Origin: Simkaniaceae bacterium
GTDB taxonomy: Bacteria; Chlamydiota; Chlamydiia; Chlamydiales; Simkaniaceae
Reading direction: 5' to 3'
Length of the DNA stretch: 44,310 bases
Assembly: GCA_028281675.1 (NCBI GenBank)
Contig: JANQJL010000095.1
Coordinates: 1-44,310, forward strand
The translations under genes and the position numbers were made by a program. A model generated the notes under the pieces. That model ran no database searches, was not told where the DNA came from, and saw only the letters and a program-made list of their open reading frames with translations. Below, piece after piece: positions 1 to 44,310 of this stretch (position 1 is its first letter; each line of letters begins with the position of its first letter).

Positions 1-65
1 GAGCCAAGGTGAGGCCACCTTGGCGAAGGTGAGAAGCGAAGTAGATTCGCTGATTCAGAAGGATG

Positions 66-95
66 GCTGCCGCGAAATAGGTCCCATTCACGGGT
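66..95 (-). repeat. 30-base repeat, copy 1 (inverted relative to copies 2-4)
   Basis: Read on the minus strand this is ACCCGTGAATG, then GGACCTATT, then TCGCGGCAGC. It matches copies 2 and 3 at 29 of 30 positions, the difference being G for C at position 12. It is the only copy in this orientation. The flanking bases share nothing with the other copies, so the unit is confined to about 30 bases. Confidence 0.85.
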
Positions 96-129
96 TTTAT
101 TTACACCCCTTTCCTCTATAACCCCAATT

Positions 130-163
130 GCCACTTATGTCGCTTCATAGACAAATAAGTGGC
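130..163. other. Hairpin with 9-base perfect stem
   Basis: GCCACTTAT (130-138) pairs with ATAAGTGGC (155-163). The stem can be extended by GTC/GAC across a two-base bulge. No T-run follows on the plus strand, so it is not a clear intrinsic terminator. It lies 35 bases from repeat copy 1. Confidence 0.5.
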
Positions 164-230
164 ACTCCAGGGTATATACAAAAAAGCATTGAGGGTTTAA
201 AAACTATTTATTCCCTGCAATTGGTTATGG

Positions 231-608
231 TTAGTTGCCTAAAGCAAACCAAGAAAGGACAAGTCCCCATGCTATCGAAACTAGGGAGGAAAAGACTGGG
301 GCATTTGCATACATCTTTATCATCTTGTCAAGTGACTTTGGAAAGTAAAGAACAAGAAGCCCTCGAGCGAGGAAAAACCAACCCAAAATGGTAACTAAAA
401 CTTCAACATTCCAATACCAGTAATTAAAACTAGTTACAAAAACCATCCCTATTAGGATGTTTATCACACTTACAAAATAGAGAAGAGCAGGAGTTTTTTT
501 TAATGAATCTAATACCTTTTTTAAACTGTCTTTATATAAAAGTGTCCAAAGACCAGTAATCACTAAAATTGGACCGAAAATACTAGCTAGTGCCATGGAA
601 GATGCCAT
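231..608 (-). CDS. Small integral membrane protein, unassigned
   Basis: A 125-residue, very hydrophobic protein with about four predicted membrane segments (roughly residues 5-22, 38-60, 66-84 and 104-122) joined by short lysine-rich loops. I do not recognise a family. The ATG at 608 has a good Shine-Dalgarno, AAGGAG, a few bases upstream (minus strand, about 612-618), which supports it as a real gene. It lies 28 bases beyond the end of the pseudopilin gene of the type II secretion cluster and may be its last member, although nothing in the sequence itself ties it to secretion. A plus-strand reading frame overlapping it (128-394) lacks such support. Confidence 0.65.
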   Translation of the reverse strand: MASSMALASIFGPILVITGLWTLLYKDSLKKVLDSLKKTPALLYFVSVINILIGMVFVTSFNYWYWNVEVLVTILGWFFLARGLLVLYFPKSLDKMIKMYANAPVFSSLVSIAWGLVLSWFALGN

Positions 609-636
609 ATGTTCTCCTTAAAGGTTTTACTCCAAA

Positions 637-1068
637 CTAATCTAAGGACTTACTAGCGTCAATAGTTTTTTTTTGATTACCCAAAGAAAAGCTTACTACA
701 GAATCTTTTTGAACCCATCCATTTGCAGTAAATAGAATCATTGCCTTTTTGTTTTCTTCCATCCTTATATAAGGAATATTAATGGGGGTATTAAGTGTCT
801 CTTTAAGATTAAGAGGTTCATCGGTTTTTCGCATGCAGGTAAGGACCTTTTCCTTTTGCTCCAGATGAAATTCAATGTCTGTCGTTGCGGTCATCGCAAG
901 TCTCTTAGAAAGGGCAAGTTCTCGTTTTAAACGGCTAAAGCTGTGGTTAAATCGGTAGTGATCAAGCATCGGTTTTGCTCGAACTAAAACCACACTTCCA
1001 ATGAGTGCAATAAGAGTCATCGACAAGAAAAGTTCTAATAATGTGAAAGATCGTTTTATTCTTCCCAA
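637..1068 (-). CDS. Type II secretion pseudopilin (GspH/GspI-like)
   Basis: A 143-residue prepilin-like protein: short basic leader MGRIKRS, then FTLLEL (residues 8-13) with the conserved Glu at +5, then about 18 hydrophobic residues. After the single N-terminal helix comes a small polar domain, as in minor pseudopilins that form the tip of the periplasmic pseudopilus. The residue before the cleavage point is Ser instead of the usual Gly. The start is TTG at 1068, inside the last codons of gspG (13-base overlap), so translation is probably coupled. Which minor pseudopilin it is (H, I or J) cannot be told by eye. It occupies the place of CT568 in the Chlamydia cluster, as I recall that order. 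Confidence 0.7.
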   Translation of the reverse strand: MGRIKRSFTLLELFLSMTLIALIGSVVLVRAKPMLDHYRFNHSFSRLKRELALSKRLAMTATTDIEFHLEQKEKVLTCMRKTDEPLNLKETLNTPINIPYIRMEENKKAMILFTANGWVQKDSVVSFSLGNQKKTIDASKSLD

Positions 1069-1466
1069 GGATATTCTCTTTCAACCCCTTTCCTTTCACA
1101 ATAAGCATCATATTTTTCAGAATGAAATCGGAGCTTTCTTCTATCCAGTTCAAACTCGTAACTATCACCCCAACCATCTCTTACTATTTCTCTCGGATTT
1201 CTAACCAAACCTGAACTTTCCAAAATACCTACAATAATTGTTGGTTCAATTTTACCATCAGAGATATCTTTGAATATGTTTGCATTCTGGGCCTCCTCAA
1301 GTTGGACGATTTCATAGAGTTTTCTCGCCCCTTCCTTTGTTTTAAACGCTTTTCCTTGGTCAAGACTGCCACGCATGTTGTAGCCAACAACACTTCCTAT
1401 AATTCCAATGATAAAAATCACGATCATGATTTCTAAAAGAGTCATTGCATATTTTTTTTTCATCAT
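1056..1466 (-). CDS. gspG: Type II secretion major pseudopilin GspG
   Basis: A 136-residue prepilin. The basic leader MMKKKYA precedes MTLLEIMIVIF (residues 8-18), with Glu at +5 of the mature protein and a continuous hydrophobic helix to about residue 28. A GWGDSYEF motif (98-105) corresponds to the conserved tryptophan-glycine turn of GspG, and the acidic C-terminus fits the calcium-site region of major pseudopilins. The -1 residue is Ala and +1 is Met, where most prepilins have Gly and Phe. Two ATGs (1466 and 1463) follow an AAGGA; the second has the better spacing. gspF ends only 7 bases upstream. It would form the pseudopilus that pushes substrates through the outer-membrane secretin. 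Confidence 0.85.
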   Translation of the reverse strand: MMKKKYAMTLLEIMIVIFIIGIIGSVVGYNMRGSLDQGKAFKTKEGARKLYEIVQLEEAQNANIFKDISDGKIEPTIIVGILESSGLVRNPREIVRDGWGDSYEFELDRRKLRFHSEKYDAYCERKGVEREYPWEE

Positions 1467-1473
1467 TATTTCC

Positions 1474-2658
1474 TTAGTTGAGGATTGAACTTACATCGGT
1501 TAACGGAAGGAGAACTGCAAGGAGGATAACTGCCACAACAACACCAAGAAAAAGGAGCATGATGGGTTGCAGTAGGGAGGTTAAACGTGTTAAACTCCTC
1601 TCAATATCTTCTTCATAAATATTTGAAAGGTGATGCATCATTTCACCGACTCGTCCTGATTCTTCAGCAATGGCAAGCATCCGAACGACGAGCTTTGGAA
1701 CATAGGGAGACTTCTGAAATTCTTCGGAAATATGCCCCCCTTCAAGAACCTTAATTTCTCCCTTAGCGATAATCGCTTCAAAGGTAGGATGTTTCATAAC
1801 CATCTTTGAGAGTTTTAAACACTCCATCATCGTAATTCCTCCTTTAAAAAGGATAGAAAAGACGCGACAAAACCGAGCCATAATCATTTCGGTGAAAAGT
1901 CGCTTGACAACTGGGATGTGTAGAAGAAGCTGTTTAAATTTTTTCTTCCCAATCGGATGGCGAACTATAGCAAAAAGGATAAGAAATGTCGCTAGTATGG
2001 TAGAAAAAATAGAAAGGGTATGCTCATTTAAAAAGTGACTAAGAGAAAGGACCGCTTGAGTCATTGGATGGAGGGTTCTATCTTCAAACAATTCACTCAT
2101 TGAGGGTATGAGGAAAAAAAGGAGAACCGAAATAACTGTAAAACAAAATGCTCCTAGAAAAGCAGGATAAATCATCGCTGAGGTGAACTTTTTTCGAAGG
2201 GCTTGCTCTCTTCCAATAAGCTTTTCGAGTTGCGCAAAACTTTGTTCCATTAAGCCCGATTCTTCTCCAGCTTTAACCATCGAAAGATAGATCTGATCAA
2301 AAACTTTGGGATAATCGCTAAGAGCCTGAGAAAAATGACGTCCCTCTTTAACTTGATCACAAAGGTCTAAAAAAATGGGGTGGATTTTGGTTCGACGATA
2401 CTTTTCTTCTAGTGTTACAAGACTATCATAGAGAGGAAGTCCTGCTCTGAGTAGGACATGAAGATCTCTTGTAAAGCCGATAAGAAGGGAAGAGGAAATG
2501 GTGAATTCCGCCCCTTTTTTCGTGTAAGAAAAGAGTTTGGTCACAAGGATCTGTTCTTTCCTTAGACGCTCTTTTGCCATCTCAATAGAGTCGGCATTAA
2601 TCATTCCTATTTTAGGGCGGCCATCTTTGGAAAGTGCTTTATATTGATATAGCGCCAT
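1474..2658 (-). CDS. gspF: Type II secretion inner-membrane platform protein GspF
   Basis: A 394-residue polytopic protein with the GspF/PilC layout: a short N-terminal region (MALYQYKALSKDG), two copies of the helical GspF cytoplasmic domain (about residues 65-165 and 265-365), a membrane pair between them (about 165-190 and 215-235) and a last hydrophobic helix near 370-388. The repeated AGEESG-type motif occurs as KAGEESGLME in the first domain and IAEESGRVGE in the second. The length matches the family (about 400). It starts two bases after the gspE stop codon, so the two are almost certainly cotranslated. GspF links the ATPase to the pseudopilus in the inner membrane. Confidence 0.93.
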   Translation of the reverse strand: MALYQYKALSKDGRPKIGMINADSIEMAKERLRKEQILVTKLFSYTKKGAEFTISSSLLIGFTRDLHVLLRAGLPLYDSLVTLEEKYRRTKIHPIFLDLCDQVKEGRHFSQALSDYPKVFDQIYLSMVKAGEESGLMEQSFAQLEKLIGREQALRKKFTSAMIYPAFLGAFCFTVISVLLFFLIPSMSELFEDRTLHPMTQAVLSLSHFLNEHTLSIFSTILATFLILFAIVRHPIGKKKFKQLLLHIPVVKRLFTEMIMARFCRVFSILFKGGITMMECLKLSKMVMKHPTFEAIIAKGEIKVLEGGHISEEFQKSPYVPKLVVRMLAIAEESGRVGEMMHHLSNIYEEDIERSLTRLTSLLQPIMLLFLGVVVAVILLAVLLPLTDVSSILN

Positions 2659-2660
2659 CG

Positions 2661-4223
2661 TTAATTATAAAGTTCAAGTTGTCTGGTTACGCGGAGGACT
2701 TCAGCTGTGGTTGTGATCCCTTTTTTTGCCAACCTTCCTCCTTCACTTCTTAAAGTTGCCATGCCTAAATCTGCCGCGGTCTGTTGAAGGGCACTTGCAT
2801 CAGCACTTTTAAGGAGCTGCTTTTTGATTTTTCCTGAAACGGGCATGAGTTCATAAATTCCCACCCTTCCTCGATAGCCCGAACCAAAACAGGTCTCGCA
2901 CCCTTTTCCTCTATAGAGTTTTCCCCCCTTGAGCTGAAGATCTTCAAGTTCTTGCTGCGAGGGCTGATAGCTTTGTTTACACTCCTCGCAGATTTTTCTA
3001 ACAAGTCTTTGTGCTAGGACTGCCAAAACAGAAGAGGAGAGGAGGTAGGGTTCGATTCCCATATCAACAAGCCTTGTTAAAGCAGAGGGTGCATCGTTTG
3101 TATGGAGCGTTGATAAAACTAGGTGGCCAGTCAAAGAGGATTGAATTGCAATTTCAGCGGTTTCTTTATCGCGGATCTCTCCAATCATGATTACATCGGG
3201 ATCTTGGCGCAAAATATGGCGAAGCCCCTTTGCAAAAGTCAACTCAATCTTAGGATTTACACCAATTTGGGCAATTCCAGGAAGCTTATATTCAACAGGG
3301 TCCTCAATCGTCATCACATTGACTTCTTGTGAATGGATCTCATTAATGGCGCTGTAAAGAGTCGTTGTTTTTCCACTTCCTGTCGGCCCTGTAACTAAAA
3401 CAATCCCTTGATTTTGATGGATATATTTTTGAAAACCCTTGAGGATTTCTTTCTCCATTCCAATTTTTTCGAGCCCTAAAACAATATTACTTTTATCAAG
3501 AATTCTAAGGACAATTCTCTCACCATGAACAACGGGAACAGTACTTGCTCTAAAGTCAATTTGCCTTCCACCCATTGAAAGTTTAATGCGACCATCTTGA
3601 GGAAGGCGGTGTTCAGCGATATCCATTTTTGCCATAACCTTCATCCGCGTTAAGAGTTGTTTGGAAAGTTCAGAAGGAGGGGAATGGCGGAACTGGAGGA
3701 CACCATCAATCCGATAGCGGATTGCCATTTCAATTTCTAAAGGTTCAAAGTGGATGTCGGAAGCCCCTTGTTGAATGGCCTCAATAATGATCATATTTAA
3801 GAGACGAACAACAGGGGAATCATCTTGTTTATCGAGAAGATCATACTCATCTTCTCTTTGCTGCAGAAAGGTTTTTCCCCCTTCTTTTTTTAACCCTTCA
3901 ATAAATTGGGAGGCTTCTTTGTCTCCTTGATGATAACATTTTTCTATCGCCTCTTCAAGGGCAGGTTGAGGACAAAAAACCTCTTCGATATCGCACCCAG
4001 TAATACACCGAATCTCTTCTAATGCTTCTAAATCATATGGGTGGGAAATAGCTACAGTCAGCTTTCCCTCTTTTTCATCAATCGGAAGGGCGAGTTTTTC
4101 TTTTACAAAATTATAGGGAAGTTTATGAACATGATCCCGAACAAAAGGGTATGCACTTAAATCATAAATCGATTCAAGGCCAAAACGTTCCGCAAAAAGA
4201 TAGTCATCACCTTGGTCAGCCAT
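2661..4223 (-). CDS. gspE: Type II secretion ATPase GspE
   Basis: A 520-residue secretion ATPase, counting from the ATG at 4223. Walker A is GPTGSGKT (about 279-286), Walker B lies in DPDVIMIGE (about 341-349), the His box in LTGHLVLSTLHT (about 364-375), and two CxxC pairs (CEEC at 412-415, CETC at 442-445) make the zinc-binding C-terminal domain typical of GspE and PilB. The frame is open 27 codons further upstream to 4304, but that extension lies inside gspD. The ATG at 4223 has GGAAG five bases before it and overlaps the end of gspD by 8 bases, the same tight coupling seen across the cluster. The enzyme drives pseudopilus assembly from the cytoplasmic face. Confidence 0.93.
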   Translation of the reverse strand: MADQGDDYLFAERFGLESIYDLSAYPFVRDHVHKLPYNFVKEKLALPIDEKEGKLTVAISHPYDLEALEEIRCITGCDIEEVFCPQPALEEAIEKCYHQGDKEASQFIEGLKKEGGKTFLQQREDEYDLLDKQDDSPVVRLLNMIIIEAIQQGASDIHFEPLEIEMAIRYRIDGVLQFRHSPPSELSKQLLTRMKVMAKMDIAEHRLPQDGRIKLSMGGRQIDFRASTVPVVHGERIVLRILDKSNIVLGLEKIGMEKEILKGFQKYIHQNQGIVLVTGPTGSGKTTTLYSAINEIHSQEVNVMTIEDPVEYKLPGIAQIGVNPKIELTFAKGLRHILRQDPDVIMIGEIRDKETAEIAIQSSLTGHLVLSTLHTNDAPSALTRLVDMGIEPYLLSSSVLAVLAQRLVRKICEECKQSYQPSQQELEDLQLKGGKLYRGKGCETCFGSGYRGRVGIYELMPVSGKIKKQLLKSADASALQQTAADLGMATLRSEGGRLAKKGITTTAEVLRVTRQLELYN

Positions 4224-6564
4224 CCACACTTCCAAAAAGGAGTTTGAAGCTATTATCGAAAAGACGTCTTTTCTGACGCTTTTTCGCATCTTGAATCCTC
4301 TCAAGAAACTCGGGAAGATCCCCTGGACGTTTCATAAGTTGCTCATGTCTTAATTTATCAAGCTCTCCTTTAACATCAAAAATAATGTGGGGAGTAATAA
4401 AAAAGAACATTTCTGTTTTTTCATCGGTCATTTTTGAGTCTCCAAAAAACTTTCCAATTCCAGGAAGTTCCCCTAAAAATGGGAGCTTACTACTTGTGTC
4501 CTCTGATGTCTTTTCCCGGAGCCCTCCTAAAATGACTGTTTCTCCATCAATAACACGAACATGGTTTTCTACATGGCGACGACTCACATTCGGACGGTCA
4601 TTTTGAGTGTTTTTTTTGATGGTATCGAAAGTAATATTGGTTTCAAGGGTGACAAAATGTTTATCATCCTCGGGCTTTTCTGGATCATGAATCGTTGGAG
4701 TGATTACAATGGTTGTTCCATACTGCGCTCTTGAGAAGGACTTTTGAAAGGAAGTTCCTTTATTGGTATCGATCGCTGCAGCTCCATTATCGATCGAGAT
4801 TTCTTCAACAAGGGAGATTTGAGCTGGGGTTTGGTTCAACGTTGTGACAGAGGGGGCTGCATTGATTCGAACATCTTCTTGTGACATCAAAAAGTTATAA
4901 GCAATGTCAAAAGCAGGCCAAAAATCGCTGGGTTTTTTTCTAAAAATGAAAAAGTCTACAATCCCACGCCTAGGACTTTTTGATGCCGTATCATAACTAA
5001 GTCCTGTTTCATGTGTATTAGTTGCCGAAGTTCCAAGTCTTAGAAGATTCATCCCAAAATTATTTTGGTTTTTTATCCGCTTTTCAAAAAGGAGGACTTC
5101 TATTTGAACCATTTTCTTTGGAATATCAAGTTTTCGAAGGAGTTCTTTGATTTTATCAAGGGTATCGCGCCTTACGACCATCATAATGGCGCCCGTTTTA
5201 GGATAAGGGATAAAGTTGGTCGTATAGGATCTTTCTTTTTGTGCTTCAATCGTTGCTGCAACAGCCGTTGGTGGGTGGACAACGGTTGAGTAGGGGGGAG
5301 GTCCATACGTTTGGGGAGCCAATTGCTGTTCTGGAGGAGGCTCTAAAGAACGGGTGGGCGGGAGAGGAGAATGATCAGGGACAGGCTCTTGTCCTTCGAT
5401 GCCAGAATAGATAAGAGAGGCATAGACTTTTTCAAGAACATCGGCAATATCGATCGGATCACTATGACGACAATTGTACCAATAAACGGTCATCCCCATT
5501 GGATCTTCGATCTGCCCTTCGGTCTCTTTTATTAAGGATTCAGCTTTTTCCACCATATCTTTTGGACCAATTAATACAAGAGACCCTTCGCTTTGTAGAG
5601 GGAGGATAATAAGATCGTCTCCTTCCCCTTTTGTAAGCCCAACGCGTGGTTTCTTTGTTAAATCTCCAAAATAAGCGGTTAGAATTTTTTCCATTTCACT
5701 TGGTTTAAGGCGGCTGAGGGAAAGGACACGGGTCATTTTTTCATTTTCTTTTTCCCAAACCGCATCATAAAGAGCTAAAAGCTTCTCAACCTCTTCTTTC
5801 GCAGAGATGATCGCAATTTTGTAACCAACTTGATAAACGAATGTCATTTTGGGGTCGCGGAACCGTTCAAAAAATTGAGAAACCCCTTTAATCCGTTCGG
5901 GAGGGGGAGAAAAAACATAAGCGACTCGGGATTTAGGGGGTATTCGTATCAAATCGGCTGGATTATTGAGAATCTGATCGACAGCGATGAGGTCTTGTTT
6001 CAAAATGTAGAGTTGGCGGGTATAGGAGTTGAGTTGTTTCACTCCAATGCCGTTGTGGGAAAGGATAATTTCTAATAAATCACTCCAAGATTCTCTCGGA
6101 ATGGGGATTCCGGAATGCATGTGGAGTTTCATCGAAAGAATTTCAGGAGGGATAATATAGAGATAGTCATGAGATCCATACTCCATAATGAGCTGAGTAA
6201 GACTCGTCTCCTCCTGATCCCAAAGAGCATATCCCTCATCATCTTTCTTTGATTCGTTAACAGCTAAGTCATGCCACTCCTTTTCAAGATCGGAAATCTC
6301 TGTCCGAATGTGATTAACCTCTATTAAGAGTTGCTCATAATCCTCTTCTCTTGCCCCCTCTTTGTGGTACTCATTCACAAGTTCATATTTTTCTTCCAGC
6401 GAAAGACGGAGAAGTTTGAGCTGAGCGTTAACCTCATTCAAATAGCTACGTAGCTCCTTTTCCTCTTTTTGAAGAAGGAGAGAATCCCGCTTTTCTTCAA
6501 CGGTTTGTCCATGTAAAGCAGCTATACAAAAGATAAATAGGAGTATGGTTTTAATCTTCACCAA
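4216..6564 (-). CDS. gspD: Type II secretion outer-membrane secretin GspD
   Basis: A 782-residue secretin-family protein. It has an N-terminal signal sequence (about 1-20) and a charged, probably coiled-coil region (about 22-100). Periplasmic ring domains follow, with a proline-rich stretch near residues 395-425. The C-terminal secretin domain (about 480-745) includes VEVLLFEKR, TPTIHDPEKP and a VILGGLREK motif near the membrane lip. Start codons are weak (TTG 6564 or GTG 6561) and lie within the end of the upstream gene (14-base overlap). The coiled coil directly after the signal peptide differs from the classic proteobacterial N0 start. It forms the outer-membrane gate for folded periplasmic substrates; no pilotin gene is seen nearby. 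Confidence 0.9.
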   Translation of the reverse strand: MVKIKTILLFIFCIAALHGQTVEEKRDSLLLQKEEKELRSYLNEVNAQLKLLRLSLEEKYELVNEYHKEGAREEDYEQLLIEVNHIRTEISDLEKEWHDLAVNESKKDDEGYALWDQEETSLTQLIMEYGSHDYLYIIPPEILSMKLHMHSGIPIPRESWSDLLEIILSHNGIGVKQLNSYTRQLYILKQDLIAVDQILNNPADLIRIPPKSRVAYVFSPPPERIKGVSQFFERFRDPKMTFVYQVGYKIAIISAKEEVEKLLALYDAVWEKENEKMTRVLSLSRLKPSEMEKILTAYFGDLTKKPRVGLTKGEGDDLIILPLQSEGSLVLIGPKDMVEKAESLIKETEGQIEDPMGMTVYWYNCRHSDPIDIADVLEKVYASLIYSGIEGQEPVPDHSPLPPTRSLEPPPEQQLAPQTYGPPPYSTVVHPPTAVAATIEAQKERSYTTNFIPYPKTGAIMMVVRRDTLDKIKELLRKLDIPKKMVQIEVLLFEKRIKNQNNFGMNLLRLGTSATNTHETGLSYDTASKSPRRGIVDFFIFRKKPSDFWPAFDIAYNFLMSQEDVRINAAPSVTTLNQTPAQISLVEEISIDNGAAAIDTNKGTSFQKSFSRAQYGTTIVITPTIHDPEKPEDDKHFVTLETNITFDTIKKNTQNDRPNVSRRHVENHVRVIDGETVILGGLREKTSEDTSSKLPFLGELPGIGKFFGDSKMTDEKTEMFFFITPHIIFDVKGELDKLRHEQLMKRPGDLPEFLERIQDAKKRQKRRLFDNSFKLLFGSVDG

Positions 6565-7930
6565 ATATACCGCAATCCTCTAGTAGTTCAAACTTCTGAG
6601 TCTGTTTATTCTCTGCCTTAGTTGCTGAAGGTTCTTCCTGGTTTAATGGGCCGATTTTAGTCGAAAAGGCATTTATTATGGGAGGAGAATGTTCTCCACT
6701 TTTATTTTGTGTCATTGGAAGTCTTATATGTTGCTTTTGTGTCCGCATCGGATCAAAGAGTGTGCCACAGAAAATCTCCTTTCCATCTATCTTTTCCAGT
6801 CCATCAAAAATAAAAAGTTCACCTATAATATCTAAGCTTAGAAGTGCTTCAACCTCATAGTAATTCTTTATCGTGTGCCACCCAGTCGGTGTGTGGATTA
6901 GCCAATCTCCTTCCTTCAAGATCTTTGCCCGATTATCAATACGACATGAGATCCGAGAAGAAGTTCTCCTTCTCATCCGAGAGAAAACATCTTCGATTCG
7001 AAGAGCAATTCCCGGTGGACGCTCCCGATTAAAAGTTAAGGAAGCAGACTCCATTCCCTCTTTGTCCCAAACCTGCCACTCAATTTTATAGGGGGAAATG
7101 GCAAGAATCTTTGCCATCGAATACCCTTTTGTTTCTACAGTTGGAATCCATTTCCCCTCCTTCCAGATAAAAGTATCCCCTTCATGGATAAATAAAATCT
7201 CCCGTCCATTTTCTATTTCTATTTCGAAACGCTCGCACCCATTATATTTCTGAAATTCTTTTCCTCCATAGGTTTCATAGAGTTTATCAGGGCCCCACCA
7301 TTTCCCCCCTTTAAGAGCTTCGCATCCCTTTGTGAGCTGAGGATTGCTAATCTCCTCCACCTTTTTTGTTTTCCACTTTTGAGACACTTTAAACTCCCGC
7401 ATTTCATCTAGGAGCTTTTCTCCTTCCTCCCCATAGAGTTCGATTCCCATCTCTAACCAAACCTCTCCTTTTTCATCGAGTTTGGGTTTAATCCAGAGAG
7501 GGGTGATTTCCTTTGAAAAATTTAAATGTTCTTGATCATAAGCGAGATATACAGTTTGCCCAGGGGTTAATTTTAGCGATTTTTCATTCCCTTTAAGCCC
7601 TACTTGCAACTTAATTTCGTAAAGAGGGGTGTCTGGACGGGTATTTTTGGCTAGAAATAGGATCTCTCCACTAAGATCTGGAAAGGGAAAGCTTTGAATT
7701 TCTGGGCAAAGTGCAAGAGCGCCTTTTCCGATTTGATCATTATCAAAACGGGGCGCTGCAGGAGCTTCTCTCTTGTTTAAGGTGCTTAAGTTTAAGGTTT
7801 GAACCCTATCCGCTTTTGTATAGTGGAAGAGAAACAGACCAAAAGCAATGAGTAGAGCACCAGCAAAAGCTCCATTTAAGAGCTTAACACCTTTGAGGAT
7901 ATGAATTAGTGACTTTTGTTTTATGATCAA
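6551..7930 (-). CDS. Inner-membrane protein at the head of the T2SS operon (CT573-like position)
   Basis: A 459-residue protein with a short basic cytoplasmic tail, one membrane helix (about residues 16-38) and a large periplasmic part rich in charged and aromatic residues. No standard family is recognised. Its position directly before gspD, with a 14-base overlap, and its bitopic topology are those of GspC in other bacteria. In Chlamydia trachomatis an unassigned gene (CT573) holds the same place. A GspC-like role linking secretin and platform is inference; I could not see an HR or PDZ domain. The start is TTG at 7930 with a weak GAAGAG upstream. It is probably the first gene of the operon running to 637 or 231. 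Confidence 0.75.
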   Translation of the reverse strand: MIIKQKSLIHILKGVKLLNGAFAGALLIAFGLFLFHYTKADRVQTLNLSTLNKREAPAAPRFDNDQIGKGALALCPEIQSFPFPDLSGEILFLAKNTRPDTPLYEIKLQVGLKGNEKSLKLTPGQTVYLAYDQEHLNFSKEITPLWIKPKLDEKGEVWLEMGIELYGEEGEKLLDEMREFKVSQKWKTKKVEEISNPQLTKGCEALKGGKWWGPDKLYETYGGKEFQKYNGCERFEIEIENGREILFIHEGDTFIWKEGKWIPTVETKGYSMAKILAISPYKIEWQVWDKEGMESASLTFNRERPPGIALRIEDVFSRMRRRTSSRISCRIDNRAKILKEGDWLIHTPTGWHTIKNYYEVEALLSLDIIGELFIFDGLEKIDGKEIFCGTLFDPMRTQKQHIRLPMTQNKSGEHSPPIINAFSTKIGPLNQEEPSATKAENKQTQKFELLEDCGIFGED

Positions 7931-8102
7931 TTTGGGCTCTTCTAAAAAAAGTTCTGCATCAGTATCGCGTTTATTTTATTCAATTTAATGAAAAATTTCA
8001 AAGAAAAGTGAAAACATCAAGATTGCAAAAAACACTTTTTGTTTTAAACTAAATAATAGGGGCGTGTGAATGCTATATGCGCTGCCTCTATAGATTTATA
8101 AA

Positions 8103-8513
8103 ATGAGTGAAAAAATGGACAAAAAATTAAAAGAAGGCGTTAGCGTTCAAGAACTTGAAAATTTTGGAAAGAGGTATCGCTTCGAAATTTTCTTCGTTCT
8201 CTACTTCTTGCTTGCAACGCTACTGACTTTTATTTTCTTTGGTGCCGCTTGGAGTATCTTCCTAGCTGGTATAGGGGGAATCCTAGGAGTATGGTTACCT
8301 AACAAAGTTGAAAAAGCAGCAAAAGGGGCTTTTCAGTTTATTTTTAAACAAGAAAAAGCAACCAAGTTGATTTTAGCGATTGTTGGGGTTATTATTTCAT
8401 TTTTCCTTCCACCACTTGTATTTTTCTTCCTAGGTCTTCTTGGGGGAACAGGAATGAATAAGGCAGCATCAGCAGTAGGGAAAAAAGGCGACCAAGGACA
8501 GGGAAAAGGATAA
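8103..8513 (+). CDS. Small membrane protein, unassigned
   Basis: A 136-residue protein with an N-terminal soluble stretch (1-28), then hydrophobic segments at about 29-50, 52-66 and 86-117, ending in a glycine- and lysine-rich tail. No family is recognised. The ATG at 8103 (MSEKMDKK) has no clear Shine-Dalgarno, and the second ATG at 8115 is equally possible. It is divergent from the secretion operon, with 172 bases between the starts, and convergent with the next gene, sharing a hairpin at their ends. The 172-base gap holds no other gene that I can see. Confidence 0.65.
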   Translation: MSEKMDKKLKEGVSVQELENFGKRYRFEIFFVLYFLLATLLTFIFFGAAWSIFLAGIGGILGVWLPNKVEKAAKGAFQFIFKQEKATKLILAIVGVIISFFLPPLVFFFLGLLGGTGMNKAASAVGKKGDQGQGKG

Positions 8514-8515
8514 TA

Positions 8516-8539
8516 AGGGAAGTCTCTCAAGACTTTCTT
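8516..8539. terminator. Shared hairpin between convergent genes
   Basis: AAGTCT (8520-8525) and AGACTT (8530-8535) form a stem with loop CTCA. It can be lengthened by G-U and A-U pairs to about ten pairs. It follows the stop at 8513 and overlaps the stop of the minus-strand gene ending at 8527. T-runs are poor on both sides, so termination is likely but not certain. Confidence 0.4.
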
Positions 8540-9231
8540 AAAACCTCTTCCCTTGCCTGAATGTAATCGAGGAGTGTTGTTTCCTGCACGCTAAAGTGCT
8601 TTTGTAGCTCTTTAAACCCCTCGTGTTTAACAATTTCTGGATTTCTGATCCCCTCTTCCCATCCACCATAGCGTTTAATTTCTCTCCAAGCCTCGAGTTC
8701 TCTCTCATGATTATTCAGCTCCCTACTCAAAGTAGCAATCCGCATCAAATTAAAGGCCAATAGCACTGAGTGGTCTTTAGGATCTTCGATTATTTTTTCT
8801 CTAAGAGAAGAAGCCTCTTCTAAAGCTTCAGCATAATTTCCTTCGCTAATCTTCAGAGATGTTCGAGCATAATCGCTATAATAGGGTTGGTTGGTCCGTT
8901 TCAAGGTTCGCTCAACATAGGGGGCAGCTTTATCGGGAGCGATGAAGGCTAAAAGATTTTGACCAATGGGGGCATCATAATGGGCATGAAGTTCTGGGTA
9001 TTTCTTCACTAGCCTTTCTAGGCTTGCAAACTCATCTGATTTTTGATCTAAAATCTGATCCCATTTAGTAAAGGCTGCAGTCGCAGAGACATAGTCTCCT
9101 TCCGCCCGCCCTTTCTTCGTCCCTAATTTAGCAACTAAAATTCCAGCAACTATAGCAGCAGGAAGGACATATAAGGCTAATTTTTTCCAATCATATAGGA
9201 CCCGTTTTGGCAAATCAAGTTCTTCATCCAT
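8527..9231 (-). CDS. Membrane-anchored protein with tetratricopeptide-like helices
   Basis: A 234-residue protein with a cytoplasmic N-terminus (MDEELDLPKRVLYDWKK), one membrane helix (about residues 18-34) and a helical C-terminal domain. The segments YYSDYARTSLKISEGNYAEA and its continuation have the A/G/Y spacing of tetratricopeptide repeats. The layout, a single anchor followed by such repeats, resembles YfgM-type periplasmic ancillary proteins, but a specific assignment is not justified. The ATG at 9231 follows GTGGAA at suitable spacing. It stands alone between a convergent neighbour and the 3' end of the exoprotein gene. Confidence 0.65.
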   Translation of the reverse strand: MDEELDLPKRVLYDWKKLALYVLPAAIVAGILVAKLGTKKGRAEGDYVSATAAFTKWDQILDQKSDEFASLERLVKKYPELHAHYDAPIGQNLLAFIAPDKAAPYVERTLKRTNQPYYSDYARTSLKISEGNYAEALEEASSLREKIIEDPKDHSVLLAFNLMRIATLSRELNNHERELEAWREIKRYGGWEEGIRNPEIVKHEGFKELQKHFSVQETTLLDYIQAREEVLRKS

Positions 9232-9399
9232 GATAATTCCACTTGTTTTTCTAAAAAGAACCTATTCTAACTGAATCAGAATTTTTTTCTAAAGGTTAAT
9301 GAGTTTGAGTAGCAATTCCAGGGAATAGATCGGCTTAGAAAAGTTTGAGAAGTTTTTTTCGAAGATATTTTTTTTAGGGGGCACAGGCGTTAAGCCTAG

Positions 9400-9430
9400 T
9401 ACCCGTGAATGCGACCTATTTCGCGGCAGC
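9400..9430 (+). repeat. 30-base repeat, copy 2 (left bracket of the TPS locus)
   Basis: TACCCGTGAATG, then CGACCTATT, then TCGCGGCAGC: 31 bases identical to 16167-16197 and in the same orientation. Its last base is also the last base of the tpsA stop codon (read on the minus strand). The sequences on either side of the two copies differ, so the shared unit is exactly this short. Confidence 0.92.
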
Positions 9431-12400
9431 TAGAGAGAAACGGGAAATTTTAGATATTTTTCATGAGGGATAACGTACCACTCTTTGGAAGCACCACCGA
9501 ACCTCTCTTCGATAAAGTAGTCCCATTTCCAGTCGTAGAAACGGTCTATCCGATCTAACATGTAGTAGAGTTGATAGTTACCAATCAATGCGTTAGGACC
9601 GAGTTCAAAGATGAGGGGAACAACAGGAGTCACAGGAGTAGGGGGGACAGGATTGGTATCTTTATAGAAAAAAGTATAGGGAACTCCTCCTCTCACGCTT
9701 GGAAAATAGGTGTTCCACACTTCCGTTGCTGAGTCAACATAGAGAGTGCCAGGAACAAAGGTAGCCCCGTTGATATTACTTGTTCCTAAAATGACGTTTT
9801 GACTTCGACGAGCAGTAAAGATTCGCAAAGGGCCTCCCCCTGCAGTGGCTACGGAACCGCTCACCCCTAGGTGAAAAATTCCATTTCCAATCACTGGAGG
9901 AGAAGGGGCTTGATTATCGACAACAATGGTTAATGAACCGCCGGAGTGGGTGTTTTCAATCCGGGAAAATAAAGAAATTGAAAGATCTTTTGCTGCGATT
10001 ACAGAAAGGTTTCCCCCGGTTGCCTCTATGAAAGCTGGATTAGCAGCCGATTCTCCTAACAAAAGGATATTATTATTTGAATTGACGCCCACTTCTGCAC
10101 CCGTTAAATAAGCCTCTCCTCCATTTCCTCCAAGGATAATGAGGTCATTGTTTGTATTCACCTCCACCTCTCCTCCTCCTTGAATGTAGGAGTTATTTGA
10201 GATAAGAAGGAGATTTTCAGTTTCAACCGTCGTTTTTCCAGTTCCGCCATTTTCAATGAAACCATTGTCTCTTACCAAAAGAGTCCCTCCAGAATGGACC
10301 TCTAAGGTAGACTCTGCAGGAGTCGCTGCTAGATTTCGGATGTAGGTATCTTCATTTACTACAATATCCCCATTGTTTGTCCGGACTATTAGAGTATCGT
10401 CATTAACTTCAATAAAGGCACCCGTTCCATTGGTTGCAGTAAGCTCGAGATTCGTCTCTGCAGTAATTGTAGTTGTCGAACTTATATTCTGCGAAACGAT
10501 CCTAGCCACTGCCGTAGCTGAATCAAAAAGATCCAGATCTGTACCAGCTGATAATGTGAGTGTATCAATGGCATCGATCGAGGCAATTCCAGTTCCTGAA
10601 GTAAGCTCGATAAGCCCTTCAGCGTTGACCGTCATTGAAGAACCAGCAACCGCCCCCTCTCCATCTACAATTCTGGCAATTCCTGACTCACTGGTAATTC
10701 TAAGATCGTTCCCCGAGGAAATCGACGTCGAAGTGGTCCTTGCAGTTCCACTGTCTACTAATGCTCCCAGAATTGCCTCGTTGGATCCTCCAAGAAGGGA
10801 TAGATCATTTCCAGACCCTGTGCTCACCTCAACCGCAGAAAGAGTTACATCCCCGATTCCAGTTGCTGTAATGGGGATACGGGCCCCAATGGCTGTATTG
10901 GCTCTTGTCCCCGTCCCTCCCTGAAGAGTGAGTGCATTGTCACTTACCACATGCACCTCTGATCCCGAGCTCACTGTCACAGTATTGATCCCAGAGTTAA
11001 TCGCATAAAATCCAATGGCTGCAAAAGTGTCGGTATTAGAGCCTGCAGTGAGAGTAATATCTTGCGCTTGAACATCGATATTTCCGCTATAGGTGTCGGC
11101 GTTAGTAGAAGTCTGTCCTCCATGTCCTACTAGAGCATATGTTGAATCGCCCGAGCCTCCTGTAAGGGTAAGAGATCCATTTACAACAGCGGGACTCCCC
11201 GCGGTGGGCCCCCGAATATCTCCACTGATGCTGACTAAATTTGATCCCCCTGTGTGTCCAATCTGTGCAAAGGAATCGGTCGCTGTCCCTCCTGTCAAAG
11301 TCACATCTCCTCCGATCGAGCGGAAGATGATATCTCCTGACAAAGTCCCTCCAGCTGGGGTATCCCCTCCATGCCCAATTAATGCGATGTTATTCGCAAG
11401 GGCATTTCCCGTAAGAGTAAGATTGCGCCCCACTGTGATATCGATGTCACTACTGATAATCGTTGCATCAAACCCAATCTGTGCAAAATCATTTGCTCCA
11501 GTCCCTGGGGTGAGAGTGATATCTCGAGCTGCATTAAGAGTCAACGTTCCAATACGCGTCCCCAAACGGGTCGGAATGGTCACACCTGCCCCTCCCACAA
11601 GGATATCATTTCCTGCCGTAACATTTAGATCTCCTCCCCCCCCTTGGTTCACTTCCACTTGATTCTGAACAAGGATATCCCCTCCAGAGGTTAAACTGGT
11701 GGTTGTCGCATTTGTATCAATTGTATCTAAGATTCGGATGTCTCCAGAAGTCGCTGTTAAACTGACAGTGGTAACACCGTTAGCAGTAAAGGGATCATTA
11801 ATCTCAATATCTTGACCCGCTGTCCATAAAACAGAGGCAGCATTAATGTAAAAGCTAGAAAAAGAGGGATTGTTTTGGATATCGTTCCCTGCAGTTAAAA
11901 TAAAAGAAACATTCCTAGCCCCAGTAAGATCTGTGAAAGTTAAATCATCATTTTGGATAATATCGTTCCCTGCAGAGAAGGTAAAGGTAGCTCCGCTTGT
12001 AGAAGGAGACGAGGTGATCGTCCCCCCCGCGCTAGAAAAAGTGATGTTACCTGTCCCTACAGTTGGAGCAGAAAAAAGGGTTGTCAAGGCATCGGAACGG
12101 AGATTCCCATTGATTGTGATCTCGCCACCTGTTGCCTCCACCGTAACAGAATTGGTCGCACCTGTAATGGCAAGAGGATCTTGAATGGTCACATTATTTG
12201 CTGCTGTGATCGAAACAGAACCCACATTAATTATATCGATACTATCAGGCGGCTGATTTATAAAATTCCTTCCAGCCGTAAAAATAAAGGAAACATTTTC
12301 AGACCCAGAAGTGTCTTCAAAGTCCATATCGACATCGATATTAATATCCTGGCCTGCAGAGAATGTCACAGTTCCCGAAGAAGTAGGGTTACCAAAATAA

Positions 12401-14382
12401 TCTCCCCCTCCATCAAAGACAATATCGCTTGTTCCACCCGGTGCTCTAAAAATCGTCGTAATCGCATCACTTGTAACGTCTGCGCCGTAGGTGATCCCCC
12501 CCGTTGTTGCCTCAACAATAAAGGAAGTACTCCCCCCGCTTGCGGTCACTAAATCATTAATATCAATATCATTATTCGCAGTGATAGTGAAAGAGGAGGA
12601 ACCACTTACAGCAATAGGGTCATTGATCGTAATCGATCCCCCAGTTGAGGTGAAACTTACAGTCCCAGGTCCCGTCACTGTTATAGTTTCACCCACAGTA
12701 ATATCACCACCAGCAGTCCATGAGAAGGAGCCAACCCCTGTATGGCTCACGGTATCCCCTCCATTATTTGTAATAGTTGTTCCAGCTGTAAACGTCACGT
12801 TATCCACGTCTGTAAAGGTCATGTCATCGTTGACGAGAATGCTCCCATTTGTTGCAGTCCACGTAAATGCATTAGCCCCGGTGCAGGTTACAAAATCGCC
12901 ACCGGTATTCGCAATATTCTGATCTGCCGTGAAAATAAAAGAGGCGGTTCCTACCGTATCGGTTAGAGAGGTATCTCTTTCAAAGGAAATATCGTTATCT
13001 GCATTCAGAGTTAGATCATTTCCTGGAGAGGTAATTGCAGTCGTTCCCCCAGCAGAGGAGAAAGTGATATCTCCCGTTCCACCCACACCTCCCGAGGTAG
13101 TGATTAAAACGTTACTGGTGACAAGGGCGGTATTTAGATCTCCGATATTAACATTGGCACTGGCTCCTGCAGGGTCAAAAACCCCTCCAACAAAGCTCCC
13201 CCCACTTGTGACTGCAGTTGAGATGGTAATGTCTGAAGGGTCAATGCGAAGAGAGCCCACTTTGCCGTTAGGTGCTTTTGTGTTCGTACGAAGGTTGGTA
13301 TAGTATCCACCCCCTCCTGAAATTTCAATAAATCCTCCATCTCCTCCATTGGGTCCCCCACAAGCACAAATTGTTCCAAAGCATCCTGTTAATTCGTCAG
13401 ACCAAATAATCACAGACCCTCCATCTCCATGATCGGTACTGCTTACATCTAATGATGCCCCTTCAAAAACTGTTGTTTTTTTTGCATTTGTAAACCGACC
13501 ATCTTCACCCTTATACCCTCCCCCAACACGGATGGTTCCTTCCGGGGCAAAGAGTTGAGCCGTCTCCAAAACCTTCACCCCATCCCCAAGAACATTGATG
13601 ACGCCCCCTTGACTTGCAACTAACGATCCTGAAACCGTTGTTTTTCCCTCTATTTCAACATAAACTCCCTCTTCAAGCCCTTCTTGATTTATCGCTAACC
13701 CATAAGGACTTTGGTTAGATTGAAGGATGATTTTTTGTGCTTGGATCTCACCTTCGCTTTGAAGGATGCCCCCTCTCCCCGTACTGATTACAATACATTC
13801 CGATTCATGAGGTCTAACAAGAACTTCCTTTCCACACGCAAGATGAACCGCTCCCTCTTCCACTACCATTGCCCCCTGTTCAACGATATTGTGACCAATC
13901 AAAAAGAGATCCCCGCTCCGTGCTTTAATCAACCCATGGTGATGAATCCACTCCTCTGAATCCCCCTGAAAAAGGAGCTCTTCTCCTTTAAGAAAAGACC
14001 GGTCTGTGACATCGAGTGTTGAGGCCATAAAAGAGCCAACATCGATAATCCCTTGATTTCCGATTACAATTCCATTAGGATTAATCAAAATTATTTGACC
14101 GTTTGAGCCGAGTGCACCCAAAATTTGGGAAGAAAGTGGTCCCACCACCCGGTTTAATAGGGAAGATGTCGCATCGGGCAGTTGACAGTGAAACGTTTCA
14201 AGTAAGTCAATTGAAAAATCTTCCCACTCGACAATCGAACGGTTTGATTTAGAAACCAACTGAGAAGGTGTGATTTTCACGTCCCCAGAGACCACTGTGG
14301 GATTTGAGGGGCCCCCGAAGAGTTGAAAAATACAAAATAAAAATAAAAATAGAAATAAACATTTAGTGAGTTGCTTATCCAT
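9430..14382 (-). CDS. Two-partner secretion exoprotein (filamentous haemagglutinin-like TpsA)
   Basis: A 1650-residue exported protein. A signal peptide (about 1-23, with a FLFLFLF core) is followed by a haemagglutination-activity (TPS) domain over about residues 25-290. The key motif NPNGIVIGNQG lies near residue 104, and SFMAST follows it. The rest is glycine-, threonine- and serine-rich repeat sequence expected to fold as a right-handed beta-helix. There are two long similar modules (each with TTxFxAP, TFSAGxDI and VSFIxTAG) and five or six shorter units with an A-x-I/V-G-H/F pattern. A proline-rich linker (TPVTPVVP) precedes a C-terminal domain of about 60 residues that is unlike the repeats and may retain the protein at the surface. 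Its partner is the divergent gene at 14411. Likely a secreted or surface adhesin. No Shine-Dalgarno is obvious. Confidence 0.9.
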   Translation of the reverse strand: MDKQLTKCLFLFLFLFCIFQLFGGPSNPTVVSGDVKITPSQLVSKSNRSIVEWEDFSIDLLETFHCQLPDATSSLLNRVVGPLSSQILGALGSNGQIILINPNGIVIGNQGIIDVGSFMASTLDVTDRSFLKGEELLFQGDSEEWIHHHGLIKARSGDLFLIGHNIVEQGAMVVEEGAVHLACGKEVLVRPHESECIVISTGRGGILQSEGEIQAQKIILQSNQSPYGLAINQEGLEEGVYVEIEGKTTVSGSLVASQGGVINVLGDGVKVLETAQLFAPEGTIRVGGGYKGEDGRFTNAKKTTVFEGASLDVSSTDHGDGGSVIIWSDELTGCFGTICACGGPNGGDGGFIEISGGGGYYTNLRTNTKAPNGKVGSLRIDPSDITISTAVTSGGSFVGGVFDPAGASANVNIGDLNTALVTSNVLITTSGGVGGTGDITFSSAGGTTAITSPGNDLTLNADNDISFERDTSLTDTVGTASFIFTADQNIANTGGDFVTCTGANAFTWTATNGSILVNDDMTFTDVDNVTFTAGTTITNNGGDTVSHTGVGSFSWTAGGDITVGETITVTGPGTVSFTSTGGSITINDPIAVSGSSSFTITANNDIDINDLVTASGGSTSFIVEATTGGITYGADVTSDAITTIFRAPGGTSDIVFDGGGDYFGNPTSSGTVTFSAGQDINIDVDMDFEDTSGSENVSFIFTAGRNFINQPPDSIDIINVGSVSITAANNVTIQDPLAITGATNSVTVEATGGEITINGNLRSDALTTLFSAPTVGTGNITFSSAGGTITSSPSTSGATFTFSAGNDIIQNDDLTFTDLTGARNVSFILTAGNDIQNNPSFSSFYINAASVLWTAGQDIEINDPFTANGVTTVSLTATSGDIRILDTIDTNATTTSLTSGGDILVQNQVEVNQGGGGDLNVTAGNDILVGGAGVTIPTRLGTRIGTLTLNAARDITLTPGTGANDFAQIGFDATIISSDIDITVGRNLTLTGNALANNIALIGHGGDTPAGGTLSGDIIFRSIGGDVTLTGGTATDSFAQIGHTGGSNLVSISGDIRGPTAGSPAVVNGSLTLTGGSGDSTYALVGHGGQTSTNADTYSGNIDVQAQDITLTAGSNTDTFAAIGFYAINSGINTVTVSSGSEVHVVSDNALTLQGGTGTRANTAIGARIPITATGIGDVTLSAVEVSTGSGNDLSLLGGSNEAILGALVDSGTARTTSTSISSGNDLRITSESGIARIVDGEGAVAGSSMTVNAEGLIELTSGTGIASIDAIDTLTLSAGTDLDLFDSATAVARIVSQNISSTTTITAETNLELTATNGTGAFIEVNDDTLIVRTNNGDIVVNEDTYIRNLAATPAESTLEVHSGGTLLVRDNGFIENGGTGKTTVETENLLLISNNSYIQGGGEVEVNTNNDLIILGGNGGEAYLTGAEVGVNSNNNILLLGESAANPAFIEATGGNLSVIAAKDLSISLFSRIENTHSGGSLTIVVDNQAPSPPVIGNGIFHLGVSGSVATAGGGPLRIFTARRSQNVILGTSNINGATFVPGTLYVDSATEVWNTYFPSVRGGVPYTFFYKDTNPVPPTPVTPVVPLIFELGPNALIGNYQLYYMLDRIDRFYDWKWDYFIEERFGGASKEWYVIPHEKYLKFPVSL
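14334..14360. repeat. AAAATA hexanucleotide run in the tpsA signal-peptide codons
   Basis: On the plus strand the unit AAAATA repeats about three times, with a fourth imperfect copy. It encodes the FLFLFLF core of the exoprotein signal peptide on the minus strand. Changes by whole units would alter signal length by two residues without shifting frame. Confidence 0.55.
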
Positions 14383-14387
14383 AATTA

Positions 14388-14414
14388 ATGACTAACATAG
14401 GGTTCGTTTTTTGA
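14388..14414 (+). other. Eight-codon upstream reading frame overlapping the tpsB start
   Basis: ATG at 14388 opens eight codons (MTNIGFVF) and stops at TGA 14412-14414, which overlaps the TTG start of the transporter gene at 14411. A run of six T's (14407-14412) lies at the junction. One extra T would join this ATG in frame to the transporter signal peptide. This could be coupled translation, a phase-variable start or a one-base loss. Confidence 0.45.
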
Positions 14415-16144
14415 AAAGGTTACCCTTCTTATTATTATTTATTTGTGCTTTTCATCTTGGGGCCTTTTGCGAACAGGGTTTTGAAAGGGTTGCTCCAAAA
14501 GAAGTTCCTAATCTAGGAGAAAAGGGAGAGGTTATCCCAAGCAAGCCTCTCGAGGCTCGTGCGGAGGGCACTACTCTAATCACTCCTCACTTGGAAGGGC
14601 TCATCTTGGTTGGAAGCCCTGAGGACATCGAGCCAAAGGGGAGAAGTGATATAAAAGGGGTGGAGTTTTATCATCTCGATGTACCAGGAAATCCTGAAAT
14701 CCTTAAAGAGGCCTTAACCTATAAAGCGCTTAATAAACCCCTCACCGTTGATGATTTAAGTGAAATTAAATCGACCATCTCCAATTTCTACCGAGATAAT
14801 GATCGCCCCGTTGTCGTTATCTTAGCTCTCAAGCAAAAGTTAAAAAACAATATTTTGCAATTGGTCGTTTTAGAAAGCCGTGTAGGAGGAATCTCTTTTG
14901 AGGGGAACTATTGGTTTCGGACAAACTTACTAGACCGCTATGTGAGTATAGAAGAGGGATCGATTATCGACTCTAAAAAGCTCTCTAGCACTTTGGAGTT
15001 CATGAATCGTAACCCTTTTCGGGTGACAAATGCCGTCCTGTATCCGGGAAAGGACGTTGGAACAACTGATATTGAATTTCAAACCCAAGACCGCTTCCCT
15101 TTTCGCTTTTATGCTGGAGGAGATAACACAGGAATTGAATCTACAGGAAGTGGTCGCCTATTTGTTGGCTTCAATTGGGGAGATGCTCTTCTTCAAGACC
15201 AACTCCTCTCTTATCAATATACTACCTCCACAGACTTTGGACGATTTTATGCTCACACTGCCGATTGGCAAATCCCCTTCCCGTGGAAACATTTACTCAA
15301 TTTCTATGGAGGTTACTCTAGCATACGTCCCAAGATCCGAATCAGTGGAATGCGTAACAAAGGTGAGACCTACCAAGTCAGTGGACGATACATTATTCCC
15401 CTCCCCTCTAAACGATTTTACCTCCATGAAATTGGGTTTGGAGGCGATTTTAAACATACCAACATTAACCTTATTTTTAGTGACTTGACCCTAATTGGCA
15501 ACTCAGTCGTCGTCACTCAACTTGCCCTTGATTATAAAGGAAGTTACAAACGAGCACCTTTTTCTGTAGAACTTGAAGGACATTTGCTTATCTCTCCTGG
15601 AGATATTTTTCCAAATCAATCCAATAAAGACTACCAAAGGCTCCGCGCCGACGCGCAAAGCTCTTATGCCTACTTGAGAACTTGGGTCTCTCCCATTTTT
15701 GATGTCAATTTTGGCTCTATTGCCGCAGACACCCGCCTTCAACTCTCTTCTTCTAACCTCCTTTCAAGCGAACAGTTCGGCCTCGGGGGCTTCTATACTG
15801 TACGTGGATATGAGGAACAAGATCTTAACACAGATAATGCCTTCATGTTTTCTCTCGAATGGCGCACCCCTACCCTTCATATTTTCCACCCTACAAAGGG
15901 GCAAAAGCAAACTGATGATTTAAAATTCCATTTCTTTGTTGACTATGGAATAGGATGGAATCACAAGCGAATCCCTCCAGAAATCAACACCTATCTCCTC
16001 GGCATCGGCCCAGGGATACGGTACGTTTTATCCCCCTACCTAACCTGCCGCATCGACTGGGGAATCAAGCTTCACCGCCTCCCCCACATCCTTTCTGATA
16101 ATTCATTCTCCAGAGTCCACTTTTCCATCATCGGCAGTTTCTAA
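14411..16144 (+). CDS. Two-partner secretion transporter (ShlB/FhaC/HecB family, TpsB)
   Basis: A 577-residue outer-membrane transporter. A signal peptide (1-20, MKRLPFLLLF and onward) is followed by POTRA domains (about residues 75-215) containing KPLTVDDLSEIKSTISNFYR. The remainder is a 16-strand-type beta-barrel with the conserved lid-loop motif VRGYEEQDL (near residue 468) that marks the TpsB/Omp85 superfamily. The last residue is Phe, as in most barrel proteins. The family moves TpsA exoproteins across the outer membrane. The start is TTG at 14411, with no in-frame ATG before a stop and no clear Shine-Dalgarno. It is divergent from its exoprotein gene with only 28 bases between the starts; usually the two genes run in one direction. 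Confidence 0.93.
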   Translation: MKRLPFLLLFICAFHLGAFCEQGFERVAPKEVPNLGEKGEVIPSKPLEARAEGTTLITPHLEGLILVGSPEDIEPKGRSDIKGVEFYHLDVPGNPEILKEALTYKALNKPLTVDDLSEIKSTISNFYRDNDRPVVVILALKQKLKNNILQLVVLESRVGGISFEGNYWFRTNLLDRYVSIEEGSIIDSKKLSSTLEFMNRNPFRVTNAVLYPGKDVGTTDIEFQTQDRFPFRFYAGGDNTGIESTGSGRLFVGFNWGDALLQDQLLSYQYTTSTDFGRFYAHTADWQIPFPWKHLLNFYGGYSSIRPKIRISGMRNKGETYQVSGRYIIPLPSKRFYLHEIGFGGDFKHTNINLIFSDLTLIGNSVVVTQLALDYKGSYKRAPFSVELEGHLLISPGDIFPNQSNKDYQRLRADAQSSYAYLRTWVSPIFDVNFGSIAADTRLQLSSSNLLSSEQFGLGGFYTVRGYEEQDLNTDNAFMFSLEWRTPTLHIFHPTKGQKQTDDLKFHFFVDYGIGWNHKRIPPEINTYLLGIGPGIRYVLSPYLTCRIDWGIKLHRLPHILSDNSFSRVHFSIIGSF

Positions 16145-16166
16145 CCGTTACCCCTGCAAATGCTAA

Positions 16167-16197
16167 TACCCGTGAATGCGACCTATTTCGCGGCAGC
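16167..16197 (+). repeat. 30-base repeat, copy 3 (right bracket of the TPS locus)
   Basis: Identical over 31 bases to 9400-9430 and in direct orientation. It begins 22 bases after the tpsB stop and ends 4 bases before the copA stop codon (read from the other strand). With copy 2 it encloses the whole two-partner secretion locus and nothing else. Confidence 0.92.
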
Positions 16198-16201
16198 GGC
16201 C

Positions 16202-24597: not shown

Positions 24598-25733
24598 GGG
24601 ATATCCTCACGGTCAACAAGTGGGGGAAGGATGGAAACTTCAAGAAGATTGTCTAATTTTCCTGCACAAAGTTTTGCTTCGATTTCAAATGAAGGACTCC
24701 CTTCTTTAAGAGGAGCAATTTTTGTTACATGTGCAACGGGAAGATCTTTAGGAAAAACTCCATCCATTCCGGTCGTCACTAGCAAATCTCCCACATCAAT
24801 CAAGACGGTATATTTTTCCTTGCTTAGCTGATCTAAAGGTTTTCCACTCCGAAGTTCAAGGGGGGGGCCTTCCTCATCACCAAAATCATAATTAAATCCA
24901 ACCCCTTTAAGAACCTCTGATCTTCCCCTCCAAAGAGGACTACTACTCCCCATAAGCTCCCCCTTTGCGAGGTATTGTTCTTGGCATTCTTCTTCGAGTT
25001 TTTCAAGAAGAGATCCAAGAACAAGAAACGTTTCGCGAGATTCTTCTCTAAGGGTCACTTGATGTAAAACTTGCTTGACAAGACTAGCAAACTCTCGGTT
25101 GCCTTCTCCTCCCCGAGCTACTCGGACCGACGGAACAAGTGAAGAATCAGTCAGCAAGCGTACCCGACTTTTTTTCATCCCAACATATTCAATCATTCCA
25201 ATTAAATGGGCTCCTTTCAAAACTGAGCTACCAACTGCTATAACTTCTTTTCCAAGCTTTAGGTTATCTTTTTTCCCCACATTGATCCAAAGGGTAGAAT
25301 TCCACTCTGAAGGATCGCGATAAATAACATCTGCGCTTAGTGAAAAAAGTTCTAGGTCGAGTTGGGCAATTGCTACTTCTTTCCTTCTTTTAAAAAATGC
25401 CGTGTTTTTCTTTTCCTCTAAGGCTATGAGTCCTTTTAACTTTTTAAGATGATGATCGATCCGTTCATCGGAAAAAAGGCGGCGACGGAGCATCTCATTT
25501 TGATTTTTTAAAAGAAGATTTTCTGCTTCAAGCGATTGAATCGCATCTTTTCTTTTTTCAGGAAAAGAAGATGGGGCAAAAGAAGAACGAAGAATCGTCC
25601 CTCTTCTCCACAAGCCTTGAGAGAGTGTCCCCGCTCCATTTCTCACATCTTGAACCGTGGTTCCAGGAAGATAAAATAGAAAAAATAAAAATAACCCTAG
25701 CAATAGGTAAGGGCGGTAACTTTTTTTTCTCAT
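24594..25733 (-). CDS. mreC: Rod-shape-determining protein MreC
   Basis: A 379-residue protein with a single N-terminal membrane helix (about 7-24), a coiled coil (about 60-100, SLEAENLLLKNQNEMLRRRL) and two beta-domains. Typical MreC features are WNSTLWINVGKKDNLKLG and GDLLVTTGMDGVFPKDLPVA. MreC is the periplasmic scaffold linking MreB to peptidoglycan synthesis, which in chlamydiae supports division. The protein is longer than the usual 280-330 because of a charged insert in the second half (about residues 230-300). It overlaps the upstream tyrB stop by four bases (ATGA). In C. trachomatis the gene after tyrB (CT638) holds the same place. Confidence 0.88.
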   Translation of the reverse strand: MRKKSYRPYLLLGLFLFFLFYLPGTTVQDVRNGAGTLSQGLWRRGTILRSSFAPSSFPEKRKDAIQSLEAENLLLKNQNEMLRRRLFSDERIDHHLKKLKGLIALEEKKNTAFFKRRKEVAIAQLDLELFSLSADVIYRDPSEWNSTLWINVGKKDNLKLGKEVIAVGSSVLKGAHLIGMIEYVGMKKSRVRLLTDSSLVPSVRVARGGEGNREFASLVKQVLHQVTLREESRETFLVLGSLLEKLEEECQEQYLAKGELMGSSSPLWRGRSEVLKGVGFNYDFGDEEGPPLELRSGKPLDQLSKEKYTVLIDVGDLLVTTGMDGVFPKDLPVAHVTKIAPLKEGSPSFEIEAKLCAGKLDNLLEVSILPPLVDREDIP

Positions 25734-26926
25734 GACCCTGTCTTAATGATCGCCTCAATCACATAAGGAAGATTTTTCTCATTAAGCCCAGTGAGATTGA
25801 TTCGTCCACTTTGCGTTAAATAAACACCATATTCATCAATCATTCGCTCGACTTGTGTTTCATTTAGTCCTAGCATGGAAAATAACCCGTAACGCCTTTT
25901 TAAAAAACCAAATTTATCTCTTCCAAATTGCTTATTAAGGGCATCGACAAGTTCATTTTTTGCTGCAGCAATTCTCTGACGCATCTGTTCGACTTCCCCT
26001 TTCCACATTTCGATAAGTCCAACATCTTGAAGAATCGTTGTGATGATTCCTGATCCATGAAGAGGTGGATTGGAATAGTTCACCCTTGCTAAACGTTTAA
26101 TGACACTTGATAAATTTTTGGAAAGTTGCTCATTCTTAGCGAGAATTGTTAGACAGCCAATCCGCTCTCCATAAAGGCCAAAGTTTTTTGAGTTCGAGGC
26201 TGCAACAAACATCTCATGTCCAGCATTTGCAAAGTAGCGAACAGCCCAGGCATCTTCTTCAATCCCTCTTCCAAATCCTTGATAGGCAAAATCAAAAAAA
26301 GGAATCAGCTTCTTTTTAAAGAAAAGGGTCGAAAGTGCTTTCCATTGATAGTCAGTAGGATCGCATCCTGTAGGATTATGGCAGCAGGCATGTAAAACCA
26401 CTACACTTTTTTCAGGCGCGCGGGACAAAGTATCAACCATCCCCTCAAAATCAAGGGTGTGTTTTTCACTATTGTAATAGGGATAGGTTTCAATCTCCAT
26501 TTCACAAGCTCCAAAAACTCCGCGGTGATTGGGCCATGTCGGATCTGAGATATAGACTTTTTTTGTTACCTCTCTTGAAAGAAACTCTCCACCTAACCGG
26601 AGCCCCCCAGTACCACCTAAGGTTTGGGCGCCAAAAAGGGTTCCTCTTGCATTTCTACAAAAGTCTTCTCCAAAAACTAGTTTTTGTGATTCTTTAACAA
26701 ACGCCTCATCTCCTCCCATGGGGAGATAGAGTTTATCTTTTTCAATTTTCTGGAGAATTTTTTCCCCTTCCTGGACAGAGCGGAGGGTATGGGTCATTAG
26801 ATTTTCATCTCGAAAAACTCCAACGGTCAAATCAACTTTATGAGGTTTTTTATCTTTCTTAAAACGGTTTGCCAAACCAAAAATTGGATCTGGCGGAAAA
26901 GGCTCTACTTTTTCAAAAATACTCAC
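25730..26926 (-). CDS. tyrB: Aromatic/aspartate aminotransferase
   Basis: A class I PLP aminotransferase of about 398 residues. Landmarks are HACCHNPTGCDPTDYQW, DFAYQGFGRG and the PLP lysine in SNSKNFGLYGER. It exchanges amino groups between aspartate or aromatic amino acids and 2-oxoglutarate. The frame is open to an ATG at 26947, but a GTG at 26926 has GGAG seven bases upstream and yields a protein starting SIFEKVEPFPPDPIFGLANR after the initiator, the usual position for the family, so that start is preferred. It is the first gene of the coupled unit tyrB-mreC-opuCA-opuCB. Confidence 0.92.
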   Translation of the reverse strand: MSIFEKVEPFPPDPIFGLANRFKKDKKPHKVDLTVGVFRDENLMTHTLRSVQEGEKILQKIEKDKLYLPMGGDEAFVKESQKLVFGEDFCRNARGTLFGAQTLGGTGGLRLGGEFLSREVTKKVYISDPTWPNHRGVFGACEMEIETYPYYNSEKHTLDFEGMVDTLSRAPEKSVVVLHACCHNPTGCDPTDYQWKALSTLFFKKKLIPFFDFAYQGFGRGIEEDAWAVRYFANAGHEMFVAASNSKNFGLYGERIGCLTILAKNEQLSKNLSSVIKRLARVNYSNPPLHGSGIITTILQDVGLIEMWKGEVEQMRQRIAAAKNELVDALNKQFGRDKFGFLKRRYGLFSMLGLNETQVERMIDEYGVYLTQSGRINLTGLNEKNLPYVIEAIIKTGS

Positions 26927-26970
26927 TACTTTTCTCCATAAAAACATAAATAGGTGAGTATATCTTCACG

Positions 26971-26999
26971 TTGAAAAAAACTCCCGAATAATCTACCAT
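26971..26999 (+). promoter_or_regulatory. Promoter of tRNA-Ala
   Basis: TTGAAA (26971-26976), a 17-base spacer and TACCAT (26994-26999) place a transcription start about 7 bases before the tRNA. The -10 matches that proposed for the TPP riboswitch unit. Confidence 0.55.
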
Positions 27000-27012
27000 C
27001 GTGCACTGATTT

Positions 27013-27085
27013 GGGGCGTTAGCTCAGTTGGTAGAGCGCAACGATGGCATTGTTGAGGCCAACGGTTCGACTCCGTTACGCTCCA
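27013..27085 (+). tRNA. tRNA-Ala (anticodon GGC)
   Basis: A 73-base cloverleaf: acceptor GGGGCGT with ACGCTCC, D-arm GCTC/GAGC, anticodon stem CAACG/TGTTG with loop ATGGCAT (anticodon GGC), T-arm AACGG/CCGTT with loop TTCGACT, discriminator A. The G3-U70 pair, the main alanine identity element, is present. CCA is not encoded. It lies on the plus strand between two minus-strand genes. Confidence 0.96.
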
Positions 27086-27120
27086 ATCTTTTAAACCCCG
27101 GATGTGATTTATTTTTCTCT

Positions 27121-28131
27121 TTAGAACTCAATTCCAGCCTTTAACGTTATCCCGTAGAAAGTTAAGTCTTCGGCATATCGAATCAGTTGAAAGCGAAAAC
27201 CATTGGCCGCCTTGTTTTCAATCTCAACGGCTTGGTTTTGACGCCAAAAATATTCAGCTTCATACCCTAAGCTGAGACTAAACTGCCCCCATTTCATTGG
27301 ATAATCCCAGTTGATCCCTAATAAAAAATGAAGCGTCGGTGAAAAAAGGTGGGTGCTCCCTTTAAGAGCGATTTGATTTTCGGAATGTTTGAGCTCAAAC
27401 TTTCCAAATAAGAGGGAAACATGTCCACCGGCAATGAAAGAAATGCCACAAAGGAGGTGCCATTTCATATTAAGTCCTATACTAGGGCCTGTTCCTACAA
27501 AACGGCATCGATCTTTAACTCTTGTCACCCCATCGCCTATATAAGTTACCCCCTGCTTCTGATCGATCCAAGTCCGCTTTAAACCAATTGAACTGCTAAG
27601 TCCAAGTAGGCGGCTAAAAAATGAGGTCTGATAAAGGTATAAGTCGATATTATCGTAGTCGATTTTATAATCGGATGTTGCTTTTTGACTCGCCGGGATA
27701 ATTCCCCCTTTTAAGGAAATTAAAAGGGATGGAGGAATGACTCCCCGTCCTTCATGATCTTGAGTTCCAAAGTGGGTATATGTTCCAATAAGCTCCCATT
27801 TTAAAATAGGAAGACGGAGGCCTGCCCCCAATCTATATCCCCAATCCCAATCAAAACTTTGGGATTCAATCTTTCCCTTTCCCCTCGTGGCTAGATCATA
27901 GACATACTCGGTTCCACCCACTTTTGCATGCCAAAAAAAAGGCCCTCCAAAAAACTGAAGCCCCGCCCAACCTTTCTCAAACTCCCCACTTGTAAAGTTA
28001 GCCCCAAATCTCCCACCTTCGGTCTCAGTCCCTACCTGATCCATCTTCTGTTCGAGGAGTTGAACACGATTTTCTAAATCATTTCCCAAAAGTGGAAATA
28101 TGTAAATAAGCACTAAAAACAGATATCTCAT
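27121..28131 (-). CDS. Legionella-type major outer membrane protein (MOMP-like porin)
   Basis: A 336-residue outer-membrane protein. A signal peptide (about 1-16) is followed by a short coiled coil (LENRVQLLEQKMDQV) and then alternating beta-strands rich in Gly, Tyr, Phe and Trp, ending in the C-terminal Phe that marks barrel proteins. The coiled coil followed by a barrel with WDWGYRLGAGLRLP and SLGYEAEYFWRQNQ resembles the Legionella MOMP family, which is expanded in Simkania and Waddlia. It is probably a porin with surface loops. It runs alone, with tRNA-Ala downstream and thiN ending 58 bases upstream. Confidence 0.8.
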   Translation of the reverse strand: MRYLFLVLIYIFPLLGNDLENRVQLLEQKMDQVGTETEGGRFGANFTSGEFEKGWAGLQFFGGPFFWHAKVGGTEYVYDLATRGKGKIESQSFDWDWGYRLGAGLRLPILKWELIGTYTHFGTQDHEGRGVIPPSLLISLKGGIIPASQKATSDYKIDYDNIDLYLYQTSFFSRLLGLSSSIGLKRTWIDQKQGVTYIGDGVTRVKDRCRFVGTGPSIGLNMKWHLLCGISFIAGGHVSLLFGKFELKHSENQIALKGSTHLFSPTLHFLLGINWDYPMKWGQFSLSLGYEAEYFWRQNQAVEIENKAANGFRFQLIRYAEDLTFYGITLKAGIEF

Positions 28132-28189
28132 GTGGATAATTTATTGAAATCAGAGATTAAACCCAAGCAATCATCAAATTTAGATCGGT

Positions 28190-28852
28190 TCATGTAACAT
28201 CAATAATTACTAGGACTTTCCCTTCTTCAACATAAATTTCGATAAAATCGTCCTGTGTTCGATTCCTGATTCCTAAAGTTCCATCAGGTTCCAAAACCTG
28301 ATGATCTAATTCCCAAACCAGTCCTTTTGACGTGATCCTAGAAAAGACAGAAGGTAAAATTGAAACAGTCGCCCCTAGAGTAACTTTTGAACAAAACCTC
28401 TCATTCGATAAAGGAAACCCTATCTTAACTCCCATTTCAGTGTCGCTTTTCGTGTAGCTATCTAAGAAATATAGTGATTGTTTTTTTCCATGTTTGAGAA
28501 GGGTTTGCGTATTCCCAAGAACATGATCGATTTCTCCCCCACTAAAACCAAAAATTAATCCGGGCAATAAGTCTTTTTCTTTTGCGAATTCAATACACTT
28601 CTCAAAATCGGTTGAGTTTTGGTCACCAATTCTTATTATTTTAGAGTTTGAACATACATCATCTCGAATATATGAATCTCCGTCACCTATAATATAGTCT
28701 GGCTGCATACCTAACTTTATTAAGCGGTTGGCAGCCCCATCTGCGGCAATCAATGTGGCCTCTTTATTTATCCAGGGAATTAGCCAACGATTTAAACTTT
28801 CCCCATTGAGACAAATAACACTATTATGAGAGCTAATTATGTTTTCTAACAT
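28190..28852 (-). CDS. thiN: Thiamine pyrophosphokinase
   Basis: A 220-residue enzyme converting thiamine and ATP to thiamine pyrophosphate. Family motifs are AADGAANRL (37-45), YIIGDGDS (53-60), DQNSTDFEK (77-85) and FGFSGGEIDHVLGN (about 102-115), together forming the ATP and thiamine sites. The C-terminal thiamine-binding half includes GFPLSNERF and GTLGIRNR. Its ATG overlaps the stop codon of the PQ-loop transporter by one base (TAATG), so it is translated with it, under the TPP riboswitch at 29127-29212. The pairing suggests salvage of imported thiamine, since no thiamine synthesis gene is in the window. Confidence 0.93.
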   Translation of the reverse strand: MLENIISSHNSVICLNGESLNRWLIPWINKEATLIAADGAANRLIKLGMQPDYIIGDGDSYIRDDVCSNSKIIRIGDQNSTDFEKCIEFAKEKDLLPGLIFGFSGGEIDHVLGNTQTLLKHGKKQSLYFLDSYTKSDTEMGVKIGFPLSNERFCSKVTLGATVSILPSVFSRITSKGLVWELDHQVLEPDGTLGIRNRTQDDFIEIYVEEGKVLVIIDVT

Positions 28853-29121
28853 TACAATTGTTTTACTTTAGCTGTAAATTTTATCTTAAAAGCTATAAGG
28901 ACACATGAGAAAAGAGTCATAATGCAATTTGTAATCCAAACAGATCGCGCATTTGTTAGACAGCCATAAGCAATCCAACTTAAAGAACAAATTAAAAAAT
29001 TAATGAGCATCATCATCGAAAGGCCTTCTACAGATTTCGATCGATATGTATGGTAGATTTGGGGTAATAAAGATATTGTAGAAGTTATTAATGCAACAAA
29101 GCTAATAATAGATAAAATCAT
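28852..29121 (-). CDS. SemiSWEET-size PQ-loop transporter, candidate thiamine importer
   Basis: An 89-residue membrane protein with three predicted helices (about 3-20, 35-54, 62-80) and a PQ-loop signature, LLPQIYHTYRSKSVEGLS (residues 18-35). This is the half-transporter layout of bacterial SemiSWEETs, which dimerise to make a pore. The ATG at 29121 has GGAGG eight bases upstream, and that GGAGG is part of the TPP riboswitch, so TPP would close translation. Downstream and overlapping by one base is thiamine pyrophosphokinase. SemiSWEETs are known for sugars; the riboswitch and partner gene argue for thiamine here. PnuT, of the SWEET-fold PnuC family, is a precedent at fold level. Confidence 0.85.
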   Translation of the reverse strand: MILSIISFVALITSTISLLPQIYHTYRSKSVEGLSMMMLINFLICSLSWIAYGCLTNARSVWITNCIMTLFSCVLIAFKIKFTAKVKQL

Positions 29122-29126
29122 TTTAA

Positions 29127-29212
29127 TTTCCTCCGCTAGAATTATCCAGATCAGGTTATGCGGGTTAACATACTAAATTGTTTCTCAGCCCAAAGTGTTG
29201 AGGGCACCCCGA
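29127..29212 (-). promoter_or_regulatory. TPP riboswitch (THI element)
   Basis: On the minus strand the conserved blocks appear in order: CGGGGTGCCC, GGGCTGAGA, AACCCGC, ACCTGATCTGGATAAT and GCGGAGGAAA. These are the P1/P2/P3 side, the CUGAGA pyrimidine-sensor loop and the P4/P5 pyrophosphate-sensor of the TPP aptamer. The last block contains the Shine-Dalgarno GGAGG of the transporter, eight bases before its ATG. No separate terminator hairpin is seen, so control is most likely at translation initiation. Confidence 0.95.
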
Positions 29213-29226
29213 TTAAAATCCACCCA

Positions 29227-29256
29227 ATGGTACTCTTTTTACTTAATAAGTGTCAA
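29227..29256 (-). promoter_or_regulatory. Promoter of the TPP riboswitch unit
   Basis: On the minus strand a perfect TTGACA (29256-29251), an 18-base spacer and TACCAT (29232-29227) put the transcript start about 8-10 bases before the aptamer, so the RNA begins almost with the riboswitch. Confidence 0.6.
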
Positions 29257-29259
29257 TTT

Positions 29260-29276
29260 AGGGTTATAGAAACCCT
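29260..29276. terminator. Small hairpin after the MFS gene
   Basis: AGGGTT (29260-29265) pairs with AACCCT (29271-29276) around ATAGA, 8 bases beyond the stop of the MFS gene on the minus strand. There is no T-run, so this is a weak candidate. Confidence 0.35.
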
Positions 29277-29283
29277 CATGAAC

Positions 29284-30531
29284 CTATCCAGCATTAGCTT
29301 CTATTCGAATTGGATACTTCCTCCCATTAAAAGATAGTGAAGCCGTAGCGAGCAAACAGAGCCCCATTCCACATAAAAGGACAAAGGTAGGACTTCCTGT
29401 TTGAAGGAATAAAAAGGAACCCAAATAGGGAAAGATTATCCCCCTAACACCCACAGCTAAAACGTTGACAGAACTATAGGGGGCACTCCCCTCTTCTTTA
29501 GAAAAGACTGGTCCAGACATCTTCCAGCTCAGCTCGCTTCCCCCTTGCATCACTCCATAAACTAAGTAGGCAATATAAATAATTGAACTCGAAGAATGGG
29601 CAAAAATTAACAGGATAGGAAAGATTGCTGCTGCAAGGGTAACAATAGAACAGAGAATAAAGATGCGAGAGCGGTTAAAAAACTTTACCCAAAGAGGGGA
29701 CGATAAGGCAAATCCAATCCCTTTAAGGGCAGCAATTGCTGTCAATACATCGGAATAAGAAAGGTGGAGAATGTCATTAAAATATCTCGGCAAAACGGGT
29801 TGCAGAATCATGAGCCCCGCTCCCCCTAAGAAAAATCCCCACTGAAACTTTGCAAAATCGGGGCGTTGGGTTAATAGCTTCCAACCACTTTTCCACGGAT
29901 TAATAAGGTGGGAAAATTTCTTTTGCTCCAATGGCTTTTCTCTTTCTTCTAAGGGATCTATTTTTATCTTTTTTATAGGCCAAGTAGAAATAATCCCAAG
30001 GACGGCTGTAGTCGGAAAAAGCCATCGCCATGATTCTGAAACGTTATCTAAAATTCCTCCAAAAAAAAGGGGGAGAAGGGCGATCCCTAAATAATCAATG
30101 GTTGAGGCAAGAGCACAAACTTTGCTCCTTGATTGACTCGAGACCTTTATTTTTAAGACCTCCATCCAAGCTGGAATCGTTCCTCGACAAAGGAACATAT
30201 GGAATCCTACTGCAAAGATGTAAAACCAAGGATTATTAACAAAAGGGAAGAATAGAAAGGGAATAAATTTTAGAATGTTTCCTAGAATTAAATTCGAAAT
30301 AAGCCTTTCTCTCATCGCATGAACCCTTTGGCTCCAATAAGGAGAAAAGAGGGCTGCAACAGGTTTTAAAGCAATAAGGGTCGCAAGTTGAAACGGGGTT
30401 GCATGTAAGTCTTTGTAAAGAATCACAGGGAGGAGGCAAAAGATTCCCCAAAAAGGAAAGGAAAGAAGCCTCGAAATGACATAGGCCACCGAGGTAGAAC
30501 CTTTAATTAAAATTTCTGGGCTCCTATTCAT
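29284..30531 (-). CDS. Major facilitator superfamily transporter
   Basis: A 415-residue protein with about twelve hydrophobic helices and a central charged loop (about 183-210, IKKIKIDPLEEREKPLEQKK). The second half contains YLVYGVMQGGSELSWKMSGP and APYSSVNVLAVGVRGIIFPY, which are very characteristic of this subfamily. The substrate is not evident. The ATG at 30531 is the first start. Residues from about 258 to the end are closely matched by the truncated copy at 43739-44245, so the genome carried at least two paralogues. The gene precedes the riboswitch unit but that unit has its own promoter. Confidence 0.85.
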   Translation of the reverse strand: MNRSPEILIKGSTSVAYVISRLLSFPFWGIFCLLPVILYKDLHATPFQLATLIALKPVAALFSPYWSQRVHAMRERLISNLILGNILKFIPFLFFPFVNNPWFYIFAVGFHMFLCRGTIPAWMEVLKIKVSSQSRSKVCALASTIDYLGIALLPLFFGGILDNVSESWRWLFPTTAVLGIISTWPIKKIKIDPLEEREKPLEQKKFSHLINPWKSGWKLLTQRPDFAKFQWGFFLGGAGLMILQPVLPRYFNDILHLSYSDVLTAIAALKGIGFALSSPLWVKFFNRSRIFILCSIVTLAAAIFPILLIFAHSSSSIIYIAYLVYGVMQGGSELSWKMSGPVFSKEEGSAPYSSVNVLAVGVRGIIFPYLGSFLFLQTGSPTFVLLCGMGLCLLATASLSFNGRKYPIRIEANAG

Positions 30532-30589
30532 ACAAACATTTTAGAGCCTCTTCCAATAAAAAAAAAGATAGAAAATATTAGAATCCAAG

Positions 30590-30606
30590 CCCCCTTTTTT
30601 CGGGGG
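30590..30606. terminator. GC-rich hairpin upstream of the MFS gene
   Basis: CCCCC (30590-30594) pairs with GGGGG (30602-30606) around TTTTTTC. It lies between the 3' end of the glucokinase gene and the start of the MFS gene, both on the minus strand. It may end glucokinase transcription, but only A- and C-rich sequence follows. Confidence 0.4.
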
Positions 30607-30633
30607 AAATCTCTTCATCTTTTTGATCATCAG

Positions 30634-30648
30634 TGGTTTAAAAAACCA
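30634..30648. terminator. A/T-rich hairpin after glucokinase
   Basis: TGGTTT (30634-30639) and AAACCA (30643-30648) enclose AAA, seven bases beyond the glucokinase stop on the minus strand. Structure only; weak as an intrinsic terminator. Confidence 0.35.
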
Positions 30649-30654
30649 ACCTCT

Positions 30655-31635
30655 TCACATCACATGCTTAGCATAATACATTGCTCCTAAAAGAGCTGTC
30701 TTGTCATTCAATACAACCTTAACAGGAATCCCTCCAAGTAGATCTGAAAATCTCCCTTTCCTTTTAAAGGAATCAAGAAAGTCTCCTCGCTTAATCATAC
30801 TTAATAGTTTTGGTGCAATTCCTCCCCCTATATAAACTCCCCCAAGTGCAAGCATTTTTAGAGCGACATTCCCCGCTTCAGATCCATAGATGGTTATAAA
30901 AAGCTCTAAGGCCTTTCTGCACGCTCTTGATTCACCACTTAACCCTTTTTCTGAGATAAGCCGCGGAGAATCTCCAGCCGCAATCTCTTTCAAAGTCTCT
31001 TCTTTTTCCTCTTCTATTTTTGTCTCTACAACAAATTGATAGAGGTTGTAAAGTCCCGGTCCAGATAAAATTCTTTCATATGAAACATGCCCCAATTTTT
31101 TTCTCAAAAACCTAAGAAGGGCATCTTCGGTATCATTTCTTGGAGCAAAATCGGCATGCCCTCCTTCGCAGGCAAAAGGGTGGTCTTTTCTTCCATCAAA
31201 AAAAATGCCCGCTTCTCCAAGGCCTGTTCCTGCAGAAACAAGCGCTTTATTCCCTTCGGCGTCAATGTCCCCTCTGTTCAGAACATATAATTCTTCAGGC
31301 TGCAATAAATTTAATCCGTAAGCGTTTGCTTCAAGATCGTTGATCAAGGAAACTTTGCTGATGTGAAGATCTTTAGAGAGAACATCACTTTCCACAAGCC
31401 ATGGAAGGTTTGTTGCTTGACTCTTCCCTTTTTTCACTGGACCCGCAATCCCAAAACAAGCTTTTCCTATTTTCTCGTTCGTTTCTTTTAAAAATTCTTT
31501 CACGATTAATCGAAGATTTGGATACTTTTGACTGGGAAACTTTTCCTCTTTAACACAAATCACCTTTCCACGCTCTTCTTTATAAAGAGCAAGATGAGTT
31601 TTCGTTCCGCCAATGTCACCTGCAAGATAAGCCAT
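30655..31635 (-). CDS. glk: Glucokinase
   Basis: A 326-residue sugar kinase that phosphorylates glucose with ATP to glucose-6-phosphate. Seen are the phosphate motif GDIGGTKTHLAL (6-17), the sugar-site ATNLPW (74-79), NDLEANAYG with catalytic D100 (99-107), the adenosine motif GTGLGEAG (136-143) and EGGHADFAP (157-165). The length matches the E. coli-type enzyme (about 320). An insertion of charged residues (about 205-232) lies in the second domain. Chlamydiaceae take up glucose-6-phosphate from the host and lack this gene; its presence fits an environmental chlamydia able to use free glucose. It is divergent from recA with 97 bases between. Confidence 0.94.
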   Translation of the reverse strand: MAYLAGDIGGTKTHLALYKEERGKVICVKEEKFPSQKYPNLRLIVKEFLKETNEKIGKACFGIAGPVKKGKSQATNLPWLVESDVLSKDLHISKVSLINDLEANAYGLNLLQPEELYVLNRGDIDAEGNKALVSAGTGLGEAGIFFDGRKDHPFACEGGHADFAPRNDTEDALLRFLRKKLGHVSYERILSGPGLYNLYQFVVETKIEEEKEETLKEIAAGDSPRLISEKGLSGESRACRKALELFITIYGSEAGNVALKMLALGGVYIGGGIAPKLLSMIKRGDFLDSFKRKGRFSDLLGGIPVKVVLNDKTALLGAMYYAKHVM

Positions 31636-31732
31636 CTCTTACTCTTAGCATGAAAAGTCCCTAAATGTCATCGAAATTTAATGACAAAAAGGTATAAGCT
31701 GGAAAGAAAGATAAAGAATCAAAGGTGTGAAC

Positions 31733-32764
31733 ATGACTGAAAAAAATGATACAGCAAAGAAAAAAGCTTTAGAACTTGCCATTTCCCACATTGAAAAACA
31801 GTTTGGATCTGGTTCAATTATGTCTCTTGGAGACCATTCTTTAAAACGTGGTATTAGCTCGATTAAAACAGGGGCTCTTTCTCTTGATCTTGCTCTTGGA
31901 ATAGGAGGTGTTCCTCGTGGACGTGTTGTAGAAATTTATGGACCCGAATCCTCTGGTAAATCAACCCTTGCCACCCATATTGTTGCAAGCTGCCAAAAAG
32001 AGGGAGGGGTTGCTGCCTATATCGATGCGGAACATGCCCTAGATCCCGTCTATGCGGAAAAAATCGGTGTGAATCTTAATGATCTTATGATTTCACAGCC
32101 TGATTGTGGAGAAGATGCTCTTAATATTGCAGAAATGCTTGCCCGCTCTAACGCTGTTGATGTGATTGTCATCGACTCTGTTGCGGCTCTTGTTCCTAAA
32201 TCAGAGTTAGAAGGGGAAATTGGTGATAGTCATGTGGGACTGCAAGCTCGCTTGATGTCTCAAGCTTTAAGAAAGCTTACTTCAACTTTGGCAAAAAGTA
32301 ATACTTGTGCAATTTTTATCAACCAAATCAGGGAAAAAATCGGTGTGATGTTTGGAAACCCAGAAACAACTTCTGGTGGGCGCGCATTAAAGTTTTATTC
32401 TTCTATACGGATGGATATTCGTCGCATTGCAACAATTAAAGGGCTCGAAAATAAAGATATTGGAAACCGGGTCAAGGTTAAAGTTGTGAAAAATAAATTG
32501 GCTCCCCCTTTCCGGATTGCTGAGTTTGATCTTCTCTTTAATGAGGGGATTTCTCGAACGGGATCGATCATTGATCTCGGTGTAGAACATGGAATCATTG
32601 ATAAAAAAGGAACTTGGTACAGCTACAAGGATCAACGCCTTGGCCAGGGAAAAGAAGCAACGCGCTGTGAACTAAAAGGAAATCCTAAGCTTGCAGACGA
32701 GATTGAACAGCTGATTCTTGATAAAATTCTGGGGGCACCTCAAGAAGAGCCAGCTTTAGCATAG
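31733..32764 (+). CDS. recA: Recombinase RecA
   Basis: A 343-residue RecA: Walker [10 protein letters not shown] (about 66-74), Walker [11 protein letters not shown], the L1 loop region around [20 protein letters not shown] and the L2 region around [16 protein letters not shown]. It pairs homologous DNA and triggers the SOS response in many bacteria. A GTG at 31727 is in frame, but AAAGG lies only one base before it and seven bases before the ATG at 31733, so the ATG is preferred. The C-terminus is short and acidic. It overlaps the convergent ispA by 25 bases, and its terminator lies within ispA. Confidence 0.97.
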
Positions 32765-33642
32765 CCCTTTATCAGGTCCATTGTTTGCTCAAACTCGGGA
32801 GTTAAAATCCCGAGTTTTTTCATTTTTAAAGTAAATGTTTCCATCTCTTTATTAAATAATTCTTTAGCTTTCTTCTTTCCAAGAAGCCTTGCGACGTTAA
32901 GAGCATTTTCATCATCTTGATCCATATCGTCTAAATCATCAGCAATCTGAAATGCCATTCCAAAGTGATAGGCTACGCTCCGAATCTTCTCTACCTCACC
33001 TAAGGAGCCACCACCAAAAATCCATCCAAATATAAAGGAGATTTCAAAAAGGGTAACCGTCTTTTTATAAATGATATCCAAGGCTTCTTCGATTGTTCTC
33101 TCTTCGGAAAATAGATCTTTAAATTGTCCACCTGTCGCTCCAGAAATTCCAGCACATTGCGTTGCTGCATCAAGAGCTATGACACAGGTTTCATTAGCTC
33201 TTTCTCGAAAGGGCTTTTTTTGCTTAGAAAGAACTTGAGCGCTCTGGAAAATTTTTTCATAACCGGCTGAAATCAAGGCATAACTTGCAAGAAGGGCTAC
33301 AGTCTCTCCGTGTACTTTATGTAAAGCTGGTTTACTTCTCCTAAAGTCATCATTGTCCATGCAAGGAAGATCATCAGCAATGAGAGATGCTGTATGAAAA
33401 TATTCAACTGAGAGAGCCCCCTCTAAAACATCCAATCCATTTCCAAGAGCTTTAGCAACCATCATAACAATTAAAGGACGAATACGTTTCCCCCCATTTA
33501 AAAGGGCATACTCACAAGCATCGCGAAGCTTGTTTCGATCTCCCAAGTGAATAATATTCTGCTTTAAAAACATCTCAAAGTTCCCTTTGAGAGGCTTAAT
33601 CAAAGAAGTATCAGGCTTGATCAGCTGCTTTAGCATTCGCAT
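32740..33642 (-). CDS. ispA: Polyprenyl diphosphate synthase (geranyl/farnesyl type)
   Basis: About 300 residues. The first aspartate-rich motif is [10 protein letters not shown] (about 90-99) with downstream RR, the second [10 protein letters not shown] (about 235-244). KRIRP (about 52-56) and GGQFKD are also typical. It condenses isopentenyl diphosphate with allylic diphosphates to supply farnesyl or geranylgeranyl chains. The frame is open to 33681, but ATGs at 33642 and 33636 follow AGGA and give the usual N-terminus; these overlap the upstream acyltransferase gene by 26-32 bases. The 3' end overlaps recA (convergent). Product chain length cannot be fixed by eye. Confidence 0.9.
32791..32817 (+). 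terminator. Intrinsic terminator of recA, inside ispA
   Basis: AAACTCGGGA (32791-32800) and TCCCGAGTTT (32808-32817) make a perfect ten-base stem with a seven-base loop. It is followed by more T's, a C, and ATTTTT. It starts 27 bases after the recA stop. On the other strand the same bases encode KLGILTPEF near the IspA C-terminus. Confidence 0.88.
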
Positions 33643-34291
33643 TTTTCCTAAGGTTTGATTTCTGAATCGAACTACATGCATGAGAAAGGGTTCCTTTTCT
33701 TAAAAGAACACCAGGATTAATGACTGAGTTGCACCCAAGTTGAGTACCATCTCCTAAAACAGAGCCAAATTTTGTGAGTCCTGTTTTATAAAACTTTCCC
33801 TCAACCTCCACAATCACCTCGCCATGATCCAAACGGAAATTCGCACAAATCACTCCCGCTCCAATGTTGACATGATTTCCTAAAATTGAATCTCCCACAT
33901 AATTAAAATGGGGAGCTTTCGAATCATCTAAAAAAATCGCATGTTTCACTTCTGTAGCATGTCCAATAATACATCGATCTCCCGTCAAGACATTTCCCCT
34001 AATATAAGCTCCATGTCTCACTTGGCAATCTTTTCCTATTACACAAGGACCTTCTATATATGCTCCAGATTCAACGATCGTACCTTTTCCTATGGAAATG
34101 CTTTCGGGGTTGACGAGTTCTGTATTAGAAGGGATGCTGCAGTCGATCTTTCCTAGTTCTAGTGATTCTAGATAGCTCTTAAGTCCTTTTAAGCTTTCCC
34201 AAACAGGGCGATCCAAAACAAAAAGTTCTTTATGAGAAAAAGAGGAAAGATCAAAAAAGCTTTTTGGCGTAGGCATAAATATACGACTCAC
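33611..34291 (-). CDS. GlmU-like left-handed beta-helix acyltransferase
   Basis: A 226-residue protein made mostly of hexapeptide repeats (about 60-205), such as VNPESISIGKGTIVESGAYI, CVIGKDCQVRHGAYI and LGNHVNIGAGVICANFRLD. The segment around KAPHFNYVGDS matches the acetyl-acceptor loop of the GlmU C-terminal domain, but the uridyltransferase half is missing. C. trachomatis annotates a similarly short protein next to ispA as GlmU. It may acetylate a sugar phosphate or be a single-domain relative. The start is GTG at 34291 or ATG at 34276; neither has a clear Shine-Dalgarno. It is cotranscribed with ispA. Confidence 0.8.
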   Translation of the reverse strand: MSRIFMPTPKSFFDLSSFSHKELFVLDRPVWESLKGLKSYLESLELGKIDCSIPSNTELVNPESISIGKGTIVESGAYIEGPCVIGKDCQVRHGAYIRGNVLTGDRCIIGHATEVKHAIFLDDSKAPHFNYVGDSILGNHVNIGAGVICANFRLDHGEVIVEVEGKFYKTGLTKFGSVLGDGTQLGCNSVINPGVLLRKGTLSHACSSIQKSNLRKNANAKAADQA

Positions 34292-34510
34292 TTAGATAAA
34301 GAGAAAAGAATATACTATATTTATATATTATTCTTCATCTTCTTCAGCTGTGGATTTGTCGATAACCTCCTTTTTCTATAGGAAAAACACATTGTTTATA
34401 AGTTGTTGAAGGGAAGGCTGAGGGATGGATTTTCATTGAAAGCAACGTCTTTGAACAACTTTTCATCAAATAATCAACAGCTCTTGAACAATATTTTCAA
34501 CAGTAAAATT

Positions 34511-34584
34511 CTGGGTGAGAGGATTCGAACCTCCGACCCCTTGCACCCCATGCAAGTGCGCTGGCCAAGCTGCGCTACACCCAG
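34511..34584 (-). tRNA. tRNA-Pro (anticodon GGG)
   Basis: A 74-base cloverleaf on the minus strand: acceptor CTGGGTG with CACCCAG, D-arm GCGC/GCGC, anticodon stem CTTGC/GCAAG with loop ATGGGGT (anticodon GGG, then G37 as expected for proline), T-arm GGAGG/CCTCT with loop TTCGAAT. No discriminator/CCA beyond the stem is distinguished. The 219 bases to the next gene on this strand hold no clear gene. Confidence 0.94.
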
Positions 34585-34595
34585 ATGAGCAATAT

Positions 34596-34624
34596 AGGGT
34601 AAGGCGCCCCCTCCTTTCTGTCAA
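34596..34624 (-). promoter_or_regulatory. Promoter of tRNA-Pro
   Basis: On the minus strand a perfect TTGACA (34624-34619), a 17-base spacer and TACCCT (34601-34596). The start would fall a few bases before the tRNA. A GC-rich stretch occupies the spacer. Confidence 0.68.
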
Positions 34625-34661
34625 TCTTGTAGGAAAACTTTCTCCATGGTAATCTTTTTCC

Positions 34662-35342
34662 ATGATGCAAATAGAAAAAAGTTGGCACGAAGTCCTACAA
34701 GAAGAGATAGGAAAGCCTTATATTCTCAAACTAAAAAAATTTTTAGAAGAGGAGAAGGGAAGAGGTGTCTCAATTTTTCCACCAGAAGAGAATGTTTTTA
34801 GTGCTTTTCGAGAGACTCCCTATGCAAAAGTGAAAGTCGTTTTGATGGGACAAGACCCTTATCATGGTCCAAATCAAGCACACGGCCTTTGTTTTAGTGT
34901 TCAAAAAGAGATTCCCCTTCCTCCATCATTAAAGAACATTTATAAAGAAATGGAAACCGACTTAGGAATTCCACCTCCCTCTCATGGATGTCTCATTAAT
35001 TGGGCGAGGCAAGGTGTTTTGATGCTTAATGCTACCCTTACCGTGAGGCAAGGGGAGCCCAAATCCCACTATGGGCAAGGGTGGGAAACGTTTACTGATG
35101 GAGTTGTACGAACTCTTTGCAACCGAAAAGATCCCCTTGTTTTTATTTTGTGGGGAAAGTCGGCAAAAGAAAAATGTATTAATATTTTAAATACAATGAA
35201 TCATCCCCACGCGATTTTAACTTCCGCACACCCCTCTCCATTTTCTGCAATAAACTTTTTTGGTTGCCGCCATTTTTCAAAGACTAATGAGCTTCTAAAA
35301 AAGTGGAATAAAACACCAATAAATTGGGATCTGAATGGATAA
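34662..35342 (+). CDS. ung: Uracil-DNA glycosylase
   Basis: A 226-residue family 1 uracil-DNA glycosylase. The water-activating motif is GQDPYHGPNQAHGLCFSV (63-80, catalytic D65), the uracil-binding region VLMLNATLTV, and the DNA-intercalation motif with catalytic His is HPSPFS (about 190-195). It removes uracil arising from cytosine deamination. ATGs at 34662 and 34665 are both possible, and neither has a strong Shine-Dalgarno. It overlaps the start of the following transporter by 8 bases. Confidence 0.96.
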   Translation: MMQIEKSWHEVLQEEIGKPYILKLKKFLEEEKGRGVSIFPPEENVFSAFRETPYAKVKVVLMGQDPYHGPNQAHGLCFSVQKEIPLPPSLKNIYKEMETDLGIPPPSHGCLINWARQGVLMLNATLTVRQGEPKSHYGQGWETFTDGVVRTLCNRKDPLVFILWGKSAKEKCINILNTMNHPHAILTSAHPSPFSAINFFGCRHFSKTNELLKKWNKTPINWDLNG

Positions 35343-36567
35343 GGGTGTTGTTAAACAAAAAACTTCCCTTTTTTCGGTATTCTTTACTTTTGCCGTAGAT
35401 AACTTAGGGGCAACCATTGTCTTTCCGATTTTCGCCCCCCTATTTTTAGATCCTTCTAAACTCCTTATAACTGGAGACGTTCCTCTATCTTATAAGACAA
35501 CATTACTTGGGATTTTTCTTGGTGTTTACCCTTTCATGCAATTTATTTTTGCTCCGATTCTTGGGGAATATGCCGATCACTATGGAAGAAAGAAAGCTCT
35601 TATTATTACAACATTTTTAACGTTTCTTGGGTATGCTTTAAGTGCTTATGGGATACACCAACATTCTCTATTTTGGATGTTTTTTTCTCGCCTTATTATG
35701 GGTATTGGAGCTGGAAATCTTTCAATTTGTCTCTCTTCGCTTTCTGATCTCAGCCCAAGCGCTAAGAAAAAGGTCCGCTACTATAGTTATGGTTCTGCAA
35801 TTGCTGGCCTCACTTTTATTTTAGGCCCCTTTATTGGAGGAAAGCTCTCAGACCCTACGGTAAACCCAATCTTTAACTCAGCCTTTCCGATGTTGATAGG
35901 AGCAGGATTAGGACTTATTAATGTCCTCTTTATCCTTGTTGCATTTACTGAAACCCTGGAAAACCCCTCTACCAAATCTCTCGACTTGATCAAAGGGATT
36001 CGTAATATTCAAATGGCTCTTAAAACCGAATCGGTCCGCCGCCTCTATCTCATCTATTTCTTTTTCCTTTTCTCTTGGAATATTATTTTTCTTTTCGTTC
36101 CCGCATTTGTTGTCGAAAACTTTCATCTTTCAAATTCACAGATTGGAGATGTCTGCGCCCTTCTTGGAGTTTGTTGGATTTTTGGAACAGGGGTTTTGCA
36201 CCGCATTTTTTACCATGCTGTAAAACCAAAATGGATTTTATTATCGTCCTTCATTGCTTTTGCATCCTTAGTTGTTTTCATTCCTTATCCCCACTTTCTC
36301 AAAGGGTTCTTAATTCTTCTTGGGAGCTGTACCATTTTATCTGGCCTTATTTGGCCCATCTGTACCACCGCCATTTCTAATGCAGCACCTGGAGATATTC
36401 AGGGTAAGGTTCTTGGTTTAAGCCAATCACTTCTTTCCGTCACGATGATGCTCTCTTCTCTTCTAGGAGGTCTTTTCCTCCATACCCATTCGATAGTCCC
36501 TTTTGTTTTTTCAAGCCTTTCTGCCCTTGTTGCAGCAGCTCTCCTCCTTCAGGCTAAAGTCGAATGA
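35335..36567 (+). CDS. MFS drug/proton antiporter-like transporter (TetA/MdtG type)
   Basis: A 410-residue protein with twelve hydrophobic helices. The helix 2-3 loop GEYADHYGRKKALI (about 80-93) is the MFS motif A with its D-x-x-G-R-K core. Helices 4 and 5 carry FSRLIMGIGAGNLS and AIAGLTFILGPFIGG, the latter resembling motif C (G-x-x-x-G-P-x-x-G-G) of drug:H+ antiporters. The substrate is unknown. It is translationally linked to ung (8-base overlap). It is unrelated at sequence level to the other MFS family in this window. Confidence 0.85.
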   Translation: MDKGVVKQKTSLFSVFFTFAVDNLGATIVFPIFAPLFLDPSKLLITGDVPLSYKTTLLGIFLGVYPFMQFIFAPILGEYADHYGRKKALIITTFLTFLGYALSAYGIHQHSLFWMFFSRLIMGIGAGNLSICLSSLSDLSPSAKKKVRYYSYGSAIAGLTFILGPFIGGKLSDPTVNPIFNSAFPMLIGAGLGLINVLFILVAFTETLENPSTKSLDLIKGIRNIQMALKTESVRRLYLIYFFFLFSWNIIFLFVPAFVVENFHLSNSQIGDVCALLGVCWIFGTGVLHRIFYHAVKPKWILLSSFIAFASLVVFIPYPHFLKGFLILLGSCTILSGLIWPICTTAISNAAPGDIQGKVLGLSQSLLSVTMMLSSLLGGLFLHTHSIVPFVFSSLSALVAAALLLQAKVE

Positions 36568-36647
36568 ACCTTGAAAACACTATCGAAACCCTCTGCACAG
36601 CTAAAGGACTTCAACAAAAAACATTTATAGGCAAAGAAAAAAACTAA
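36564..36647 (+). pseudogene. Possible 5' remnant of a lost gene (27 codons)
   Basis: ATG at 36564 overlaps the MFS stop (ATGA) and reads MNLENTIETLCTAKGLQQKT and seven more residues before TAA at 36645. It looks like the start of a cotranslated third gene cut short, because its end overlaps the stop of the minus-strand gene by four bases. It could equally be chance. Confidence 0.25.
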
Positions 36648-37312
36648 CTTGGGGCAATCACATCATTAATTAAGCTTTTTTTTTCTGCGATGTATCCCTC
36701 TTCGTCCCAGAATGGGACGACCTCGTTATTTAGTAATTTTTTTAGAGTGCGGGATGCTTGAAAATGGATGAAGAAGGATTTTTTTAAGGTCTCTTCATCT
36801 TTGATCTTATTAAAAATCTGGCAATAGCGTCGATCGAGGAAATGAATAGTGGCATCGGATTTAAAGAGGACATTGCGTAGTGAAATTTGATCCCACGGTT
36901 CGGGATCGGTGGTAAGGAGCCGCTCTGTTTCTTCATTCCACTGTTTGATAAGCTTTAGCGCAGCAGGTGTATGGTTAAAAAAAAGGGTCCCCGAGTTTAC
37001 TTTTGAGGGGTGGGTGCTGGGAAGATCTTGATTGCTATGAAGTGCTACATCAGCATTAAGACATTCAAAGAAAGAGGGCTTTTGATAGACAATCGCATCA
37101 GCGTCGAGCCAAAGGATGGGCCCTTGTAAATCCAAAAGTTTTTTTTGGATATAATTTGGTTTATAGCAGCAGTTTTTCTCCCAGGAACCAAAGTTGGGGG
37201 TGGAGTCGACAGAATAGGGAAGGTCAAACTTTTTGCATGAGGCAATAAGCCCTTCTATTTCTTTTTCATAAGGGGTGTTTTCCGTGTAAAAGGAGATGAC
37301 TGTAGGGTTCAT
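36644..37312 (-). CDS. Nucleotide-diphospho-sugar transferase-like protein
   Basis: A 222-residue GT-A-type protein. The N-terminal beta-strand VISFYTENTPYEKEIEGLIAS begins a Rossmann-like fold, and GPILWLDADAIVYQKPSFF (about 64-82) holds the DxD metal and nucleotide-sugar motif. Near the middle, NSGTLFFNHTP and PWDQISLRNVLF are typical of the PF03407-like and related short glycosyltransferases. There is no signal or membrane segment, so it acts in the cytoplasm or as an exported effector. The acceptor is unknown. Its end meets the small remnant after the MFS gene; its start is 10 bases after the pGP6-D-like gene. Confidence 0.78.
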   Translation of the reverse strand: MNPTVISFYTENTPYEKEIEGLIASCKKFDLPYSVDSTPNFGSWEKNCCYKPNYIQKKLLDLQGPILWLDADAIVYQKPSFFECLNADVALHSNQDLPSTHPSKVNSGTLFFNHTPAALKLIKQWNEETERLLTTDPEPWDQISLRNVLFKSDATIHFLDRRYCQIFNKIKDEETLKKSFFIHFQASRTLKKLLNNEVVPFWDEEGYIAEKKSLINDVIAPS

Positions 37313-37322
37313 GATAGGTTCA

Positions 37323-38057
37323 TTATTTTAAAAGCACTTCAATCTCTTTTACAAGACCCTTTAGCTCCATTTTTTCCTCATTGCTTGGAATAAATCGATC
37401 TTCTTTCATAACCTTCATTGCCCGCTTTAAATGATCGAAAACACTTTTTGTTTTATTCGGATTCCTTTTGTCTTGTTTTGGTAAGGGAAAAGAGGAGCGC
37501 AATTTTTCAAGAAGCTCTGTTTTTGATTCCCCTTTGTATTCTTTTACAAAGGCCTCTTTTTTGTTTTGAGAAGCAGAGCGGCTGGAAAGGCTATAGATTG
37601 CTTGGCGGGGCATTTCATCAACGATTCCTTGCAGCTTTTTTGGAAGAGCAGTGTAAAGCTCATAGTATTGCATGAAATTGTAAGGAGTTTGTCTATTGCC
37701 ATAGGTTTTAAGGAGCCAATTACTAAAGGCACCATCGCGATATTTCTTAAAAAGTTCCTGTGCTCTTTTTATCCGCTCTCCATGCAAAATGACTGCTTGG
37801 TTGCTAATCGCTTTCACTTCGGAAGTGATTGTAGAAAGAAAATTCAAGTCTTCGGAGATGTTGCTTCCTTCGTTTTGATATTTTTCGAGTAGCGTTTGAA
37901 GGGAAACGCGCTCATTATCACTAATCGGGTTTACTTGAAAAGCTCCAGAAAAACTTGTTAGTGGTGTTGAAGAGGAGCGCTCAACAAGTTCATTCATTTT
38001 TTCTTTTTTTGGATGGTGCCGAAACCGGCCCATTAAGAGTTCGTTGAACTTAGACAT
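37323..38057 (-). CDS. pGP6-D-like (chlamydial plasmid protein family)
   Basis: A 244-residue, basic, mostly helical protein. Its central region (QAVILHGERIKRAQELFKKY, SNWLLKTYGNRQTPYNFMQY) and its place after a ParA gene match the chlamydial pGP6-D family, present on the virulence plasmid and as a chromosomal copy (CT583) beside the ParA and thrS genes. The biochemical role is not settled; helical DNA-binding or partition function is inferred from the company it keeps. Its start lies inside the parA 3' end (25-base overlap). Confidence 0.82.
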   Translation of the reverse strand: MSKFNELLMGRFRHHPKKEKMNELVERSSSTPLTSFSGAFQVNPISDNERVSLQTLLEKYQNEGSNISEDLNFLSTITSEVKAISNQAVILHGERIKRAQELFKKYRDGAFSNWLLKTYGNRQTPYNFMQYYELYTALPKKLQGIVDEMPRQAIYSLSSRSASQNKKEAFVKEYKGESKTELLEKLRSSFPLPKQDKRNPNKTKSVFDHLKRAMKVMKEDRFIPSNEEKMELKGLVKEIEVLLK

Positions 38058-38833
38058 GTAGATTCCACCTTTTGATCATCTGTCATCTTGGTTAATAATT
38101 CTTTTGTGAGCTCCAAGTAATCTTCGGCAGCACGGCTTTTGGGACGGGTCACAAAAACTGGCTTGCCATGTATGGAGGCCTCAGAAACAGCGATATCTCT
38201 TCGCACTTTTGTCTGCAATACTTTTCCAGGGAAAGTTTCTTCAACAACGTCTAAAAAATCCTTGTTATTTTTACCACGAGCATTCCAAAAAGAAAGGGCG
38301 ACGCCAAGAAGTTCAAAAGGGTGCCGCTCTGAAATGTAGTGCATGAAATAGGAAAGTCGTTGAAGCCCCTTGATACTATAAAATTCTGGCGTGGCGCAAA
38401 CGAGAGCATGATCACATGCAATTAAAGAGGACTCTGTAAGCCAGCAAAGAGAAGGGGGGGTATCGATGATTGCAATGTCATAATTTAATGGAGCTAGAAT
38501 CTTTTTAAGTTTTTCATGGGAGTAACGATCAGAAGAGAGAACCCCCGTCATTTCTACTCTCTCAAGCCAAGTATCTGCTGGAACTAAATCGATTTGGGGA
38601 TGATCGGTATGGACAATGACCTCCTCAGTCGTTTTGTTGTCTTGCAAAACTGCAGCCATACTATCGTGGTTATCGGGATCGAGGCCCAGCCCTGCTGTTA
38701 AATTTGCTTGGGCATCAAAGTCAATCATCAAAACGCGTTTGTTATGAAACTGAGCAAGTGCTGCTCCAATGTTTAACGAGATCGAAGTTTTTGCAGTTCC
38801 CCCTTTAAAGCTACAAACTGAAATAGTTTTCAT
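38033..38833 (-). CDS. ParA-family partition ATPase (pGP5-D-like)
   Basis: A 266-residue ParA/MinD-superfamily ATPase. The deviant Walker A is KGGTAKTS (10-17) with the signature lysine, followed by LMIDFDAQANLTAGLG (Walker A') and IAIIDTPPSL (Walker B). C. trachomatis has the same gene (CT582) after thrS, and the plasmid has pGP5-D. It probably partitions the chromosome or regulates genes, as pGP5-D is thought to do. Its ATG overlaps the thrS stop by four bases (ATGA). Confidence 0.9.
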   Translation of the reverse strand: MKTISVCSFKGGTAKTSISLNIGAALAQFHNKRVLMIDFDAQANLTAGLGLDPDNHDSMAAVLQDNKTTEEVIVHTDHPQIDLVPADTWLERVEMTGVLSSDRYSHEKLKKILAPLNYDIAIIDTPPSLCWLTESSLIACDHALVCATPEFYSIKGLQRLSYFMHYISERHPFELLGVALSFWNARGKNNKDFLDVVEETFPGKVLQTKVRRDIAVSEASIHGKPVFVTRPKSRAAEDYLELTKELLTKMTDDQKVESTCLSSTNS

Positions 38834-40755
38834 GAGCTCTCCTTCTGGTAAGAAGATGTTAGTTTTCGTTCTTTATACTCGACCTGGCAATTTTTTAGGA
38901 AAACATCCAGGGCAACTTCTCCGTGAACGACATTATCCCGTGTTCTAAGGGCAATCGTTTTGTTTTCCACTTCTTTATCACCGACAGTGAGCATATAATT
39001 GATCTGTTGTATTTGCGCTTTTCGGACCCGCTTTCCAAGAGATTCTTCTGAAGCGTCTAAGCTACATGTAAAACCAGCTTCTTTGATTTGCTGCAACACT
39101 TCGTTCGCATAGGAAACATGGGCTTCAGCTACCGGAATAACTCGAATCGGCATCGGACTCATCCAAAATGGAAATTTTCCAGCAAAATGTTCAATTAAAA
39201 TTCCCAAAAACCGCTCGATCGAGCCAAAGATTGCTCGATGAATCATAATAGGACGCTTCAATTCTCCGTTATTATCCTTATATTCCAGCTGAAATTTTTC
39301 GGGGAGAGCCATGTCAAGTTGGACCGTTCCACACTGCCACCGCCTTCCTAAAGCGTCGTGAACGTGAAGATCAATCTTCGGACCATAAAAAGCTCCATCT
39401 CCTTCATTAATTTTATATTCTTCGCCCCATTCATCAAGAGCCTCCTTAAGACCTGCTGTTGCCACCTCCCAATCTTGATCTGTACCAATCGATTTTTCTG
39501 GTCGGGTCGAAAGCTCAAAAGTGTAATGCAAACCGAACACCTGATAGATTTCTTTTGTCAAAGCCAAGACCCCTAAAATCTCATCTTTGATTTGCCTTGG
39601 CTGCATGAAAATATGAGCATCATCTTGGTGAAAACTTTGGACGCGGAAGAGGCCATTTAAAGCACCCGAAGGTTCTTTTCGGTGAACATGACCAAACTCA
39701 GCAACCCTTAAGGGAAACTCTCGATAACTGTGAGAGCGCGACTTGAAATAGAGCATACATCCTGGGCAATTCATTGGCTTGATTGCATAGGCTCTTTCTT
39801 CATCGATCTCCACTGTGAACATATTTTCTCTATAATGTTCCCAGTGTCCCGAAAGTTCCCAAAGCTCTTTTGTCATGAGTTGTGGAGTTTTAATAATCTC
39901 ATAATTGGATTTCAAGTGAAGCTCTTTCCAATAATCAACCAAACGATCCCAAACCGCCATTCCATTGGGGTGGAAAAAGGGCATCGCTGGAGCCTCTTCT
40001 TTAAAAGAGAAAAGATCGAGTTTAGCGCCAAGCAATCGATGATCTCGTTTCTTAGCTTCTTCTAAAATTCTGAGGTATTCCTTAAGTTGCTCCCGATTGG
40101 GGAAAGAAATTCCATAAATCCGTGTGAGCATTTGGTTTTTCGAATCGCCCCGCCAATAAGCACCCGAAGTTTTCAAAATTTTAAAGGCTTTAATCTTTCC
40201 AAGTGTGGGAAGATGAGGGCCACGGCAAAGATCAAAAAACTCTCCTTGCCTGTATGCAGTAATTGGACTCCCCTCCTCAAACCCCTCAATCAACTCTTTT
40301 TTAAAAGGGTTTTTTCCAAATTCTTTAATCGCCTCTTTTTTTCCTTTGAAAGAGTGGCGCTCGGGCTTTAACCCTTCTCCAAGAATTTTTTTAATCTCTT
40401 TTTCGATCTTCCCAAAATCTTCTTCAGAAACTTCGAGGTTGGCAAAGTCATAGTAAAAGCCATTTTCAATCGGAGGACCAATTGTCGGCTGAGCATCGGG
40501 CCAAATTCTGAGTATTGCCTGAGCTAAAACATGGGCTGAGGTATGCCAAAAAACTTCTTTTCCTTCAGGAGAATCAAAGTCAAGTAGCTTGACATTGTCT
40601 CCCTCTTTCAATGGAGTATCTAAATCATGGATCTCTCCATTTACCATTGCAGCAAGGGCTTGATGGGGTTCTCGCGCATTCATTTTCTCAGCGACTTCTT
40701 TTATCGAGCTTCCTTCCGCAAGCTCTAATTCGTTGGTTTCACACTTCACTTTCAT
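38830..40755 (-). CDS. thrS: Threonyl-tRNA synthetase
   Basis: A 641-residue class II synthetase. In order: TGS domain (1-60), second additional domain with HTSAHVLAQAI and the editing site, and catalytic core with the zinc ligand in NCPGCM, motif 2 FRVQSFHQDDAHIF and motif 3 GSIERFLGILIEH. The C-terminal anticodon-binding domain starts near PMPIRVIPVAEAH. The frame stays open upstream to 41007, but that extension overlaps the divergent gene and has no ThrS features; the ATG at 40755 (MKVKCETNEL) gives the normal length. It leads the thrS-parA-pGP6-D unit, 79 bases from the divergent flavoprotein start. Confidence 0.96.
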   Translation of the reverse strand: MKVKCETNELELAEGSSIKEVAEKMNAREPHQALAAMVNGEIHDLDTPLKEGDNVKLLDFDSPEGKEVFWHTSAHVLAQAILRIWPDAQPTIGPPIENGFYYDFANLEVSEEDFGKIEKEIKKILGEGLKPERHSFKGKKEAIKEFGKNPFKKELIEGFEEGSPITAYRQGEFFDLCRGPHLPTLGKIKAFKILKTSGAYWRGDSKNQMLTRIYGISFPNREQLKEYLRILEEAKKRDHRLLGAKLDLFSFKEEAPAMPFFHPNGMAVWDRLVDYWKELHLKSNYEIIKTPQLMTKELWELSGHWEHYRENMFTVEIDEERAYAIKPMNCPGCMLYFKSRSHSYREFPLRVAEFGHVHRKEPSGALNGLFRVQSFHQDDAHIFMQPRQIKDEILGVLALTKEIYQVFGLHYTFELSTRPEKSIGTDQDWEVATAGLKEALDEWGEEYKINEGDGAFYGPKIDLHVHDALGRRWQCGTVQLDMALPEKFQLEYKDNNGELKRPIMIHRAIFGSIERFLGILIEHFAGKFPFWMSPMPIRVIPVAEAHVSYANEVLQQIKEAGFTCSLDASEESLGKRVRKAQIQQINYMLTVGDKEVENKTIALRTRDNVVHGEVALDVFLKNCQVEYKERKLTSSYQKESS

Positions 40756-40834
40756 GTACAAAATGGGTTCGTATCGTTGCCCCCAGTTTACTAGACGTTG
40801 TAAAAAAGGGAAAGAAATTGCTAAAACGATAGGG

Positions 40835-41866
40835 ATGAAAACATTTGAATGGACAGTTATCGGTGCGGGTCCCGCAGGGATTGCTGCTGTTGGAAAGCTT
40901 GTCGATCGGGGTGTCAAACCGCTTGACATTGCCTGGGTCGACCCTTCTTTTAAAGTGGGCGATCTAGGAGAAAAGTGGCGGCGTATTTCGAGTAACACAA
41001 AGGTCAAACTTTTCCTTCAATTTCTGGAAGCATGCAACGCCTATCGTTTTTGGATGGCTCCAGATTTTGAGCTTAAACATCTCGATCCGGAGTCTACTTG
41101 TCTCCTTGAAGCCATTGCCGACCCCTTGCAGTGGGTTTCCGATCATCTTAAACTTACTGTTCACTCTATTGAGGGTCATGTTGATTCTCTTGAGCTTTGC
41201 AATCGAGTATGGAAGGTTGAGCTTAAAGGAGAGAAGATTAACTCTAAAAATGTGATTTTGGCGATTGGCTCTGTGCCAAAAAAGCTGAGTTATCCCGAGC
41301 TGGAAGAAATCCCTATAGAAATAGCTCTTGATGATCAAAAACTAACGCCACACACAAATGATACGGTTGCTGTTTTTGGCTCTTCACACTCTTCAATGAT
41401 TATTTTGAAGAACCTTCTAGACGTTGGAGTAAAAAAAGTCATTAACTTCTATAATAGTCCCCTTAAATATGCTCTTTATATGGAAGACTGGATCCTCTTT
41501 GATAATACCGGTCTTAAAGGAGAATCAGCAACCTGGGCGAGAGAAAATATTAATGGAGTATGGCCTGATAGGCTGGAGCGTTACCTTTCTTCTGATCCCC
41601 AGTTTCAACAAGCTCTCTCAACGTGTAACAAGGTGGTTTATGCCGTTGGATTTGAACCTAGAACTCTTCCAAACACTCCACAATTAAGAGGTTTGACCTA
41701 TAATGATCGGAATGGAATCATTGCTCCCGGGCTTTTTGGTCTAGGCATTGCCTTTCCTGAAAAGGTTGAAGATCACTTTGGCAACGAAGAATATAATGTG
41801 GGTATTTGGAAATTTATGAATTACTTAAACAAAGTCCTCCCCCTTTGGTTCCAATATGCCCCTTGA
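40835..41866 (+). CDS. FAD-dependent pyridine nucleotide-disulfide-type oxidoreductase
   Basis: A 343-residue flavoprotein. It has an N-terminal dinucleotide fold with GAGPAG (10-15), WVDPSF at the second strand, a second nucleotide fold VAVFGSSHSSMIILKNLL (about 179-196) and VYAVGFEPRTLP near the C-terminus, the usual ATG-like motif before the FAD ribityl contact. No CxxC redox pair is visible, so it is not a thioredoxin or lipoamide reductase. It may be a monooxygenase-like or uncharacterised member. The frame is open to 40733, but the ATG at 40835 gives the clean N-terminus. It overlaps the next gene by 11 bases. Confidence 0.82.
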   Translation: MKTFEWTVIGAGPAGIAAVGKLVDRGVKPLDIAWVDPSFKVGDLGEKWRRISSNTKVKLFLQFLEACNAYRFWMAPDFELKHLDPESTCLLEAIADPLQWVSDHLKLTVHSIEGHVDSLELCNRVWKVELKGEKINSKNVILAIGSVPKKLSYPELEEIPIEIALDDQKLTPHTNDTVAVFGSSHSSMIILKNLLDVGVKKVINFYNSPLKYALYMEDWILFDNTGLKGESATWARENINGVWPDRLERYLSSDPQFQQALSTCNKVVYAVGFEPRTLPNTPQLRGLTYNDRNGIIAPGLFGLGIAFPEKVEDHFGNEEYNVGIWKFMNYLNKVLPLWFQYAP

Positions 41867-43742
41867 TTATTTAAATCTAGCGCGCGACTTTGTAGCTGAT
41901 GAAAAACTCGAGATTGAGACAAAAAATCTTGCCTACCTCTACTCTAAAGAGGGAAAAACACTTCTTAGTCGTTTCAAACTTCCTGTCGCAAACGCTTATA
42001 TCGAAACCCTTATTCGCAAAAGTCTAAAACTTCCTGCAAAACAAAAAATTGAACAGAGGCATCTCAAAGAGGCGATTGTTTCTACTCTCCTTTGCCCCTT
42101 GCGTCAAGCCATCGGTTCCTGTTTTGCAACAGCTCCTGCTATCTATATTCAATGCGAACAACCCGAGCGGCTCCTTCTCGATCTTTATGATCTCACGATG
42201 ACAGGAAAAATGAAACGGACCTTTGCTGGGGAAGAATATGTCGTTCCCATCAGTCCGAAATGGGGAAATAAAGAAGGAGATCACCCCCTTCTTCGTACAT
42301 GGGAATATACCATCGCCTCTTTCTCCGATTATAAGACGACTTTTAGCCGATGGAACCTTTTTGAATCCCTTGGGCTCGATCCCAAACATCCTGGAGGAAT
42401 CGGACATCTTATTTATTCAACCCTTCAAACCAAACTCGATGAATCGAATAAAGAAGTGGAAAAACTTCAGAGTGAATATATCCGAGCCATTGATGAAGCC
42501 CGCGTTTCTCAAGCCCTTTTAAGGCAAGCAGATTCAACCGAAAGAATGCGGATGCGTAAAGGAGAACTAGAAGTCCGCGCCCACCACGCAGAAGCCTGTA
42601 AAGACCTCCGCGATGCTGCCTACGAAAATGCACAAGGGCTCGCCGAATTTTTTCCTTTCCTTATCGAACAATATTCCGCAAAATTCCAAGAACACTTTCT
42701 CGAAATCTTCGACGCTGAAGCTCACTACACGAACGAAGCTCTTTACGAAGATAGCCCCGCCGGATTCCGTCTAGTCTATAAACATGGGAGGAGCGATCCT
42801 GCTGCTTGGACCTTTATAAAAAATAAAGAAGAGTTTTTTGATTCCCTCCGCCACTTTTTCCTTGCCGTTGAGCCCTACGTCAGCGCCGAATGTGAATGGG
42901 AAGGAGGAAAAAAAGAGATTGAGCTCCTGACAACCGCCATTGTCCACTTTGTCCACTCCGACGCTTTCCACACCTTTGCCCTAAAAAAGAAAAAGCCGTG
43001 GAGCTATACCTCTGGGGGAAGTATGCACACCCTCCTTAAAGGGTATTACTGTATCGAAGGAGAACTCTCTGAAGAAAAACGCCCCATTGATAGCCCTACC
43101 GACCTCCTTACCTTCCTTCTCGATCTTTTCAAGGCTCTTCCCTACCCTGTCACCAAAACCTTCGAAGTCGATCCCAACGCTAGCCTTCTCATGTATTCCC
43201 CAACCCATGCCTTTCTCCTTAAGCCTGGCCTCACCCCCTTTAAAGAGGGGTGGCTTGACAAAGGATTTACTTATACTTGGATCCGTGACAATGTGATCAA
43301 TCCCGGAAAAAACGCTTTCGCCTCCATCCGCCTCGATCGCGACGCTCAAACTCTCCTTGCCTGCAAAGTGATCAAGGGAGAGTTTTATCCTCATGGTGAA
43401 ACATTAAGCCTGCCAGATTTCCGTGCCTATCTTGTAGAAATTGCCCCCAAACAAACCGATGATATCGATAATCTTCTCTTCCAATCTTTCCGAGCGCCAA
43501 AGCCCCTCCTTTTTGCCGACACTAACTGGCTTGACTACTTCTTTGCCTTTGCCATTAACCCTGCCACCCTTGAACTTGATCTCTATCGCGTTTCTGCAGA
43601 TGGATCGCGCACCTATCCGATGACCCCCTGGCGCCCCTACCTTGATGGGACCACCTCACTTCCATGGGGAGTCCTCACTCGCCCTAGCGATCTTACCGGC
43701 GCTGCCCTTTCAGATCTTGCCCTCAAACTCAAAAAAATCTAA
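41856..43742 (+). CDS. Large uncharacterised protein with a papain-like cysteine motif
   Basis: A 628-residue soluble protein with no signal peptide. Residues 81-95 read PLRQAIGSCFATAPA, like the active-site Cys segment of papain-family peptidases (Gln84, Cys89; papain has one more residue between Gln and Cys). Candidate partners are His451 in SPTHAFLL or His391 in GGSMHTLL, and Asn557 in FADTNWLDYFF, which is like the papain Asn-x-Trp element. A coiled coil spans about 192-262, suggesting a large insertion. Protease activity is inference. Unusually C-rich codon choice in the second half (ACC, CCC, CTC) differs from neighbours. It is cotranslated with the flavoprotein. Confidence 0.75.
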   Translation: MPLDYLNLARDFVADEKLEIETKNLAYLYSKEGKTLLSRFKLPVANAYIETLIRKSLKLPAKQKIEQRHLKEAIVSTLLCPLRQAIGSCFATAPAIYIQCEQPERLLLDLYDLTMTGKMKRTFAGEEYVVPISPKWGNKEGDHPLLRTWEYTIASFSDYKTTFSRWNLFESLGLDPKHPGGIGHLIYSTLQTKLDESNKEVEKLQSEYIRAIDEARVSQALLRQADSTERMRMRKGELEVRAHHAEACKDLRDAAYENAQGLAEFFPFLIEQYSAKFQEHFLEIFDAEAHYTNEALYEDSPAGFRLVYKHGRSDPAAWTFIKNKEEFFDSLRHFFLAVEPYVSAECEWEGGKKEIELLTTAIVHFVHSDAFHTFALKKKKPWSYTSGGSMHTLLKGYYCIEGELSEEKRPIDSPTDLLTFLLDLFKALPYPVTKTFEVDPNASLLMYSPTHAFLLKPGLTPFKEGWLDKGFTYTWIRDNVINPGKNAFASIRLDRDAQTLLACKVIKGEFYPHGETLSLPDFRAYLVEIAPKQTDDIDNLLFQSFRAPKPLLFADTNWLDYFFAFAINPATLELDLYRVSADGSRTYPMTPWRPYLDGTTSLPWGVLTRPSDLTGAALSDLALKLKKI

Positions 43743-44245
43743 ATTGTAGAAGGAGTAGCTTGTAAGGTATATTTTTTCCCTGATCTCCACAAGGAAAGAC
43801 TTCCTGCTATACAAAGAAACCCTCCCATTATCAATACAAAATCGAAACTTTTAATAAGGAGAAGAAGTGCTCCAAAATAGGGGAAGATTCCTCCCCGAAT
43901 CCCAACAGCTAGAACATTGATAGAAGAGTATGGCGCGCTATCTTCATCTTTTGAAAAAACAGGGCCTGACATCTTCCATCCTAACTCACTTCCTCCCTGC
44001 ATGACCCCATACAAGAGATAAGCTACAAAAACGAAGGCAAGATTAAACTTAGATAAAATTAACAAGGTGGGGAAAAGGGCTGCGATTAGAGGGACACGTG
44101 AGCAGAAAGAGAAAATTTTCGATCGATTAAAAAGTTTGACCCAAAGAGGAGAAGAAGCGGCGAATCCAATTCCTTTACATAAGCAAACAGCAAGGAGAAT
44201 TTTTGTATAAGACCCGTGAATGCCACCTATTTTTGCCTTTATCAT
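43739..44245 (-). pseudogene. 5'-truncated MFS transporter, C-terminal 155 residues only
   Basis: From about residue 13 on, this frame matches the complete MFS protein at 29284-30531 from its residue 258 to the end: GVMQGGSELGWKMSGPVFSK against GVMQGGSELSWKMSGPVFSK, and APYSSINVLAVGIRGGIFPY against APYSSVNVLAVGVRGIIFPY. The first 257 residues, six or seven helices, are missing. The first dozen codons (MIKAKIGGIHG) lie in repeat copy 4, so homology stops exactly at the repeat. It cannot make a working transporter. It overlaps the stop of the 628-residue gene by four bases, convergent. Beyond it (44246-44310) nothing is recognised. Confidence 0.85.
44212..44232 (+). repeat. 30-base repeat, copy 4 (partial)
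   Basis: ACCCGTGAATG, then CCACCTATTT: 20 of 21 bases match copies 2 and 3, after which the match is lost (TTGCC in place of CGCGG). It lies at the point where homology between the two MFS genes ends. Confidence 0.8.
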
Positions 44246-44310
44246 CTACATAAATAAGCAATCTTTTTTGGTTCAAAAGCTTGAACAGCTCTTAGGAGCT
44301 GCCCTGCGCT

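Follow-up and report, generated by a model that had tools for sequence, protein, structure and literature searches.

A TPP riboswitch, a SemiSWEET-type protein of 89 residues and thiamine pyrophosphokinase form a probable thiamine salvage cassette in Chlamydiota and other bacteria

Described thiamine carriers and SemiSWEETs

Carriers of the PnuC family have a SWEET-like fold, and full-length PnuC and PnuT contain seven to eight helices. PnuT had been named in an earlier note on this DNA as a precedent for this fold carrying thiamine. Bacteroides has a TPP riboswitch-pnuT-tnr3 operon and its PnuT reportedly transports thiamine in E. coli (PMC5613172). TPP riboswitches control transporters of thiamin and its precursors in almost all lineages studied (PMC3766115). 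Sixteen of 19 SemiSWEET sequence clusters were without a known substrate in 2018, and secondary metabolites were suggested as possible SemiSWEET cargo (Jia et al. 2018, PMC5972207). The same report listed a SemiSWEET of Legionella cherrii with a thiamine pyrophosphokinase (TPK) as its neighbor, under a UniProt ID identical to one given for a Rickettsia protein. In the parts consulted the report deals with one locus and makes no claim of a riboswitch, a subfamily or thiamine import there. No paper proposing a thiamine-carrying SemiSWEET was found in the open-access literature, a scope outside which most subscription journals lie. The open-access literature also returned nothing on PQ-loop proteins with thiamine pyrophosphokinase or with thiamin and a riboswitch, on a TPP riboswitch in Chlamydiae, or on MtN3 with a thiamin transporter and a riboswitch.

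The locus described here lies in a 44,310-nucleotide stretch of DNA (the window) from a Simkaniaceae bacterium. Like pnuT-tnr3 (PMC5613172) it combines a TPP riboswitch, a membrane carrier and a thiamine-activating enzyme in one operon, and its 89-amino acid (aa) carrier is predicted to share thiamine as substrate with PnuT. The carrier is about half the length of PnuT, which belongs to another Pfam family (PF04973). Its fold and core are common to the SemiSWEET sugar transporters of solved structure (4qnc, 4x5m, 4rng). It differs from these in belonging to a subfamily linked to TPK and a TPP aptamer and marked by Thr13, Ser14, Leu18, Leu39, Asn41, Cys45 and Ser46. Its top NCBIfam match was SemiSWEET_2 (NF037968) at 58.7 bits, below the curated cut-off of 80. 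The mitochondrial pyruvate carrier is eukaryotic, has a different substrate and is about 9% identical to the 89-aa protein. The Legionella cherrii SemiSWEET-TPK locus is very likely the same cassette. That neighbourhood was known before, and what is added here is strong and consistent genomic evidence pointing to a thiamine role.

The riboswitch, transporter and kinase in the window

The earlier note had read three things from the letters: a TPP aptamer at 29127-29212, a Shine-Dalgarno within its last block, and an 89-residue, three-helix PQ-loop gene overlapping TPK by one base. All three were recovered (Table 1). The Rfam TPP model aligned over positions 1-105, its full length (E 1.3e-11), with a score above the gathering score of 54.3 bits. 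No second TPP aptamer was found in a search of the window genome, which is 94% complete. The GGAGGA is separated by 7 nt from the ATG of the 89-aa gene, and base 28852 is common to the TAA stop of this gene and the ATG start of TPK. TPK also exceeded the curated TIGR01378 cut-off of 76.4 bits. The MFS gene is on the same strand, 62 nt upstream of the aptamer. Directly downstream of the cassette in this chlamydial genome is a gene for a Legionella_OMP-family outer-membrane protein (PF05150, 116.6 bits) at 27121-28131(-).

Table 1. Features of the cassette in the window, its upstream neighbor, and the chlamydial loci with a TPP match followed by a mitochondrial-carrier-like gene
Feature	Position	Strand	Basis or genomes
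TPP riboswitch aptamer (THI element, RF00059)	29111-29221	-	Rfam, 68.8 bits
Shine-Dalgarno GGAGGA	29129-29134	-	Sequence and Rfam alignment; within last conserved aptamer block
89-aa three-helix PQ-loop/SemiSWEET-fold protein, predicted thiamine facilitator	28852-29121	-	ATG start; Pfam and AlphaFold2
Thiamine pyrophosphokinase (TPK, thiN), 220 aa	28190-28852	-	TIGR01378 110.3 bits, PF04263 77.3 bits
MFS transporter, neighbor, not counted in the unit	29284-30531	-	PF07690 84.5 bits
TPP-then-carrier loci	L203-L210		G157, G104, G103, G217, G005, G179, G100, G087

The Rfam structure line assigns GAGG (29133-29130) to the 3' strand of an aptamer stem and CCUG to its partner strand. In the Rfam alignment three positions of this stem form standard pairs and the fourth is a mismatch. 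One base lies between the closing helix of the aptamer and the ATG. Since GAGG is part of the stem, the ligand-bound fold would mask the Shine-Dalgarno, and a separate expression platform would not be needed.

The 89-aa protein matched the PQ-loop family PF04193 at 52.8 bits (cut-off 22) and MtN3_slv PF03083 at 34.5 bits (cut-off 23.7). Its AlphaFold2 model (mean pLDDT 89.9) has three helices (residues 2-28, 36-56 and 59-88), and the top structural matches of the model were SemiSWEETs. The length is within the 80-100 aa of the SemiSWEET/MtN3_slv-PQ-loop clan and the PQ motif is Pro20-Gln21. No match to PF04973 (PnuC/PnuT) was found up to an E value of 0.1. By its modelled fold the protein belongs to the SemiSWEET clan, which does not imply sugar transport.

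Distribution, residues and descent of the subfamily

Whole member genes scored 111-137 bits with a subfamily profile and other PQ-loop loci about 70 bits or less, a gap that makes the grouping, drawn from sequence scores, a natural one. The subfamily comprised 48 loci (12 Chlamydiota, 33 Gammaproteobacteria, two Holosporales and one Puniceicoccales), 36 of them found by similarity to linked loci and 12 by a general PF04193 search. At 46 of the 47 loci that could be judged TPK was the adjacent downstream gene, 45 times intact and once broken (G226); the locus of G183, cut by a contig end, was left out of this denominator. A TPP aptamer was directly upstream at 40/48 loci at the gathering score and at 42/48 with weaker matches. 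Control PQ-loop loci had neither TPK (0/47) nor a TPP aptamer (0/47) within the examined flanks of about 1.5 kb per side, shorter at contig ends. The 47 controls were 13 from Chlamydiota, 26 from Gammaproteobacteria and eight from the order of one Holosporales genome. The neighbor counts omit 27 of 57 places in the gammaproteobacterial class and 32 of 62 in one of its orders, including a 113.5-bit member (G680). No p-value is given because the subfamily loci are related by descent. Homologues that never lie near thiamine genes would, according to the earlier note, have spoken against its reading; these counts show the opposite.

The 232 Chlamydiota genomes contained 25 PF04193 places in 21 genomes. 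A TPP aptamer abutted or overlapped the gene start at 11 of these 25, the kind of association in other chlamydiae which the earlier note had proposed to count. The next gene at the 11 loci was an intact TPK (nine), the broken TPK of G226 or a contig end (G183). Six of the loci were from genomes of the same genus as the window, four from Anoxychlamydiales and one from a third family (G039). Neither a TPP aptamer nor, within the examined flanks, a TPK was present at the 14 places left. One of these, L023 in G226, is nevertheless a subfamily member (120.9 bits) and a clear exception. The remaining 13 were rejected as members, with 31.5 bits or less or no score with the subfamily profile, and were used as controls. 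Against PF04193 one of them scored 40 bits (L012) and twelve scored 20-26 bits, with three below the cut-off. Some of these control matches may not be transporters; L022 lies within a 1012-aa frame. In G226 the riboswitch and SemiSWEET are intact, the TPK frame is broken (L132:2435-2983), and a search of this 99% complete genome gave no further TPK. Its lone, riboswitch-free SemiSWEET paralogue L023 is 16 kb from the cassette copy.

The chlamydial alignment was also used in a cross-phylum scan, which found 11 loci, with TPK next at ten and the eleventh cut off. Four were outside Chlamydiota (one gammaproteobacterium, two Holosporales and one Puniceicoccales), and at all four TPK overlapped the small gene. 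Among these four a TPP aptamer was found at the gammaproteobacterial locus only (69.8 bits), the sole TPP aptamer found in that genome. The three Holosporales/Puniceicoccales loci had none, and neither did L102 and L136. In the gammaproteobacterial class (369 genomes) 52 genomes had a match, of which four places scored 112-129 bits and the next best 70. In the order of one of these four (143 genomes) 31 genomes scored 113-121 bits, followed by 67. TPK was directly downstream at 30/30 loci examined in this order (30 of the 31 members; G680 left out). TPP aptamers were present at 27/30 at the gathering score, with one more of 54.3 bits at a looser setting and one of 43.9 bits. Taking the Gammaproteobacteria together, TPK followed 33/33 subfamily loci and a TPP aptamer preceded 29/33, or 31/33 with weaker matches, while the 26 loci at 70 bits or less had no TPK and no TPP aptamer. 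The eight generic loci from the order of one Holosporales genome likewise had neither, and the subfamily copy of that genome has TPK. Going by the Legionella cherrii report, the genomes of the gammaproteobacterial order may be Legionellales. Genes for spermidine/putrescine-type binding proteins, recognized by eye, were seen near SemiSWEET-TPK at L097:3564-4805 (Holosporales) and L134:3402-4493 (gammaproteobacterial).

Among 47 subfamily leaders, ACCTGAT occurred no more than 60 nt from the assigned start in 40, and every one of these 40 had a Shine-Dalgarno-like word (GGAGG or similar) in the last 22 nt. For some gammaproteobacterial rows the assigned start was an internal ATG; translation there probably begins at the GTG that follows GGAGGAAAAT.

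Residues were compared between 47 subfamily and 33 generic rows. Gln21 and Ser35 were present in all 80. Pro20, Trp49, Tyr52, Gly53 and Asn65 were present in 47/47 subfamily rows and in 27-31 of the 33 generic rows. The largest differences were at Asn41 (47/47; generic mostly Leu or Ile; divergence 1.00), Cys45 (47/47 compared to 0/33; generic Gly 30/33; divergence 1.00) and Thr13 (46/47; generic Leu 23/33; divergence 0.93). Leu39 (47/47) and Ser46 (47/47) occurred in 3/33 and 4/33 generic rows, respectively. The pocket of LbSemiSWEET contains Thr13, Trp48 and Asn64 (PMC5972207). The Trp and Asn are kept as Trp49 and Asn65 in all 47 subfamily rows. The position of the pocket Thr is occupied by Ser14 (46/47 subfamily, 3/33 generic), a conservative change which does not affect clan membership. 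Residues 41, 45 and 49 follow one another at intervals of one helix turn and, from this periodicity, should lie on the same side of the helix as the pocket Trp. Thr13, Ser14, Asn41, Cys45 and Ser46 near the pocket may, as we read them, mark the change of cargo from sugar to thiamine.

The SemiSWEET-partner TPKs formed one clade (100/100) against 18 other chlamydial TPKs. The tree used 24 of the 46 partner TPKs, 17 of the 30 others fetched and the long TPK of the window genome. The clade is divided into two subclades, one of Simkaniaceae-like and Anoxychlamydiales sequences and one of the rest, among which is the chlamydial L013. The same two groups were seen in a SemiSWEET tree of 26 of the 47 subfamily rows, which is weak at 89 columns, and L013 was placed in the gammaproteobacterial group in both gene trees. 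Our reading is that the cassette probably formed once and was then passed on as a block, also between phyla.

Thiamine supply in the carrier genomes and proposed function

Thiamine genes were searched for in 28 carrier genomes, the 18 first found and ten picked from the gammaproteobacterial order. thiC was present in 2/28 and thiE in 12/28, and 16/28, including the window genome, had neither. An intact PnuC/PnuT (PF04973) was found in 0/28, with no match of any kind in the window genome. Four cassette-bearing Anoxychlamydiales genomes contain PnuC-like frames (PF04973) broken by three to five stops (L178-L181), possibly an older, decayed carrier. Imported precursors would be useless to the 16 carriers without thiE. 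The substrate of TPK is thiamine, and thiamine is thus the most economical cargo.

Thirty chlamydial TPP loci were fetched and the 24 without a SemiSWEET were surveyed by eye; the remainder were the SemiSWEET loci. The next gene was an MFS-like frame of one type at 14, another thiamine-type gene at six (thiD, thiM, binding proteins, ABC and a 519-aa transporter-like frame) and unclear at four. Family tests covered the hydroxyethylthiazole kinase at L044 and, from loci outside this survey, the MFS at L207 and thiD beside the second aptamer of G225, a genome with both SemiSWEET and non-SemiSWEET TPP loci. TPP aptamers in Chlamydiota mostly mark genes of thiamine uptake or salvage, and the SemiSWEET stands where an importer would be expected.

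Mitochondrial-carrier-like genes (PF00153) matched in 58 of the 232 Chlamydiota genomes (56 over the cut-off) and in 0/14 controls. In eight genomes such a gene follows a TPP match on the same strand at a distance of up to about 2 kb (Table 1). Six of these TPP matches were over the gathering score; that of G100 was below it (52.9 bits) and that of G087 was a partial match of 28 bases at a contig end (28.8 bits). The layouts were TPP-MFS-carrier (four), TPP-thiE-like-MFS-carrier (two) and TPP-carrier-binding protein (two). Family tests covered 8/8 carriers, one MFS, one NMT1/THI5-like and one thiE-like gene (below cut-off), and the rest were judged by eye. Contig 79 of the window genome encodes, on one strand, a 348-aa TPK, two carriers of 288 and 297 aa and a transketolase (L129:553-1599, L182:211-2601). 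G094 and G140 have a similar row, the carriers being family-tested and the transketolase recognized by eye. These arrangements hint that SLC25-type carriers, a second eukaryote-type family, may move thiamine or TPP in chlamydiae.

We regard the unit in the window as a TPP-repressed thiamine salvage cassette, in which an 89-aa thiamine facilitator is pulled by TPK and shut off at translation, with a probability of about 0.85. The 89-aa protein very probably imports vitamin B1. It would form a homodimer, as solved SemiSWEETs do, through which thiamine, a cation, would enter the cell, driven by its electrochemical gradient. TPK, translated together with the transporter, would convert incoming thiamine to TPP, trapping it and keeping the gradient inward. 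When TPP is plentiful it would bind the nascent leader, the aptamer stem would pair with the Shine-Dalgarno, and translation of both transporter and kinase would stop. With the core kept (PQ motif, pocket Trp and Asn), changes near the pocket would have shifted the cargo from sugar to thiamine. The cassette would then have moved as a block among lineages often unable to make thiamine. It is likely, going by gene context and sequence, that the whole subfamily consists of homodimeric thiamine importers of fewer than 100 residues, made one-way by the kinase, masked by the aptamer and spread as a block in four lineages.

The fold and core residues, including the pocket Trp and Asn, match those of sugar SemiSWEETs, and the few characterized SemiSWEETs transport sugars (PMC5972207). 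The protein could accordingly be an ordinary sugar SemiSWEET that is in a thiamine operon by chance or supplies a sugar enzyme that depends on TPP, for example transketolase. This is improbable: the link to TPK or TPP is special to the subfamily, none of the 47 other PQ-loop loci examined having it, the subfamily has invariant residues of its own, and a TPP switch on a sugar channel is without obvious logic. Hardly more probable is import of a precursor (HMP or thiazole), thiamine monophosphate or TPP in place of thiamine. TPP riboswitches control precursor transporters too (PMC3766115), 12 carriers have thiE, and G226 with its broken TPK is the single case which fits TPP import. However, the 16 carriers without a thiE match, the window genome among them, could not join precursors, and the constant partner TPK acts on thiamine and would not be needed for imported TPP. 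The least probable reading is that the protein works as an exporter or, without transporting anything, as a membrane-bound companion of TPK. SemiSWEETs can work both ways, BjSemiSWEET showing uptake and efflux (PMC5972207). Against this reading, a gene repressed by TPP is expressed during TPP shortage, just when export would do harm, and the core residues are kept.

Several observations count against the thiamine importer. L023 is a lone paralogue with neither TPP aptamer nor TPK, and G226 keeps riboswitch and transporter despite the broken TPK. Some carriers have thiE (12/28) or thiC (2/28). Five loci lack the aptamer (three Holosporales/Puniceicoccales loci, L102 and L136). The TPK tree suggests that the cassettes descend from a single ancestor, which means that the loci cannot be treated as independent samples. 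The second TPK of the window genome, beside mitochondrial-carrier-like genes and transketolase, marks a possible rival route, so the cassette need not be the sole thiamine route there.

The subfamily is not named as such in the open-access literature consulted. To our knowledge no SemiSWEET with a vitamin substrate was known before, and this would be the first. SemiSWEETs are treated as sugar carriers, and one group of them gains a specific and testable vitamin substrate together with candidate specificity residues. The cassette offers a minimal model in which a facilitator and a kinase make a one-way importer. If the reading is true, few thiamine transporters would be as small as these proteins, which would also explain the uptake of vitamin B1 by thiamine-auxotrophic chlamydiae and some other bacteria.
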